Shown: piece by piece, positions 1-61,460 of the stretch | How the letters are laid out: every line of letters begins with the position of its first letter | How positions within the stretch are numbered: the first letter of the stretch is position 1 | Source: an uncultured Planctomycetia bacterium | GTDB lineage: Bacteria; Planctomycetota; Phycisphaerae; FEN-1346; JAACEH01 | Assembly: GCA_903929765.1 (NCBI GenBank) | Contig: CAIYVX010000009.1 | Location: 1-61,460, forward strand | Direction of reading: 5' to 3' | DNA length: 61,460 nt | Translations under genes and position numbers: made by a program | The notes under the pieces: model-generated | Databases searched by the model: none | Seen by the model: the letters and a program-made list of their open reading frames with translations, nothing else | Told to the model about the DNA's origin: nothing

Positions 1-122
1 AGTGTCAGACCGAATCTCGTAGACCAGATCTTGATGGGCTGCTCGTCCACTCGGGGATTGATGACGTTGACGAAGCCGCTGCACTTGGGGCAGTTGACGG
101 CATAGGCTGTTTGAATAGTCAT
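1..122 (-). CDS. N-terminal fragment of a zinc-ribbon-like protein (runs off the window)
   Basis: The reverse strand reads an ATG at 122-120 preceded by a good ribosome binding site (GAAGGAAG). About 40 codons remain open to the window edge. The start of the protein contains the pair CPKCSGFV, half of a zinc-ribbon knuckle; the second pair would lie outside the window. It is the last visible gene of a minus-strand run (phosphatase, kinase, small membrane protein, this), so it probably belongs to the same operon. Its function cannot be judged from the fragment. Confidence 0.6.
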   Translation of the reverse strand, partial: MTIQTAYAVNCPKCSGFVNVINPRVDEQPIKIWSTRFGLT

Positions 123-157
123 CGTCGCTGCTTCCTTCTCCGTTCATTCGTTACGGG

Positions 158-460
158 TTAAAGGAAACAGATGGCGAACCAGATCAACAGGTAGCGAAGG
201 AAGATTCCGCCACCGACGGTGATGGCCCAGGGCACCCAACCAGGAGGCTCTAACCCTTTCTTGTGCTTGACCAGCCACTGCCGAATCATCGTGGGTACCC
301 CGTCCGTCACCGGCTGGAGTCCCTGGCTCAAGCGAAATGCGGTCGGGCCCGACATCCGGGCGGCAATCAGGCGAACGCCGGCCAGAACCAGGTAGATATC
401 GATGGCCCAGACGACCAGCAGCAGAGGGCCAGCCAGAAAGCTCGTAGCGTGAATAATCAC
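158..460 (-). CDS. small two-helix membrane protein
   Basis: This 100-residue protein has a hydrophobic segment at about residues 7-33 and a second at about 78-99. Between them lies a polar, basic loop (QWLVKHKKG). It resembles no family I can name with confidence. It starts 15 bp after the kinase-like gene and precedes the zinc-ribbon-like fragment by 35 bp, so it is probably co-transcribed and may anchor or partner the kinase/phosphatase pair at the membrane; that role is inferred from position only. A longer overlapping frame at 144-479 was rejected because its arginine- and glycine-rich translation looks non-coding. Confidence 0.7.
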   Translation of the reverse strand: MIIHATSFLAGPLLLVVWAIDIYLVLAGVRLIAARMSGPTAFRLSQGLQPVTDGVPTMIRQWLVKHKKGLEPPGWVPWAITVGGGIFLRYLLIWFAICFL

Positions 461-475
461 GGCATTGCACTCCTT

Positions 476-1627
476 TCAAGAAGTCCAGGGATCATCGGGG
501 ATGGTCACCGGGACAGGCTGAATTCTCGGCGTATTGAGTACGATCTTGGGCATATCTATCAGACGAGGTGTCGGCCAGGGAGGGGCCGCGACTTTGCGTC
601 GCGCCATGTATTGGCGGAACCAGTCGAATTTGACGGGTTCCAGTTCGCTCAGCCGCGGGACATGGTGGTTGGGCACAACGTATCCCAGCCGATTCAACCA
701 GGCCTCGGGCGACGGACAAGTCTCGTAGCTCGTGCTCTGTAGTGCGGCTTCAAAGAGCTGGAGCGTTTCGGGCAGTTGGGCCTTCAGGATGTCGCGAGCA
801 CGCGACAGTGAAGGTCCGGAGCGACGAAGAAGGTCATCCTGGTCGAAGGCCCCGCCGTCCGAAATCGACGGAGCGCCCTGGTCGATGGTCAGGAACTCGA
901 CGCACAGAACGGCCAGCGAAAAACGGTCGGCGTGAGGACACCAAGAGACGGAAGGTTCGAATCTGTCCCCTCGCCAAACAAAGGGTGCGATGTAGCCACT
1001 GGTTCCGCAGGTCGTTTCGGCGGGCATCTGGACATTCGGATGATAAAGGCTGTCGAAATCGATCAGAAAGACCGTCAGACTGCTGAGATCGATCAGAATG
1101 TTACCGGCCGAGAGGTCGCGATGGGAGCAACCGCGCTCTTCCAACAGGCGGACCAGCTCGGTCAGGTTCCGGCAAAGGAGCAGACGCCGGCCTTTCGGCA
1201 GGCTTAGGGTGCCGTCGCGGAGGTCGTCCGCCACGGCGGCCCAGTCCTTGCCTGCCACACAAGGCATCAAGACCGACCCGTCCAGCCAAGCCGCCAACGT
1301 CTTGGAGTAGTGACACCCCTGAGCTTTTGCCAGATCGGACGGCTGAAGGACTTTTCGCTCTGTTCCCGCTAAGAACCCGCTCTGGCTGGGCAGCAGTTTG
1401 CTCACGGCGTCGAGGTAGCGCCGGTCCAAATTCCTGCCGGCCCTGAATTTCTTCAGGATCCAGCGTCTGCCGTCCGCGGCCTCAAGCACGTAGGCGTGGG
1501 CCTGGCCCCGTTGCATGACGATCGGTATGTCGGGAAGCAGGGGATTCTCCAGGGGACGAACCGAGAGGTCGCAAATCCGGGCTGGTTTGCGGGCACGCAG
1601 CAGAGTTTCCATGACCTCAACGGACAT
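476..1627 (-). CDS. protein-kinase-like protein (serine/threonine kinase fold)
   Basis: This 383-residue soluble protein shows the landmarks of a eukaryotic-type kinase. They are a candidate ATP-binding lysine in WILKKF (about 59-60), the catalytic loop HRDLSAGN (169-176), a metal-binding DFD in place of DFG (190-192), a P+1/APE-like segment GTSGYIAPF (208-216) and an aspartate in a helix-F-like stretch (ADRFSLAV). No glycine-rich loop of classic form and no membrane segment is evident. Its ATG overlaps the end of the phosphatase gene by 11 bp, indicating translational coupling. Kinase plus PP2C in one operon suggests reversible phosphorylation of a shared target. The DFD variant raises the possibility of altered metal use, but the other catalytic residues are present. 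Confidence 0.85.
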   Translation of the reverse strand: MSVEVMETLLRARKPARICDLSVRPLENPLLPDIPIVMQRGQAHAYVLEAADGRRWILKKFRAGRNLDRRYLDAVSKLLPSQSGFLAGTERKVLQPSDLAKAQGCHYSKTLAAWLDGSVLMPCVAGKDWAAVADDLRDGTLSLPKGRRLLLCRNLTELVRLLEERGCSHRDLSAGNILIDLSSLTVFLIDFDSLYHPNVQMPAETTCGTSGYIAPFVWRGDRFEPSVSWCPHADRFSLAVLCVEFLTIDQGAPSISDGGAFDQDDLLRRSGPSLSRARDILKAQLPETLQLFEAALQSTSYETCPSPEAWLNRLGYVVPNHHVPRLSELEPVKFDWFRQYMARRKVAAPPWPTPRLIDMPKIVLNTPRIQPVPVTIPDDPWTS

Positions 1628-3098
1628 AGGTGGACGTCCTTTCGGAAAGGGCCTTCTCCTGGTCCGGCCTGGCCGTGGGAACCGGTCGCACCCAAATCAA
1701 GGAAACGTCGTCATCACCTGCTCCTGCCGCCAGGCGCCGATGCACGTCGTCGAGCGCCTGGGCCCGCCGGGCGTCATCACTGAGAGCATCTTGATGGGCC
1801 TGTAACCAAGCCCACATTTCCCGGGAATTGTGAAAGCTGCTGTAGAAACCGTCGCTGGCCAGTACAAAATGGACGTCGGGCTCGAACCGTTCTGTAAAGA
1901 GCGTCCAGCGGCCATTCTCGAAATGGTCCGGAAAGACGGCCGTGACCGAGCTCTTGCCGTCAAAGGACGCCTCCGGGGTGAGACCGGGACCACCAACCGT
2001 CGTCTTGATGTTCCGGGAGTAGAGAAAACGGCAGTATTGCCGTGCCTTCGGGTCAGTGGAGAAGTCGGCGAGGTAATAAGGGACGAGCAGCAGATTGTCA
2101 GTCCCAAGGGCGATCTGTTGTGAAGACTTGGAGCGGGCCTTAGCTGTGTTAGGACTCTTGGAACAAAGGTCCAGGGGCAGACAGATGAGCCAGTGCCCGG
2201 CGTTTTCGGGACTAAGTCCGGCTTGGCGGGCCAGGGCAGGCCTGGTGGACGCGTCGCCAAGCACCTTGGCCAGGAGCTCATCTCCGGGCTCGAACGTGAG
2301 TCCGCAGGATCGTTTAAGGGGCAGGTTGTCTTCCGGAGCGTTCGCGTTCGCAGGAAAACTGAGGGAGGAAGCCAACAAACGCCCATCGGGGGTAAAGGCA
2401 CCGAAAAAGGAATCACCGCAGGAGATGCCCTTGACTTGCACGGCCCCATTGGACGGACACAGGCGAATGGCCACCAGCGTAGTCTGGAAGCCCTTAGCCA
2501 GCTTCTTCCTCAGGATTTCCTGCAACAGCCGGCCCATGACGGGATTGGCGGCGGTGCTGGTGTCGATCTCGGCCTGCTGGGCCGCGGCTCGACAGGAGAA
2601 CAACGTTTCGCACAGGCCGGCCAGCCGTTCGTGGGTGTTGCCCTTCAGCAGGCCGGGGCTGGCCTTAACCGCAAGGTCAGCGGCTATGGCGGAGTGCAGA
2701 GAACGAGTAGTCCCGTCGGCCACGGCGCCAACCAGCTCGGTGTCGTACCAGGCAGCGCGGTCCTGATCCTTGTCCTCGCCGCTCAAACAGGCGGGCGAGA
2801 CGGCCGTGACGACTGAGTATAAACCGTTGGTATGCGGTGCCGCTGGCGGTCCAAGGTCATGGTCATTTCCGGCGCATAAGTCGGCCCGGTGATAAGGAAT
2901 CCTTTCGCCACATGAGCCGAGCCGTTGAGCAGCATGGTGAACTGGTGTTACGAATCCTCGAATCCGCAGAGGGACCGTGTAATCCAGACGTACTACTGGC
3001 AACGATTGACGTACGACATCTCGCGGTCCAGCAGACGCAGCGACTGCTGCGGTGTTTGGAGCGGCGCAAACGGTGGGGATGGTTTGTATATTCTGCAC
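1617..3098 (-). CDS. PP2C-like protein phosphatase
   Basis: The 493-residue frame contains metal-binding motifs of the PP2C family: VADGTTRS at about 126-133, LASDGF near 425 and a closing GDDDVSLIWV near 466. PP2C enzymes remove phosphate from serine or threonine using two metal ions. The gene is followed, with 11 bp overlap, by the kinase-like gene, a cognate-pair arrangement. The first 90 or so residues look less protein-like (rich in Ala, Pro and Arg) and no good ribosome binding site was seen at 3098, so the true start may be further in. The large insert between the first and last motifs makes it longer than a minimal PP2C domain (about 250 residues). Confidence 0.75.
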   Translation of the reverse strand: MQNIQTIPTVCAAPNTAAVAASAGPRDVVRQSLPVVRLDYTVPLRIRGFVTPVHHAAQRLGSCGERIPYHRADLCAGNDHDLGPPAAPHTNGLYSVVTAVSPACLSGEDKDQDRAAWYDTELVGAVADGTTRSLHSAIAADLAVKASPGLLKGNTHERLAGLCETLFSCRAAAQQAEIDTSTAANPVMGRLLQEILRKKLAKGFQTTLVAIRLCPSNGAVQVKGISCGDSFFGAFTPDGRLLASSLSFPANANAPEDNLPLKRSCGLTFEPGDELLAKVLGDASTRPALARQAGLSPENAGHWLICLPLDLCSKSPNTAKARSKSSQQIALGTDNLLLVPYYLADFSTDPKARQYCRFLYSRNIKTTVGGPGLTPEASFDGKSSVTAVFPDHFENGRWTLFTERFEPDVHFVLASDGFYSSFHNSREMWAWLQAHQDALSDDARRAQALDDVHRRLAAGAGDDDVSLIWVRPVPTARPDQEKALSERTSTYVR

Positions 3099-3242
3099 TT
3101 AAGGAGTGGCAGAATGTGGGCATCCTGCCGCAGTACTGCGATCATGCACTGCACGCGTGACAATCAGGTCAGGCGGCCCTCTTCCCATTCCATGAGAAAG
3201 AGGCCCGTCACGAAAAGGATGGTGGGTCCAAGGTGAAACAGA

Positions 3243-3530
3243 ATGGTAGGACAGAAGCCAATTGCCAAGGTAAATGGCCCCCAAGGAGTGAGTGCCGCTC
3301 TTTGGGAGAACGAGATCAGCGTCGGCGGACGTAGCAAGACGATTGTGAAGGTCTCCGTCAGCAAGAGATACAAAGACAGTTCAGGACAGTTTAGGTCAGC
3401 GGCCAGCTTCTCAGTGTCTGAGGTTCCCGCAGTGATTTTTTGCCTTTTCCAGGCATACCAGAAGATGGTCGGAGAGGAGAGTGGCCAGGAACCAGAGGCC
3501 ACAGCTGTCGAGGAAGAAGTGGTGATGTAA
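3243..3530 (+). CDS. small conserved-looking protein of unknown function
   Basis: This 95-residue protein begins VSAALWENEI-like at about 16-25, continues with a KTIVKVSVSKRYKD strand-like stretch and ends in an acidic tail (EEEVVM). The pattern of WxNE, then a hydrophobic strand, then RYKD, recalls small proteins that recur on mobile elements of planctomycetes and other bacteria, but I cannot name the family. An AAGGTG sequence sits about 10 bp before the ATG. A strong hairpin follows 20 bp after the stop. The compact codon use and independent terminator argue for a real gene. Confidence 0.65.
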   Translation: MVGQKPIAKVNGPQGVSAALWENEISVGGRSKTIVKVSVSKRYKDSSGQFRSAASFSVSEVPAVIFCLFQAYQKMVGEESGQEPEATAVEEEVVM

Positions 3531-3549
3531 GAGGTTTCAGTTGCTTTAA

Positions 3550-3590
3550 GGCGGCTCTCGTTTTTTGGAGAGCCGCCCTTGGCTTTTTCG
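3550..3590 (+). terminator. rho-independent-type terminator after the small gene
   Basis: A perfect 10-bp inverted repeat, GGCGGCTCTC (3550-3559) and its complement (3568-3577), encloses an 8-base T-rich loop. A T-rich stretch follows at 3583-3588. It lies 20 bp beyond the stop of the 3243 gene, as expected for its terminator. Confidence 0.7.
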
Positions 3591-3599
3591 GTGATTAAG

Positions 3600-3827
3600 A
3601 TGAATCTTACAGCTATCTTGGGAAACGACGCTTTGGCGAAGGACATGGCATCCAGACTCGAGCGAGAATGGAAGAAGGAGGTCGAGCGGGCTGTCGACAA
3701 GGTCAAATTCGGGATTCATGGCCAAAGAACGCGAGACCAGATGGACAAGTGGATCAGGCACCTGTGGTACAAGGCGGGTGCGATTCGAAACAAACAGTGT
3801 GTGGGGCCGACGATTACGAAGGATTGA
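3600..3827 (+). CDS. small helical protein of unknown function
   Basis: This 75-residue reading frame starts at an ATG. An upstream TTG at 3579 is also in frame, but it overlaps the terminator hairpin and is less likely. The protein is charged and probably helical (SRLEREWKKEVERAVDKVKF) with a basic C-terminal part. Its stop codon lies 5 bp before the preferred TTG start of the DUF123 gene, and the last codons carry the GAAGGA that would serve as that gene's ribosome binding site. This coupling supports translation of both. No family is recognised. Confidence 0.45.
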   Translation: MNLTAILGNDALAKDMASRLEREWKKEVERAVDKVKFGIHGQRTRDQMDKWIRHLWYKAGAIRNKQCVGPTITKD

Positions 3828-3832
3828 ACGTT

Positions 3833-4195
3833 TTGACGGACAGCGGCATTTACATCGTGGTCTTCCGGTTGCCGGAGCGTCAGCGAATCCAGGTCGGCAA
3901 GCTTGGCCGGTTCGTATTCGAACCGGGCTTCTACTTCTACGTAGGGAGCGCCCAGAGAAACCTTTCGGCTCGCGTTGACCGTCACGCCCGACGACGAAAA
4001 CCGCTGCGCTGGCACATCGACTATCTTTCGACCAAGGCGGCCATGGTCGGCGCCCTAATGATGCCCGGACCACGGTCGCGGGAATGCCAAGTGGCCAAAG
4101 CCCTCGCGGCCAGGTTCGATCTGGCAGTCCCGCGTTTTGGCGCCTCGGACTGTCGCTGTGTGGGGCATTTGTTCTATACGAAGCGGTTGGCGTGA
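3833..4195 (+). CDS. DUF123 family protein (GIY-YIG-like nuclease fold)
   Basis: The protein opens DSGIYIVVFRL, then VGKLGRFVFEPGFYFYVGSA, a basic HARRRKPLRWHIDYL segment and a closing FGASDCRCVGHLFY. These are hallmarks of DUF123, small proteins related to GIY-YIG endonucleases and usually about 110-140 residues; at 120 it is full length. I chose TTG 3833 because GAAGGA (3818-3823) sits 9 bp upstream and the family usually begins just before GIY. The open frame extends further back to 3668, but that part translates to non-family sequence. It probably acts on DNA in the cytoplasm; the substrate is unknown. It ends 34 bp from the convergent SprT-like gene. Confidence 0.8.
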   Translation: MTDSGIYIVVFRLPERQRIQVGKLGRFVFEPGFYFYVGSAQRNLSARVDRHARRRKPLRWHIDYLSTKAAMVGALMMPGPRSRECQVAKALAARFDLAVPRFGASDCRCVGHLFYTKRLA

Positions 4196-4229
4196 TGAAG
4201 TGGGGCATCGCTTGATGTAATCGAGCCTC

Positions 4230-5003
4230 TCATCCACCCTGGTTGCCTTCCGCCTGTACTGGCCTGAGTCTCTCCAGCGGCACGTAGAACTTGCTGTACC
4301 GCAAACCGTCCGAGTATTTCCGGCCGTCAGCACTCTGGACCAGAACCGTGGCTCGCCGGTGAATGCGGTTGACCCGGCCGACCAGGTGTTGCCCTTCGAA
4401 GTCGAATTCGACCATGCCGCCGACGCAGACCCCGTGCTGCACGGCGGCTCGCTCGTGGACGGTCACCAGGGCGTGTCGCGCATCGGTATGGCCGAAGATG
4501 TTCGCCGCCAGGGACTTGAAACGACGGGCCGAGCAACTGGAACGCTGCCAAACCAGCAGTTCCGCCAGGTGGATGATCTCGTGCTCCATAATCCGCTGCA
4601 GGGTCTCGAGCCGGTCCTGGCAGGTTAACCCGCAGACAGTCACCGGCCGCGACACGTCACCGAAGTTCATGAACAGCATCTGGCTGGCGATAGCGATCTC
4701 GAAGCGACAGCCGCCACCGGGGCAGCGGCTCCTGTATCTGATGGTTTTGCCCCCGGCACGGGTCATCGTCGACGAGAGTCGGAACAACAGGGGGCTGTCC
4801 GCCTGGGCCTTGACGGTCTGGCCGAGCCAGCCCTCAAAGAATTGCAAGTCGTAGAGAGCAAACATGCTCGCCAGGTCTTCGGTGCCAATCTGCTCAAAGT
4901 TCGGCCGGTGGATGTGCCGTGATTCGCCCAGAATAGCATTGCGAATGGCCGCGGTCTGGGCGGCGACCACGTCGGGAGGGAAGCGTCTTGACTGAAGATC
5001 CAT
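4230..5003 (-). CDS. SprT-like zinc metalloprotease
   Basis: This 257-residue protein has a SprT-type N-terminal helix (LYDLQFFEGWLG), the zinc-binding HExxH as EHEIIH, and a third-ligand region IFGHTDARH. A C-terminal beta-rich tail follows (about 190-250: FEGQHLVGRVNRIHRR and similar). SprT/Spartan proteases cleave DNA-bound proteins, and bacterial forms are often on mobile elements. Two cysteines (RCPGGGC) sit where other SprT proteins have extra metal ligands, but no full zinc ribbon is visible. Its ATG at 5003 lies inside the start region of the divergent recombinase fusion, so the upstream region has probably been rearranged and the original promoter may be lost. Confidence 0.8.
   Translation of the reverse strand: MDLQSRRFPPDVVAAQTAAIRNAILGESRHIHRPNFEQIGTEDLASMFALYDLQFFEGWLGQTVKAQADSPLLFRLSSTMTRAGGKTIRYRSRCPGGGCRFEIAIASQMLFMNFGDVSRPVTVCGLTCQDRLETLQRIMEHEIIHLAELLVWQRSSCSARRFKSLAANIFGHTDARHALVTVHERAAVQHGVCVGGMVEFDFEGQHLVGRVNRIHRRATVLVQSADGRKYSDGLRYSKFYVPLERLRPVQAEGNQGG
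4974..4990 (+). promoter_or_regulatory. ribosome binding site deciding a TTG start
   Basis: GGGAGGG at 4974-4980 lies 7 bp before the TTG at 4988. It gives the recombinase fusion a plausible start even though the site falls inside the opposite-strand SprT-like coding sequence. Confidence 0.5.
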
Positions 5004-6388
5004 CGACCGTGCCGACCCTACTCTACAACCTGGCCATGCAGGACATTCGGCGCGGCGAAGGTGTTTGCCTCATTGACCCGCACGGCGATCTGTACCACCA
5101 GGTATGCGAGTCCATCCCCGAACACCGCGCAAATGATGTAGTTCTCCTGGACCCCTGTGATCGTGAACGGGCAGTGGGGATCAATCTGCTCGAGTGCATG
5201 GGGCCTTACCGGGAGATGCAGATCAGCTTCGTCATCAACGAGGTTCTGGCCATTCTGGCGAAACTGTACAACATGGAAACCTGTGGTGGCCCCATGTTCG
5301 AGCAGTACTTCCGCGGGGCACTCCAACTAATCATGGCTGAGCCGCAGCCGAGCATCACGATGCAGGAGTTCGCCCGGGAGCACGCCGTCGTCATGAAGGG
5401 CCAGGTTGCTCCGGGCAGTTTGTACGACCAGAGGCGAGCCTTAAGGATGTTTCTGGCTCATGTGGGTGGCAACCGAAAACTCCAGGACGTCAAGCCCTGG
5501 GACGCGGAGGCGTTTGTAGCAAAACGACTGCAAGAAGGAGTGAGTGTGGCGACCGTCAACAAGGACATCCGGACACTGAAGCGGATCTTCAACTTGGCCA
5601 TCGAGCCGCGGGGCTACCTCCTGGAGGGACGTAATCCATTCGCCATGGTTAAACAACGCCGTTATTGCCCGAAGCCGATTCGCTACGTCACTCCGGCCGA
5701 ATTCCAGGCCTTGACCGATGCGGCTGCCAGCCTGTGGTGGAAGGCACTCCTGACGGTGGCCTACACGACCGGCGCCCGCCTCGGTGAGATTCTGCACCTG
5801 ACCTGGGCGGATGTTGATTTCGAGACCAGCAGGATTCGCATCTGCCGCAAGGTGCCCACGCACGGTGCAGCGGCCTGGGAGCCCAAGGACCGGGCGGAGC
5901 GTTTGCTGCCCGTGCCCTCTCGGGCGATGCAATTCCTCGTCGACCTACAGGCCGTATCGGAGGTGGGGAATTCCAACGTGTTCATCTCGCTGGCCAGAGG
6001 ACAACATCTCCAACGACGTCGGACGAAGGGCCAGTGGGACGAGCGTCAGTGCCCGGTGAATAATTTCACCCGGGACTTCAAGTCGTTCGTACGCAGGGCC
6101 GGCGTGGGGCAGTGCAGCTTCCACGACCTGCGGCGTTCCTGCATCACCAACTGGGCGCGGGCTTTGCCGATTCACGTGGTCCGGCAACTGGCCGGTCACA
6201 GCGACATGAAGACGACGCAGACTTACTACTTGTCGGTGCAGGAAGATGATCTGGAAAGGGCCCGTGGCATTCAGTCGCAGATCCTGGAAACGAGTGCGAC
6301 TGACCCATTACTGACCCACTCGGCCCAAAAACGGTCGATTAACGGACCTGCGGGACACGGCGAGAAATCGCAACTCTCGCCGGAATAA
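4988..6388 (+). CDS. tyrosine recombinase fused behind a truncated conjugation-type ATPase
   Basis: Residues about 10-120 match the start of TraD/TraG/VirD4-like coupling ATPases: LLYNLAMQDI, then GVCLIDPHGDLYHQV, then a region ending ALQLIMAEP. The P-loop is broken; the position expected to be GKST reads TVPT, and no Walker B follows. From about residue 125 it is a complete tyrosine recombinase: an N-terminal core-binding domain, then catalytic arginine in TTGARLGE (about 264), HDLRR (about 378), AGHSD and the nucleophile in TYYLSV (about 412). The start TTG has a good ribosome binding site; ATG 5036 or an integrase-only start at ATG 5333 are alternatives. It ends 13 bp from a tRNA 3' end, so it probably drove integration there. 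Confidence 0.85.
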   Translation: MTEDPSTVPTLLYNLAMQDIRRGEGVCLIDPHGDLYHQVCESIPEHRANDVVLLDPCDRERAVGINLLECMGPYREMQISFVINEVLAILAKLYNMETCGGPMFEQYFRGALQLIMAEPQPSITMQEFAREHAVVMKGQVAPGSLYDQRRALRMFLAHVGGNRKLQDVKPWDAEAFVAKRLQEGVSVATVNKDIRTLKRIFNLAIEPRGYLLEGRNPFAMVKQRRYCPKPIRYVTPAEFQALTDAAASLWWKALLTVAYTTGARLGEILHLTWADVDFETSRIRICRKVPTHGAAAWEPKDRAERLLPVPSRAMQFLVDLQAVSEVGNSNVFISLARGQHLQRRRTKGQWDERQCPVNNFTRDFKSFVRRAGVGQCSFHDLRRSCITNWARALPIHVVRQLAGHSDMKTTQTYYLSVQEDDLERARGIQSQILETSATDPLLTHSAQKRSINGPAGHGEKSQLSPE

Positions 6389-6401
6389 GAGGTTAGAAAA
6401 G

Positions 6402-6475
6402 TGGGCCCTCTCGGACTCGAACCGAGGACACGCGGATTATGAGTCCGCTGCTCTAACCGACTGAGCTAAGGGCCC
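6402..6475 (-). tRNA. tRNA with CAT anticodon (probably Ile2, possibly elongator Met)
   Basis: The reverse strand folds as a complete cloverleaf of 74 bases. The acceptor stem is GGGCCCT paired with AGGGCCC plus a discriminator A, and the D-arm is GCTC/GAGC. The anticodon stem GCGGA/TCCGC holds loop CTCATAA, and the T-arm is CTCGG/CCGAG with TTCGAGT. CCA is not encoded. The loop gives anticodon CAT. The acceptor and D-arm resemble tRNA-Ile2 (lysidine-modified) more than elongator Met, but only a model score would settle it. The 3' end faces the recombinase gene, the usual position of an attachment site. Confidence 0.9.
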
Positions 6476-7138
6476 AGCTATTATGTTATCAAGCACTTAC
6501 GACATTTTGGGATAAGGCCATTTTTTGATGGACGACAATCCGAGAACAGATCGCATCGCCACAGGAGAATTATTCTGGCCCGCGACCCACGACCACGGCC
6601 GCCGCGGGAGCTGACGGTGGCGGTGGAGCGCTTCACAAACAGACTATACCGAGACAGTGGACCGCGGTCAAGAACGTCAAACCCTGAGTCTGGACCGGCC
6701 AGGGAACATCGTATCCCTCTGGCGAGGATAGCCCGCTCGCCAGGACCACCCAGCCGCAACTCCGCTCAGGTAGAGCTCGGCCCAAGCGACCGTGGCGTTC
6801 GTTGGCGGACGCCGCGAAAAACTTTTCGCCGAGCGGCCGGGGTCTTTAAAAATTACTGTTGGGTATATTACAACAATACAATCAAGTGCATATCATCGCG
6901 TATCCCGCAAATCTGCATTCGATCCCGGGGCGGACCTCGACGACCCAGGCTTACCAACTGTGCCGCCCGGCGGAACTGGTCTGAAGCGTCTGACGTTTCC
7001 AGTCGGCCCGTTCTGCAGCGGACGTGAAAATACCCAGCCAGGCCATCCTTTGGATGGCTGACCAGTCGAAGTTGGCGATAAGCGAGCCAGCGTATTGCGT
7101 GATTTATGGTCTTTGTCAAATTCCTGGTGGAAACCGCC
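6476..7138. other. intergenic region between tRNA and secreted-protein genes
   Basis: No convincing gene is seen; the open frames here (such as 6617-7027 plus and 6868-7197 minus) translate to Arg/Ser/Pro-rich sequence without family features. A short hairpin-forming stretch GGCGAGGATAGCCCGCTCGCC-like lies near 6720-6742. The right part holds the hairpin element and promoter listed separately. If the island was inserted at the tRNA, this side should be ancestral chromosome. Confidence 0.5.
7043..7057. promoter_or_regulatory. hairpin element upstream of the first secreted-protein promoter
   Basis: CCATCC, three T, GGATGG forms a perfect 6-bp inverted repeat. Its last base is 81 bp before the TTGACA at 7139. 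The same hairpin, with AAA instead of TTT, lies exactly 81 bp before the promoter of the CTERM gene at 49204, which suggests a shared regulator site. Confidence 0.5.
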
Positions 7139-7167
7139 TTGACAAGGGGCCAATAACAGCTTAAATT
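7139..7167 (+). promoter_or_regulatory. sigma-70-type promoter of the 7212 gene
   Basis: TTGACA at 7139-7144 is followed by a 17-bp spacer and TAAATT at 7162-7167. GGCCAA occupies spacer positions 4-9, exactly as in the promoter at 49084. An inverted copy of the -35 region, TTGTCAA, lies at 7113-7119. Confidence 0.65.
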
Positions 7168-7211
7168 TCGCTTGTAGTGTCTGAGAACAGCGTGCAACAG
7201 AGGGGAAGTTT

Positions 7212-7805
7212 GTGGTAAGAACTGGGCAATATGTGATCGCTGCGCTGTGGCTGCTCGCCAGCGTGTCCGTCAGTCAGGCGGACATGGGCAGCGCGGACAC
7301 GGCTCTCACGATTCCTGCCGCCAGTCCCACTGTGGCCACCGCATCTCCAAGTCCATCATTGCCTTTGGATCAGCAAACCAATTTCCTCGTCAGTTTCGAG
7401 GGGCTGGTTCAGCCTGAGGCGGCTGTCGGAAAAAACCTTCCGTCAACGCCGCTGATGGGTTCGGGGCAACAGGAAACGATTAATCTGACGTCCGAGCCGG
7501 ACAGCGTCGGACTGTTTTTGTCGGCCCTCGGCACTCTGGGCGCATGGCAACTGGGGCGCTCGTCAAAGAAACTCCACCTCGGCCACCTGCCGGACTGGTA
7601 TCACGCGGAAGGACCGAGGCAGATCGGACATGTCTTGGCGCTGGAGTTGGGCCTCGACGGGACGATACTGTGGGACAGCGGCAAGGGCACCTTTCTGCCG
7701 GATCGCCCGGCTTTCAGTTACCGATGGGACGAAGGTCCACCGCGGCTGTCGGCGCAGGGTTGTCAGAGTTCGGCCCAGCCCCGCGGTCCGCCCTGGGCCG
7801 TCTGA
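7212..7805 (+). CDS. secreted protein with an internal PEP-CTERM-like segment
   Basis: This 197-residue protein starts at GTG with AGGGG 6 bp upstream. A signal peptide is clear (VIAALWLLASVSVSQAD). A Ser/Pro/Thr-rich stretch follows. At about 95-121 there is a PEP-CTERM-like arrangement: EPDS, a hydrophobic segment GLFLSALGTLGAWQL, then basic GRSSKK. It is not at the C-terminus; about 75 further residues follow, beginning LHLGHLPDWYH. I have an impression of similar EPDS plus PDWYH proteins in planctomycetes but cannot name a family. It may be a membrane-anchored partner of the next gene, 62 bp downstream, with which it shares a promoter. Confidence 0.75.
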   Translation: MVRTGQYVIAALWLLASVSVSQADMGSADTALTIPAASPTVATASPSPSLPLDQQTNFLVSFEGLVQPEAAVGKNLPSTPLMGSGQQETINLTSEPDSVGLFLSALGTLGAWQLGRSSKKLHLGHLPDWYHAEGPRQIGHVLALELGLDGTILWDSGKGTFLPDRPAFSYRWDEGPPRLSAQGCQSSAQPRGPPWAV

Positions 7806-7867
7806 GGCGTGAGCGTCGGCAAAACCGTTATCATTACTGTTAACCATTAACTTGATTGGAGACGATT

Positions 7868-8794
7868 ATGAAGATTACCAGATGGACAGTTGCGGGACTT
7901 TTGATTCTGAGCCTGGCCCTGCCGGCTTGGGCGGATATCGGCAGCCAGCTAGGTTGGTACGAAGGCCCCCTGACCATGAAGTTTACGAACTGGGACGTGG
8001 GAACGATTTACACCGTGGCAGACGGCACGTATGGCGGCTCGGTGGCCGCCATGGATGCGATCTCCGGCCAGACGCCGCCGCCGAACAGGATCGGAAGCGA
8101 AGATAGTTGGGGTATTGCCCAACTGACCTCGATCAGAGGTTTGGTCGGCGGAAACCCGAACACCCAGTTGTGGAACAACTCGGCGGGCACGCCGCAGGTC
8201 ACGGCCATATTCTGGGGCGAAAAAGACACCTACCTGAAACAGACTAACGGTGGCTCCGTTCAGGACATCCACGGCGTCGGGTATCACATTGCCTTCTTTG
8301 AGAACCCCGCGAATACGAATCCAAATAATGTCAATCCGATCGGGACCACCACCGCTGGCCGAACGGGTGCGGACGTGTTCACGGGCCTCGCCCAAGCCGG
8401 CTATACGTGCCTCTGGACGCTGAACTCGGTGCCGGGCTTCGACTCCAACTTCCCCAACGACGAGTTCTTCGGCACCTATAATCCGAGCGCTGGTTTCTCC
8501 AACGCGAACGCCACGGGCGGCATGTTTGCCAACACGGGAACAATCTTTGATCCGAATCTTCCTGGCGGCCAAGTGACGGGCGTCCTGAATGGCATGTTCC
8601 TCCCGGATCCGGCGTTAGGCGGCGCCAATTGGCGCGTAGCCTTCACGGGCATATCGCTGGTCGGCGGCGGCAGCGGGTTTGATGTACTCAGCGACGACCC
8701 GATTATGGCTGAGGCGGTTCCCGCTCCGGCGGCGGTCGTCCTGGGCCTGATGGGTCTGGGTCTGGTCGGCTGGTACCGGAAGCGGGCGGCTTGA
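7868..8794 (+). CDS. secreted CTERM-tail protein (exosortase substrate candidate)
   Basis: This 308-residue protein has a signal peptide (ITRWTVAGLLILSLALPAWA), a Gly/Asn/Thr-rich extracellular body and a C-terminal sorting tail: VPAP, a hydrophobic helix AAVVLGLMGLGLVGW, then basic YRKRAA. PEP-CTERM tails are recognised and cut by exosortase in the membrane, and here PAP replaces the usual PEP. The tail closely matches that of the 49204 protein next to the exosortase gene, so both are probably substrates of that enzyme. I chose ATG 7868, preceded by GGAGA, over an upstream in-frame TTG at 7856. The function of the body is unknown. Confidence 0.85.
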   Translation: MKITRWTVAGLLILSLALPAWADIGSQLGWYEGPLTMKFTNWDVGTIYTVADGTYGGSVAAMDAISGQTPPPNRIGSEDSWGIAQLTSIRGLVGGNPNTQLWNNSAGTPQVTAIFWGEKDTYLKQTNGGSVQDIHGVGYHIAFFENPANTNPNNVNPIGTTTAGRTGADVFTGLAQAGYTCLWTLNSVPGFDSNFPNDEFFGTYNPSAGFSNANATGGMFANTGTIFDPNLPGGQVTGVLNGMFLPDPALGGANWRVAFTGISLVGGGSGFDVLSDDPIMAEAVPAPAAVVLGLMGLGLVGWYRKRAA

Positions 8795-8836
8795 GTTTGT
8801 AAAGCAGAGCAGTAACGGAAGTTAAAACAGGCGGCG

Positions 8837-8886
8837 AGGGGCACTCGGACCAAGGGTCCGCGGGTCTCTCGCCCCTGTCTTTTTTT
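8837..8886 (+). terminator. rho-independent-type terminator after the CTERM gene
   Basis: AGGGGC (8837-8842) pairs with GCCCCT (8871-8876), with an inner GGACC/GGTCC hairpin. A run of seven T follows at 8880-8886. It lies 42 bp after the stop at 8794. Confidence 0.75.
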
Positions 8887-9031
8887 GTAGCTGCTCATTT
8901 AGCTCAAGTCTCCGAAAAGGTCCGGTCGATGGATAGTCTATAGCGTGCATAGTGTATATGGCGCGCCCAAAGTCCGCAGGTTCCACGGCTCGACCTTCCT
9001 CCTCCAGGCTTCCCGCTTGAGGGTCTCTGAC

Positions 9032-10417
9032 ATGCCTTTCGACCTTCAACGTCGGTTGTCGTTGCTTCGCGGTTGTCGGCGTGCCCGCCGGGAAGCCGCC
9101 GAGGCCCGCGACCGGTTGCTGAAGATGGGGCAAGACCTTGAGCATTCGAAGAAGCGCGCCCGGGAATTGGTTCTTCTGGCCAAGAGCGCCAAGGCCGTTC
9201 GGAACGAGTTTTTGTCCAACATCAGCCACGAGGTCCGCACGCCGATGAATACGATCGTCGGCATGACGGAGTTGGCGCTGGAGACGGAACTGTCGGCCAA
9301 GCAGCGCCGCTACCTGGAGCGTGTTCGTGAGGCGTCTGATTCTCTGCTGAGCCTGCTGAACGACCTGCTCGATCTTTCCAAGATTCACATCCGGCAATTG
9401 CACCTGACCACCACGGAGTTTCGCTTACGGGAGTGCCTGGAATACCTGATTGGCAAGTTCCGCCCCCGGGCCGAAAAGAAGGGTCTGGCGTTGCGTTGCA
9501 CGATTGCGCCGGCGGTCCCGGACCGCCTCTATGGCGATCCCGGCCGGCTGAGCGAAGCGCTGGGGGCCTTGCTCAGCAACGCCGTCAAGTTCACCGAGCG
9601 GGGCGCGATCGACGTCAGTGTCGAGGTCGAATCGGCCGGCGCCGGCGAAGCCTGTCTGCACCTCACCGTGTCGGACACCGGCATCGGCATTCCGCCGGAC
9701 CAGCGGGAGGTGATCTTCGAGGAATTCCGGCAGGCGGACGGTTCCGAGACGCGCCGGTATGGCGGTTGCGGCATCGGGCTGACCATTGCTTCTCAGGTGG
9801 CCCTGCTCATGGGCGGGCGCATCTGGGTCGAGAGCGAGGCCGGTCAAGGCAGCCGCTTTCACATGACCGCGCATTTCACGCTGAAAGAAGCCCCGGCGGT
9901 TGTGCCGCCTGGTCCGGCTCAAAGACCGGATCTGCGAGGCTTGAAGGTTCTTCTGGTGACCAGCCAGAACGAAATCCGCGAGGCTCGGGAGGCGATGTTG
10001 CGGGGCCTGGTCATGGACCCGACCTCCGTGGCCGATCCGGCGGCAGCGTTGGCCGCCTTGCAGCAGGCCGGCCACGACGGTCGTCCCTTCCAACTGGTCT
10101 TGCTCGACACCCTCGACCCCCGAGTTGACGGTTTCGCTCTGGCAAAAAAGATTCAGCAGGCGGCCCCGTCCGGCCGGCAGAAGATTATCATGATCACCTC
10201 GGCGGGCGAGCGCGGCGATGCTGCCCGCTGCCGCCAGGTGGGCCTCTCGGGCTATCTGACGTTGCCGCTCAGATCCGCCGAGTTGGACGAAGCGGTCTCA
10301 GCGGTCCTGGCCGTGGAACCGGAACCCGGCGGCCAGGCGCCGCTGGTGACCCGGCACTGGCTGCGCGAACGCCGAGTTTCCACACAACCGAAAGGAAGTG
10401 CCCCATGCGAATTGTGA
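9032..10417 (+). CDS. soluble hybrid histidine kinase with a degenerate receiver
   Basis: This 461-residue protein has an N-terminal coiled coil (about 5-55) and a HisKA domain with phospho-accepting histidine in NISHEVRTPMN (about 66). A HATPase domain follows (LLSNAVKFTE, DTGIGIP, GIGLTIA), then a C-terminal receiver-like domain from about 310. The receiver keeps an aspartate in LLDTLD (about 358) but lacks the acidic pair (VLLVTSQNE rather than a DD form), and its conserved lysine reads LPL, so phosphotransfer through it is doubtful. There are no membrane segments, so it probably senses a cytoplasmic cue or partner. I preferred ATG 9032 (GAGGG upstream) over GTG 8945. Its end overlaps the amidohydrolase start by 13 bp. 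Confidence 0.85.
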   Translation: MPFDLQRRLSLLRGCRRARREAAEARDRLLKMGQDLEHSKKRARELVLLAKSAKAVRNEFLSNISHEVRTPMNTIVGMTELALETELSAKQRRYLERVREASDSLLSLLNDLLDLSKIHIRQLHLTTTEFRLRECLEYLIGKFRPRAEKKGLALRCTIAPAVPDRLYGDPGRLSEALGALLSNAVKFTERGAIDVSVEVESAGAGEACLHLTVSDTGIGIPPDQREVIFEEFRQADGSETRRYGGCGIGLTIASQVALLMGGRIWVESEAGQGSRFHMTAHFTLKEAPAVVPPGPAQRPDLRGLKVLLVTSQNEIREAREAMLRGLVMDPTSVADPAAALAALQQAGHDGRPFQLVLLDTLDPRVDGFALAKKIQQAAPSGRQKIIMITSAGERGDAARCRQVGLSGYLTLPLRSAELDEAVSAVLAVEPEPGGQAPLVTRHWLRERRVSTQPKGSAPCEL

Positions 10418-11265
10418 ACGCCCACGTCCATATGATCGAGCAAGACCGGATGATGCCGCCCGGTGCGGGGGTCGCCATTCCCGACGGCATCGCCGTGCTC
10501 AAGGAAGCGGAAGCCAGCCTGCCGCTGCTGCAACCGGAACGGTTGATCGCCCAGATGGACGAAGCCGGCATTGCCGTGACCATTATCTATGCCGTTGACG
10601 CCCCCATCGTCTACGCTTCGAACGAGTACGTGCATCGGCTGTGCCAGGCTTATCCTGACCGGCTGATCGGGTTTGCCTCGGTCAACCCGACCCGCCCCGG
10701 GGCGGCCGAGGCTCTGGAGCGAGCGGTACAAGACTACGGTCTGCGCGGCCTGAAGCTTCATCCGGCCCTTCAGCAGTTCGCCCCCGACGACCGCCGGGCC
10801 TGGCCGGTCTACGAGAAGGCCCTGGAGTTGAACATTCCGGTGGTGCTGCACGTGGGAACGACGCCGTTTGGGCGCCTGTGCCGGTTGGCCCACGCCAATC
10901 CGATTCTGGTCGACGAGGTGGCGGTGGCCTTTCCCGAATTGCGGCTGATGCTGACCCACCTGGGCACCTTGTGGCACAACGAGGCCTTCATGGTGGTCGA
11001 AAAGAACCCCAACGTTTTCATCGACACGGCGGCCTACCTCTACGAGATACCGACGGTTTTGACGCGCGACATCGTGGACCGGATCGGCCCCGAAAAGATC
11101 ATTTTCGGCACCGACTATCCGATGCCCTACGCCGGCCGCATCCATCGGATGAAAGACTTCGTCGATTGCATCAACAGTCTGGAGCTTACGGAGGTCGAGC
11201 GCCGCCAGATTTTCTCGGAGAACGTCGAGGCGCTGCTCAGCGGGCAAAGACAGCGGAGTCGCTAA
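10405..11265 (+). CDS. amidohydrolase-2 family metal-dependent hydrolase
   Basis: This 286-residue TIM-barrel protein carries HxH near the start (NAHVHM, His7 and His9), His149 in VVLHVG, His185 in LTHLGT and the catalytic aspartate in FGTDYP (237). These are the metal ligands of the amidohydrolase-2 group, whose members hydrolyse or decarboxylate small carboxylates, lactones or amides. The GAAAGGAAG ribosome binding site lies inside the end of the kinase gene, with which it overlaps by 13 bp. The next gene, a PaaK-like ligase, begins 20 bp on. The substrate is unknown; the context suggests processing of a small acid made or activated by the neighbours. Confidence 0.85.
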   Translation: MRIVNAHVHMIEQDRMMPPGAGVAIPDGIAVLKEAEASLPLLQPERLIAQMDEAGIAVTIIYAVDAPIVYASNEYVHRLCQAYPDRLIGFASVNPTRPGAAEALERAVQDYGLRGLKLHPALQQFAPDDRRAWPVYEKALELNIPVVLHVGTTPFGRLCRLAHANPILVDEVAVAFPELRLMLTHLGTLWHNEAFMVVEKNPNVFIDTAAYLYEIPTVLTRDIVDRIGPEKIIFGTDYPMPYAGRIHRMKDFVDCINSLELTEVERRQIFSENVEALLSGQRQRSR

Positions 11266-11285
11266 GTGGACCGGAGTGCCGGCTT

Positions 11286-12740
11286 ATGGCCTGGTGGAGC
11301 GACATAAAGGACCGAGCCGTTGGCCGCGCCTATGCCCGGTATCGCCGCGCCTTGGAGAACCTGTCGCCGGACGAGCTTGGCCGCGAGGCGGAGGCCGGGC
11401 TCTTGGCGGCATTCCACCGGGCGGCCCGGGACGTTCCGGCCTATGGTCAGATTCTGGGCGCGGCCGGCGTCGCGCCGCAGACGGTCGCCACCGTCGAACA
11501 ATTTCGTGACCGCGTCCCCATTCTCGACAAACGGAGCATCTTTGAGGGCCATCGCCTCCGCGACCTGTGCGTCGGCGGCACGTTGAAGGACGTTGGCTTG
11601 TTCTATACGAGTTCGGGGCACTCGGGGGTCTTTTCGTTCGGCGTCGAGCGTCGCGGCGCCGAGCGGCGCACTGCGCTGGGCCTGGAGTTTCTCTTCGACA
11701 GCTTGTTCGACATCCGCCGGCGGCGCACCGTCCTGGTGAACTGCCTGCCGATGGGCGTGCGAATTCCCACGCGCACCCTCGCTCAGGCCGAAGCCGGCGT
11801 CCGCGCGGATGCCGTCCTCTCGCTCGTCAGGAAGTTGGCCGGAGAGTTCGAGCAATTCGTCCTGGTGGGAGAAAGCCTGTTCCTGAAACAGGTGGTTGAC
11901 GAGGGCGCCGACGCCGGAGTCCGCTGGGAGGACCTTCGGGTCAATGTCGTCACGGGCGGCGAGTTCATCCCCGAGACCTACCGCTCCTATCTCGCCGACG
12001 CGCTGAAGTTAAGTCCCGACCGAGCCGCCGGCGGCCGGATTTTTCTGAATATGGGGCTTTCCGAACTTTCGATCAGCATCTTTCACGAGGAGCAGGAGAC
12101 GGTCGAGATCCGCCGCGCGGCCCTGGCGGACGCGCGCTTCCGCGAAGCCCTGGCCGGCGGGCCGACGGCGGTCTGTCCCGAGATCATGCAGTATGATCCG
12201 CGCCAGAACTATGTCGAGTGCCGTGCGGGTGAAGCCGGTCCGCCGGAGTTGATCGTTTCGACCCTGGGCGATGATCGCGAGTTGCCTTTGCTGCGCTATT
12301 GCACCGGGGACCGCGGGCGCACGCTGAGCCATCCGGCCCTGGTGGACCTGCTTCGCCAGTTCGGCTACGAGCGTCTGGCGCCACGGCTGCGGCTGCCGGT
12401 GGCGGTTTTGTGGGGGCGCGAGAGCGAAGTGCGGCTGGCCTCGGGCCAGGCCGTCTCCGTCTCCGAGGTCAAGGAAGCCTTGTACGAAGACGCCACGACC
12501 GCCCGGCAGTTGACGGGCCGCTTCCACCTCAGTCCGGGCAGCCAGGCCGTCCGGGTGGACCTCCAGCTCCGGGCCTCGGCCTCGGCTTCCGAGGCGGCCG
12601 TTCGGCGGCTGGCCGAGGCCGTCGGCCGGCGGACCGCCTGCCCGGTCGAGGTGCGCTTGCTGGAGTACCACGGTTTTGAGTATGATCGGACGTATGATTA
12701 TCAGAGGAAGCCGCAATACGTTACCCGGACAGCCGAGTAG
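11286..12740 (+). CDS. PaaK-like adenylate-forming ligase
   Basis: This 484-residue protein resembles phenylacetate-CoA ligase-type enzymes. It has an N-terminal helical region, an ATP-binding loop YTSSGHSGVFSFG (in place of SSGTTGxP), an NMGLSELSI motif (YGxTE-like), LLRYCTGDRGRT and a C-terminal lobe from about 385. These enzymes adenylate a carboxylic acid and transfer it to CoA or another acceptor. Glycine replacements in the ATP loop make the substrate and even the chemistry uncertain. I chose ATG 11286 (GGAG upstream); the frame is open back to 10878 but there it is a shadow of the amidohydrolase. The gene sits between the amidohydrolase and ThiF-like genes with short spacers, suggesting one pathway. 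Confidence 0.8.
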   Translation: MAWWSDIKDRAVGRAYARYRRALENLSPDELGREAEAGLLAAFHRAARDVPAYGQILGAAGVAPQTVATVEQFRDRVPILDKRSIFEGHRLRDLCVGGTLKDVGLFYTSSGHSGVFSFGVERRGAERRTALGLEFLFDSLFDIRRRRTVLVNCLPMGVRIPTRTLAQAEAGVRADAVLSLVRKLAGEFEQFVLVGESLFLKQVVDEGADAGVRWEDLRVNVVTGGEFIPETYRSYLADALKLSPDRAAGGRIFLNMGLSELSISIFHEEQETVEIRRAALADARFREALAGGPTAVCPEIMQYDPRQNYVECRAGEAGPPELIVSTLGDDRELPLLRYCTGDRGRTLSHPALVDLLRQFGYERLAPRLRLPVAVLWGRESEVRLASGQAVSVSEVKEALYEDATTARQLTGRFHLSPGSQAVRVDLQLRASASASEAAVRRLAEAVGRRTACPVEVRLLEYHGFEYDRTYDYQRKPQYVTRTAE

Positions 12741-12770
12741 GGCTTGAGTCCCTAAAAAGGAGTACCACAC

Positions 12771-13607
12771 ATGGCCGATCAGACTAAAATGTGGCCCGAC
12801 TCGTATCGGCAGATGGTTGATCGCAACATCGGCCTGCTGACTGTGGAGGAGCAGCAGCGTTTGCGGGAGTCGAAGGTCTGCGTCCTCGGACTCGGCGGCC
12901 TGGGCGGCGTGGCCTTCGAGGTCCTGGTGCGGTGCGGTATCGGCACGTTCAGCGTGGTCGACAAGGACACCTTCGAGGCCAGCAACCTGAACCGCCAGCT
13001 CCTGGCCGTGAACGAGACGCTCGGCCGGAGGAAGATCGACGTGGCGGTCGAGCGGGCCAAAGCGATCAATCCGGACGTGGTCGTCGAGACGGCCGAGACG
13101 GTGACCCGGCAAAACGTGGATCACCTGCTCGCCGGCGCCGCTGCCGCCGTCATGGCGATTGATCAGTTGCCGCCGTGCCTCCTGGTCTCCCGCGCCGCCC
13201 GGCGGCTCGGCGTGCCCCTGGTCGAGGGCTGGGCCATCCCCTTCGCCAACGTTCGGACATTCACCGGCGAGACGCCGACCCTGGAGGAATGCTACGGACT
13301 GCCCACGATCGGCCGCGAGTTGGAGACGATCACGGTCGACGAGCTGAAACAGTGCCAAATGAAGGTACTCTTCGGCCTGGGGCGTTTTGATGGGGTGAAC
13401 GATTACTATGATGAGGCGGCGGTCGAACAGATCAAGCAGGGACGACTGACCTCATTTGCTCCTATGGTCTGGTTGACGGCCGTCCTGATGGCAGTGGAAA
13501 CGACCAAGGTTCTGTTGGGTTGGGGCGACTTGGCTCTGGCCCCTGAGGTGGCGCTATACGATCCGTTTCGCAACCTGATTCCGGCTCTAAAAACACGGGG
13601 CGGCTGA
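12771..13607 (+). CDS. ThiF/MoeB/E1-like adenylating enzyme ending in Arg-Gly-Gly
   Basis: This 278-residue Rossmann-fold protein has GLGGLGG (40-46), the acidic VVDKD (63-67), SNLNRQ (71-76) and a lysine in RRKID (88), all typical of ThiF/MoeB/HesA E1-like enzymes that adenylate the C-terminus of a small protein or peptide. The usual C-terminal zinc cysteine pairs are absent. A cysteine in DELKQCQMK (about 199) could serve thioester chemistry. The protein ends LKTRGG, the tail expected of a ubiquitin-like substrate rather than the enzyme. No separate ThiS/MoaD-like gene is visible nearby. The start has AAAAAGGAG upstream; it follows the PaaK-like gene by 30 bp and converges with the FeeM-like gene. 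Confidence 0.85.
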   Translation: MADQTKMWPDSYRQMVDRNIGLLTVEEQQRLRESKVCVLGLGGLGGVAFEVLVRCGIGTFSVVDKDTFEASNLNRQLLAVNETLGRRKIDVAVERAKAINPDVVVETAETVTRQNVDHLLAGAAAAVMAIDQLPPCLLVSRAARRLGVPLVEGWAIPFANVRTFTGETPTLEECYGLPTIGRELETITVDELKQCQMKVLFGLGRFDGVNDYYDEAAVEQIKQGRLTSFAPMVWLTAVLMAVETTKVLLGWGDLALAPEVALYDPFRNLIPALKTRGG

Positions 13608-13623
13608 AGCACATCTGCGGGTT

Positions 13624-14541
13624 TCAGGCACTGGCGCTACAGAGAAGTCCATTCCGCTTGGAATCTTCCTGCTGGAGGCCCTCGTCGTCGGCCGGCCCGA
13701 AGACGCAGGCAAACAACTCCCGGCCCCAACGGCTTTCGATCACCTTGCGGACCTGAGGCGTACACCAGTCGAGCAACCGTGACCGCTCGACAAAAAGTTC
13801 GTGAAGAAGTTTGGCGTCGAGGAAGGCCTTTGCCGCCTGAAGCGTCCACTCTTCCACACAGTTGTGGTAGGGGTTGTTCTGGTAGTAATAGTCCGAAAGG
13901 AAAGCCTGGTCGCCCAAGTGGCGATCGACGTCGCTCCAGAGTTCCTTGACCGTCCGCAGGTTAAGCCGTTTGCCTTCGACGATGTCCATCTTCTGGGCGG
14001 AATAACTGCGGCGGCCGCCCAGAGCGTCGAACTGCAGAACCTCTTCGAAGAACAGGGCGTGGCCCGGGCTGATGGCGATGAAGATGTCGTCACACTTCCA
14101 GGCCAAGGCCTGGGCAAAACAGGCGCGGGTCAGTTCGGTAAACGCATTGCTCCGCCGGTAGGCCCCGAGGACGGCCAGGTTGGTGATTTCACAGAGTTTT
14201 CGCCCGGCACTTCGCAGGACCCCCAATTCCTCGGAGAACGCCTGGTCGCTCGGCAAGCCGATCCCTTCCAGATCGGGAACGATGCTCATCACCCCCACAG
14301 TTTCGCCATTGACGGAGGCCACAAACGTCGCCATTTCGGGCAGGCCCTCGAAGGCTCTGATTCGTAACCCGTTCGGCGTCGGAGGGATGAAGCCCTTCTC
14401 GACGAACACCCGGTGAACCAGGCCGTAGGCGGCGGCCAGGTCCGCACAAGACATGGCCCGCCTGACAACGATATTGCTGGTATCGTCGAATAGGCCAGTT
14501 CTTTTAAGCAGCATAATTCGCCTGTCGTTCAACGCAACCAT
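13624..14541 (-). CDS. FeeM-like N-acyl amino acid synthase (GNAT fold)
   Basis: This 305-residue protein begins with a GNAT domain like those of N-acyl amino acid synthases and acyl-homoserine lactone synthases. It shows YGLVHRVFVEKGF (about 39-51), an inner GETVGVMSIVPD strand pair and CEITNLAVLGAYRRS, the acyl-donor-binding core. A related family is known to occur in genomes with PEP-CTERM/exosortase systems. It would join a fatty acyl chain to an amino acid or similar amine. The C-terminal third has no family I recognise. It converges with the ThiF-like gene (16 bp apart) and has its own AT-rich upstream region, so it is separately transcribed. Confidence 0.8.
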   Translation of the reverse strand: MVALNDRRIMLLKRTGLFDDTSNIVVRRAMSCADLAAAYGLVHRVFVEKGFIPPTPNGLRIRAFEGLPEMATFVASVNGETVGVMSIVPDLEGIGLPSDQAFSEELGVLRSAGRKLCEITNLAVLGAYRRSNAFTELTRACFAQALAWKCDDIFIAISPGHALFFEEVLQFDALGGRRSYSAQKMDIVEGKRLNLRTVKELWSDVDRHLGDQAFLSDYYYQNNPYHNCVEEWTLQAAKAFLDAKLLHELFVERSRLLDWCTPQVRKVIESRWGRELFACVFGPADDEGLQQEDSKRNGLLCSASA

Positions 14542-15304
14542 TTCCGCGCTCCAAAATACCCATTTTTCTCATGCGACTCAAATTATCACGTACCGCTGCA
14601 ATAGAAGTTACGCATTTTCAAGGTCAAGTCAAAAAGCGGTAGTCGATGAGGCTGGGTGAAGGATTTTGCAACGCAAGAGAACGCAACTTAACTCGTTAAT
14701 AGAACACGAGTTATGAAAAAAGATAGTCTTGGTGGATAGAAGCGAGATTTTTTTATAATCAGCACTTCTCGCGACGGCAACACAGAAAAAACACGATGTT
14801 TTTCACTCTCCTTCCTAAAATTTTCAAGGTCTCCTTACCTGCCGTGGGACACGCAACGAGTTTCTGCTGACAACGGAAAACCACGGTCGAACAGGGTGTT
14901 TTCCTATGTTTCGGGACATAATTACGACCCCTCAAACAGAGCTATCCTCGGTTTCAAGGGCAAACCGCAGTAGCGATGGCGTGGAGAAGATCTGGCGGGG
15001 ATTTAAGTTTTATGTTGAGTCGGTCGGGGAGCAGGCTTCCGGCGATCCAAAGGCTGCTGGCGGATTGGCCGAAGTGATTATACACCAAATACTTAGGAAT
15101 GCAAATCGGCGGGCAAGAATTGTGAAAAAATTAGAAAAAAAACATCCGATGGCACCAGGCGCCGGAAATATCAGTCCCTCCAAGTACTTGACTCCCGGTT
15201 CCTTACGAGTATTATCACGCGACAAGAAGCCTTGCGGCCAGGTCTTGGGGGTGTTTTTCGTGGCCCAAAGTGATCGTAAGCGACCTGTGACAGGAAGGAG
15301 CCGC
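14542..15304. other. AT-rich divergent control region
   Basis: This 763-bp gap separates the minus-strand FeeM-like gene from wecB. Its left half is far more AT-rich than the flanks. An inverted repeat TAACTCG (14689-14695) / CGAGTTA (14707-14713) could bind a dimeric regulator. TATAAT at 14754-14759, with TTGGTG about 19 bp upstream, is a weak candidate promoter toward wecB. The frame of wecB is open back to 14906, but that stretch lacks protein-family features and I read it as leader. Confidence 0.45.
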
Positions 15305-16393
15305 ATGAAGATCATTAACGTGGTCGGGGCCCGACCGAATTTTATGAAGATCGCGCCGCTGATGGCGGCCTATGCGGCGTGGCCCCAAGTCACCCCCATG
15401 CTAGTCCACACGGGCCAGCATTACGACCAACAGATGAGCCAGTTGTTCTTTCGCCAGCTTGGTATCCCAGAGCCGGACCTTAACCTCGGCATCGGGTCCG
15501 GCACGGCGGTGGCCCAGACGGCCGAAATCATGCGGGCCTTCGAGCCGGTGGTCCGGGACCAGGCACCGGTCGCCGTGTTGGTCGTCGGCGATGTCAACAG
15601 CACGCTGGCCTGCGGTCTGGTGGCCGTCAAGCTGGGCGTCCCTCTGGTGCATGTGGAGGCCGGGCTGCGCAGTTTTGATCGGACCATGCCCGAGGAGGTG
15701 AACCGGGTGTTGACCGATGCCGTCAGCGATCTGCTCTTCTGCACCGAGCAGAGCGGCGTCGACAATCTGGCCCATGAGGGCGTTTCCGACCAGAAAGTTT
15801 TTCTGGTCGGCAACGTCATGGTCGATACGTTGCTGAAGAACCGGCAGAAGGCCGAAGCATCGACCATTCTCGAAGATCTGTCGCTCTGCCCGCAGGGTTA
15901 CGCCGTGCTGACCCTGCATCGGCCGTCAAACGTGGACGATCCGCTGGTACTCGGCCGCCTGCTCGACGCTATCGACGTAGTGCAGCGCGACCGGCCCGTG
16001 GTCTTTCCGGTTCATCCACGGACGCGCCGGCAATTGTCCGACTCGACGATGAGCCGCCGCATCGCCGCGCAGACCAACCTCAAGCTGATCGACCCGGCGG
16101 GCTACCTCGACTTCCTCAAACTTATAGCCCATGCCAGTTGCGTCCTGACCGACTCCGGCGGCATCCAGGAGGAGACGACCATTCTCAAGGTGCCCTGTCT
16201 GACGTTGCGCGACAACACGGAACGGCCGGTCACGGTCGACATCGGCTCTAATCGCCTGGTGGGAACCGATCCGGGGCGAATCGTGGCCGCCTACCGCGAC
16301 GTTCTGGCGGGCTCGTGTGAAGCTGGCGTTCCGCCCCTGTGGGACGGCCACGCCGCCGAGCGGATCGTCGGCATTCTACGTGCGCAACTCTGA
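15305..16393 (+). CDS. wecB: UDP-N-acetylglucosamine 2-epimerase (non-hydrolysing)
   Basis: This 362-residue protein has the family landmarks GARPNFMK (8-15), HTGQHYDQ, VVGDVNST, HVEAGLRSFD, PEEVNR and TDSGGIQEE. The length matches WecB/MnaA, which converts UDP-GlcNAc to UDP-ManNAc in the cytoplasm for polysaccharide or capsule synthesis. AGGAAGGAG lies just before ATG 15305. UDP-ManNAc is the usual donor for WecG/TagA transferases, and this locus has such a domain in the 20801 fusion. It converges with the export lipoprotein gene across a strong terminator. Confidence 0.92.
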   Translation: MKIINVVGARPNFMKIAPLMAAYAAWPQVTPMLVHTGQHYDQQMSQLFFRQLGIPEPDLNLGIGSGTAVAQTAEIMRAFEPVVRDQAPVAVLVVGDVNSTLACGLVAVKLGVPLVHVEAGLRSFDRTMPEEVNRVLTDAVSDLLFCTEQSGVDNLAHEGVSDQKVFLVGNVMVDTLLKNRQKAEASTILEDLSLCPQGYAVLTLHRPSNVDDPLVLGRLLDAIDVVQRDRPVVFPVHPRTRRQLSDSTMSRRIAAQTNLKLIDPAGYLDFLKLIAHASCVLTDSGGIQEETTILKVPCLTLRDNTERPVTVDIGSNRLVGTDPGRIVAAYRDVLAGSCEAGVPPLWDGHAAERIVGILRAQL

Positions 16394-16427
16394 GCGGAGT
16401 TTCTGACCAACCCCATCTGCCAACAAC

Positions 16428-16463
16428 GCGAGCGACCGAGGGGAATCACCCCCGGTCGCTCGC
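16428..16463. terminator. bidirectional terminator between wecB and the export lipoprotein gene
   Basis: GCGAGCGACCG plus GGGG pairs with CCCC plus CGGTCGCTCGC in a near-perfect 15-bp stem with a very short loop. It sits 34 bp after wecB and 64 bp after the convergent gene, so it could stop transcription from both sides. No long T tract follows. Confidence 0.65.
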
Positions 16464-16527
16464 AAGTTTCAGTGACGGCCGCGCCACCGCCTCAAACAAC
16501 GGGTCGAAGAAGTCGCTTGGCGCGTCC

Positions 16528-17355
16528 TTACCTGCCTGAAAGCATGTTATAAGGGTTGGCCACCGAGGCCGGCGTACTGGCCATTTCGGCAGCCGGGCGA
16601 ACCGGCAACAACAACTGCTGCACGGCCAGGCCAATCGCCGCCAGCGGCGTCGGCTCGACGTAGATCACATCATTGGGCAGCAGCAGGATGTTCTGATCCA
16701 GGTCGCCCTTTACGATCATATCCTTCAGGTTGAGCAACAGGATATGGGGTTTTCCGTCCTGGTCGGCCTTTTTGTCGGCCGCGGGTGTCGGCGGGAGGTG
16801 CTTGCCGTTCTTGTCGAACGGGCACCCGCCGGTTTGCGGATGGCTGCCGCGGACGACACGAATGCGTTCGATCCAGGCCAAGTCATTGGGAGTAGACTTA
16901 GCCAGGACATTCAGGACGGTATCGGCGCCGGTGTAGGGAGTGGGTCCCTGATGCGCCACCTGGCCGAAGACGTAAATCCATTGCGAGTTGTAACCGACGA
17001 TCTGAACGGTGGCGTCGACATCACCCTGGTAATAGGTGCGAGCGGATTCCTTGATCGACTCTTCGATTTCCTTGGGCGTCTTGTCGGCCACCATAATCTC
17101 ACCCAGCAACGGCAGATCGATTCGGCCGTCCGGCCGGACCTGCTGCATGACATTGTCGACCTCGGACATGTGATGGGAAGTTACCTTCAAGACATCCGGG
17201 GGCAGGACGCGGTACTCTGTCGTCGAAACCACGAGGGGCGGATTGTTGAGGAAAGGCCGCAGCGCCGCCAGGTCTTTCTGGGCCTCGCAACCGGCCAGGC
17301 TGAACCCCGAAACCGCCAACAGCGCCGTGCAAGCCAAACGAATGTAGATGTTCAT
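16528..17355 (-). CDS. Wza-like polysaccharide export lipoprotein
   Basis: This 275-residue protein has a lipoprotein signal ending SLAGC (Cys23). A polysaccharide-export domain follows at about 45-120 (EYRVLPPDVLKVTSHH, VRPDGRIDLPLLGEI), then an SLBB-like domain (YVFGQVAHQGPTPYTG) with a proline-rich insert at about 185-205. Wza-type proteins form the outer-membrane exit pore for exopolysaccharide. It is shorter than E. coli Wza (379 residues) and has fewer SLBB repeats. It is on the opposite strand from the main operon but clearly serves it. Its upstream region is shared with the 17356-18244 gap. Confidence 0.88.
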   Translation of the reverse strand: MNIYIRLACTALLAVSGFSLAGCEAQKDLAALRPFLNNPPLVVSTTEYRVLPPDVLKVTSHHMSEVDNVMQQVRPDGRIDLPLLGEIMVADKTPKEIEESIKESARTYYQGDVDATVQIVGYNSQWIYVFGQVAHQGPTPYTGADTVLNVLAKSTPNDLAWIERIRVVRGSHPQTGGCPFDKNGKHLPPTPAADKKADQDGKPHILLLNLKDMIVKGDLDQNILLLPNDVIYVEPTPLAAIGLAVQQLLLPVRPAAEMASTPASVANPYNMLSGR

Positions 17356-18244
17356 AGTTATTTATTCCTAAAAAAGTGTGGCGAATTCGGCACCCCCGAA
17401 CTCCAACAAGTATATCGACCAAAAACAAGCAGTCTAAGAAAAAATCCTAAAAAAACAGCAAAAAACATCCGTGAAAGTTGGGCAATTTGGGTTGGCGCGA
17501 ATTGTTGGAGCCTCGCGCCTTTCATACAAGTAATGGTAGGAATCCAAAACCTCTACTAGGACCGATAATATTCAACATATTATCCACAAGAGCGTCCACA
17601 CAGAATAATTTGCTTATACCCCAAATCTGTGTTAAACTGGCCTGTATTCAGTCCATAAATGACAGGGCTAGGCTGTGGCGATACTAGGAAAAACCAAACG
17701 CTGATACGTAGCCAGCGAACGGATGTAACGAAATGGGTTTTATAATATTGAAAACCCGGTCTCATGTCTGCCCGGCCGGCCTACCGTTTCGGCGATTTTT
17801 GTCGGGCTGGTAGCCGGGGACGACCACAAAAGCAACGAAGGCGTAGCAGGGGGGCGTGGAATGTCGCGGAAGTTCTGTCTATTGAGGTCTCTCGTCGTAC
17901 CAAAACCTTGCGGCGCAGGTCGCTACTCGCCAGAGGGACAGCGTAGCCGGCGCCGAAAGCCGGGGAGTAGTCTCGGACCGGCCCGTAGCCAGCCGGAGGG
18001 CGTTCCCACCGCAGTCTTACCTTCGAACTCAGCGGCTCGGCCCAGTCCCGGTCAGAGTCCCGTCTCCAGACGGAAACGAGTCCAGGGTAAGGCGACACGG
18101 TTCCCCAAAACGACAAGTGGATTTCAGCCGGTCGTTGCCGGCCCCCTCTCTGGCGCAACCTTCACCCAGCGCCAATTCGTCTTTGCCCCAGTCGCACAAC
18201 GCAGGGGGGCCGCGCGGCGAAGACTGGTGGCTCAAAAACAGGTC
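17356..18244. other. long non-coding gap with inverted repeats
   Basis: I see no convincing gene. The first 400 bp are AT-rich. A hairpin GGGTTTT (17735-17741) / AAAACCC (17751-17757) encloses TATAAT-like sequence and may mark a promoter or operator. From about 17770 the sequence turns GC-rich, and the frame of the next histidine kinase is open from 17861, but its translation (Arg/Ser/Pro-rich, no domain) looks non-coding. It may instead be a structured leader RNA; I could not match it to a known class. Confidence 0.4.
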
Positions 18245-19381
18245 ATGACCCCAGCCACCCACAGGGGCGGCCGGGCGGTGGAATCGCCGGACGCCCTTCA
18301 AGCGGTGGTGTCCGCCAGCCTCGCGCCAATGGCCGTCTGTCAGTTGAATGGCCGGCTGGCCGCCGTGAATTCCGCGTGTCTGCAATTGTGGGGCTACAGT
18401 CGGGCGTCGGAAATGGTCGGCCGCCCGGCGGAGAAATTCTGGCAAAGTGCCGCAACGATCCGGCGGCTGCTCGGCGCGTCACCGGCCTGCGGGGTCTGGG
18501 TCGGCGAGGCGACCGCCCGGCGTAAGGACGGAAAGGCGCTGGAGATCCACCTGTCGGCGGTCCTGTTCTGTGATGAATACGGAACACCAGCGGGCTTCGT
18601 CCTTTCGTGTTTCGACCTGAGCGGCCGCAAAAGAGCGGAAGCGGCGGCGGCACACCAGAAACAATTGCGGCGTCTGGCCGGCGAGTTGTCGCTGGCCGAG
18701 GAACATGAACGGCAGCGCATCGCCGGTGATCTGCACGACGAAGTCGGTCAACTTCTGGCCCTGGCCAAGATGAAGATGGACCTGTTGGATCCTCATAGCC
18801 TCAGGGAAGGCGGCTCGAGCGATTCTCTGCGGGAGGCCCACGAGCTGGTCCGGTTGGCCGCCGACAAGCTGCCGTCGGTGATTTTCGACCTGAATTCCCC
18901 GGTTCTTTATCGGGAAGACCTCGAGGCGGCCCTTAAGCGGCTGACCGGCGAGATGGAGACCCGCCACGGACTGCGGATCGCCTTCCGTGACGGCCATCCG
19001 GGCCTGATCCTGGCCAGCGACTTGCGGGTCTTCCTGTTCCGGGCGGTGCGCGAGTTGCTGTTCAACGTGGTCAAGCACGCCCGGGCCAAGAATGTTAAGG
19101 TGTCGGTACACAGTACCGGCGAGGAGTTGCGGATCGCCGTGGAGGACGACGGCGTGGGCTGCGCTCCAGTTCGCCTCGCCGGCGGCGTGACGACCAGGAA
19201 CGGTTTCGGCCTGAGCAATATTCGTGAGCGTCTGGCTTTGCTTGGCGGTCGCATGAAAACCCGGTCAAGTCCCGGGCAGGGTACACTGGTAACTTTGTCT
19301 GTGTCGCTGGGAACCCAACAGTCGGAAGCCCGTGGTGAAGCGCTCTCGTCGGCGGCGCCCGGGGTTTCAGCCGTAGTTTGA
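18245..19381 (+). CDS. PAS-domain histidine kinase of the NarL/HisKA_3 type
   Basis: This roughly 378-residue protein has a PAS domain (about 15-125), then HisKA_3 with the phospho-accepting histidine in AGDLHDEVGQLL (about 164). A HATPase domain follows (LLFNVVKHA, EDDGVGC, GFGLSNIRERL). There are no membrane segments. It most likely phosphorylates the response regulator 36 bp downstream. The start is uncertain: the frame runs back to 17861, but ATG 18245 immediately precedes credible domain sequence, and a GTG at about 18230 is possible. The position at the head of the EPS operon suggests it controls that operon. Confidence 0.82.
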   Translation: MTPATHRGGRAVESPDALQAVVSASLAPMAVCQLNGRLAAVNSACLQLWGYSRASEMVGRPAEKFWQSAATIRRLLGASPACGVWVGEATARRKDGKALEIHLSAVLFCDEYGTPAGFVLSCFDLSGRKRAEAAAAHQKQLRRLAGELSLAEEHERQRIAGDLHDEVGQLLALAKMKMDLLDPHSLREGGSSDSLREAHELVRLAADKLPSVIFDLNSPVLYREDLEAALKRLTGEMETRHGLRIAFRDGHPGLILASDLRVFLFRAVRELLFNVVKHARAKNVKVSVHSTGEELRIAVEDDGVGCAPVRLAGGVTTRNGFGLSNIRERLALLGGRMKTRSSPGQGTLVTLSVSLGTQQSEARGEALSSAAPGVSAVV

Positions 19382-19417
19382 AGCATCGAGTTTTTTGCTG
19401 CAAGGGGGGCACGAGCC

Positions 19418-20068
19418 TTGAGATTACTGCTGGCGGACGACCACAACCTAATGCGTGAAGGCATCCGCGCGTTATTGTCGAAGTCGTCGGACCTGGAGAT
19501 TGTCGGCGAAACGGACAACGGGCGGACGGCCGTGCAGATGGCCCAGAAGTTGAGTCCGGACATGGTGATCCTCGACATCACCATGCCCGGGTTGAACGGC
19601 ATCGAAGCCACGCGGCAAATTAAATACCATCTTCCCAAGTGCAAGGTCATCGTGCTTTCCATGCACGCCAGCAGCGACATGGTCGGCGACGCTCTGCGGG
19701 CCGGCGCCAACGGCTACTTGACGAAGAGTTGCCTCGGCCAGGAACTAGTCCAGGCCGTTCATACGGTGGCCGGGAACCAGACGCACCTGAGTCCCCAGGT
19801 GGCCGGCGTAGTGGCGGAGGGGTATCTGGAACAGATGGCGCCTTCGGCGGGCAAAAGAACCAAGGCCCTGACGCCGCGGCAGCGCGAGATTCTCCAACTG
19901 CTGGCCGACGGCTACTCGACCAAACAGATAGCGAAGCAACTCAGCCGCAGCATCAAGACGATCGAAATGCACCGGTTGCATATTATGGGACAGATGGGTT
20001 TTGACAGCATAGCCGATCTGACCAAGTATGCCATCCGCAAGGGCCTGGCGTCGCTCGAGGCGAAGTGA
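19418..20068 (+). CDS. NarL/LuxR-type response regulator
   Basis: This 216-residue protein has a receiver domain with the acidic pair ADDH (7-9), phospho-accepting aspartate in ILDITMPG (about 54) and the lysine in LTKS. A LuxR-type helix-turn-helix follows (LTPRQREILQLLADGYSTKQ and IKTIEMHR). It starts at TTG with AAGGGGGG upstream. Paired with the preceding HisKA_3 kinase, it should bind promoter DNA as a dimer when phosphorylated. It precedes the NusG paralogue by 127 bp, so it could control initiation while that protein controls elongation. Confidence 0.92.
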   Translation: MRLLLADDHNLMREGIRALLSKSSDLEIVGETDNGRTAVQMAQKLSPDMVILDITMPGLNGIEATRQIKYHLPKCKVIVLSMHASSDMVGDALRAGANGYLTKSCLGQELVQAVHTVAGNQTHLSPQVAGVVAEGYLEQMAPSAGKRTKALTPRQREILQLLADGYSTKQIAKQLSRSIKTIEMHRLHIMGQMGFDSIADLTKYAIRKGLASLEAK

Positions 20069-20131
20069 CGGCGTCCGGTAAAATAGCCCGCCCGGTTGGT
20101 TTTGGCGGGGACCGTTAAGCAGGTCGTCAAG

Positions 20132-20153
20132 CCCCGTCGGGACACCGACAGGG
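20132..20153 (+). promoter_or_regulatory. possible leader hairpin before the NusG-paralogue gene
   Basis: CCC and GTCGG (20132-20140) pair with CCGAC and GGG (20145-20153) around a GACA tetraloop, with one C/A mismatch. Specialised NusG proteins such as LoaP act on RNA hairpins in leaders. Whether this one is a target is speculative. Confidence 0.3.
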
Positions 20154-20195
20154 ACGGAGTGCGCCCGGATCTTTTGGGAGGCCAGGAAGCCAAAG

Positions 20196-20744
20196 ATGCT
20201 GAAAGCAACGGAAAATCCTCCCCGCCTGCTGCCCGGACCCCGGGGAGTGGCGGACCTTTCCGGGCAGTGGTGGGTCGGGCACACGCGGGCCCGGAATGAG
20301 AAAGCGTTTGCCTGGGACCTGTTGAGCAAAGGCATCGGCTATTACCTCCCGTTGGTTGAGCGAGTTACCGTGTCGTCCGGAAAGAAGCGACGTGCCCTGA
20401 TGCCGTTGTTTCCGTCCTACGTTTTCTTTTGTGGCAGCGAGGAAGATCGCTACAAGGCCTTGACGACCAACCGCCTCTGCCAGACCATCGAGGTGAATAA
20501 TCAGTCGCGTCTGATCAACGAGTTGGCCACGATTGAGCGGGCTTTGACCGGCAACGCTGAGTTGGATCTTTACCCGCACGTGGCGACGGGCAAACGTTGC
20601 CGCATAACCCAGGGCCCGTTCCGGGGTCTGGAAGGCGTCGTGGTCGAGCGGCGATCCACCGCTCGCTTCGTTCTGGAAATCAGTTTCATCAGTCAGGGAG
20701 CCGCGCTCGAGATTGACGCAGATTTGCTCGAGGCGGCCGAATAA
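20196..20744 (+). CDS. specialised NusG paralogue (RfaH/UpxY/LoaP-like antiterminator)
   Basis: This 182-residue protein has a NusG N-terminal domain (about 22-120: WWVGHTRARNEKAFAWDLL, LPLVERVTV, LMPLFPSYVFF) and a C-terminal KOW motif (GKRCRITQGPFRGLEGVV). Such paralogues bind RNA polymerase and suppress termination in long surface-polysaccharide operons. The position at the front of about 28.8 kb of packed same-strand genes fits that job exactly. The KOW domain may also contact ribosomes. GGGAGG lies upstream of the ATG. It is unlikely to be housekeeping NusG, which normally sits between secE and rplK. Confidence 0.88.
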   Translation: MLKATENPPRLLPGPRGVADLSGQWWVGHTRARNEKAFAWDLLSKGIGYYLPLVERVTVSSGKKRRALMPLFPSYVFFCGSEEDRYKALTTNRLCQTIEVNNQSRLINELATIERALTGNAELDLYPHVATGKRCRITQGPFRGLEGVVVERRSTARFVLEISFISQGAALEIDADLLEAAE

Positions 20745-20800
20745 GTAAGCCCAGCCGTTCGCCGACGGCGCAGAGTAGGATATTTCCCGAAAGAACACCG

Positions 20801-23431
20801 ATGAGAACCTATTCAGTCATATACTTCGGCGCAGCCCTGATTGCGATTCTTGGGATGCCCCTGTTGACCCGCGCCGCCAAGGCCCTCGGCCTGGTGGACC
20901 AGCCCGGTCTGCGCAAAGTGCATACGGCTCCGGTGCCGCGCATCGGGGGCGTCGTGGTGGTGTTCGCGGCGCTGGCCCTGATTTTGCCCGTCCTGACTCT
21001 GGACAATATCATCGGCGAGGCCTTCCGCAAGAACGTTCCGCAAATAGTGACTCTGCTGGCCGGCGCCACTCTGGTTTTCTTCATCGGTCTGATTGACGAC
21101 ATTCGCGGGTTGCGGGCCACTGTGAAGCTGGTCGCCCTGGTCGTGGCGGCTCTGGCGGTCTGTTGGACCGGCGCCCGGATTGAGACCATCAGCATTGATC
21201 CCTGGTTTACCATCAATTTCGGTTGGGCCTCCTGGCCCATCACGGTGCTCTGGATCGTGGGCATCACGGTGGGGATCAATTTCATCGACGGCCTTGACGG
21301 TCTGGCCGCCGGCATCTCGGCGATTGTTTGCGGGACCATAGCGGTCCTGGCTTATACCAGCGACCAGTTGGTCATGCTGGTCTTCATGCTGGCCTTGCTC
21401 GGCAGCTTGACGGGCTTCCTGTTTTTTAACTTCAACCCGGCCAAAGTATTTCTGGGCGATTGCGGCAGCATGTTCCTAGGCTTCCTGATCGGCGCCGGGA
21501 GCGTGGTCTGTGTGGCCAAGACCTCGGCCTTCGTGGGCATCATGGCTTCGGCCTGTGCCCTGGGCGTGCCGATCCTGGACACCACCTTCACCCTGATTCG
21601 GCGCGGCGTACTGGACCGGCGTTCAATTTTTGCCGGGGAACGCGGGCATATCCATCACCGTCTGCTGGACCTGGGCCTCCGCCATCGCCAGGTGGTGATT
21701 ATCATCCATTGCCTGAGCCTCGTGGCGGCACTGTTGGGGCTGCTCGTTATCGGGACCCGGCAAGCCGTGCCGTTTCTGATCTTCCTGGGCGTGCTGGTGA
21801 TGCTCCTTTTCTTTTTTCATTTCGTCGGCGCCGCCCGGATCGGCGAAACGGTAGTCGCCATAAAGCGGATGCGTTCTGCGGCGCAGCAAGTCAAAAAGGA
21901 GAAAAACTCGTTCGAAGACGCCCAGCTCCGCATGCGCGACAAACGTTCGTTCGAGGGTTGGTGGGAGGCCGTCTGCCAACTGGCCCAGGAGTTGGACTTT
22001 GTCTGGATGGAGCTTTCGTTGCGAAACAACGAGGGTTCGTCCTGGACGACCGTCTGGCGTCGGCCGGGCGAGGCCTCGTCGCGGGACAACATGGTGACAC
22101 TGGCTATGTCGGCCCGTCGTGACCAGTCCGGGTTTCAGATGCAGATAAAAATCGGCCTTGAGGCCGGCAGTTCCCTGGAAACGACCGGACGCCGTGCCAG
22201 ACTGGTTGGCCGACTCCTCGATGCGCAGGAGTTTGCCGCCCTTCCGTCGCAGGCGACCGAGCGAGAGCCGTCCTTCTCCGTCGGTTTCGACCTCTCCGAA
22301 CCGGTCGGGGTCCAGGCCGGCGGGCGTTATTTTGTGGAGAACGACTGGTCCACGATGCCACTTTCGAGCTATGTCCCTCAGACCACGGCAACACTTTTCC
22401 ACGATGACGACGAACCGTCGCTCTTTGATACACTGAACGAGGAGCAGGAAAGCCTGGTTTCCGGGGCGGACGAACCGGCGGGATCGGACGGGCACGGTTC
22501 GCCGCCGACCCAGGGAACAAAAGTCCCGCGACCGCCTTCTTCGGCGGAGCCGCCCGAGCCGGTTTGGATCATGGGGGCGCGGGTCGTGCCGTTCGAATCC
22601 TATGAGCAGGCGGTCGATTGCGCGGAGGCGAGAATAACGGCTCGCCGCAAGACCTTTGGAGCAGCTATTAACCCGGAGAAGGTCTACCGGGCCGGGCGCG
22701 ACCCGGCGCTAATGGCGGTACTCCGCGACGCGGAGTTTGGCCTTTGCGACGGCGTGGGCATCTCGATTGCCGCCCGACTTCTGCACCGGCGCAAGATCAG
22801 TCGCTGCACGGGCTGCGACTTTTTCTTCCATCTGATCGAGAGGGCGGCCCACAAAGGTTGGGGCGTGTTTCTCCTGGGCGCAGCCCCGGAGTCAAACGAA
22901 AAGGCGGCGGCGAAACTAAGCGCCGACTATCCCGGGCTGCGGATTGTCGGGCGGCAGGACGGCTACTTCGAGGATTCGGAGGCCGTAGTGCGGCAGATCA
23001 ATGCCAGCGGCGCTGAGGTTCTTTTTGTGGCCATGGGTTCGCCGAAGCAGGAACTGTGGATTTCTCAGCACCGTGAGGCGATTGCCGCTCCGTTTTGTTT
23101 GGGCGTGGGCGGCTCATTCGATATTGCCAGCGGCTTAGCCCGCCGCGCGCCGCGAATTTTCCAGTTGACCGGCCTGGAGTATCTGTTCCAGTTGGTCATG
23201 CGGCCGGGGTGGAGTGCGGCGGTAAAATGGGATCGTACTCTGGCCCGGTTGCGGTTCATGGCCAACGTGGTCAAGGCGGCCGTGTCCGGCCAAGTTGACA
23301 CGAAGTTGCCGCCTAGGTTGAGCGACCGCGACAGCCGGCTGGAGCGTCTCGAGAAACCGGCGGCAGAGTCCGGATTTACCAGCAATCAACAACAAATGCA
23401 GACGCCGAATCTTGGGAGACGAGACCTATGA
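20801..23431 (+). CDS. WecA-WecG fusion: lipid-phosphate sugar transferase joined to a TagA/WecG glycosyltransferase
   Basis: Residues about 1-345 are a multi-pass WecA/TagO-type transferase, which loads a sugar-1-phosphate on undecaprenyl phosphate. Its motifs are GLIDDIRG, NFIDGLDGLAAG, VFLGDCGSMFLGF and ERGHIHHRLLDLG. A linker of about 240 residues follows, first coiled-coil-like and then acidic and Pro-rich. From about 590 to 835 is a TagA/WecG/CpsF domain (NPEKVYRA, CDGVGIS, TGCDFF, LFVAMGSPKQELW), which adds the second sugar, ManNAc or similar. Normally these are separate genes. The pairing with upstream wecB, which makes UDP-ManNAc, is consistent. Its stop overlaps the next ATG (ATGA). 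Confidence 0.9.
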   Translation: MRTYSVIYFGAALIAILGMPLLTRAAKALGLVDQPGLRKVHTAPVPRIGGVVVVFAALALILPVLTLDNIIGEAFRKNVPQIVTLLAGATLVFFIGLIDDIRGLRATVKLVALVVAALAVCWTGARIETISIDPWFTINFGWASWPITVLWIVGITVGINFIDGLDGLAAGISAIVCGTIAVLAYTSDQLVMLVFMLALLGSLTGFLFFNFNPAKVFLGDCGSMFLGFLIGAGSVVCVAKTSAFVGIMASACALGVPILDTTFTLIRRGVLDRRSIFAGERGHIHHRLLDLGLRHRQVVIIIHCLSLVAALLGLLVIGTRQAVPFLIFLGVLVMLLFFFHFVGAARIGETVVAIKRMRSAAQQVKKEKNSFEDAQLRMRDKRSFEGWWEAVCQLAQELDFVWMELSLRNNEGSSWTTVWRRPGEASSRDNMVTLAMSARRDQSGFQMQIKIGLEAGSSLETTGRRARLVGRLLDAQEFAALPSQATEREPSFSVGFDLSEPVGVQAGGRYFVENDWSTMPLSSYVPQTTATLFHDDDEPSLFDTLNEEQESLVSGADEPAGSDGHGSPPTQGTKVPRPPSSAEPPEPVWIMGARVVPFESYEQAVDCAEARITARRKTFGAAINPEKVYRAGRDPALMAVLRDAEFGLCDGVGISIAARLLHRRKISRCTGCDFFFHLIERAAHKGWGVFLLGAAPESNEKAAAKLSADYPGLRIVGRQDGYFEDSEAVVRQINASGAEVLFVAMGSPKQELWISQHREAIAAPFCLGVGGSFDIASGLARRAPRIFQLTGLEYLFQLVMRPGWSAAVKWDRTLARLRFMANVVKAAVSGQVDTKLPPRLSDRDSRLERLEKPAAESGFTSNQQQMQTPNLGRRDL

Positions 23432-25806
23432 ATGGACGTGATGAAGACCGAGGGCGGCTGAGCGACCCAGGTGGCGAGAGCATCGCCCGGGCCGGTCAGA
23501 TGTTCCCGGTTCCCTATGACCCAGTCAACCACTCCGAGGGGTTGCTGGCGCCCTACAATCCAACGGAACCGAAAACACCCCTGCGTCCGTGGAGCCTCGA
23601 GCGGCTCCTGCGGTTCAAGTGGACGGTCCTGGCCGTCGCCTTGCTGGTCGCCGCACCGGCCCTGGCGGCCATCTGGACCTTCAGTGTGCCCAAGTATACG
23701 GCGAAAGCCGAAGTTCGCGTGCGACCGATCATTCCTCGTTTGGTCTTCAACACGGAAGAAAACGGCATGATTCCGCTCTACCAGTCCTATATGAACACCC
23801 AGGTATCGATTATGCGCACGCCCTCGGTTCTGGAGCGGACGCTGGACCAGGCCGTTGTCCAAAACACAGGGTGGTACAAGACCGCCCCGAGGTCGATTCT
23901 GCGTCTGGGTTCGGCGCCCTCGCCGCTGGAACGGCTGCGGGACGACCTGTCGGTCAGCCCGCGCGGACAGACCGAAATTATCGACGTTTCGATGACTGCC
24001 CTGCGGGGCGAAGAGGCGGCGATCATCGTCAATGCGGTTTTGGATCAGTATATCAAGTACACCCGCGAGCAGTCAGACGCGACCGGCGACCTGCTGTATC
24101 GGAAGTTGACCGACGAACAGGAGTCGCTGGGCGCCGAGATTCAGGGCCGCGAAAAAACGGTGGCCATGCTGGCCAAGACGCTGGGGACCTCCACCCCCGA
24201 CCAGCTTGTTTCACAGATGCGGCTGCGTCTGGACGACTCGGAAAGAAAGCTCGAAACCTTGCAGCAAGGACTGGCGGTGGCCCAGTGGCAGGAAAAGGAA
24301 CTGACGGCCATGCTCCCCAAGGAGAACCCCAAGGAGAAGCCGGCGAATGACCCCTCGTCCGCCGTCCCGATCCAGAGGACTTCTCCGGCGCCCAGCCAGC
24401 CGCCATACGAAAGCGACGAACTCTGGCGCCAGTTCTACCATGATCTGGCGATGGTCAAGGTTCAAGCCCAGATTGAAGGCCAGAAACTCAAGGACACTCA
24501 TCCCCGGAAGATCGAACTTCAGGAGCACGTTGCTGCGTCCGAGAAGATGTTGCGCAGCCGCGAACAGGAATTGGATGCACAATGGAAGGCGCACCCCAAG
24601 GTATTAATGTCCTCCGGATTACCGACCATGACCGGCTCCAGTGTCAAGACCGGATCTGACGTCGGCAAGGAACTGGAGGCGGTTCGCCAACAGATCAAGC
24701 TGCTGAAGTTCCAGGAACAATTGCAGACCGAGGACACCCAGGCGCAGCGCGTGGCTTTCGAGCGGGTTTTTGAAAGCGCTCAGTTGCTCAACAAGGAAAA
24801 TGAAGCGATCCATTACAAGCGCGGGCTGTACGAAGCCGTTCGCACCCGCGTCGATCAGAAAGAAATGGAACGTAACGTGCCCGGCGCCATCGAGGTGCTG
24901 ACCCGGGCCACGCCGCCTTCGGAAGCCTCCAACGATCGCCGCCTGCTGATGTCCCAGTTGGCGTTGATCGGGGGCCTCGGCGCGGGGGTCGGCGTAGCCT
25001 TCCTGCGGGGCAGCACGACGCAGACGATTCACCAACTCGACGATCTCCACCAGGTGTCGACGAGTCCGTTTCTCGGACGACTGCCGTATATCCGGAGCAA
25101 GCCGCAGTCGCCGCTGGAGGGTGAGGAGCAGTTGCAGGAAGCGATTCGCATGCTGCGCACGGCGTTATTGCAACGAATCGACAGCCAGAAAGGCTGTATC
25201 GTCCAGGTCACCAGCGCCGAGCCGGGAGCCGGCAAGTCAACCATCGCGGCCATGCTGGCCAGCAGCCTGGCCCACTGCGGCAAGAAGGTTCTGCTGGTTG
25301 ACGCGGATTTGCGCAGCCCCACGTTTGCCAAGCGTTTCGGTGTTCCCCAGGATCCCGGTCTGCTTGGCGCCCTGATGGGCAAAAAGGACAGCGAGACTAT
25401 TCTCGGCACCGATACGCCGCGGCTGAGCATTCTGCCGGCAGGTTGCATGCACCATGTGGCCGATGCGGAACTGATGACCAATGGCGTCCTGACGGCCTGC
25501 TTCGAGCGGTGGCAGCAGCAATACGATCTCGTGCTGCTCGACAGTCCGCCCCTGCTGCCGGTGGCAGACGCCCGGATTCTGGCCTCAAAGGCTTATGGTT
25601 CGATCATGGTGGTGCGCGAGCGCCGCAGCCGGCGAGACAGCGTTTTCGAGGCTCTGAACTATCTCCAGACCGCCGGCGGCAATTTGCTTGGCGTGGTCTT
25701 CATCGGCTCCAAGGGACATGGAGGATACCCGTATTACTCCTATCGGTACGACTACGGCTCGGGAGCCAACAAATCATCAGACGGACACCATGAATCCCAT
25801 GTCTGA
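23428..25806 (+). CDS. Wzz/BY-kinase: chain-length regulator with tyrosine autokinase
   Basis: This 792-residue protein has a cytoplasmic Pro-rich N-terminus, a membrane helix at about 65-88 and a long periplasmic coiled-coil domain. A second membrane helix lies near 510-530, followed by a cytoplasmic BY-kinase. The kinase has Walker A GAGKST (about 600), LVDADLR (Walker A-prime), LLDSPPLL (Walker B) and a C-terminal tyrosine cluster YPYYSYRYDYG. BY-kinases autophosphorylate the tail and cycle between oligomer and monomer to set polymer length. One polypeptide carries both parts, as in proteobacterial Wzc, although the periplasmic domain is long. Confidence 0.92.
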   Translation: MNGRDEDRGRLSDPGGESIARAGQMFPVPYDPVNHSEGLLAPYNPTEPKTPLRPWSLERLLRFKWTVLAVALLVAAPALAAIWTFSVPKYTAKAEVRVRPIIPRLVFNTEENGMIPLYQSYMNTQVSIMRTPSVLERTLDQAVVQNTGWYKTAPRSILRLGSAPSPLERLRDDLSVSPRGQTEIIDVSMTALRGEEAAIIVNAVLDQYIKYTREQSDATGDLLYRKLTDEQESLGAEIQGREKTVAMLAKTLGTSTPDQLVSQMRLRLDDSERKLETLQQGLAVAQWQEKELTAMLPKENPKEKPANDPSSAVPIQRTSPAPSQPPYESDELWRQFYHDLAMVKVQAQIEGQKLKDTHPRKIELQEHVAASEKMLRSREQELDAQWKAHPKVLMSSGLPTMTGSSVKTGSDVGKELEAVRQQIKLLKFQEQLQTEDTQAQRVAFERVFESAQLLNKENEAIHYKRGLYEAVRTRVDQKEMERNVPGAIEVLTRATPPSEASNDRRLLMSQLALIGGLGAGVGVAFLRGSTTQTIHQLDDLHQVSTSPFLGRLPYIRSKPQSPLEGEEQLQEAIRMLRTALLQRIDSQKGCIVQVTSAEPGAGKSTIAAMLASSLAHCGKKVLLVDADLRSPTFAKRFGVPQDPGLLGALMGKKDSETILGTDTPRLSILPAGCMHHVADAELMTNGVLTACFERWQQQYDLVLLDSPPLLPVADARILASKAYGSIMVVRERRSRRDSVFEALNYLQTAGGNLLGVVFIGSKGHGGYPYYSYRYDYGSGANKSSDGHHESHV

Positions 25807-26962
25807 GTCAGGCCACTTAGAGATACGACCACTGGTCGAGCATCTGCGGGCCCTGGCCGTGCCGGCTCTGGGCCGGATGTATCGGTCGGAAGAGCGTCTG
25901 TTTGCCTTCCGCCTCCGGCGGACTCCGACCGGCGACGCGCTCGAGGGAATCAGCCGCCGCTACACGGCGATCAGCCTGATCGGGTTGGCGACGGAAGACG
26001 ACCGGGCCGTAGCCGAAGCCTTGCACGGGCAAAGCCTCGACGACGTGTGTGAGCATCTTATCCGTTCCGTCAACGGCACGAGCGAGTTGGGCGAGGCCGC
26101 CCTGGCGCTCTGGGCCGCCCGCCTGCTGCACCACTCGGCCGCGCGCGACGCCCTGCGTCACGTCCAGGAGCTCAAGCCTGTCCAGAGTCCCTGCACGACA
26201 GTCGAACTCTGCTGGTGCCTGACGGCCCTGTCGGTCGCGGGCAGCGCGGACCGCGACGACGGACTGGCCGAGGCCTTAGCGGCGCGCCTGTTGAGTCTCT
26301 ACTCCTCGTCGTCGTCCTTCTTCGCCCACTGGCCGACCGACGCGACCCCTTCCCGGCTGCGCGCCCACGTGGCCTGCTTCGCCGACCTGGTTTATCCGAT
26401 TCAGGCCCTGTCTTATTACTATCGCGCGACACGGCACGAGGCCGCACTGAGCGCGGCCCGTCACTGTGCGGCCCGGACCTGCGCTTTGCAGGGTCCAGAG
26501 GGCCAATGGTGGTGGCACTACGACATCCGAACGGGTCGCGTGATCGAAGGCTATCCGGTCTACTCGGTCCATCAAAACGCCATGGCGCCGATGGCCCTCT
26601 TCGCCCTCGAAGAGGCCGGCGGCGACGACTTCGCGGCCGCCGTCAGTCGCGGCTTGCAATGGCTCGCCTGCGCCCCGGAGATTCGCGGGTCTCTGATCGA
26701 CGACCGCGCGGGCATTATCTGGCGTAAAGTCGCCCGCCATGAATGCGGCAAGGCGGTTCGGACCGCCCAAGCCCTGGCCAGTCGTCTGCACCCGAGCCTG
26801 CGAGTCCCAGGTTTGAACTGGATCGCCCGTCCCGGCTGGATCGACTTCGAGAGTCGCCCCTACTGCATGGGCTGGCTTCTTCACGCCTGGCCGGCCGAGC
26901 GGGTCGCCCGGCTCGGTTCGCGCCCGGTCGCGCTCGGCCGTCCCACGGGAACGGGAACCTGA
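25790..26962 (+). CDS. conserved-looking EPS-operon protein of unknown function, probably alpha/alpha barrel
   Basis: This 390-residue soluble protein has no signal peptide. It is made of repeated helix pairs rich in Ala/Leu. Its most conserved-looking stretch is GQWWWHYDIRTGRVIEGYP, followed by VYSVHQNAMAPMAL. The pattern is that of an alpha/alpha-toroid such as those of glycoside hydrolases, lyases and terpene cyclases, with aromatic and acidic residues that could bind sugar. I cannot name a family. The ATG at 25790 overlaps the kinase gene by 17 bp. Absence of a signal suggests it works in the cytoplasm, on a precursor rather than on exported polymer. Confidence 0.7.
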   Translation: MNPMSESGHLEIRPLVEHLRALAVPALGRMYRSEERLFAFRLRRTPTGDALEGISRRYTAISLIGLATEDDRAVAEALHGQSLDDVCEHLIRSVNGTSELGEAALALWAARLLHHSAARDALRHVQELKPVQSPCTTVELCWCLTALSVAGSADRDDGLAEALAARLLSLYSSSSSFFAHWPTDATPSRLRAHVACFADLVYPIQALSYYYRATRHEAALSAARHCAARTCALQGPEGQWWWHYDIRTGRVIEGYPVYSVHQNAMAPMALFALEEAGGDDFAAAVSRGLQWLACAPEIRGSLIDDRAGIIWRKVARHECGKAVRTAQALASRLHPSLRVPGLNWIARPGWIDFESRPYCMGWLLHAWPAERVARLGSRPVALGRPTGTGT

Positions 26963-26963
26963 C

Positions 26964-28361
26964 ATGCGTGTCTATGCCCTATATACAGTCGTGGCCGCCC
27001 TGTGCGTCTACGCCTGGCGCAACTGGTTCTACTCCCTCTGCGGCCTGATCGTCCTGATGGCCTTCATTCAGCATGAGGACATGCCCAAGAGCATCGGCGA
27101 TGTCCAGGGCCTGAACCCCTGGAACATCCTGCTGGTATTCGTCATCCTCTCCTGGGCCGTCCATCGTCGCCACGAGGGCCTGGTCTGGGATCTGCCGCGT
27201 CCGGTGACGGTCCTGTTGCTGCTCTACCTGGGAGTGGTGCTGGTCGGGTTCGGGCGAATGATGGTCGACCTGAAGCATATGGGGTCGGATTCGATCTCCA
27301 CGCTTATCAGTGAACAGCTCATCAATACGGTCAAGTGGGTCATCCCGGGGCTGCTCCTTTTCGATGGTTGCCGCACTCGCCGCCGGCTGGTAGTCGCCCT
27401 GCTGGCTCTGACGGTACTCTACAGCGCCGTGGCTCTTCAACTGGCCTATCGCCTGCCGACCAGTTGCGCCATTGGCGGAGGCGAGGAGACGCAGCACATA
27501 CGCCTTAAGATCACCAGCGAACTGGGGTACAGCACCTGCGACATGTCCACCATGCTGGCCGGGGCCTCGTGGGCCTTCCTGGCTTTTTTGCCCCTGGCCC
27601 GCAAGAACTGGCAGAAGGCTCTGATTATCGGCGGAGTTCTTCTGGTGACCTACGGCCAGGCCCTCACGGGAGGCCGAGCGGGTTACCTGGCCTGGGGCGC
27701 CGTGGGTCTGATCATGTGCCTGGTCAAGTGGCGCAAGTACCTGTTCCTGGCCCCCATCGTTCCCTTATTGCTCTATGTCGTCTTCCCGGCGTCGGCCGAG
27801 CGCATGCTGGAAGGCTTTTCCAGCCAGAACGTGGCCGGGGAAACGACCACCGACGATTACGCGGTCACGTCCGGGCGTTCCCTGGCCTGGCCTTTCGTGA
27901 TCGATAAGATCGGCGAGTCCCCCGGCTTCGGCTATGGGCGGGAGGCCATGGTCCGCACGGGCCTGATGGGATTGATTCAGACCCAATACCCGGGCGAGAA
28001 CTTTCCGCATCCCCACAACGCCTATCTCGAGTGGTTGCTCGACAACGGTATCGTGGGCCTGCTCCCGCTAATCGGGTTTTTCGGTTTCGCCATTTATTGC
28101 TCGGCGCGTCTGTTCCGCGACGGCAATCCGTATCTCGCGGCCGCCGGGGGGATGGCTCTGGCGCTCCTGTTGGCCCAACTTCTTGGGGGCATTGGCGCCC
28201 AACATTTCTATCCCAGGGAGAGCGCCCTGGGAATGTGGGCGGCGCTCTTTCTGATGTTTCGGGCGTATGTGGAGCGGACCCGCTCCACGAAACTCGCGGG
28301 GAAGCAGTTCCTTCCGGCCAGGCGCAGCTATCCTGTCTCCCGCCTTTTCGTGACCCGGTGA
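26964..28361 (+). CDS. Wzy-like O-antigen polymerase/ligase
   Basis: This 465-residue protein has about ten to twelve membrane segments and the large periplasmic loop typical of the O-antigen ligase/polymerase family. Near the middle is the conserved GGRAGYLAWG, and near the end PHPHNAYLEWLLDNG, where histidine-rich motifs are characteristic. It probably joins repeat units at the periplasmic face under control of the Wzz/BY-kinase. The start is 1 bp after the previous stop. Ligase and polymerase functions cannot be separated by sequence alone; context favours polymerase. Confidence 0.85.
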   Translation: MRVYALYTVVAALCVYAWRNWFYSLCGLIVLMAFIQHEDMPKSIGDVQGLNPWNILLVFVILSWAVHRRHEGLVWDLPRPVTVLLLLYLGVVLVGFGRMMVDLKHMGSDSISTLISEQLINTVKWVIPGLLLFDGCRTRRRLVVALLALTVLYSAVALQLAYRLPTSCAIGGGEETQHIRLKITSELGYSTCDMSTMLAGASWAFLAFLPLARKNWQKALIIGGVLLVTYGQALTGGRAGYLAWGAVGLIMCLVKWRKYLFLAPIVPLLLYVVFPASAERMLEGFSSQNVAGETTTDDYAVTSGRSLAWPFVIDKIGESPGFGYGREAMVRTGLMGLIQTQYPGENFPHPHNAYLEWLLDNGIVGLLPLIGFFGFAIYCSARLFRDGNPYLAAAGGMALALLLAQLLGGIGAQHFYPRESALGMWAALFLMFRAYVERTRSTKLAGKQFLPARRSYPVSRLFVTR

Positions 28362-28374
28362 AACAAGAAACCCA

Positions 28375-29346
28375 ATGCCGACGTTAGCCTACATCCTGTC
28401 CGCCAGCCATTCGGGTTCAACCCTGCTGGCCATGCTTCTCAACAGCCATCCTGGCGCCTGTAGTGTCGGCGAGCTGAAACTGACCAGCCTGGGGGATGTG
28501 GATCGTTACCCCTGTTCCTGCGGCGACCTGCTCCGGTCCTGCCCTTTCTGGCGTCAGGTGAGCGCGGCCATGAGCCGCCGCGGCGTTTCGCTGGACCTGG
28601 CGGACGCCCACACCAGCCTCAACGCCGGAGGAACTCCATACACTCGGCGGCTGCTCCGGCCGCTTCTGCGTCCGCCCTTTCTGGAAAAGGTCCGCGACCT
28701 GGCTTTGGGCTTGTCGCCGCAATGGTCGAGGCAAATCCAGTCGTTCCGCCAAAGAAATCTGGCCCTCATTGAAAGTCTCAGCGAGATTTCGGGGGCCCGG
28801 GTAATTGTCGACTCGTCAAAATTAGGCCTGCGTCTGAAATATCTGCTGACCATTGCGCAACTGGAGGTCAAAGTCATCCGGCTGATCCGCGACGGCCGCG
28901 GGGTGGCCCTGACCTACACCGATCCCGCGCAGTACGCCGACACGACGAACCCGGCCTTGCGTGGCGGCGGCACCGGGGGTGGCCGGGAGCGCGAACGGCT
29001 CTCCATCGCGGCGGCGGCTCGGGAATGGCGGCGCAGCAACGAAGAGGCCGAGAATGCGATTCGCACCCTGAAGCCGCAGCAATGGATCGAGGTGCGTTAC
29101 GAAGAACTGTGTGCGGCGCCTGGGACCGTTTTGTCGCGAGTCTTCGGGCACCTTAATTTGGAGCCGCAACAGGCCGCCGCCGATTTCCGCTCCGTGGCGC
29201 ACCACGTGGTCGGCAATGGGATGAGGCTTGACACCACGTCGGAGGTGCGGCTGGACGAGCGCTGGCGGTCGAGCCTGTCGTCGGGCGATTTGCGGCAGTT
29301 TGAAACCGAGGCGGGAAACCTGAATCGATACTATGGATACATCTGA
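28375..29346 (+). CDS. PAPS-dependent sulfotransferase family protein
   Basis: This 323-residue protein shows the PAPS-binding 5-prime loop SASHSGSTLLAMLLNSHP (about 8-25) and a 3-prime-binding region VIRLIRDGRGVALTY with an arginine and following residues. It also has VIVDSSKLGLRLKYL in the middle and a C-terminal EVRYEELC. It should move sulfate from PAPS to a hydroxyl of a sugar or lipid-linked intermediate. No PAPS-synthesis genes are nearby. It overlaps the flippase gene by 14 bp, so a sulfated repeat unit is likely, although sulfation of another substrate is possible. Confidence 0.82.
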   Translation: MPTLAYILSASHSGSTLLAMLLNSHPGACSVGELKLTSLGDVDRYPCSCGDLLRSCPFWRQVSAAMSRRGVSLDLADAHTSLNAGGTPYTRRLLRPLLRPPFLEKVRDLALGLSPQWSRQIQSFRQRNLALIESLSEISGARVIVDSSKLGLRLKYLLTIAQLEVKVIRLIRDGRGVALTYTDPAQYADTTNPALRGGGTGGGRERERLSIAAAAREWRRSNEEAENAIRTLKPQQWIEVRYEELCAAPGTVLSRVFGHLNLEPQQAAADFRSVAHHVVGNGMRLDTTSEVRLDERWRSSLSSGDLRQFETEAGNLNRYYGYI

Positions 29347-31015
29347 TACCGTGTCATCGAGCGCGAAAACCGGGCCAGTTCCCGGCCCCGCACCCGGCGC
29401 AAGCCCCGCCGCGTCCGGGGCCGACTTGACCGGCCGCAGCCGCATGATGCGCAACGTGCTGACCAGTTGGGCGGCCTACCTGGTCTACATTGTGGCCGGG
29501 TTCGTCATGCCGCACCTGATCGACCGCCACATCGGCCAGGAGTCGCTGGGCGTCTGGGACTTCGGCTGGTCGCTGGTCGGCTACTTCGGCCTGGTGTCCG
29601 GCGGCGTAACGTCGGCGATCAGCCGCTATGTGGCCCACTACCGCGCCATCGGCGAAACCGAGTTGCTGAACACCACGGTGAGTACCGGCTGGGCGATGTA
29701 CCTTTGCACGTCCATGCTGGTTCTGGGCTTGACGGTGCTGACCGTGGCCTTGATTCCGGTTATGTTTGCCACACGCCTTGGGGACCATGTCCAGGACGCT
29801 CAGTGGGTGGTTTTTCTGCTCGGCATCAGCCTGGTAATCCAGTTTCTGTTCTCCGTCTTCACGGGAGTTATCACCGGCTGCCACCGCTGGGGCATCCACA
29901 ACGCCATCAGCGCCGGATCGTATGCCGTGGCAGTTGTGGGGATGATTATCGCCGTGCTGGCCGGAGGCGGGCTTCGCTGGCTGGCGGTCATGTCGCTGTT
30001 GGGCGAAGTCATCGCGGCGCTGGCCCGCTTTGTGGCGGCGCGCCGGGTCTGCCCGGAACTGCATATCTCGTCACGCCGGATGCGTCTCAAGCACGCCGGG
30101 GAGATGCTTCGTTTCGGCGGCAAGTCTCTGCTGGGGTCCGTCGGGGAACTGCTCTTGTATAAGACCACCAACCTGATCATCCTGGGGTACCTTGGTCCTG
30201 CGGCCATCGCCCTCTACGCCCGACCGGCCTCGCTGGTCTCCCAAGCCGCGACGATGGTAAACAAGTTCGCCTATGTTCTGACGCCCACGGCCAGCGCCCT
30301 TCATTCGAAGAACGACCCGGCGGCGCTGCGGGAAATGTGGATCAAAGCGGGAACCTATAGTCTTTACATCGCCCTGCCGATGGTCCTGGTGATCGCCATT
30401 GCCGGCGGCACGCTGCTGGAGCTCTGGATGGGCAAGGGCTATCGCAACAGCAGCCTGATCGCGGTTCTGGCCCTGGGACATCTGGCGTATATTCAGCAGC
30501 GGACCTCCTACCAGGTCTTGATGGGCATCGGTCGTCACGGTTTTCCGGCCGTGGTGATGGTGGTCGTAGCCCTGTGTGCGGCCGGCCTCTCTCTGTTGTT
30601 CCTTGGCCCGCTGCATCTGGGGCTGGTCAGCGTGGCGTTTGCCGTCACCATCCCGTTGACGGCGGCCAACCTGTTCGTGGTGCCGCTGTACGCCTGCCGG
30701 ATCATGCAGATGTCCTACCTCCAGTATGTTCGTCAGACCATGACGAAGCCCGTTCTGGCAACGGCGCCGCTGGGCGCCTGCTTGTTCGGCGCCCAGTACT
30801 TGTTTCCTGAGAACGGCATAGCCGCCTTGCTCCTGGGGCTGGCTTGCGGCGGCGCCATTACCGCCGTCATCTACTGGAAATATGTGCTGCCCGAGGCCTT
30901 GCGGCAAAGCGTGATTCGCTTTCTGCCGTGGGGACGTCAGCCGTCCGGCGCCGGCGCCACAGAGCCACTGCTGATCGCGCCGCCGGCGTCAGATGGCCGA
31001 AGGGAGGCGCCGTGA
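29333..31015 (+). CDS. Wzx-like polysaccharide flippase
   Basis: This 560-residue protein has a Pro/Ala-rich cytoplasmic tail of about 35 residues, then about 12-14 membrane segments. The start RNVLTSWAAYLVYIVAGFVM and GRFD-like motifs are typical of the MATE/MOP superfamily polysaccharide exporters. It should flip the completed lipid-linked repeat unit across the inner membrane. It overlaps the sulfotransferase by 14 bp and its stop overlaps the next GTG (GTGA). Confidence 0.88.
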   Translation: MDTSDTVSSSAKTGPVPGPAPGASPAASGADLTGRSRMMRNVLTSWAAYLVYIVAGFVMPHLIDRHIGQESLGVWDFGWSLVGYFGLVSGGVTSAISRYVAHYRAIGETELLNTTVSTGWAMYLCTSMLVLGLTVLTVALIPVMFATRLGDHVQDAQWVVFLLGISLVIQFLFSVFTGVITGCHRWGIHNAISAGSYAVAVVGMIIAVLAGGGLRWLAVMSLLGEVIAALARFVAARRVCPELHISSRRMRLKHAGEMLRFGGKSLLGSVGELLLYKTTNLIILGYLGPAAIALYARPASLVSQAATMVNKFAYVLTPTASALHSKNDPAALREMWIKAGTYSLYIALPMVLVIAIAGGTLLELWMGKGYRNSSLIAVLALGHLAYIQQRTSYQVLMGIGRHGFPAVVMVVVALCAAGLSLLFLGPLHLGLVSVAFAVTIPLTAANLFVVPLYACRIMQMSYLQYVRQTMTKPVLATAPLGACLFGAQYLFPENGIAALLLGLACGGAITAVIYWKYVLPEALRQSVIRFLPWGRQPSGAGATEPLLIAPPASDGRREAP

Positions 31016-32706
31016 GCCACGCGCCTGCCCAGGAACTGAAGTCTGGCAGAATCAAGACGCTTGGTGTTTTGGCGGTTCTGATCATACTGGCTGGTGTTCC
31101 GCGGTTGGCGGACCTGGGACACGAGATCGGCTGCGACGAATCAGCCTGGCTTCACCGCTCGATCAATTTTGTGACGGCCGTGAAGTCCGGACATTTCGAA
31201 GACACCTGCCAAGGACCTCATCCGGGGGTGACGGTGATGGCGCTGTCCGGTCTGAGCGAGGCCGCCTACGTGGGCGCAGTATTGTCATCGGAGGGGAAGA
31301 AGCTCGACGATATGCCGGCCGAAGACAGAACCTATGTGGGGTTCACGCGGCATTTCCCGCGGGCATATTTTTTCGCCAAATTGCCGGTGGCCGTTCTGTC
31401 TGTGGCGTGTGTTCTGGCGGCGTTCTTTTTTCTGCGCGTGCTTGTCGGCGGGCTAGCAGCCGCCGTGGCGGCCGGTCTATTGGCCCTTGAACCGTTCCTG
31501 ATCGCCCACGCCAGAATCGCGTGCATCGACTCGACCTTCGCCATGCTGATGACGTGCGCCCTGCTTTCGTTTGTCTGCTTCGTGAAATTAAGGCGGCGCC
31601 GATACCTGATCGCATCGGCCGTGCTGGCGGGTTTGACCGTGCTGACCCGTTCCGCCGGCGTTGTTTTGTTCCCGGTATGCGCCGTGCTATATGTCATAGC
31701 CACCTGGACGGACCAGGGCTACTCGTGGCGAGTCTGGGCCAAGGCGCTACCTGGAATGGTCCGCGAGGGCCTTCAGTATCTGGCGATTTCGGCGGTGGTT
31801 TTCGTGGCGCTGTTTCCCGCCATGTGGGTAGCGCCGCTGAAGACCATCGGGCGGATCGGTGGCGCGGTTTCCACGAATATCACGGCGGACAACCCGAAAG
31901 GGAATCCCGAGTTCTACGTCGCTCAAAAATTCTACTTTAAAGGCGAGACCGTCAACGATCCCGGTCCGAGCTACTACGGTTGGGTCTTGCTTTATCGGAC
32001 CAGCCCCCTAGTCCTGTTGTTGGCCTGCGCCGCAGCAGTTCATTTACTGGCCTTCGGCCGAAGGATGGAGCCGGGAGCCAGACTGGTGCAAGGAGCAATG
32101 CTCATTTATGGCATTGTTTATATTGTGGGCATGTCGCTGATTTCCTATAAACAGGACCGCTGGTTCCTTCCGGCCCTGGCGGCCCTGGTGATCATGGCGG
32201 GGGTCGAGCTGGCCGTCCTGCTGAGTATGCCGGCCCAGCGTCTGCGGGGCGCGTTGCGCGGCGCTCCGGCCCTGGTGACATCGGCGGCGCTGCTGGTCAC
32301 GGGCGTGGTGACGTGTTACCCGTTGGTTCAATTACAGCCCAATTACCTGAGCTACTTCAACCCCGTCTTCTACGGGCCAGAGAAAGTCTGGCACGATCAC
32401 GTGGTGGGCTTCGGCGAAGGCCTGCATGAAGCCGCGCAGTATTTGAACGGCAAACCAGGGGCGGAGAATTTGACAGTTGCCTCATCCACGGACACCGCCT
32501 TCTCGCCCTTCTTCGTCGGCAGGACCATCGAGCTTGAAGACTTGCAGCAAGGGCGCCGCGCCGACTACCTGGTGCTTTACGCGCACTACGTTCAACAGCA
32601 GTTGGTTCCAACGATTACCAATGCTTATTATCCGAGTCGGACCCCGGAATGCACCATTACTATCAACGGGATAGAGTACGCGTGGATCTACAAGATCGCA
32701 CCGTAG
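31012..32706 (+). CDS. GT-C (PMT-like) membrane glycosyltransferase
   Basis: This 564-residue protein starts with a short cytoplasmic tail and one membrane helix. An acidic loop follows with GCDESAWL, a DE motif expected for a GT-C enzyme using a lipid-linked donor, then about ten further membrane helices and a C-terminal periplasmic domain (from about 470). GT-C enzymes transfer sugar from a polyprenyl-phosphate donor on the periplasmic side. GTG 31012, with AGGGAGG 10 bp upstream and a GTGA overlap, is preferred; the frame is open back to 30844 within the flippase gene. Acceptor unknown. Confidence 0.8.
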   Translation: MSHAPAQELKSGRIKTLGVLAVLIILAGVPRLADLGHEIGCDESAWLHRSINFVTAVKSGHFEDTCQGPHPGVTVMALSGLSEAAYVGAVLSSEGKKLDDMPAEDRTYVGFTRHFPRAYFFAKLPVAVLSVACVLAAFFFLRVLVGGLAAAVAAGLLALEPFLIAHARIACIDSTFAMLMTCALLSFVCFVKLRRRRYLIASAVLAGLTVLTRSAGVVLFPVCAVLYVIATWTDQGYSWRVWAKALPGMVREGLQYLAISAVVFVALFPAMWVAPLKTIGRIGGAVSTNITADNPKGNPEFYVAQKFYFKGETVNDPGPSYYGWVLLYRTSPLVLLLACAAAVHLLAFGRRMEPGARLVQGAMLIYGIVYIVGMSLISYKQDRWFLPALAALVIMAGVELAVLLSMPAQRLRGALRGAPALVTSAALLVTGVVTCYPLVQLQPNYLSYFNPVFYGPEKVWHDHVVGFGEGLHEAAQYLNGKPGAENLTVASSTDTAFSPFFVGRTIELEDLQQGRRADYLVLYAHYVQQQLVPTITNAYYPSRTPECTITINGIEYAWIYKIAP

Positions 32707-32747
32707 AGAAACGCACCAGCGGTGTTTGACCGCCGAAAGGAAGCGTC

Positions 32748-33932
32748 GTGAGCCAAACCCCTTGTTTAGTGCAGTATTGGGGCGGCTGTCCGCAAGTGCC
32801 CAACTCGAAGTGGCGCAGATTTCTGCACCTCATCTCCAGTTGTGCGGCGCGCGGCTGGCGAACTTGTCTGGTCTGGTCCGAGCGGCCGCAGGACGCACAA
32901 TTGGTTCGGCCCTTCGAGGACGCGGGCTGCGAAATCGTGCTGGCGCCTCGCCCGTCAGGGAACTTTGACCTCGGGTGCGTGCGGCGGACCTATCGCCTGG
33001 TGCGCCGGGTGAACTGCGACATTTTTCATTGCCATAACATTCACACCAGTCCGCTGCTCGGCGCCGCCCTGGCCGGCGTGCCGGTCCGCATCTGGTCAAA
33101 GTTATCCATGTCGCCATACTATGAGCAGGGCCTTCGTCCCCGCGGCCTTCACCGCCTGTCGCTGAGTACGCGGGTTTCCTGTGCTCTGGCCCATCGCATC
33201 CTGGCGATTTCGGCCGCCGTGCGGGAGGAACTGCTGTGTGACGGCGCGCCGCCCCACAAGACGGTCGTGGTTCACGAGCCGATCGATTACGAACTTTACG
33301 CTACGGCCTCACCAGACGGCGTTCGAGCCGGACTGGGGCTGGAGGAAAGCGACTTCGTCGTGACCACGGTCGGTCACGCGGTCCCCGTCAAAGGCTGGGA
33401 CATTCTGATCTCCGCCTTTGCGACCGTCAGTTCCCGCTATCCCCAGGCGCGGCTCCTGTTGGTTGGCAGTACGGGGAACGGCGAGGAAGTCGAGACCGCT
33501 CGAACTCTCCAGGCCCAGGTGGCGCGGCTCGGCTTGGGCGAGAAAGTGGTTTTTGCCGGACAGCGCCGCGACGTTCCACAACTTCTGGCCGCCAGCAACC
33601 TGTTCGTGCTGCCCTCGCGTTCCGAGGGTCTGCCTTTCACCCTGAGCGAGGCCATGGCCGCGGGGTTGCCGTGCGTTGCGACGCGGACCGGCGGCATTCC
33701 GGAATTGATTACATCGGGTTCGGACGGCCTGCTCTTCGAACGGGAATCCGCCGACCAGCTTGCCGCGGCGCTGTTGAACCTCTGTGACAAGGAGTCCTTA
33801 CGGCAGCGTCTGGCCACGGCCGCGCAACTTTCGGCAGCACGTCTGTCCCTGGCCGCTGCCGATACCGTACTCATGGACTTGTATCTGGACTTGCTAACAA
33901 TCAACCGACCAGGGACGGCGCAGCCGGCTTGA
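32748..33932 (+). CDS. GT4 family glycosyltransferase
   Basis: This 394-residue GT-B fold enzyme has the N-terminal half with CHNIHTSPLLGA and a C-terminal half with GHAVPVKGWDIL. It carries the retaining EX7E motif as SRSEGLPFTLSEAMAAGLP. These enzymes add one sugar from a nucleotide donor at the cytoplasmic face. The GTG start has AAAGGAAG upstream. Donor and acceptor cannot be predicted from sequence; it is one of five GT4 genes here. Confidence 0.88.
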   Translation: MSQTPCLVQYWGGCPQVPNSKWRRFLHLISSCAARGWRTCLVWSERPQDAQLVRPFEDAGCEIVLAPRPSGNFDLGCVRRTYRLVRRVNCDIFHCHNIHTSPLLGAALAGVPVRIWSKLSMSPYYEQGLRPRGLHRLSLSTRVSCALAHRILAISAAVREELLCDGAPPHKTVVVHEPIDYELYATASPDGVRAGLGLEESDFVVTTVGHAVPVKGWDILISAFATVSSRYPQARLLLVGSTGNGEEVETARTLQAQVARLGLGEKVVFAGQRRDVPQLLAASNLFVLPSRSEGLPFTLSEAMAAGLPCVATRTGGIPELITSGSDGLLFERESADQLAAALLNLCDKESLRQRLATAAQLSAARLSLAAADTVLMDLYLDLLTINRPGTAQPA

Positions 33933-33960
33933 GGCCGGGCCCCTTGGGATCGCCAAAAAA

Positions 33961-35073
33961 ATGGAAAAGTCAGAAAACTACGAAAGCTCATCTCCCCTGT
34001 CCGGCGGGCGCATCGCGTCGTTGGACGGCCTGCGGGCCTTGTCGATTGCCCTGGTGCTGTTTTGCCACCTCTGCGGGACGAGGTCGTTTCCCGTCAGCAC
34101 ATATTTCCTCCGTGGGATCGCGGACACGGGGAACCTGGGGGTCAGGATATTTTTTGTCATTTCCGGGTTTCTGATTACTTCGCTGCTGCTGGAGGAACGG
34201 GCGATCACCGGGCGCATCTCGCTGAAGAACTTCTACCTCCGGCGCGTCTTCCGTATCTTCCCGGCCGGTTATACTTACATAGCGATCATCGGCCTCCTCG
34301 GCCTGCTGGGCTTCTGCCAAGTCACCAGGGCGGATTACCTGGCCGCCTGCACCTACACCCTGGATTTCGTCCAGCGCCACGACTGGAACCTGGGCCACCT
34401 GTGGTCGCTGGCGGTGGAGGAACAGTTCTACCTGCTCTGGCCCTTCGCTCTTTGTGTCGCGGGGAAGAAGCACGGGCTGCTCGTGGCGGGGATTTTCTTC
34501 CTGATTGGTCCGCTCAGTCGCCTGGCCGGCCACTTGGCGCCGGACAGCCTCGCCTTCAGCAGCTTTTCTTTCTTTTGCAATGCCGACGCCCTGGCCAGCG
34601 GGTGCCTGTTGGCCGGCTTGTGGGGACGTCTGGGCCGGTCCGTACGCTATGGGAGGTTCAGACAGTCCTGGGCGTTTCTGGCTATTCCGTTGCTCGCCGT
34701 AATCTGCGTTGTCTGGGAGGAGCGCTGGCCCGGAGGGTCGCTGGCCGACTTGTTGCTCAACGTCTGTATTGCCCTGGGCATTGAGTGGTGCGTGCGACGT
34801 CGCACCACCATTATCGGCCGCGTGCTGAACTGGCGGCCCATCGCCTTTGTCGGCACACTGAGTTACTCCCTGTACTTGTGGCAACAGTTATTCATAGACC
34901 GACATTTGTTTGATGCGGTCCATTCTTTCCCACTTAACGTAATGCTCGCCTTTGCCCTGGCCGCACTATCCTTCTTCTGCATCGAGCGGCCGTTCCTGCG
35001 ACTTCGGAAGCGGTTTTCCTCGGTCCCAAGTCCGGTTTGTGACCGCCCCGTGGCGTCAGACCCAACAAGCTGA
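33961..35073 (+). CDS. acyltransferase-3 family membrane O-acyltransferase
   Basis: This 370-residue protein has about ten membrane helices and the family start RIASLDGLRALSIALVLFCH with its catalytic histidine. It continues with LWSLAVEEQFYLLWP (the EEQFY motif) and GTLSYSLYLWQQ. OafA/YrhL-type enzymes transfer acetyl or another acyl group to a sugar. There is no C-terminal SGNH domain. In this operon it probably O-acylates the repeat unit or polymer. Confidence 0.9.
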   Translation: MEKSENYESSSPLSGGRIASLDGLRALSIALVLFCHLCGTRSFPVSTYFLRGIADTGNLGVRIFFVISGFLITSLLLEERAITGRISLKNFYLRRVFRIFPAGYTYIAIIGLLGLLGFCQVTRADYLAACTYTLDFVQRHDWNLGHLWSLAVEEQFYLLWPFALCVAGKKHGLLVAGIFFLIGPLSRLAGHLAPDSLAFSSFSFFCNADALASGCLLAGLWGRLGRSVRYGRFRQSWAFLAIPLLAVICVVWEERWPGGSLADLLLNVCIALGIEWCVRRRTTIIGRVLNWRPIAFVGTLSYSLYLWQQLFIDRHLFDAVHSFPLNVMLAFALAALSFFCIERPFLRLRKRFSSVPSPVCDRPVASDPTS

Positions 35074-35096
35074 CGAGGCCGGAGTTCAACCAATAT

Positions 35097-36254
35097 ATGA
35101 GTGCCAAAACATCCATCTGCCTGATCGCTCATAACGCCTACGGCGCCATCGCCGGCGGTTCGTCCGGTTTCATTGGCGGAGTGGAGCGGCAGACCAGCCT
35201 GATGGCCAAGTGGCTGGCGCAACGAGGCCACCAGGTCAGCCTCCTGACCTGGGATGAAGGGCAGGACGACGATCTTGTGATTGATGGCGTTCGGGTCATT
35301 AAGATTTGTCGCGCCCGGGCCGGCCTGCCCGGCCTGCGGTTCTTTCATCCCCGGTGGACCGGTCTGGTCGCGGCCATGCGCCAGGCCGACGCGGAGGTTT
35401 ACTACCAGAATTGCGGCGAGGAAGTCACCGGACAGGCGGCCCTGTGGTGCCGCAGGCATGACCGCAGGTTTATCTACTCGGTCGCCTTTGACCCCGACTG
35501 TGACGTCCGACTGCCCGCGATGCCCAATCGTCGCGAGCGGATCCTGTATCGGTACGGCCTGACCCATGCCGACCGGGTGATTGTCCAGACTCGAAAACAG
35601 CAAGCCATGCTGCGGGAGGGGTTCGGCCTTGATTCGCAGATCCTGCCGATGCCTTGCCCCGGACCGCAGGATGAAGAGTATGTGAAGCGCACCCTGCCGC
35701 CGGCCGGCCGGCAACGTGTGTTGTGGGCTGGGCGCATCGTGGAACAGAAACGGCCCGACCGGCTTCTGGATCTGGCCGAGGCGTGCCCGGACCTCGCGTT
35801 CGATGTGGTGGGGCCTTGGTACGACCGAGCCACCAACCCATATTCCTACGCGATCCAGGAGCGGGCCAGGGGCCTGGCGAACGTGACCGTCCACGGGGCG
35901 ATCCCTCGCCAACAAATGTCCGAGTTCTATCGGACGGCAAGTTGTCTATTATGCACGTCCGATGCCGAAGGGTTTCCCAACACGTTTCTGGAGGCGTGGA
36001 GCTTCGGCCTGCCGCTGGTCTCCACCTTTGATCCGGACAATCTTATTGCCTCCCGCGGGTTCGGCCGCATCGAACGTGACACAGAAGGGCTCGGTCGGGC
36101 GATTCGAGCTCTTTTTGGTTCGCCCCAGGCGTGGCAGCGGGCCTCCGTGGACGCACGAGACTATTATCGCGAGAACCACGCGGTCGATGTAGCGATGTCC
36201 CGATTCGAAGCCGTTTTCCTGGAACAAGTACGCCATCTGACAGAAACCCGATGA
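35097..36254 (+). CDS. GT4 family glycosyltransferase
   Basis: This 385-residue GT-B protein has an N-terminal glycine-rich loop AIAGGSSGFIGGVERQ, a nucleotide-sugar half with VLWAGRIVEQKRPDRLL, and the EX7E motif in SDAEGFPNTFLEAWSFG. It overlaps the next gene's ATG by 4 bp (ATGA). It probably adds one sugar of the repeat unit in the cytoplasm. Confidence 0.88.
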   Translation: MSAKTSICLIAHNAYGAIAGGSSGFIGGVERQTSLMAKWLAQRGHQVSLLTWDEGQDDDLVIDGVRVIKICRARAGLPGLRFFHPRWTGLVAAMRQADAEVYYQNCGEEVTGQAALWCRRHDRRFIYSVAFDPDCDVRLPAMPNRRERILYRYGLTHADRVIVQTRKQQAMLREGFGLDSQILPMPCPGPQDEEYVKRTLPPAGRQRVLWAGRIVEQKRPDRLLDLAEACPDLAFDVVGPWYDRATNPYSYAIQERARGLANVTVHGAIPRQQMSEFYRTASCLLCTSDAEGFPNTFLEAWSFGLPLVSTFDPDNLIASRGFGRIERDTEGLGRAIRALFGSPQAWQRASVDARDYYRENHAVDVAMSRFEAVFLEQVRHLTETR

Positions 36255-37420
36255 CGATGAAACGAATGTTGTTTTTCTATCAAGGCCGGTTTTCCTACAC
36301 CAACACCACCGTACAGGCCGGGCTTCAGGCCCAGTTTCCAGGCAGCGAAATACGCGGCATAAATATCAACGATCTGCTTAAGAAACGCCCGCTGGTTTTA
36401 ATGGCCAACGCCCTGGCCGCCGGCCGGCAGTATGGCTGGGATTTGGTGCGCCGAAAACGGGATCTGGACGACAGCTTCTTCGGCACGAGCTACATTTTTG
36501 AGCAGGTTCGCCGCCTGGCCCTGGAGGTCCACAGAAATTGGCCGGTCGACTGCTCCTTTCAGACTCAATCGATCTTCGATTGCAGCGCCCCGGGTGTTCC
36601 GCACTATGTTTACACGGACCACACCTATGAATCCTGCAAGGAGTACCCGATTTATGGGCGTGCCCTGTGTACTCCGGTGCGTCCCGAGTGGCTGATCGAC
36701 CTCGAACGTGGCATTTACGAACATGCCACATGTGTGTTTACGATGAGCCACAACGTGAGTCAAACCTTGATCGCTGCATACGGTCTTTCCGCCGACAAAG
36801 TCCAATGTGTTCGTGCCGGGTGCAATGCTTTACACGAGCAGCTCAAGGCCATCCCGCTCGACTTGAGTCGTTATCAGGCGAAAAACATACTCTTCATCGG
36901 GAAAGAATGGGAACGCAAGGGCGGCCCGGAGCTCGTGGCGGCCTTTCAACGGGTCCGCCAAGTCCAGGCCGAGGCAACTTTAACGATAGCCGGCTGCCGG
37001 CCGAAGCTCAGCGAGCCGGGCGTCCGTGTCGTCGGCCTCATTCCCCTTGACGCCGTGGCCGCACTCTACGCGTCCGCAGCGGTGTTCTGCATGCCGAGCA
37101 AGACCGAGCCCGTTGGCATCGTCTTCCTCGAAGCCATGGCGGCAGGTTTGCCGGTGATCGCCCTGCGGCTCGGCGCCGCTCCAGACTTCGTCCTGGACGG
37201 CCTTACAGGCCTGACCCTGAAGCCGGACGATATTCCGGCTCTCGCCGAGGCGCTGGTCAAACTACTTAGTGCGCCAGAGTTGTGCCGCAAGATGGGCCAG
37301 GAAGGACGCACTCTGGTGTCCAGCAACTATACCTGGGCGGGCACCTGTGCGGCCCTGGCGGGCCGAATCCGGGGGGATCTCGGACTGGGAGAGACGCTCC
37401 CTGGACAAGCCAGGGAGTAA
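36251..37420 (+). CDS. GT4 family glycosyltransferase
   Basis: This 389-residue protein has DHTYESCKEYP in the middle of the N-terminal half, then NILFIGKEWERKGGPELV and the EX7E motif SKTEPVGIVFLEAMAAG in the C-terminal half. I chose ATG 36251 because it overlaps the previous stop as ATGA; an upstream frame from 36131 is a shadow. A second ATG at 36257 is possible. Substrate unknown. Confidence 0.87.
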   Translation: MTMKRMLFFYQGRFSYTNTTVQAGLQAQFPGSEIRGININDLLKKRPLVLMANALAAGRQYGWDLVRRKRDLDDSFFGTSYIFEQVRRLALEVHRNWPVDCSFQTQSIFDCSAPGVPHYVYTDHTYESCKEYPIYGRALCTPVRPEWLIDLERGIYEHATCVFTMSHNVSQTLIAAYGLSADKVQCVRAGCNALHEQLKAIPLDLSRYQAKNILFIGKEWERKGGPELVAAFQRVRQVQAEATLTIAGCRPKLSEPGVRVVGLIPLDAVAALYASAAVFCMPSKTEPVGIVFLEAMAAGLPVIALRLGAAPDFVLDGLTGLTLKPDDIPALAEALVKLLSAPELCRKMGQEGRTLVSSNYTWAGTCAALAGRIRGDLGLGETLPGQARE

Positions 37421-37430
37421 CGAGAGCCAC

Positions 37431-38387
37431 ATGTTGGCAAGAAAGGGGTCGTTTGTGCAACTGACGGACTTATGCCTGGACAAGATATCACGCCTAACGG
37501 CAAACCCTGATTTCGCGCATTTTCCCCTCAGGTGTTTTCAGCGGGGACTCCAGGTGCTGCATACCGTGGGCCTTTTCCGGTTGCCCCGCAATCCGGTGTG
37601 CCGGAGTTTTGACGGTAATATGGTAATTAATCTGGCGCCCTGCGACACCCTGACGAAACGCGTGTGGTTTGGGGGCTATTTTCAGTACGATGAGGAATGG
37701 TTTCTTCGCGATTTTCTCCGGTCGGACATGGTGGTGATCGACGCCGGGGCAAATGTAGGGTACATGACGCTCATCGTGGCGCGCCGAGTGCAGCCTCAGG
37801 GTGCGGTACACAGTTTCGAGCCGGTAGGCAGCACCTTCGACCTGTTGTCCCGCAACATCCAGGAAAATGGACTTGAGAAAATCGCCAACCCAAACAAACG
37901 GGCTTTGGGTGATACCACGGGCGATTCCGTGTTCTTCGACCGTTGCGAACGTCACTCCGACCTGAACAGGCGGAGCGCCAGAGACGAAGTCCATCGCCCG
38001 GGTGATGGGTGGCAATCGACGGAGGAAGTCCTCACGATAACTCTTGACGACTATGTCCGCGAGAAGGCTCTGCCGAGGGTTGATCTGCTGAAAATGGATG
38101 TCGAGGGCTCGGAGATGCTGCTGGTCAAGGGCGCCGGCCAGGTGCTAAGTCGCTTTCACCCCACTTTGGTCTGCGAGTTCAATAATCCGGCCCTGACCCG
38201 GCTCGGTTCCTCCAGCGGGCAACTCTGGTCGGCCTTGACCGGGTTCGGCTACACCTTCTGGCGATATAATCACCGCTCCAGAACCCTGAGGGCCGTAAGC
38301 GACCAGTGTTTGGATTCAGACGACACGTTTGTGGGCACGACCGACGTCGACGGGTTGGCCCGCCACGTCGGCGCACGGATCTGCTAA
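37431..38387 (+). CDS. FkbM family methyltransferase
   Basis: This 318-residue protein has the SAM-binding motif VIDAGANVGYMTL (about 103-115), then GAVHSFEPVGSTF and the family signature LLKMDVEGSEMLLV. FkbM enzymes O-methylate sugars or other hydroxyl groups. It is slightly longer than the core domain, with an N-terminal extension of about 80 residues. I chose ATG 37431 over the frame start at 37269, which lies within the previous glycosyltransferase gene. It probably methylates a sugar of the repeat unit. Confidence 0.88.
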   Translation: MLARKGSFVQLTDLCLDKISRLTANPDFAHFPLRCFQRGLQVLHTVGLFRLPRNPVCRSFDGNMVINLAPCDTLTKRVWFGGYFQYDEEWFLRDFLRSDMVVIDAGANVGYMTLIVARRVQPQGAVHSFEPVGSTFDLLSRNIQENGLEKIANPNKRALGDTTGDSVFFDRCERHSDLNRRSARDEVHRPGDGWQSTEEVLTITLDDYVREKALPRVDLLKMDVEGSEMLLVKGAGQVLSRFHPTLVCEFNNPALTRLGSSSGQLWSALTGFGYTFWRYNHRSRTLRAVSDQCLDSDDTFVGTTDVDGLARHVGARIC

Positions 38388-38392
38388 CGCTA

Positions 38393-39559
38393 ATGGACCG
38401 ATACAAACTCTGCGTAGCAACCTCCTTTCCTGAGCGACCCCAGGCCCCCCACGGCGGGGTCGAGGCGGTCAGTGTCAACCTGGTGCGGGCCCTGGCCAGA
38501 CTGGACGGCCTGGAGGTGCATGTGGTTACGACCGACCGGGCGGATCGCGCCGCCGGCGAGGTCGCGTGGGACGGGGCGATCATCCACCGGCTCCCCTGGG
38601 CGGGCGGCAAGACGCTGACGCATGCCACCGGACCGGGTCGGCGGCAGATGGCGGACTTTCTGAAACGGCTCCAACCGGATCTGGTCCATGCCCACGACAC
38701 CTACGGCCTGATGGTCAAGGGGGTGGCGTTGCCGCGGGTCTTCACGATTCACGGATTTATCCACGAGGACACGCGCCTTCAGAGCGGCGGGCTGGTGTGG
38801 CTCAGGTGGCGACTCTGGCGGCGGGTGGAACTGGCCGGCTGGGCCGACCAGCCGCACATCATCTCGATCAGCCCCTATGTTCGTGAGCGGCTCTGCGGCC
38901 TGACCGGCGCGACCATACACGATATTGACAATCCGGTGGACGAGGAGGTTTTTGGTGTCAACCGCGCCGACGGCGGCGGCGTGATCTTCAGCGCCGCCCT
39001 GATCTGTCCGCGGAAGAACACGCTCGGTCTCTTGCGGGCGTTTGCGAAGCTGACGGCCGGCGGCGTGGAGGCCAGACTAAGATTGGCCGGCACGGCGAGC
39101 GACTCCGCCTACGAGCGCCAGGTGAGGGACTTTATTAAGACCTCGGGGCTGACGGCGCGCATCGCCCTGCTGGGCGCGATCAGCCGGAACCAGATTCACG
39201 AGGAACTGTCGCGGGCCGGCGTCTTTGCCCTGGTCTCGTTCGAGGAAGGCGCCCCAATGGGCGTCGCCGAGGCGATGGCGGCTGGAGTGCCCGTGGTGAC
39301 CTCCAACCGGTGCGGCATGCCTTACATGGTTCGTGACGGCGAATCCGGTTTTCTGGTCGATCCGAATAATCCGGATGACACTGCGCGGCGTTTGCGAGAG
39401 TTGCTGGAGAATGGCCCGTTGCGAAAACAAATGGGCGACAAGGGCCGCGAAATCGCGCTCGACCGGTTTCATCCCGACCGTGTGGCACAAAAAACCTATG
39501 AAGTCTATTCCAGGGTTATTCGAGACGGGCAGGGAAGAGGACAGCATGGCTGCTCATGA
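38393..39559 (+). CDS. GT4 family glycosyltransferase
   Basis: This 388-residue protein has the N-terminal GGVEAVSVNLVRALARL, PDLVHAHDTYG and FTIHGFIH, and the EX7E-like motif SFEEGAPMGVAEAMAAG near 285. The C-terminal half contains ICPRKNTLGLLRAFAKL. ATG 38393 is 5 bp after the previous stop. The gene overlaps the next start by 14 bp. It is probably a cytoplasmic retaining glycosyltransferase; substrate unknown. Confidence 0.88.
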   Translation: MDRYKLCVATSFPERPQAPHGGVEAVSVNLVRALARLDGLEVHVVTTDRADRAAGEVAWDGAIIHRLPWAGGKTLTHATGPGRRQMADFLKRLQPDLVHAHDTYGLMVKGVALPRVFTIHGFIHEDTRLQSGGLVWLRWRLWRRVELAGWADQPHIISISPYVRERLCGLTGATIHDIDNPVDEEVFGVNRADGGGVIFSAALICPRKNTLGLLRAFAKLTAGGVEARLRLAGTASDSAYERQVRDFIKTSGLTARIALLGAISRNQIHEELSRAGVFALVSFEEGAPMGVAEAMAAGVPVVTSNRCGMPYMVRDGESGFLVDPNNPDDTARRLRELLENGPLRKQMGDKGREIALDRFHPDRVAQKTYEVYSRVIRDGQGRGQHGCS

Positions 39560-40787
39560 CCTTGAGTTGCGGCGCATGCCGTATCCTTTCCGGGCCGTTC
39601 TGGCCATTTGCAGCGATCTGGACGAGACCCCGGACGGGCCCGCCTACCTGGAGATCATGCGGTTTCTCAACACCACGGCGGAGACCAGCATGGGGCCGGG
39701 CGTGGGACTGGAGGTGGGCAACAGCCTCTACTTCGACATGCCGCCGGGACAATTCTCCTACCGTAACACGGACGAGGCGGGGCGCGAGATGGTTCGGGCA
39801 CTGATACGCAGCGGCCACATCGATTGTCTGCATTCGTATGGCGACCTGGCCACTACGCGCGACGACGCCCGCCGGGCGCTGGATGAGTTGGCGGGTCACG
39901 ATTGCCGCCTGGGGGTCTGGGTGGATCACGGCACGGCGGCGAGCAATTTCGGCTCGGATATCATGCAGGGACACGGTGACGAGCCGGGCCACGCCGCGTA
40001 CCACGCGGATCTGGCCGTCGGTTACGGCATCCAATATGTGTGGCGCGGCCGCGTTACCAGCGTCATCGGGCAGGACGCGGCCCCGCGTCTGAGCGGCATT
40101 TTCTCGCCCCGTCGTCCGCTGCGGTCAGCTAAGACCGTGGCCAAGGAACTGGCCAAGCAGACCCTGGCCCGGCGCGGCCACGAGAAGTATGCTATGCACG
40201 CGACCAATGACGTGCTGCGTCCCGTTCAACTGCGAGATGGCTCGGCGGTCTACGAGTTTCTACGGTCCAATCCGCACTGGGGCGGCGTCAGCGCAGGCGA
40301 CACCGCGCGGGGGATCGGTGCGGTCCTGAGCGATTCATTCCTGAAGCACCTGGTCGAGCGGCAGGGGGTGTGCGTTCTTTATACGCATCTGGGCAAAACC
40401 GGCGACCCGCGCGTCCCCTTTGACCCCGCGGCCAGAGCCGGATTCCGCCGCCTAGCCGAAGCTTCACGACGCGGCGAAGTCCTGGTTGCCACGACCCGGC
40501 GGCTGCTGGGGTACTGCCGGGCCAGACGTGAGATCGATTTTATCGCGTCAGCCGGAAACGAAAACCGGCACATCGCCCTGAACACCGCGCCGAGCGGAGG
40601 CGCGATTGGTCGCCCGCTTGCGGTTAGTGATCTCGCCGGCCTGACTTTCTATACGGCCAAACCAGAGGTCACTCGCATAACGGTTGACGGACGTGACGTG
40701 GCGAACCTCGTCTGCAATCCGCCCGACCAGACCGGCCGGCGCAGTGTCTCTCTGCCGTGGACAAGATTGGAGTTCCCTGGCCTGTGA
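39546..40787 (+). CDS. polysaccharide-deacetylase-like (NodB-type) protein
   Basis: This 413-residue protein has AICSDLDETPDG near the start, where the paired acidic residues fit the first motif of NodB-type deacetylases. Further on are IDCLHSYGD and VWVDHGTAASNF, which could supply metal ligands, and VLYTHLGKTGDPR. The match is weaker than in typical deacetylases. There is no signal peptide, so any action would be cytoplasmic, for instance on a nucleotide sugar or lipid-linked sugar. The C-terminal 80 residues form a beta-rich tail. I chose ATG 39546; the frame is open back to 39333 within the previous gene. Confidence 0.55.
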   Translation: MAAHDLELRRMPYPFRAVLAICSDLDETPDGPAYLEIMRFLNTTAETSMGPGVGLEVGNSLYFDMPPGQFSYRNTDEAGREMVRALIRSGHIDCLHSYGDLATTRDDARRALDELAGHDCRLGVWVDHGTAASNFGSDIMQGHGDEPGHAAYHADLAVGYGIQYVWRGRVTSVIGQDAAPRLSGIFSPRRPLRSAKTVAKELAKQTLARRGHEKYAMHATNDVLRPVQLRDGSAVYEFLRSNPHWGGVSAGDTARGIGAVLSDSFLKHLVERQGVCVLYTHLGKTGDPRVPFDPAARAGFRRLAEASRRGEVLVATTRRLLGYCRARREIDFIASAGNENRHIALNTAPSGGAIGRPLAVSDLAGLTFYTAKPEVTRITVDGRDVANLVCNPPDQTGRRSVSLPWTRLEFPGL

Positions 40788-43684
40788 GTGCGAAATCGAC
40801 ATCTTCTGCGGACACGCCCCGGGTAACTTTCGGGCGGCGGGTGCGGCGCTGGTATTGCCATCGCGTCGTGCGTCTGCTCATGTTGACCCATAGCCTTGCC
40901 CTGGCTGTGGCCAAGAGAATCGGCCGCTCGCCGCGCGTTCCGGCTCCAGGCGCCGGGTATGAAATTCTGCTTACCGGGCGGTTCGAGTCCGAAAATTGGT
41001 TGGTGGCTCATCTTCGTCCTCTGGCGGCGTCAAAGCACTGCGCACGCCTGATTGTCGTCTCGACTTACACCGTGCCGCCCATTCCCAAAGTTGAGACGAT
41101 TTACCCGCCCCGATGGCTGGTGCGTCTCGGCGGGGCAACGCCGGCGCGGCTCCTGGTCTTCATCTGGACCGCCTGGCGAATTCGACCGCACCTCGTCGGC
41201 GGGTTCCACATCACGGTCAACGCCCTCGTAGCGGTGGTCCTGGCTCCCCTGATTCGAGCGCGGTCCCTTTACTTCTGCGTGGGCGGCCCCACCGAGATCG
41301 TCGGGGGCGGCGTGCAGTTGGAAAGCAACATTTTCAGGAACATGGAGACGGCCGACCCGGTCGTGGAGCGGCGCCTGCTGCGGGCCATAGCGGCCTGCGA
41401 TCTGATTATCACCATGGGCACCACGGCGGTCGAGTACTTCCGGGCGCGCGGGATTAAGACCGCGATTCACGTGGTTTCGGGGGGCCTGGATCCGGCCCAA
41501 TTTCAGCCCTCGGGAGAACCGCCCGTCACGGACCTCCTGCTCGTTGGTCGGCTGACCGAAATCAAACGCATCGACCTTTTTCTGCGGGCGTTCAAACAGG
41601 TGCATGAGGCCGTGCCCGGCGCCACGGCAACCATCGTCGGGGACGGCCCGTTGCGGGGGGAACTAGAGCAACTGGCGCAGGACCTGGGCATCGGCCCACG
41701 GGTGAACTTTGCCGGGTTCCAACCGAAGGTCAGTGATTGGCTGAAACGGGCCAGGATCTTCGTGCTGACCTCTCGTTCGGAAGGCCTTTCTCTGGCCATG
41801 ATGGAGGCCATGATGTCCGGGTTGCCGGTGGTGGTCGCGAACGTGGGCGACCTGGGAAACCTGGTCGAAGACGGCGTTAATGGCTACCTGGTCAATCAGC
41901 GCACGCCGGAAGGGTTTGCATCGCCACTGATCGCGCTGCTGGCGGACCAACAACGGTACCAGGCGTTCTCCCTGGCCGCCCGCCGCGCCGCCCTGCGTTA
42001 TGATGTCAAGACCACCACGGCCCGCTGGGATGCGATTATCGGCCAGTTGGACGGCCGCCCAGAGGCCGCCCTGCATTCTGCCGGGGCCGAGGCGGTAACC
42101 GACCAGATCCAGAGTTCGATGGACCCCTTGTCAGCAACTTCCGCCAGGCCGACGGAGGCCGTTGCGGTGGCCTGCGGTCCAGACCACTATGAGGCATCGC
42201 CGCCGTTTTCGCCGGCGGTGGCCTGGCCGGAGTATCCCTTCGGAGACTCCCGCCTGACCGGCGCAAACGGTGTCTATGAAACGGTCCGGGAGAGTTTGCG
42301 GCTGCTGGGATTGGACCAGGATCATTTTGGCACCCCGCAGTGGAATCCGCTGGGCGAGATCATTGCTCCGGGCCAGACAGTTGTCTTGAAGCCGAACTTC
42401 GTTCGTGACTTCCGCGAGACACAACCGGGCAACGACAATTGCCTGGTCACGCACGGGTCCGTTATCCGGGCGGTGCTGGACTATGTGTACCTGGCCCTGG
42501 GCGGCCGAGGGCGAATCGTCGTTGCCGACGCCCCGCAGAATGACGCCGACTTCGAGGCCCTGCGGCGGCTGGCGGGCTTGGACGAAATACTGGCCTTCTA
42601 CCAGGAACACGCGAACTTCAAGGTGGAGGTCTATGACCTGCGGCCCGAACGGGCGGAGAAAAGGAACGGCGTCATTGTCGGCCATGCGCCGCTGTCCGGC
42701 GACCCGGCCGGCTACGTCAAGGTCAACCTCGGGGCTTTATCCGCCTTTACCGAGATCGGGCCCCTGTGTCAGCGGCTGTATGGCGCAGAGTACGACACGC
42801 GTGAACTGCGCAGCCACCATCACGACCAGGTGCATGAGTACTTGATCTCGAAAACCGTCCTGGGCGCCGACTGCATCATCAACCTGCCGAAACTCAAGAC
42901 CCACAAGAAGACCTGTATTACGGTCAGCCTGAAGAACCTGGTCGGCATCAACGGCAACAAAAATTGGTTGCCGCACCATCGCGAGGGCACCCCCGCGCAG
43001 GGCGGCGATCAGTTTGCTGATGATGGCTTCGTGCATCGCGTGGAACGTCTGGCGACCGCCGGGTTCAAGCGGGTGTTTCCTTTCCTAGGTCCGCTGCGCC
43101 GCAGCCTGGGAGCGCCGGCCAAAAGCGTGGGCAAACGAATGTTCGGCGATACCAATACCGACGCCATTCGTTCGGGCAACTGGCACGGCAACGACACGAC
43201 CTGGCGCATGGCCCACGATCTGAATCGGATTCTACGGTATGCCGACGTCGAGGGCCGGTTGCATGATCGGCCGACGCACCGGGTTCTCAACATTGTCGAC
43301 GGCATCGTCGGAGGGGAGGGGAACGGTCCTCTCGACCCGACGCCCAAGCCGGCCGGACTGATCGTGGCGGGTTTCAACCCGGTGGCCGTTGACCTCGTGG
43401 CGGCGCGGCTGATGGGCTTCGATTATCGGCGGCTGCCGCTCGTGAGCCGCGCGTTTGAGGAACACAAACTGCCTCTGGTTTTCTGCTCGCCGGAGGACAT
43501 CGTGCTGTCCTCGAACAACGAACGGTACAATCAGGGCCTGGCCGCAACCTGGACGTCCGGGTTGAATTTCCGGCCGCACTTCGGCTGGCGGGATTGTGAT
43601 GGCCTGCGGTCCGAGCTCGGCGGCACAGTAGCGGCGCCTTCCCCCGTTTCAACCTGTGCCAACAGCAACAGGGGGTGTTCGTGA
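40784..43684 (+). CDS. fusion of a GT4 glycosyltransferase and a DUF362 domain
   Basis: This 966-residue protein has a GT4 enzyme at about 45-435: LLVGRLTEIKRIDLFLRAF and the EX7E motif SRSEGLSLAMMEAMMSG. A linker at about 440-490 leads to a DUF362 domain at about 495-930. The latter shows VVLKPNFVRDF, IVVADAPQND, INLPKLKTHKKTCITVSLKN and LVGINGNKNWLPHH, which are family hallmarks. DUF362 proteins of unknown chemistry are common near polysaccharide genes, usually alone. GTG 40784 is favoured because it overlaps the previous stop as GTGA, as at three other junctions in this operon. I found no stop or frame change in the linker. Confidence 0.88.
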   Translation: MSAKSTSSADTPRVTFGRRVRRWYCHRVVRLLMLTHSLALAVAKRIGRSPRVPAPGAGYEILLTGRFESENWLVAHLRPLAASKHCARLIVVSTYTVPPIPKVETIYPPRWLVRLGGATPARLLVFIWTAWRIRPHLVGGFHITVNALVAVVLAPLIRARSLYFCVGGPTEIVGGGVQLESNIFRNMETADPVVERRLLRAIAACDLIITMGTTAVEYFRARGIKTAIHVVSGGLDPAQFQPSGEPPVTDLLLVGRLTEIKRIDLFLRAFKQVHEAVPGATATIVGDGPLRGELEQLAQDLGIGPRVNFAGFQPKVSDWLKRARIFVLTSRSEGLSLAMMEAMMSGLPVVVANVGDLGNLVEDGVNGYLVNQRTPEGFASPLIALLADQQRYQAFSLAARRAALRYDVKTTTARWDAIIGQLDGRPEAALHSAGAEAVTDQIQSSMDPLSATSARPTEAVAVACGPDHYEASPPFSPAVAWPEYPFGDSRLTGANGVYETVRESLRLLGLDQDHFGTPQWNPLGEIIAPGQTVVLKPNFVRDFRETQPGNDNCLVTHGSVIRAVLDYVYLALGGRGRIVVADAPQNDADFEALRRLAGLDEILAFYQEHANFKVEVYDLRPERAEKRNGVIVGHAPLSGDPAGYVKVNLGALSAFTEIGPLCQRLYGAEYDTRELRSHHHDQVHEYLISKTVLGADCIINLPKLKTHKKTCITVSLKNLVGINGNKNWLPHHREGTPAQGGDQFADDGFVHRVERLATAGFKRVFPFLGPLRRSLGAPAKSVGKRMFGDTNTDAIRSGNWHGNDTTWRMAHDLNRILRYADVEGRLHDRPTHRVLNIVDGIVGGEGNGPLDPTPKPAGLIVAGFNPVAVDLVAARLMGFDYRRLPLVSRAFEEHKLPLVFCSPEDIVLSSNNERYNQGLAATWTSGLNFRPHFGWRDCDGLRSELGGTVAAPSPVSTCANSNRGCS

Positions 43685-45138
43685 AGAGAGCACTGTCGCG
43701 TAAGAATCTTTGGGACCAGCTACCCCGGACCGTCAAGGCGCCGCTGGGCTGGTTCCTGGGAAAGATTCCGCCCCGGTTTCTGTTGGGTGCCCAGTTTCGT
43801 CGGAAGGCCGCCTTTGTTCGGCAGGCGCAGTGGTGGCCGAGTGAGCAATTGCGAGCGTACCAACTGGCCGCCCTGAAACAGATCTGCACGCTGGCCTACG
43901 ATAAGACCGGGTACTACCGACGACAATTCGATGGCGTGGGATTCAAGCCCGAAGACCTGACGTCTCTCGACGCGATGTCGGCCTTGCCGACCATGGACAA
44001 GAATACCGTTCGGCAGCACTTGCAGGAGATGCTGGCGAGGCCGGCAACCGGCCCCGGGATCGACTACTGTTCAACCGGCGGCACAAGCGGCACGCCGCTG
44101 GCCTTCTACATGGGGAAAGAACGATCCGCCACCGAATATGCCTACCTGACCGTCTCCTGGGAGCGTCTGGGATATCAGTTGGGCGAGACTCTGGCCGTTC
44201 TTCGCGGCCGTGTCGTGCGGCCTGACCGCCAGGGTCTGTATCACGAATATGACCCCTTGCTGCGGCACCATTACTATAGCAACTTCCACATGACCGATGA
44301 GAACATGGGCCGCTATCTCAAGCACATCGCCACACTCGGCCCGTGCTTCCTGCATGTGTATCCGTCGTCGGTGGCCGCCCTGGCGCAGTTTATCCTCCGC
44401 CGCGGGGGCCGGGCGCCTGAGAACATCCGCGGCATCATCGCGGAATCGGAAATGGTCTACCCGGAGCAGCGGAAGATGGCCGAGGAAGTGTTCGGCTGCC
44501 GGTATTTTTCCTGCTACGGCCATTCCGAAAAATTGGTCCAGGCGTCGGAGTGTGAGCATTCGACCGATTATCACGTCTGGCCGACCTACGGTTACTTCGA
44601 GCTTCTGGACGACCACGGGAATCCGGTGACGACGCCCGGCCAGCGCGGCGAGATCGTCGGCACTGGTTTCATCAACACGGTCATGCCTTTCATCCGCTAT
44701 CGCACGGGCGACTACGCGGTGTTCGGGGGGAATCGTTGCGAAGCTTGTGGTCGCGAGCATACCGTTATCCGCAGCTTAGAGGGACGATGGCCTTCGGGCG
44801 GGTTATTCGCCACCGACGGCGCCTTCATCTCGATGACGGCGATTAACCTCCACGATGATAGTTTCTCTCGAGTCAAACAATTCCAGTTCTACCAGGACAC
44901 GCCGGGAAAAGCCGTTCTGAAGATCATCCCGACCGACGGCTTCGGAGAGACCGACGGCCGGAATATTCAGCGCAGCCTCGGCCGCAAGTTCGAGGAGCGG
45001 CTTTTGTTCACGATCCAAACCGTGGAGAGCATTCCGCTCACGCCCAGCGGCAAAACTGTTTATGTCGACCAGCGAATCGGCCGCAAAGCCTCGGGCGGCC
45101 AGCCTTCCGAGGATGTGCAGAATCGAGCGGCGCCGTAA
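43681..45138 (+). CDS. CapK/PaaK-like adenylate-forming ligase
   Basis: This 485-residue protein has the ATP-binding loop YCSTGGTSGTPLAFYMG (close to SSGTTGxP), AESEMVYPEQRKMAEEVF, CYGHSEKLVQ (the YGxTE-like motif) and FIRYRTGDYAVFGG. CapK-type enzymes in capsule clusters probably activate an acid for transfer to a sugar. It starts at GTG 43681 with AGGGGG 6 bp upstream and a GTGA overlap with the DUF362 fusion; GTG 43675 is an alternative. Unlike the ligase at 11286 its ATP loop is nearly standard. Confidence 0.85.
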   Translation: MKRALSRKNLWDQLPRTVKAPLGWFLGKIPPRFLLGAQFRRKAAFVRQAQWWPSEQLRAYQLAALKQICTLAYDKTGYYRRQFDGVGFKPEDLTSLDAMSALPTMDKNTVRQHLQEMLARPATGPGIDYCSTGGTSGTPLAFYMGKERSATEYAYLTVSWERLGYQLGETLAVLRGRVVRPDRQGLYHEYDPLLRHHYYSNFHMTDENMGRYLKHIATLGPCFLHVYPSSVAALAQFILRRGGRAPENIRGIIAESEMVYPEQRKMAEEVFGCRYFSCYGHSEKLVQASECEHSTDYHVWPTYGYFELLDDHGNPVTTPGQRGEIVGTGFINTVMPFIRYRTGDYAVFGGNRCEACGREHTVIRSLEGRWPSGGLFATDGAFISMTAINLHDDSFSRVKQFQFYQDTPGKAVLKIIPTDGFGETDGRNIQRSLGRKFEERLLFTIQTVESIPLTPSGKTVYVDQRIGRKASGGQPSEDVQNRAAP

Positions 45139-45189
45139 TCGTCAACCGCGGAACCCGCAGTCGGATTCTCGTCGAGAGCTAACGTTATT

Positions 45190-47322
45190 ATGCAAACACT
45201 GACCTGGTATATTCGCCGTTTGTCCACCATGTCGCCGCGCGAGGTGGTGTGGCGGGGGAAGGCCGCATTGACCAATGTCGCCGACCGCTGTCTGCTACCC
45301 TGGCGGCAACGGCCGCGACCTCTCTCGGCCATCATGGCCGGGCCCGACGACCTTCAGGACACGGGAGGGCCTAGTCCGACCTTGACGGAGTCCGACGCCG
45401 GAACCTGGTCTCCGGGGGCAGGGGATCTGGCCCGGATCTGGAGCGAGAAGCTGATCGCCCAAGCCGACCAGTTGGCAGATCATCGGTTCAGTTTTTTCGA
45501 TTTTGAGGCTCGGCATCTGGGAAATCCGATTGACTGGAACCGGGACCACAAGAGCGGGCAGGCCGCGCCGCTGCGGTTTGCGCCCTGGATTGATTACCGC
45601 GACACCGAGGTCACGGGCGACTGCAAATTCGTCTGGGAACCGAACCGTCATCATCAATTGGTGGTGCTGGGGCGGGCTTACCGGGCGACCGGCGACAGAA
45701 AATATGCGGCGGCCGTGGTGGAACAGTTGGACAGTTGGCTGGACCAGTGCCCCTACGGCGTCGGCATGAACTGGCGTAGTCCGCTGGAGTTGGGCGTGCG
45801 GCTGATCAACTGGGTTTGGGCGCTGGACCTGATTCGGGACTCGGGACAGGTGCGGCGCGAATTGCGCGAACGGCTGCTCCGCTCGGTGCATCTCCACCTC
45901 TGGGAGATCACGCGTAAATACTCGCGGGGTTCTTCGGCCAATAATCATCTGATCGGTGAAGCGGCCGGGGTCTTCATGGCGACCAGTTACTTCCCGAATC
46001 TCAAGCAGGCCGCCAGGTGGCGCGACCAGAGCCGCGAAATCCTCAGCGAAGAAATATTGAGACAGACCTGGCCGGACGGTGGCACCCGCGAGCAGGCGGT
46101 CGGCTATCAACTGTTCGTACTCCAGTTTTTCCTGATCGCCGGGTTCGCGGCCCGCAAAACGGGACAGGACTTCTCGCCGGCCTATTGGTCTCGGCTGGAA
46201 CAAATGTTTGCTTTCCTTGGGGCCTTGGGTGAAGGCGGGGAGAACCTTCCGCTGTTCGGCGACAGCGACGATGGTTATGTGCTCGATCTGGGCGGGGCGC
46301 GCGGGGACGTGCGACCGTGGCTGGCGGTGGGGGCAGTTCTGTTCGCGCGGCCGGATTTCAAGGCTTGGGCCGGATCGTACAGCGAGACGGCCTATTGGCT
46401 GCTCGGGGCGGAAGGGCGGCGTCAGTGGGAGGCCATTCCGGGGGCCAGCGGAACTCGCACGGTCGGACAAGCCGACCGTGGCACTGGCACAGAGCTTTTC
46501 ACGCCCGGGCTGGCCTCGCGGGCGTTTCCGGAGACGGGCTATTATCTGCTCCAGTGGAGCGCTGTCAACCAGCCGCAAAAGTCCATCAGCGTGGTTTTCG
46601 ATTGTGGCGACCTGGGTCAGGGGTCTCTGGCGGCGCATGGCCATGCGGATGCCCTGAGTTTTACGTTGCGGGTGGGCGGCCAGGACATCCTGGTTGATCC
46701 GGGGACTTATGACTACTTCACCTACCCCGAGTGGCGAAGCCATTTTCGCAGCACCCCGGCCCACAACACGGTGGTCATCGATGGCGTCAACCAGTCGGAG
46801 ATGCACGGTCCGTTCATGTGGAGTACGAAGGCCCAAGCCCGCTGCCTCGCCTGGCAGCCCACCCCCGAGGGCGGAACCATCTGCGGGACGCACGACGGCT
46901 ACCGCCGCCTGAAAGACCCGGTGACCCATCAGCGAACCGTGACCCTGGACGGCCCGACCGGCGCGCTGACCATCCGCGACGACCTTGCCGCGCGCGGACG
47001 GCATACCGTCGCCGTCTGCTTCCAGGTCGCCGGAGGCCTCAGCGTGGAACGAAAAACCACGAACGGTTTCGAGATTGTGGCCGGCTCCTGCTCCGTTTTA
47101 CTGGAGTTCGATCCCGGGTTGACAGTAGAAGCGCTGTGCGGCAGCGAAAAACCTATGGCCGGTTGGGTCAGCCAGGGGTACCACCGGAAGGCGGCGGCGT
47201 ACATCCTGGTCGGCCGCGGCACCTCGGACGGCCCCGTGTCGCTGGCCTGCCGGGCGCAGATACGTCGGAACGATACCGCCACCTACCCACAGACAACGGA
47301 GTCTCAAACTTATGCCACCTGA
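45190..47322 (+). CDS. heparinase II/III family polysaccharide lyase-like protein
   Basis: This 710-residue protein has an alpha-helical N-terminal domain (about 90-380: GMNWRSPLELGVRLINW, SSANNHLIGEAAG) and a beta-rich C-terminal domain (from about 400). The latter contains AHGHADALSFTLRVGG, DPGTYDYFTYPEWRSHFR and HNTVVIDG, hallmark motifs of Hepar_II_III proteins. These cleave uronic-acid polysaccharides by elimination. There is no obvious signal peptide, as is common in EPS-operon members of this family. It could trim polymer or act during synthesis. Its stop overlaps the EpsI start by 11 bp. Confidence 0.88.
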   Translation: MQTLTWYIRRLSTMSPREVVWRGKAALTNVADRCLLPWRQRPRPLSAIMAGPDDLQDTGGPSPTLTESDAGTWSPGAGDLARIWSEKLIAQADQLADHRFSFFDFEARHLGNPIDWNRDHKSGQAAPLRFAPWIDYRDTEVTGDCKFVWEPNRHHQLVVLGRAYRATGDRKYAAAVVEQLDSWLDQCPYGVGMNWRSPLELGVRLINWVWALDLIRDSGQVRRELRERLLRSVHLHLWEITRKYSRGSSANNHLIGEAAGVFMATSYFPNLKQAARWRDQSREILSEEILRQTWPDGGTREQAVGYQLFVLQFFLIAGFAARKTGQDFSPAYWSRLEQMFAFLGALGEGGENLPLFGDSDDGYVLDLGGARGDVRPWLAVGAVLFARPDFKAWAGSYSETAYWLLGAEGRRQWEAIPGASGTRTVGQADRGTGTELFTPGLASRAFPETGYYLLQWSAVNQPQKSISVVFDCGDLGQGSLAAHGHADALSFTLRVGGQDILVDPGTYDYFTYPEWRSHFRSTPAHNTVVIDGVNQSEMHGPFMWSTKAQARCLAWQPTPEGGTICGTHDGYRRLKDPVTHQRTVTLDGPTGALTIRDDLAARGRHTVAVCFQVAGGLSVERKTTNGFEIVAGSCSVLLEFDPGLTVEALCGSEKPMAGWVSQGYHRKAAAYILVGRGTSDGPVSLACRAQIRRNDTATYPQTTESQTYAT

Positions 47323-48067
47323 AAGACGGAAGATGGTCATCGCGGCAACAATCGCGGTCACGCTGTTGGTCGCCGGCGGTCTGGCGGTCCGGATTCTGGC
47401 CGAGCACCTCGGGCGCACCGGCGATCATGTCGCCTTGCCCCGAGGGACATTGGCGCAACTGCCGCTGAACCTCGGGGATTGGACCGGCCGCGAATCGCCG
47501 CTCGACGAAGCCATCGTGAAGGCCACGTCAGCGGATGATTACCTCAATCGCCTCTACTTTCGACAGCCGGCGGGACCAACCGTGGGCTTGTACATCGCCT
47601 ACGGCGTTCGAGCCCGAGACCTGATGCCTCACCGGCCGGAGGTCTGTTACCCCGGCAACGGCTGGACGCTCGACGACACCGAGTCGCGCGAACTGCCCCT
47701 GGCCGAGGGCGAAAAGCTGCCCTGTCGCATTTACCGGTTCTCGCGGGGAACTCTCGACCGCCAGACCATCACGGTGCTGAACTATTACATTGTCGACGGC
47801 CAGTACGCCCCTGATGTCTCACTCCTGCGTTCCAAGGCCTGGCAGGGTTCGGGCGCCATCCAGTACATGGTGCAGGTCCAGGTTACCTGTTCAGAGCAGT
47901 CCGCCCCGGATCCGGACGTTTCAGCAAGAGCCGTGGACGCCCTGGCCACCCTGTCCGCCAAGCCGATTCGTTCACTGCTGCCAGACGCTGCGGCAGAGGC
48001 CGGCCGCTCAAATGACGTGCCTCGAAGCAGCGTTCAATCCAGGACACCCACGGAGAAGAACGAGTGA
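47312..48067 (+). CDS. EpsI/DUF3485 exosortase-associated protein
   Basis: This 251-residue protein has one N-terminal membrane helix (about 9-28) and a periplasmic domain beginning LPLNLGDWTG. The conserved core is HRPEVCYPGNGW (107-118), the DUF3485 signature. EpsI proteins always lie next to, or are fused to, exosortases, and are thought to support sorting or EPS export. Here it overlaps the exosortase gene by 4 bp (GTGA). The tail from about 215 is less conserved. Confidence 0.9.
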   Translation: MPPERRKMVIAATIAVTLLVAGGLAVRILAEHLGRTGDHVALPRGTLAQLPLNLGDWTGRESPLDEAIVKATSADDYLNRLYFRQPAGPTVGLYIAYGVRARDLMPHRPEVCYPGNGWTLDDTESRELPLAEGEKLPCRIYRFSRGTLDRQTITVLNYYIVDGQYAPDVSLLRSKAWQGSGAIQYMVQVQVTCSEQSAPDPDVSARAVDALATLSAKPIRSLLPDAAAEAGRSNDVPRSSVQSRTPTEKNE

Positions 48068-48972
48068 AAAATAAACATCCCCAGACGCCGTCCGCTGCCG
48101 CAGCAGTCTCACGGGCGCTGCTCGGACTGCCCATAGTCATCGCTGTGGTTGTTATCGCTGCCGGCCTGTGGGCCTATTGGCCGACGGCGGTCGCCCTGTT
48201 CAAGGAATGGCAGACGAACGACGACTACTCTGTGGGCCAACTGGTGCCGCTGGTGGCCCTCTACCTGGTCTGGCGGGAACGTCAGAGCCTGAAGACCTGT
48301 CAGGTCGCCCCCTGCTGGTGGGGCCTCGGCTTGATCCTTTTCGCCCTGGCGGTCAACACCACGGCCTTCCTGTTCATGTACGAGTCGGGCCAACGTTACG
48401 CTCTGGTCCTGACTATCGTCGGTCTGGTGCTGACGATTGCCGGCGGGCAGGTTTTTCGCCGGCTGTTGTGGGTGATGCTTTTCCTGTTTCTGATGGTTCC
48501 TCTGCCGGGCCGGATTCATAATGCCATCAGCGGGCCGCTCCAAGCCTGGGCGACCAGCGGCGCCGTCTTCCTGCTGGAACTGTCCGGCATAACCGTTGGC
48601 CGTGAAGGCAACACCATTTTGCTCAACCACAGTATTCCACTGGCCGTAGCCGAGGCCTGCTCCGGCCTGCGCATGCTGACCGCCTTCGTGGTGGTGGCCG
48701 CCACCATGGTCTATGTCGTCAAGCGGCCGCCGTGGCAGAAGGCGGTCCTGCTGGCCTCCTGCATTCCCGTGGCCATCGCCTGCAACCTCGCTCGTCTCTG
48801 GACCACCGCCATGCTCTATCTCCTGGTGGACAGCAAGACCGCGGAATGGTTTTTCCACGATGCGGCCGGGCTGGCCATGATGCCCCTGGCCGTGGTCATC
48901 ATGGCGGGAGAATTGTGGCTTATGAAAAAACTGGTAATCGCTGACGACCCACCTCAAACCCAGCACCGCTGA
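48064..48972 (+). CDS. exosortase
   Basis: This 302-residue protein has about eight membrane segments and the catalytic triad of exosortases: Cys199 in EACSGLRML, Arg244 in CNLARLW and His265 in FFHDAAG. Exosortases are transpeptidase-like membrane proteases that cut PEP-CTERM tails and attach or release the protein at the surface. The GTG start overlaps the EpsI stop. This is the last gene of the long plus-strand unit. The two CTERM proteins with an xPxPAAVVLGL tail, at 7868 and 49204, are its likely substrates. Confidence 0.95.
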   Translation: MKNKHPQTPSAAAAVSRALLGLPIVIAVVVIAAGLWAYWPTAVALFKEWQTNDDYSVGQLVPLVALYLVWRERQSLKTCQVAPCWWGLGLILFALAVNTTAFLFMYESGQRYALVLTIVGLVLTIAGGQVFRRLLWVMLFLFLMVPLPGRIHNAISGPLQAWATSGAVFLLELSGITVGREGNTILLNHSIPLAVAEACSGLRMLTAFVVVAATMVYVVKRPPWQKAVLLASCIPVAIACNLARLWTTAMLYLLVDSKTAEWFFHDAAGLAMMPLAVVIMAGELWLMKKLVIADDPPQTQHR

Positions 48973-48987
48973 TCACGGCGTCGCCGG

Positions 48988-49002
48988 CCATCCAAAGGAT
49001 GG
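48988..49002. promoter_or_regulatory. hairpin element upstream of the second CTERM promoter
   Basis: CCATCC, three A, GGATGG forms a perfect 6-bp inverted repeat ending 81 bp before the TTGACA at 49084. It is the reverse complement of the element at 7043-7057, at the same spacing from a promoter of similar design. Confidence 0.5.
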
Positions 49003-49083
49003 TTTTCAAGTAGCCTCTGGCGGTCTGCAGCATGGACTTTCTCGGTATTTGTCAAGTAAACTTGAATTTATGGTAAGGCGGTG

Positions 49084-49112
49084 TTGACAATTGGCCAAGT
49101 TCGGATTATGTA
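49084..49112 (+). promoter_or_regulatory. sigma-70-type promoter of the 49204 CTERM gene
   Basis: TTGACA at 49084-49089, a 17-bp spacer and TATGTA at 49107-49112. GGCCAA sits at spacer positions 4-9 as in the 7139 promoter, and TTGTCAA lies upstream at 49049-49055. It would give the gene a 5-prime leader of roughly 85 bases. Confidence 0.7.
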
Positions 49113-49203
49113 TCAGCATATGGTTTTCGTATGCACGTCGCCAAGACCGCAGTCGGAGTTAATTGGTGGGGCTGCGGAACAAAATAAATTGAGGGGGTGT
49201 CCT

Positions 49204-50142
49204 GTGAAACGTGTAATTAAACTCTCTGTCATGCTGACTCTGACTCTGGGTCTGCTGGGAGGCCAGCCCGCCAGGGCCGACCTCAGCAGCCAGTTCTCCG
49301 GGTTCGACGACGTGGTGAGCGAGATCGGCGTCAGCGGGTTGCAGTCGTCGTACAATGCGCCGACCAGTACCGGCAACCTCTGCCCCAACACGATGCCGAT
49401 CCTGGGTTCGTCGCGCGTGGTCTATCCCAATGGCGTCGGCGCCGTACCGAGTCCCGGCAACTATGCGCCGGCCACCGCCGCACTCTTTGACGAAGGCATG
49501 TTGGGCATAAAGGTCCAGGGTGGCAACCTGGTTGTGCGGCTCGCCACGGGGATCAACCCCACGACGGGGTACAAATACGGCTCAAACTGGTACGACCAAG
49601 GCGATGTCTTTATCACCGTGGGAGACACCAGCGGCGTGCGCCAGTTTGCCTTGCTCAACGATTGGGGCGCGGTCAGCGGCAACTCCTTTACTGCGGCTCA
49701 GACTTTCCACACCGGGCGTCAGGGAGATCTCGTGCAGATCCTCAATAGTGGCCAAGTCACCGCCACCGGCGGAACAGCCGGCTACCCGCCGGGCGGTAGT
49801 TCGCCGCCCACGGGCCTGGACTATCGTTGTTTTGCCAATGGCGGAACGGATCTGGGCAATGCCGGCCTGACGATCAGCACCGTTGCGGGCACCGGGTTCA
49901 ATGGCACGAGCCTGACCTGGTATGTGGAAACCTGGACGCTCCCGGTCAGTCAGCTTTCTTCAAACAATAGCTTCGACATCAGCCTGCACAGCGCCTTCAG
50001 TTGCGGCAATGATCAGATCGGCTTGACGTCGGATGTGAATATTACACATCCGCCGAACAATCCCACGCCCACGCCGGCCGCCGTGGTCCTCGGCCTGCTC
50101 GGACTTTCCGCGCTCGGCGTCTGGATGCGGCGTTTTGCCTAG
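49204..50142 (+). CDS. secreted CTERM-tail protein next to the exosortase
   Basis: This 312-residue protein begins at GTG with GAGGGGG upstream. Its signal peptide is KLSVMLTLTLGLLGGQPARA. The body is Gly/Ser/Thr/Asn-rich. The C-terminal tail reads TPTP, a hydrophobic helix AAVVLGLLGLSALGVW and basic MRRFA. It differs from canonical PEP-CTERM in having PTP. Being immediately downstream of exosortase, it is the most likely native substrate. The open frame extends back to 49081 but that part overlaps the promoter. Body function unknown. Confidence 0.88.
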   Translation: MKRVIKLSVMLTLTLGLLGGQPARADLSSQFSGFDDVVSEIGVSGLQSSYNAPTSTGNLCPNTMPILGSSRVVYPNGVGAVPSPGNYAPATAALFDEGMLGIKVQGGNLVVRLATGINPTTGYKYGSNWYDQGDVFITVGDTSGVRQFALLNDWGAVSGNSFTAAQTFHTGRQGDLVQILNSGQVTATGGTAGYPPGGSSPPTGLDYRCFANGGTDLGNAGLTISTVAGTGFNGTSLTWYVETWTLPVSQLSSNNSFDISLHSAFSCGNDQIGLTSDVNITHPPNNPTPTPAAVVLGLLGLSALGVWMRRFA

Positions 50143-50230
50143 GCAGCGCCGTGGCTGTCTCAACCTTATCCGCCGGTGTCACGCTGGTCGTTCGCCGGCA
50201 CCCCTGCTGTTCCATATCGTTCTCGCGACG

Positions 50231-50263
50231 GTTGGCCCACCGATCCGTGGGCCGACCTCTTTC
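50231..50263 (+). terminator. rho-independent-type terminator after the CTERM gene
   Basis: GGTTGGCCCAC pairs with GTGGGCCGACC (one G-U pair) around a 6-base loop, followed by TCTTT. It lies 89 bp after the stop at 50142. Confidence 0.65.
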
Positions 50264-50379
50264 CAGGCCAAAGGCTCGAAGGCTTCCCTCGCGCGCCTCC
50301 TCTAGCCAATCAATGATTATTGTGCTACACTGTCGTTACGTGCCTGAGACAGTTTTCTGTTATCGTGGAGGATGTCGAT

Positions 50380-53300
50380 ATGATTCGCTCGCCTGCCAAG
50401 CTCAACATCAAACTCCTCGTCATTATCCTGACGGTCGCGGTTGTTCTCGTGGCCGGGGCCGTGGTCGGACGTGAAGCCTGGCGGCGCGTCCTTTCGGCCA
50501 GAGAACTGCGAGAGGGACAGGCCGCTTTTGAGAAGAAGGACTGGAAAGCCGCCAGCGAGTACCTGCTGGATTATCTGGTCCGGCACCCGGGCGACTCCGC
50601 CGTTCTGGACAAGTACGCGCAGAGCCAGTTGAGGATCCGGCCACTGACTTCCGGCAATGTCACCGCGGCCATCGCCGTTTACCAGCGTCTGCTCCGGCTC
50701 GAACCCGGCAACGCCGCCGCCTATGAACGCCTGGCAAATATTTACAGAACCCTGCGCCTTTACAACGACCTGGCGTACCTGGCCCGAAAACGGCTGGAGG
50801 CCGTTCCAGGCGACATTAAGGCGACCCTCTGGCTGGCCCAGGCCCTGGTCGGCCAAAACAAGAGCCAGGAAGCCCGGGAACTGGTGGAGTCGCTCATAAA
50901 GACGCCCGATCCCACGAAAAAATTTACCGCGGAGTACGTCGAAGCCTACGCTATGCTCGGGTATGCGACCATGACGGCGACCGGCAAGGAAAACATCGAC
51001 CAGGCCAGGAAATGGCTGGACCAGGCCGTCAGTTATGCGCCTGATTCCCCGGAAGCCTGGCTCCAGCGGTCACGTTTCATTCGGATGGTGGCGGCCCGTT
51101 CCGACCGGAACCAGGAAGCTGATTTCGCTGCGGCTCGTGCTGATCTCGAGCGGGCCGATGCCCTTAACCCCGGCGATTTGCGGACCCGGCTGATCTTGTG
51201 CGAAGAGTGGATCGCCCAGAGCAAGTTCGAGCAGGCCGCGGCCGAACTATCCGCCGTCAGTACAGCCTCCGATGACACGGTCAGCCAATATTTCCTCGAC
51301 CCGATTGACTGGGAGGTGGCCCGGTTCCTCCAGGCCGGGGAACTCGTCCTTCGCCAGGGGCAGATGGAAAAAGGCCCGCCGCTGGCGGACAAGGCGCTGG
51401 CGACTTTTGGGGAGGCCCCTCAGCAATTGCAGGCGCTGCCCCTGGCCATCCAGCTCTATGTGGCCGGGCATCGCCCCGCTGACGGTCGTCGTTGCCTGGA
51501 CAAGTATCTGGACCTCCTGCGCACCACGAAGAAAATTCCAGAATCCCGCGAAAGGATCGCTTACCTTCAGGTGCTGGTGCTCCGCGCCGAAAACCAGTCC
51601 TACGCAGTCATAGATCTACTTGAGCCGGTCACCGCCGTTGACGCTCCCGACCCATCGTTGCTTAAGCTTCTGGCCGAGGCCTATAGCCGCACCGAACAAA
51701 ACCGCAGGGCCATCCGGGTTCTGGAGCGTTATCTCCGCCTGCGGCCCCGCGATCCCAACATGCTCTTACAACTGGCTCGTGAGTATATGGGGCAGCGGGA
51801 CTGGACCCGGGCCATCGAGATCGCCCGCCAGGCCGAGGCTCTGGATCCCGCCGAAATAGCGACAAAACTAATGCGCATCGAGTCCGGTATATATACGGTC
51901 ATGGAAAAACCCCAGGCCGGCAAGGATGCCTACGCGCCACTCTCAACGGAACTGGCCGCCTTGCGTCGGTCGCACCCGGTGCAGGCGGAGGTCAGGGTGC
52001 TCCAAGCCATCATCGCCAACAATGAAAGTCGGAGTACCGAGGCCGAGAAGGAACTCGCGGCCACGATCAAGGAGTGCCCCGACAGTGAGCGCGCCGAATT
52101 GTACTTGGCCCGGCTCTATGTCCAACAAAAGCGTTTTCCCGAAGCGATCCAGATCTGCCAGTCGTCGTGCGCGCGGCATGCGGAGACGGCGGCCCCGTGG
52201 GAGTGCCTGGCCGAAGTTTACTCCGCTGACCAGAAGAACGAGGAAGCCCAGGCGGCTCTGCAGAAAGGCCGACAGGTTGTGACTGACCCTGCGGCCAGGA
52301 AAACCCTCGGCCTGCGGCTGGTCTTCCTGCAGTTGCTCCACGGCAATCGAGCGGGCGGCATCGCCCTGCTGAAGGAAATGGCGCGGCAGGATCCTCGGGA
52401 AGTCCAAATCCACTCCGTCCTGCTGAGCCTTCCCGAAGTAGTGGGCGACCCGGCGACCGCGGCCAAGCTGCTCGGGGAGATGCGCAAGGCCGAGGGCGAA
52501 AGCGGCTTGTTCTGGCGGCTGCACCAGGCCGCGCTCTGGCTGGCGGACGACCAGTGGCGCACTCATCAACAAGACGTCGTTGAGTTGCTGACCCGGTGCA
52601 TAACCGCCGACCCGGCGTGGGCGACCCCGACCCTGTTCCTGGCCCGGATGTACGAGGCCCTCGGTCGTCCGGATCAAGCCGAGACCACTTACCGCCACTG
52701 CCTTGCGGCAAATCCCACGGCGGTTGACGTGGCCGACCGACTGGGCCTGTTGCTGGAAGCCCAGCGCCGCTTCCCCGAGGCCATTGAGGTGCTCAACCAA
52801 TTGGAGGCGGACCCGCGGATCATCAATGCCCACCGCATCCGAATTGCCATTGGCGCCGGCGATTTCAGCCGGGCCATAGATGGATTGAAGATTTTGGCGG
52901 CCGGCAATGTCCGCGATGCCGATGCCCGCATCGCCCTGGCCCGGCTGACCTACCAGGAAACCAAGAACGCCAAGCTGGCCATGAAGTACCTGGACGAGGC
53001 CCAGAAAATCACTCCTGAATCTGTGGCCCTGGTCGCCGTCAAGGTTTCGATCATGAAGGCGGAGAAGCGCTTGGACGACGCCCGGCGGATCATCGACACC
53101 TATGTGAACCACTGTGATGAGGCCTGGCAAAAAGTCGAGCCCCAGGCGAACCACGGTGCGGACGCTCTGCGTCTTCGCGATAACGCGTTCATGGCCCACC
53201 TCCTGCGCGGCGTCTATTTTGACGGTCTGGGCAACCGGTCCCTGGCAGAAAAGGACTACGTTTCCCTGACCACCTTGCCGGACAACCCGGGAGGTTTCGT

Positions 53301-54837
53301 GTTGCTGAGCCGATTCTACCTCGACGGCAACCAGTTGGACAAGGCGGTGGACGCGCTGACCAAAGGCGTCGCGGCCTATCCCGACGATCTGGATTTGAAA
53401 CGCCAACTCATGAGTGTGCTGTTTGCCCGTGGCGGTCAGGCTGACCAGGCCCAGGCCGAGAAGATTCTGACAGAACTTGAAACGCGTAAACCGAACGATC
53501 CCGACTTGCTTTGGACCCGCGGCCGCCTGCTGTTGGCTAAGTCCGATCCGGAATCGACGGCTCAGGCGAAGAAATGTTTCGAGCGGGCCGTGCAACTGCA
53601 GCCGGCCCTGGTTGAGGGCCACCTGGCCTTGGCCGCGCTGGCGATGCAGCGCCGGGACTACCAGGGCGCCCGCGACCTGACCGTCAAGGCCCTGGCCGTC
53701 AATCCACATAGTTTGCGGCTGCTGCTGGCTCGCGCTATGGCCGAAAACGCCCTGAACAACCGCGCCCTGGCCCAGGAGTTGGTGCGCTCGGTATTGAAAG
53801 ATGAGCCGGACAACCTCGAGGCCTGCGAATTTGTGACCGCCTCCGCGTTGAGCGCCCACGATCCAAGTTTGTACAATTATGCCCACGAGGCCCTGAAAGC
53901 CGCCCTGGCCAAAAAACCCGACAGTGATCGGCTGATCGTGGCCTTCGCCGGCGTGCTCAATGCCCAGGACAAGACGCCTCAGGCGATAGCCAAGCTGGAA
54001 ACCTACACTCAGACCGAGGTCGGTCGCCGCAGCGTGCTGGCCAGCCTGACCCTGGCCGAACTATACCGTATCAGCGCCGACTACAGCAAGGCCGACCGGC
54101 AGATTGATCTGGCCGCGACCCTGGCCCCGGACAGTCCGGTCGTGGCCGAGGCGAGAATCCGCTGTCTGGCCAGTCAGAAAAAATTTGATGAGATCTTGGC
54201 CCTGGTTTCCGCTCTGGCGAAGAAGAAGATTGAGAGTCCAGACCTTTTTTCGACCTGCGCCGGTATTCTGGCCTCCGCGGACTCCGACCAGTACCAACGC
54301 GCCGCCCTGGGCCTTTACGAAAAAGCGATCGCCCTGTCACCCCGTTCGTCGGCGCCTCGTCTGCAACTGGCCCTTCTGCATTACCGCCGCGGCGAAGTGG
54401 ATCAGGCCGAGAAAACTTACCGGGAACTGCTAATCGTCGACCCCAACAACAGTCAAGCCCTCAACGATCTGGCCTGGATTCTGGCGCAGGACCGCCGGGA
54501 CTATAAAGCCGCCCTCGAGTTGTCTGATCGCGGCCTGACCCTGGACTCCGACAACGTCCATCTGAGGGATACCCGCGGCGTCATCCTCCGCCACCTGAAC
54601 CGTCCCAAGGACGCCCTGCGCGACTTCGAACAATTGCTGATCCTGGCCAAACCGCCGGACGGGCGGGCCAAGGCCCTCCTGCAATTGGCCCGCACCTGTG
54701 CCGAACTGAACAAAGGCGCTGAGACCAAACGGTATCTTGATGAAGCCCTCCAGATTGACCACCAATCCCAGGTCTTCAGTCCCAAGGAACGGGCGGAAAT
54801 CGATCAACTCCTGCAAGTGGCAGCCAAGAATGGATAG
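50380..54837 (+). CDS. 1485-residue single-pass TPR-repeat protein
   Basis: A single membrane helix lies at about 10-30. The rest, about 1450 residues, is made of tetratricopeptide-like helix pairs with clear TPR consensus positions (for example GLYEKAIALSPRSSAPRLQL and ALNDLAWILAQDRRDYKAAL). TPR arrays bind proteins. In proteobacterial PEP-CTERM systems a TPR lipoprotein (PrsT) plays a similar part, but there is no lipobox here. GGAGG sits before ATG 50380, which I prefer to the frame start at 50320. It probably scaffolds export or assembly in the periplasm. An extended -10-like sequence (TGCTACACT) lies near 50318-50326. Confidence 0.85.
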   Translation: MIRSPAKLNIKLLVIILTVAVVLVAGAVVGREAWRRVLSARELREGQAAFEKKDWKAASEYLLDYLVRHPGDSAVLDKYAQSQLRIRPLTSGNVTAAIAVYQRLLRLEPGNAAAYERLANIYRTLRLYNDLAYLARKRLEAVPGDIKATLWLAQALVGQNKSQEARELVESLIKTPDPTKKFTAEYVEAYAMLGYATMTATGKENIDQARKWLDQAVSYAPDSPEAWLQRSRFIRMVAARSDRNQEADFAAARADLERADALNPGDLRTRLILCEEWIAQSKFEQAAAELSAVSTASDDTVSQYFLDPIDWEVARFLQAGELVLRQGQMEKGPPLADKALATFGEAPQQLQALPLAIQLYVAGHRPADGRRCLDKYLDLLRTTKKIPESRERIAYLQVLVLRAENQSYAVIDLLEPVTAVDAPDPSLLKLLAEAYSRTEQNRRAIRVLERYLRLRPRDPNMLLQLAREYMGQRDWTRAIEIARQAEALDPAEIATKLMRIESGIYTVMEKPQAGKDAYAPLSTELAALRRSHPVQAEVRVLQAIIANNESRSTEAEKELAATIKECPDSERAELYLARLYVQQKRFPEAIQICQSSCARHAETAAPWECLAEVYSADQKNEEAQAALQKGRQVVTDPAARKTLGLRLVFLQLLHGNRAGGIALLKEMARQDPREVQIHSVLLSLPEVVGDPATAAKLLGEMRKAEGESGLFWRLHQAALWLADDQWRTHQQDVVELLTRCITADPAWATPTLFLARMYEALGRPDQAETTYRHCLAANPTAVDVADRLGLLLEAQRRFPEAIEVLNQLEADPRIINAHRIRIAIGAGDFSRAIDGLKILAAGNVRDADARIALARLTYQETKNAKLAMKYLDEAQKITPESVALVAVKVSIMKAEKRLDDARRIIDTYVNHCDEAWQKVEPQANHGADALRLRDNAFMAHLLRGVYFDGLGNRSLAEKDYVSLTTLPDNPGGFVLLSRFYLDGNQLDKAVDALTKGVAAYPDDLDLKRQLMSVLFARGGQADQAQAEKILTELETRKPNDPDLLWTRGRLLLAKSDPESTAQAKKCFERAVQLQPALVEGHLALAALAMQRRDYQGARDLTVKALAVNPHSLRLLLARAMAENALNNRALAQELVRSVLKDEPDNLEACEFVTASALSAHDPSLYNYAHEALKAALAKKPDSDRLIVAFAGVLNAQDKTPQAIAKLETYTQTEVGRRSVLASLTLAELYRISADYSKADRQIDLAATLAPDSPVVAEARIRCLASQKKFDEILALVSALAKKKIESPDLFSTCAGILASADSDQYQRAALGLYEKAIALSPRSSAPRLQLALLHYRRGEVDQAEKTYRELLIVDPNNSQALNDLAWILAQDRRDYKAALELSDRGLTLDSDNVHLRDTRGVILRHLNRPKDALRDFEQLLILAKPPDGRAKALLQLARTCAELNKGAETKRYLDEALQIDHQSQVFSPKERAEIDQLLQVAAKNG

Positions 54838-56224
54838 CGGAACCACCCCGCCCCGGTTACGGGTTCAGGAACTTCGCGCCCGGATGGGCCACGGGCGGGA
54901 GTGGCTGGGACCACTCTGCCTGATTTGCGCCTTGGCCATCCTCTACGGCAGCCTGATCCCCTTTGATTTCACCTGGAATTGGCCGGCGCTGGTCCGCAAT
55001 TTCCGGGAGGCCTGGCAGTACTGGCCCCTCGGCTCGCTGCCGATGGGCCGCCGGGACATTCTTGTTAATGTGGTGTTTTATATGCCGCTGGGCCTGCTCC
55101 TGGCGAGCTACGCCCTAGTTCGGCGCCAGCGGTCCCCTGGCCGGGCGCTCCTCTGGGCGATTCTGTTTTCTGCCGCCGTGAGCACCTTCGTCGAGAGCGC
55201 CCAGCTTTTCCTGCCTAGTCGCATCTCGCAGGTCACCGACGTCCTGTCCAACACGACCGGCGGCGTCCTGGGAGGATTCGCGGGCCTGCTCCTGGCCCGG
55301 TTTTTCTCCCGACGGAGGAACTGGACCTTCCCCGTGGCCGTCCAGAGCCGTCCGGCGGTTCTGGGCGCAGCGGCCATCCTGGTTTTCCTGACCCTGGACG
55401 GGCTGAGCCCCTTGCAGCCCATACTGAGCTTATCCGACCTGCGGGGCAACCTCGCCGGTTCCCATCTGACTCTGGCGGACGGCGCGGCCCAGCACCTCTG
55501 GCATCACTGGTTGGTCTGCCGCATGGGTGTCTATGCGATCCTGACCATTCTGCTGGGGGCCGCCAGTACCCACGAAGGCTGGCGCCGGTGGGTCCGGGCC
55601 GCCGTGTGGGCCGGCGCCTTCGCCATCGTCATCGAGTCCGGCAAACCATTGGTCGATGATTGCCAGGCAAATATCTTCAACGTTGTCACGTCCGTCGCGG
55701 GCACGGCTGTAGGCCTGGTCGTGGGGCCAGCCCTGTGGCAGCGCTTGTCTTACCGGGCCACCGTCATTGGGGCGGCCCTGCTGCTCGTAGCCTATATTGC
55801 CTATGTGGAGTGGACACCCTTTGCCTTTGTGTGGACCAGGGAAAGCATCACGGCTCAACTGCCCAAGGGGCTGGGCTGGATACCACTTGCGAATTACGCC
55901 TTGGGTGTACGGCGCTTTGAAACGGTTCAGAAATTTCTGAATATGGGGGCCTTGACCGCGGCGCTGGTCTATGTGCTGTGCATTAGAAGCCGGTGGTTAA
56001 GGCGAGGTTCGATCACCGTCTGCCTCCTGAAGGCGGCGGCCCTGGCCACAGCTCTGGGACTGTTTATGGAGGGGGTCCAGTTCTTCCTGCCGGATCGTGG
56101 TCCGACCACCACCGACGTGCTGTCCTTTACCTGTGGCGGCGCCGCCGGGGTGAGCATTTATCTGCTGGTTAACTGGCAGCGTCGGCACGCCCGATGCGCT
56201 AAGCTTTTGCCGTTGCCAGCCTGA
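54830..56224 (+). CDS. membrane protein with three VanZ-like modules
   Basis: This 464-residue protein has about twelve membrane helices. The VanZ signature (E, Q or K, then a polar Asp/Asn-containing loop and GG or G) occurs three times: FVESAQLFLPSRISQ near 105, VIESGKPLVDDCQAN near 265 and FMEGVQFFLPDRGPT near 415. VanZ-like domains are often fused to or beside exosortase-type genes, and their biochemical role is not settled. ATG 54830 overlaps the TPR gene by 8 bp. The first module is preceded by a cytoplasmic tail of about 30 residues. Confidence 0.85.
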   Translation: MDSGTTPPRLRVQELRARMGHGREWLGPLCLICALAILYGSLIPFDFTWNWPALVRNFREAWQYWPLGSLPMGRRDILVNVVFYMPLGLLLASYALVRRQRSPGRALLWAILFSAAVSTFVESAQLFLPSRISQVTDVLSNTTGGVLGGFAGLLLARFFSRRRNWTFPVAVQSRPAVLGAAAILVFLTLDGLSPLQPILSLSDLRGNLAGSHLTLADGAAQHLWHHWLVCRMGVYAILTILLGAASTHEGWRRWVRAAVWAGAFAIVIESGKPLVDDCQANIFNVVTSVAGTAVGLVVGPALWQRLSYRATVIGAALLLVAYIAYVEWTPFAFVWTRESITAQLPKGLGWIPLANYALGVRRFETVQKFLNMGALTAALVYVLCIRSRWLRRGSITVCLLKAAALATALGLFMEGVQFFLPDRGPTTTDVLSFTCGGAAGVSIYLLVNWQRRHARCAKLLPLPA

Positions 56225-56456
56225 GCCAGAATCTACCGGACGGATCACGGGAAAAATACGCCGGCCACGGGTAGAACTGAAAGGCCCCGGCCGAGCAAAG
56301 TTACGGCGGCACCGTGTTGCAGGGTGTCCTGATCCACCACGGTTCACCATCCGACCAGGCCTTCTCTCTCGGTGACAGTGTTGTCGCAGCCGCTCTGACC
56401 GGTTTCTCCGGCTGGGGCGGCTTTATTTTTATCCGGATTGTGACGGCGCGGCGCGG

Positions 56457-57239
56457 TCAAGGTGCGGCCAGAAGAAAGGGTTCGCCCGGCTTGAGCAGCA
56501 GGGGTGTGGTCTCAGGACACAAGGATCGACAGGCCTGGATGAAGCTCCAGGGGTCGCCCGCGCCCCCCTCGGCGAAGGTCCAGAAATGGCAGGGCAGGGC
56601 GGACCTGGGCCGGACGGCCTGAACCAGCCGGGCCGCGTCGAGGTGCCCCATGTTGCCGTATCCGCCGTTAATGCACGCGACGAGAAGATCGATCCGGCGG
56701 CCGAGCAATGGCTTGAGCAGATCGGGGCGGAGCGAAGTGTCGCCCGTGAACAGCAGGCGCAGGCCTTGAACTTCCAGCAGCAGCGACAGGGCGGATGGTG
56801 CGGAGGCGCCGTGATCGGCCGGGACGGTCTCCACGGAAAAGCCGGGGAAATCGTGCTTCGCATTTGCCGCCAGAAGGGTGAACCGCTCCGGCGCTATTCC
56901 TAACGCCGCCAGCGGTTCGCAGCAGCCGGCCGGCCCGGCCAGGCGGCAATTCGGACAATTGCCCGCGACGGGCGCCACCGTGTCGGGATCAAGATGGTCG
57001 GTGTGCTCGTGTGTGAAGAGGAGCCAGTCGGCGCGGGCCTCGTCCGGCCCAAAGGGCGGCAGCGACAAGCGTTTCAGGCCATGCACACGCTGGCAGGAAT
57101 CGCTCAGGTAGGGATCGACCAGCACCACCTCGCCGGTCGGCGTCTTCATCGCAAAGCCGGCCTGTCCCAGCCACCAGAGCGCGACGCTGCGGGGCGAGAC
57201 CTGTGAGCGGGAGATATTTTCCGCCAGACCTGCGGCCAT
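56457..57239 (-). CDS. UlaG-like metallo-beta-lactamase-fold hydrolase
   Basis: This 260-residue protein has the zinc-binding HxHxDH as THEHTDHLDP, a GDT motif at about 160 (LLFTGDTSL) and a downstream histidine in LPCHFW. It begins ALWWLGQAGFAMKTPTGEVV, typical of the UlaG/L-ascorbate-6-phosphate lactonase group. Substrate unknown; such enzymes hydrolyse sugar-acid lactones or related esters. ATG 57239 has a very strong GGAGGAGG ribosome binding site; the frame extends to 57587 but that region is not protein-like. It is divergent from araB, so it may join the sugar-use genes. Confidence 0.85.
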   Translation of the reverse strand: MAAGLAENISRSQVSPRSVALWWLGQAGFAMKTPTGEVVLVDPYLSDSCQRVHGLKRLSLPPFGPDEARADWLLFTHEHTDHLDPDTVAPVAGNCPNCRLAGPAGCCEPLAALGIAPERFTLLAANAKHDFPGFSVETVPADHGASAPSALSLLLEVQGLRLLFTGDTSLRPDLLKPLLGRRIDLLVACINGGYGNMGHLDAARLVQAVRPRSALPCHFWTFAEGGAGDPWSFIQACRSLCPETTPLLLKPGEPFLLAAP

Positions 57240-57354
57240 AAGCACCTCCTCCGGCGGCGCAGCAACATTATCTGCGCCGCGACGGGCCAAGTGCTCGAAA
57301 GTGTAACATGGCGCGGTCAGGAGGCAAGCGGCAACTTGGCCAGAACCCAACGGA

Positions 57355-57388
57355 CGCCTCTTGAAAAGCCGTGGTCCGGTTGCTAGCG
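57355..57388. repeat. 34-bp short repeat, copy 1
   Basis: This stretch upstream of araB matches 60947-60980 at 28 of 34 positions without gaps, in the same orientation, with the core TCTTGAAAAGCCGT identical. Both copies lie between divergent genes, so it may be a shared operator or a dispersed repeat. Confidence 0.5.
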
Positions 57389-57435
57389 TAGTTCTTCGCG
57401 GAAGCGTAGCGGAACCCGTGTGAGGAGGAACGAGC

Positions 57436-59112
57436 ATGGCGGGTCGGTATGCCATAGGAATTGATTTCGGGACGGAGTCGGGGCGGGCGGTACTGGTGGA
57501 CGTGGCCAACGGCCGCGAACTGGCCGACAGCGTGTACCAATATGCCAACGGCGTGATCACGGAGAAGTTGCCGGGGACGAGCGTCAAACTCGGCCACGAT
57601 TGGGCGCTTCAGGATCCGGCGGATTATCTGCGCGTGCTGGAGAAGACGGTGCCGGCGGTGTTGCGGGCGGCGAAGGTCAAGCCGGAGCAGGTCATCGGGC
57701 TGGGGATCGATTTCACGGCCTGTACGATGCTGCCGGTGGACGGGGCCGGGCGGCCGCTCTGTTTCGACAAGCGGTGGCGGATGAATCCGCACGCCTGGGT
57801 CAAGCTGTGGAAACACCACGCAGCGCAGCCGGAGGCCGACCGCGTGAATCGGGTGGCCCGGGAGATGGGGCAGAAGTGGCTCGACCGATATGGCGGGCGG
57901 ATTTCGTCGGAGTGGTTTTTCCCGAAGGCCCTCCAGATTCTCGACGAGGCGCCGGAGGTTTATGCGGCAGCGGCGCGGTTGATGGAGGCGGGCGATTGGG
58001 TGGTCCTCCAGATGACCGGGGCGGAGCGGCGCAACAGTTGCACGGCGGGGTACAAGGCGATGTGGTCGAAGCAGGAGGGCTATCCGCCGCGGGAATATTT
58101 CCGGGCGCTCGATCCGCGGTTCGAGAACGTGGTGGAGGAAAAATTGAGCCGCGATATTTATCCGCTGGGGGCGCGGGCCGGCGGCCTGACGGCGGAAATG
58201 GCGGCGCGGATGAAGCTGGTGGCGGGGACGGCGGTGGCGGTGGCGAACGTGGATGCTCACGTGGCGGTGCCGGCCTGCACGGTGACGAAGACGGGCCAGA
58301 TGGTGATGATCATGGGCACGAGTGTTTGCCACATGGTCTGCGGCTCCGAGACGAAGAACGTGCCGGGGCAGTGCGGCATGGTGGAGGACGGGATTCTGCC
58401 GGGTCTGTTCGGGTTCGAGGCGGGTCAGACGGCGGTGGGGGACATTTTCGCGTGGTTCGTGAAAAACTGCGTGCCGGGAGCCTATGAGAAGGAGGCTCGG
58501 GCGGCGGGTTTGTCGATTCACGAGTTGCTGGCGAAAAAGGCGGCGCGGCTGCGGCCGGGCGAGAGCGGCGTGCTGGCCATCGATTGGTGGAACGGGAACC
58601 GCAGCGTGCTGGTGGACGCGGACCTGACGGGCGTTTTTCTGGGGCTGACGCTGGCGACGCCGCCGGAGGCGATGTACCGGGCGCTGCTGGAGGCGACGGC
58701 TTTCGGAACTTACAAAATTATTCGGAACTTTGAGCAGCACGGCGTGCCGGTGGAGGAGATTTATTGTTGCGGCGGGCTGCCGGAACGGAATCCGCTGTTG
58801 ATGCAGATTTGGAGCGACGTGACGAATCGGACGTTCAAGATCGCCCGCAGCGTGCAGACCTGTGCCGTGGGTGCGGCCATGCACGGGGCGGTGGCGGCGG
58901 GGTCGCAGGCCGGCGGATATGATGGGATTCACGACGCGGCGGCGCGGATGGCCGGGGTGAAGAAGAAAGTTTACCGGCCGAATGCCCAGGCCCATGTGGT
59001 GTACGAGAAGATTTTCTCCGAGTACGACAAGTTGCATGACTATTTCGGGCGGGGCGAGAACGACGTGATGAAGAGGTTGAAGGCGATTCGGCTGGCGGCG
59101 GTGGAAGATTAG
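57436..59112 (+). CDS. araB: ribulokinase
   Basis: This 558-residue FGGY-family kinase starts [20 protein letters not shown], with the two actin-like domains expected. It also has [13 protein letters not shown], a long insert with [19 protein letters not shown] (typical of ribulokinases), MGTSVCHMV and [10 protein letters not shown]. The length matches ribulokinase (about 560). It phosphorylates L-ribulose at C5 in the cytoplasm, before the araD product acts. GAGGAGG lies upstream of the ATG. The isomerase araA is not in the window. Confidence 0.9.
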
Positions 59113-59140
59113 CGAACTTGCGGGAGGTCGCCGGCCTTCG

Positions 59141-59163
59141 CACGGCGGGCAAGACCCGCCGTG
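59141..59163. repeat. palindromic hairpin between araB and araD
   Basis: CACGGCGGG (59141-59149) and its complement (59155-59163) form a perfect 9-bp stem around CAAGA. With no T tract and the next gene continuing, it more likely acts as an mRNA-stability hairpin or is a dispersed palindromic repeat than a terminator. Confidence 0.5.
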
Positions 59164-59198
59164 GCACATCCGCATGATATGGTTAATGGAGAGTGAAT

Positions 59199-59846
59199 AT
59201 GCTGGAAGAATTGCGGCGCGAAGTGTGTGAGGCGAACCAGGAGTTGCCGCGCCAGGGTTTGGTGACGATGACCTCGGGGAACGTTTCGGGCCGCGATCCG
59301 AAGACGGGGTTGGTGGCGATCAAGCCGTCGGGCGTGTCGTTCGATGATCTTACGCCGGATGATATCGTGATCGTCGATCCGGCGGGGAAGGTGGTGGAAG
59401 GGCGACTCAAACCGAGCGTGGACACGGCGACGCATCTGGTGATTTTCGGCGGGCTGGCGGAAGTGAATTCGGTGATTCACACGCACTCGAATTACGCCAC
59501 GGCGTTCGCGGCCTGCGGGAAACCGATTCCGGTTTACCTGACGGCGATGGCGGACGAGCTGGGTGGTCCGATTCCGTGCGGCGCGTTTGCGAGAATCGGC
59601 GGAGAAGAAATCGGGCGGGTGGTGGTGGAGACGATCGGTTCGAGCCGGGCCTGTTTGCTTCAGAATCACGGCGTCTTTGCGGTTGGCCCGAGTGTTTCGG
59701 CGGCGCTGAAGACGGCGGTCATGGTCGAGGATCTGGCTAAGACGACGTGGCTGGCGCTCCAGTTGGGCCAGCCGATTCCAATTCCCGAATCCGAGATTCG
59801 CCAACTCTACGACCGCTATCATACGAAATATGGCCAGAGCGGGTAG
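59199..59846 (+). CDS. araD: L-ribulose-5-phosphate 4-epimerase
   Basis: This 215-residue class II aldolase-like enzyme has MTSGNVSGRD, KPSGVSFDDL, the zinc ligands IHTHSNYATAFA and LLQNHGVFAVG, and IPCGAFARIGGEEIG. It interconverts ribulose-5-phosphate and xylulose-5-phosphate, completing pentose entry to the pentose phosphate pathway. Size and motifs fit AraD/UlaF/SgbE; AraD is preferred because araB precedes it by 86 bp. UlaF is possible given the UlaG-like neighbour. I chose ATG 59199 (GGAGAG upstream) rather than GTG 59193. Confidence 0.88.
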   Translation: MLEELRREVCEANQELPRQGLVTMTSGNVSGRDPKTGLVAIKPSGVSFDDLTPDDIVIVDPAGKVVEGRLKPSVDTATHLVIFGGLAEVNSVIHTHSNYATAFAACGKPIPVYLTAMADELGGPIPCGAFARIGGEEIGRVVVETIGSSRACLLQNHGVFAVGPSVSAALKTAVMVEDLAKTTWLALQLGQPIPIPESEIRQLYDRYHTKYGQSG

Positions 59847-59861
59847 GGTGGCGGCTCACCG

Positions 59862-59884
59862 GCGCGCAGCACGCGCTCGTTTTC
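59862..59884. terminator. weak terminator between araD and the convergent isomerase-like gene
   Basis: GCGCG (59862-59866) pairs with CGCGC (59872-59876) around CAGCA, followed by TCGTTTTC on the plus strand. The 5-bp stem is short. Confidence 0.35.
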
Positions 59885-59905
59885 ACTTTCCCCCGAAGGC
59901 CTGAT

Positions 59906-60850
59906 CTAGCGAGCGGCGGCGCGAACCTGTGTTTCCCGTTCGCGCCAGTACCGGGCGCTCGTCAGCACCAGATCGTCCAGTAGTTCGGTCGGCGTGTGGC
60001 CGTGCATGGCCCGGTAGACGTCGCCGCCCGGCCCCAGCGGCTCACAGGTGCAGAAACAACTCTCGTTGTTGTAGCCCACCGCGTACAAGGCGGCGATGAT
60101 CGAATCAAGGTCATAGATACCTGAGCCCAGCGTGCCGCGATTGGTGTCGGCCATGTGAAGATTGACCATGTGTTTGCCGTGCGCGAGGATGGTCAGCGCC
60201 GGATCGTCCTCGTGATGGATCATGTGGTACAGGTCGCCGTTGATGTGTTGCACTCCGGGATGGTTGACGGCCGCGATGTAGCGCCGGGCGTCGTCAAAGG
60301 TGTGACAGAAGCTGACTTCATCGGCCCGGATCGGTTCAATTGCCGCCCGGACGCCGGCCTTGACGAACTCATCGGCCGCCAGGCGCAGCGTATCGACCGA
60401 GCGGTCGAACTCGAAGGCCGCCGGCTTCGTCCGCCCGCACTCGCCCGGGACGACCAGCATGTACTGGCAGCCCAGGGCGTGGGCCAGGTCGAGTTGCCGG
60501 CGAATGTAGTCGAGGGCCCCCTGACGACTCACCGCGCTGCTGCTCGACAAGTCGTTCTCGCGTCCGAACATGCCGCAAATCCCCGCCGCCCGGATGCCGA
60601 AATCGTCCAGGAGCGCCGCCGTTTCTCGCGGCCGGTAGCCCAGGTCGGCCGTGTACCGGTTGCCGTGCAACTCGACGTATTCGATCTTCGCCTTCTGGAG
60701 CCGCGCGAGCGAAGTCGTGAGCGGTTCGCGGCCAAAACCCCAGTTACTCCACGACAGGTTCAGCTTCGGCGATGACGCCTTAAATGTTTTCTTCATCGCC
60801 GCCAGGACTTTCGCGGCGCGCTTCTCACAATTCTGCGGAGTTTTCGCCAT
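59906..60850 (-). CDS. sugar-phosphate isomerase/epimerase-like TIM barrel
   Basis: This 314-residue AP-endonuclease-2/xylose isomerase-like TIM barrel has VELHGNRYTADLG near the start, MLVVPGECGRTK, AIEPIRADEVSFCHTF (metal-binding glutamate and histidine), GVQHINGDLYHM and VNLHMADTNRG, with a closing CFCTCEPLG. These are metal ligands of keto-sugar 3-epimerases and related isomerases. It lies convergent with araD and next to araB, so it may feed ribulose or a related ketose into the pathway; the substrate is unproven. GGAAGGAG lies before ATG 60850, so the frame start at 60889 is not used. Confidence 0.82.
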   Translation of the reverse strand: MAKTPQNCEKRAAKVLAAMKKTFKASSPKLNLSWSNWGFGREPLTTSLARLQKAKIEYVELHGNRYTADLGYRPRETAALLDDFGIRAAGICGMFGRENDLSSSSAVSRQGALDYIRRQLDLAHALGCQYMLVVPGECGRTKPAAFEFDRSVDTLRLAADEFVKAGVRAAIEPIRADEVSFCHTFDDARRYIAAVNHPGVQHINGDLYHMIHHEDDPALTILAHGKHMVNLHMADTNRGTLGSGIYDLDSIIAALYAVGYNNESCFCTCEPLGPGGDVYRAMHGHTPTELLDDLVLTSARYWRERETQVRAAAR

Positions 60851-60946
60851 AACCGTCTCCTTCCGTTTTGTGGACGACCGAAAACCCAACCATCACCACG
60901 CGACCATTATGGCCGCGATCTTTTACTAACGCAATAAGGTTCCTTC

Positions 60947-60980
60947 CGCGTCTTGAAAAGCCGTTGGTCGGCTGGTAGCG
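60947..60980. repeat. 34-bp short repeat, copy 2
   Basis: This is the second copy of the element at 57355-57388 (28 of 34 identical, same orientation). It lies about 100 bp upstream of the isomerase-like gene, which runs in the opposite direction. Confidence 0.5.
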
Positions 60981-61109
60981 CAGGGGCTCGTCAAAGGCGC
61001 CGGGGCGGGCGATTTGTCTGGCGGAGGCGGTGATCGCGTTCGAGATTCCGACGGAGCAGCGGCGGAAGACCGTGGCGGCGCAGGTGAGATGGTGGCGAAA
61101 AGAACGAAA

Positions 61110-61140
61110 CGGGCGGTTCCGAGTGGATCGGAACCGCCCG
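61110..61140 (-). terminator. strong minus-strand terminator of the CTERM gene
   Basis: A perfect 13-bp stem, CGGGCGGTTCCGA (61110-61122) and its complement (61128-61140), surrounds a 5-base loop. On the minus strand it is followed by TTTCGTTCTTTTCG. It lies 47 bp beyond the CTERM gene stop. Confidence 0.8.
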
Positions 61141-61187
61141 TGATTATCTCCATGCCGCGGTGTCATCGCGGCACAGAGCCCTCGCAG

Positions 61188-61460
61188 TTATTGTCGGCGG
61201 CGTAAGAGCAGAGCGGCGAGGCCGCAACCGAGCAGACTCAGGGTGGTTGGTTCCGGAATGGCGCTGAATTCGCTGTTGTGGTCGACTACGGCCCAGACCG
61301 CGTTGTTCGAGATATCCGACCCAAAAGTGCCCAGATAGTCGGTCAGGTTGAAGTCGGGGTGGACGGAAACAAACTGGTCGAAGGAGCCTTTGTAGAAGGC
61401 GACCGCTTTAGCGCCGGTGGTTGAGTTGCCATCGACGGCGTTGACCCAGGTGTCGTAACC
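61188..61460 (-). CDS. C-terminal part of a secreted PEP-CTERM protein (runs off the window)
   Basis: The reverse strand reads 90 residues to a stop. The extracellular-looking part includes FVSVHPDFNLTDYLGTFG. The tail is a canonical PEP-CTERM: IPEP, a hydrophobic segment TTLSLLGCGLAALLL and RRRQ. This differs from the xPxPAAVVLGL type of the other two CTERM proteins, so a different exosortase or relaxed specificity may handle it. The start lies outside the window. Confidence 0.88.
   Translation of the reverse strand, partial: GYDTWVNAVDGNSTTGAKAVAFYKGSFDQFVSVHPDFNLTDYLGTFGSDISNNAVWAVVDHNSEFSAIPEPTTLSLLGCGLAALLLRRRQ

Follow-up and report, generated by a model that had tools for sequence, protein, structure and literature searches.

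The tyrosine recombinases of mobile elements reportedly arose by acquiring an arm-binding domain that is described as essential for their mobility function, and simple two-domain recombinases occur on some phages and ICEs (PMC8138268). The lambda enzyme recognises arm sites with high affinity through its N-terminal domain, and the rest of the protein binds core sites more weakly (PMC4880445). Tn1549 Int 82N (residues 82–397) acts on short core DNA substrates in vitro (PMC5871717). The integrase described here has much in common with arm-binding-domain integrases (Tn916/Tn1549, lambda, tRNA-targeting islands), namely the core-binding and catalytic domains, the catalytic residues, a tRNA-adjacent position and arm-like repeats near att. 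It differs from them in that the arm-binding domain is replaced by a scrap of an ATPase gene. What remains is a two-domain core like Xer, Cre, lambda Int 75–356 and Tn1549 Int 82–397; however, simple enzymes of the Xer and Cre type are independent of arm sites, whereas arm-like sites are still present in this element. We consider it probable (about 0.77) that a recent one-off rearrangement swapped the arm domain for a 331-bp ATPase scrap, leaving the element probably unable to assemble normal integration and excision complexes.

The window, which is the whole stretch of 61,460 nucleotides that was analysed, is the start of contig C9 in the genome (3.83 Mb, 116 contigs) of an uncultured Planctomycetia bacterium (GTDB class Phycisphaerae). 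An open reading frame with a TTG start runs from 4988 to 6388 on the plus strand (466 codons, 466 aa, no internal stops). As an earlier note on this DNA had stated, an ATPase-derived part is in frame with a recombinase, and the 3′ end of a tRNA adjoins the reading frame: an intact tRNA-CAT lies 12 bp after the stop, on the opposite strand. The features of the locus are collected in Table 1.

Table 1. Features of the integrase end of the element (window coordinates).
Feature	Position	Strand	Evidence or remark
Serine/threonine kinase-like protein, presumed element cargo	476..1627	-	Domain match
PP2C-type phosphatase, presumed element cargo	1617..3098	-	Domain match
DUF123 (PF01986) gene, presumed element cargo	3668..4195	+	Pfam
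SprT-like gene, HEIIH motif, intact to first codon	4230..5003	-	Diverges from the fused ORF, whose start it overlaps
Start region of fused ORF, not ATPase-derived	4988..5012	+	Overlaps start of divergent SprT-like gene
ATPase-derived fragment, VirD4/TraD-like, from just after P-loop GKS onward	5013..5343	+	DNA identity
Junction 2, microhomology GAGCCG	5339..5344	+	ATPase GATCC[AG], integrase GATCCG; codon-by-codon comparison
Integrase core-binding and catalytic domains	5345..6388	+	PF00589 (E = 1.7e-23), PF02899
Catalytic codons	R 5777, K 5885, H 6122, R 6131, H 6197, Y 6224	+	Codon positions
Putative arm-type sites ACTGACCCATTACTGACCCACT, 11-bp period, in integrase C-terminal codons	6299..6320	+	Kept in homologues
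att repeat, 107 bp, 2 mismatches to C107:17557-17663	6340..6446	+	Includes 46 bp of tRNA 3′ part
Intact tRNA, CAT anticodon, integration target	6401..6475	-	12 bp after the ORF stop

The tyrosine recombinase catalytic set R-K-HxxR-H-Y is present (R264, K300, H379, R382, H404, Y413). The protein had been described as a complete tyrosine recombinase, which is correct for the catalytic residues; however, only the core-binding and catalytic domains are kept, and the arm-binding domain is missing. This N-terminal domain was found in 31 of the 31 homologous sequences inspected (scored by pattern in 30 and by eye in L187; a few of the 31 are one gene under two locus ids) and is absent from the fused protein. 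The extra N-terminus of the homologues comprises roughly 60–100 residues with the pattern W-x-V-R-W ... S-K-S-F ... K-E-A. An AlphaFold2 model of one intact homologue (L041) has three strands and a helix in this region, the architecture expected of Tn916/lambda-type arm-binding domains, and the best solved structure matches to the whole model were Tn1549, lambda and Xer-type recombinases. The PHROG family 1 profile (phrog_1) was matched only from position 159 on. Translation from an internal ATG (5333 or 5360) would yield a simple two-domain recombinase that is arm-site independent, like the Xer- and Cre-type enzymes. ATG codons occur at 5333, 5360 and 5393, where the intact core-binding and catalytic part begins, and there is precedent for such recombinases on some phages and ICEs (PMC8138268). 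No SD-like sequence was found upstream of ATG 5333 or 5360, however, and the nearest relatives are all arm-domain integrases; we regard an internal start that yields such an enzyme as unlikely.

The ATPase-derived fragment aligns without gaps over 331 bp, at 81% DNA identity (E = 4e-85), with a gene of another Phycisphaerae genome (G072; L042/L036), and at 76% over 321 bp with a locus in a Hydrogenedentes MAG (L043). The donor-type gene in L036 encodes an 821-aa protein that matches PF10412 and, just below the cut-off, PF12696, and is thus of the VirD4/TraD/TraG coupling ATPase type. Residues 1–133 of the fused protein, which include the ATPase-derived fragment, matched no Pfam family, including no coupling-protein domain. 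The DNA homology bears out the claim that about 115 residues of a TraD/TraG-like ATPase with a destroyed P-loop are present: the Walker A motif is not intact, GKS(T) having been lost at the breakpoint, with VPT in its place. The likeness is confined to this stretch. Of a coupling ATPase, the P-loop, the N-terminal part and everything past residue ∼118 of the fusion are absent, and the fused protein is not an ATPase.

The ATPase homology ends sharply at both 5013 and 5343. The first junction is 10 bp upstream of the first SprT-like codon on the divergent strand, and the match starts there with the codon that follows GKS. At the second, the window is collinear with the ATPase before and with the integrase after a shared GA(T/G)CCG; the codons are GCG GAT CCA or AGC GAT CCG in the ATPase copies, GGC GAT CCG in an integrase (L037) and GCT GAG CCG in the window. 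At the protein level, MAEPQPSIT of the window aligns with M-A-D-P of the ATPase (M-A-D/E-P being the end of the homology) and with G-D-P-P-E-E-I-T of the integrase, which places the junction in the linker between the arm-binding and core-binding domains. The ATPase part is bounded by a breakpoint on either side and so represents an internal scrap, not the product of one simple deletion. The earlier proposal that a deletion in an integrative conjugative element had joined the two parts therefore holds as regards a rearrangement in a mobile element but not as regards a single simple deletion. It is further refined by the loss of the arm-binding domain from the integrase and by the donor ATPase, of which no further copy or remainder was found in the genome. 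The fragment could in principle have been joined in silico, as the assembly is fragmented and is the only one available for the species. Such a chimera would need two independent misjoins 331 bp apart, though, and the assembly contains no second copy of the fragment, nor did any collection searched yield an identical source; we judge an assembly artefact to be very improbable.

The start of the reading frame is shared with another gene. The SprT-like gene is intact, since several of its homologues have the same very start, with P-P-D/E after it. The GGGAGGG motif that had been read as a ribosome binding site does precede the TTG, but it is the complement of F-P-P codons in the SprT-like gene, where the proline codons are conserved. 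It is therefore weak evidence for translation, and the fused reading frame owes both start codon and apparent ribosome site to the antisense strand of a different gene. Any join of this kind would be in frame with a prior probability of one in three.

In the ATPase stretch, 15 synonymous and 11 nonsynonymous changes could be polarised to the window branch; the corresponding numbers for two intact copies were 16/8 and 23/19 (Fisher p = 1.0). The dN/dS of the stretch relative to L042 was 0.10. The stretch keeps the conserved positions of the family, judged against a comparison set that included two window-derived loci (L146, L149), and shows no decay. A rough mixture calculation leaves room for neutral time on as much as ∼30% of the window branch. 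The fragment has been under constraint for most of its separate history, most simply inside a working ATPase gene. A comparison of selection on the two halves had been proposed as a check; for the ATPase part it returned a low dN/dS, but this value and the conserved positions fit recent capture as well as constraint, so that the two are not separated and selection after the fusion is not implied.

The earlier note also suggested, as an alternative, that the ATPase piece had been kept as a new N-terminal module that may affect contacts with DNA or protein; such a functional module would here stand in for the arm-binding domain. Our data gave this no positive support, and we consider it highly unlikely. 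The open in-frame ORF with a strong SD-like motif, the join at a domain boundary and the conserved positions and low dN/dS of the stretch would suit such a module. They are set against a fragment that comprises neither the P-loop nor any of the ATPase past residue ∼118, an SD-like motif that is antisense to conserved SprT codons, arm-like sites that are kept when the domain to bind them is lost, and a structure model that is poor over residues 59–143 (mean pLDDT 57, too poor to use). We give just as little credence to the more specific proposal that a fused protein made from the TTG works with the ATPase segment as a substitute module (e.g. contacting the coupling complex of incoming elements) and recombines independently of arm sites. 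In addition, the fusion is known from one genome only. It was found in none of 100 relatives, in none of 397 genomes of the class searched via the ATPase part and via the integrase part, and in none of the GTDB genome contigs (six peptides) and viral contigs, a search in which exact short peptides miss diverged copies. Among plasmids and phages no record covers 80% of the query, and none of the 105 loci with an ATPase match holds both parts. Because these searches were sampled or peptide-limited, the negative result counts strongly within the class sample and less so outside it. A junction confined to this assembly had been named in advance as a refuting result that would point to an error or a one-off deletion, and this is the only place where it was found.

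On contig C107, 46 bp within the 107-bp repeat (17618–17663) match the tRNA 3′ part exactly, and that contig ends 777 bp past its att repeat. A direct repeat of the tRNA 3′ part is thus present at both element ends, as in a tRNA-integrated element. We infer, across a contig gap, that the integrase side on C9 and the far end on C107 are one element in the tRNA, of which about 6.3 kb and 0.8 kb are visible. Within the element the kinase-like and PP2C phosphatase ORFs (476–3098, minus strand) overlap by 11 bp, and the kinase-like ORF gave weak matches to PADLOC defence kinases (best E = 4.8e-10). A sigma-54-type regulator-like ORF is present with its C-terminal part at the far end on C107 (L159:17969–18440), where it runs off the contig. 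A search for an empty site in a genome of the same family (G001) detected no flanking similarity and showed that a different element resides in the orthologous tRNA-CAT (L171:10601–18377). This element measures ∼7.7 kb, encodes a distinct integrase (26% identity) and has a 24-bp tRNA repeat. The tRNA is therefore a recurrent integration site.

Putative arm-like repeats were identified in the last integrase codons (ACTGACCCATTACTGACCCACTC) and at the far end (TGACCCACTCAGTGACCCACTC). The same TGACCCACTC repeats (TGACCCA) occur at 6299 in the window with an 11-bp period and at C107:17787 with 12-bp spacing (L159:17787–17808). TGAC direct repeats with an 11-bp period were present in 20 of 29 homologous integrase 3′ ends (L174–L202) and in 0 of the 29 gene bodies; the next commonest TGAC spacing in the 3′ ends was 15 bp, with 8. 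These repeats resemble arm-type sites. As the TGACCCA repeats are kept at both ends and the arm-binding domain is absent, the arm sites appear to have outlasted their domain.

A one-off rearrangement in which an integrase lost its head explains the locus better than a new enzyme architecture does. On this reading, the window contains the right end of a mobile element that sits in a tRNA-CAT gene and whose ancestral integrase was presumably an ordinary three-domain enzyme (arm-binding, core-binding and catalytic) that recognized arm-type TGACCCA repeats at both ends. An illegitimate rearrangement would have deleted the arm-binding domain and, with it, the native start of the integrase gene. Their position would now be taken by 331 bp from the interior of a VirD4/TraD-like ATPase gene, fused in frame through a short stretch of common sequence in the linker that precedes the core-binding domain. 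Whether started at the TTG or at an internal ATG, the product would at best retain the chemistry at core sites and, by analogy with the truncated enzymes described above, might still recombine core sites. Since it could not bind arm sites, the expected outcome is a loss of regulated integration and excision that would leave the element stranded, and the ATPase scrap would have no function of its own. Points against this reading are that the ORF is fully open and in frame, that the join falls in an inter-domain linker, that the ATPase stretch is undecayed and that the element's far end is placed, across a gap, on a second contig.

A damaged element of this kind is ordinary, yet this one is unusually legible, since both junctions and both ends can be read and the missing domain can be named. 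It offers a naturally occurring deletion of the arm domain in which the arm-like sites persist. The arm-like repeats at the 3′ end of this integrase family may be useful for locating where tRNA-integrated elements of Phycisphaerae terminate.
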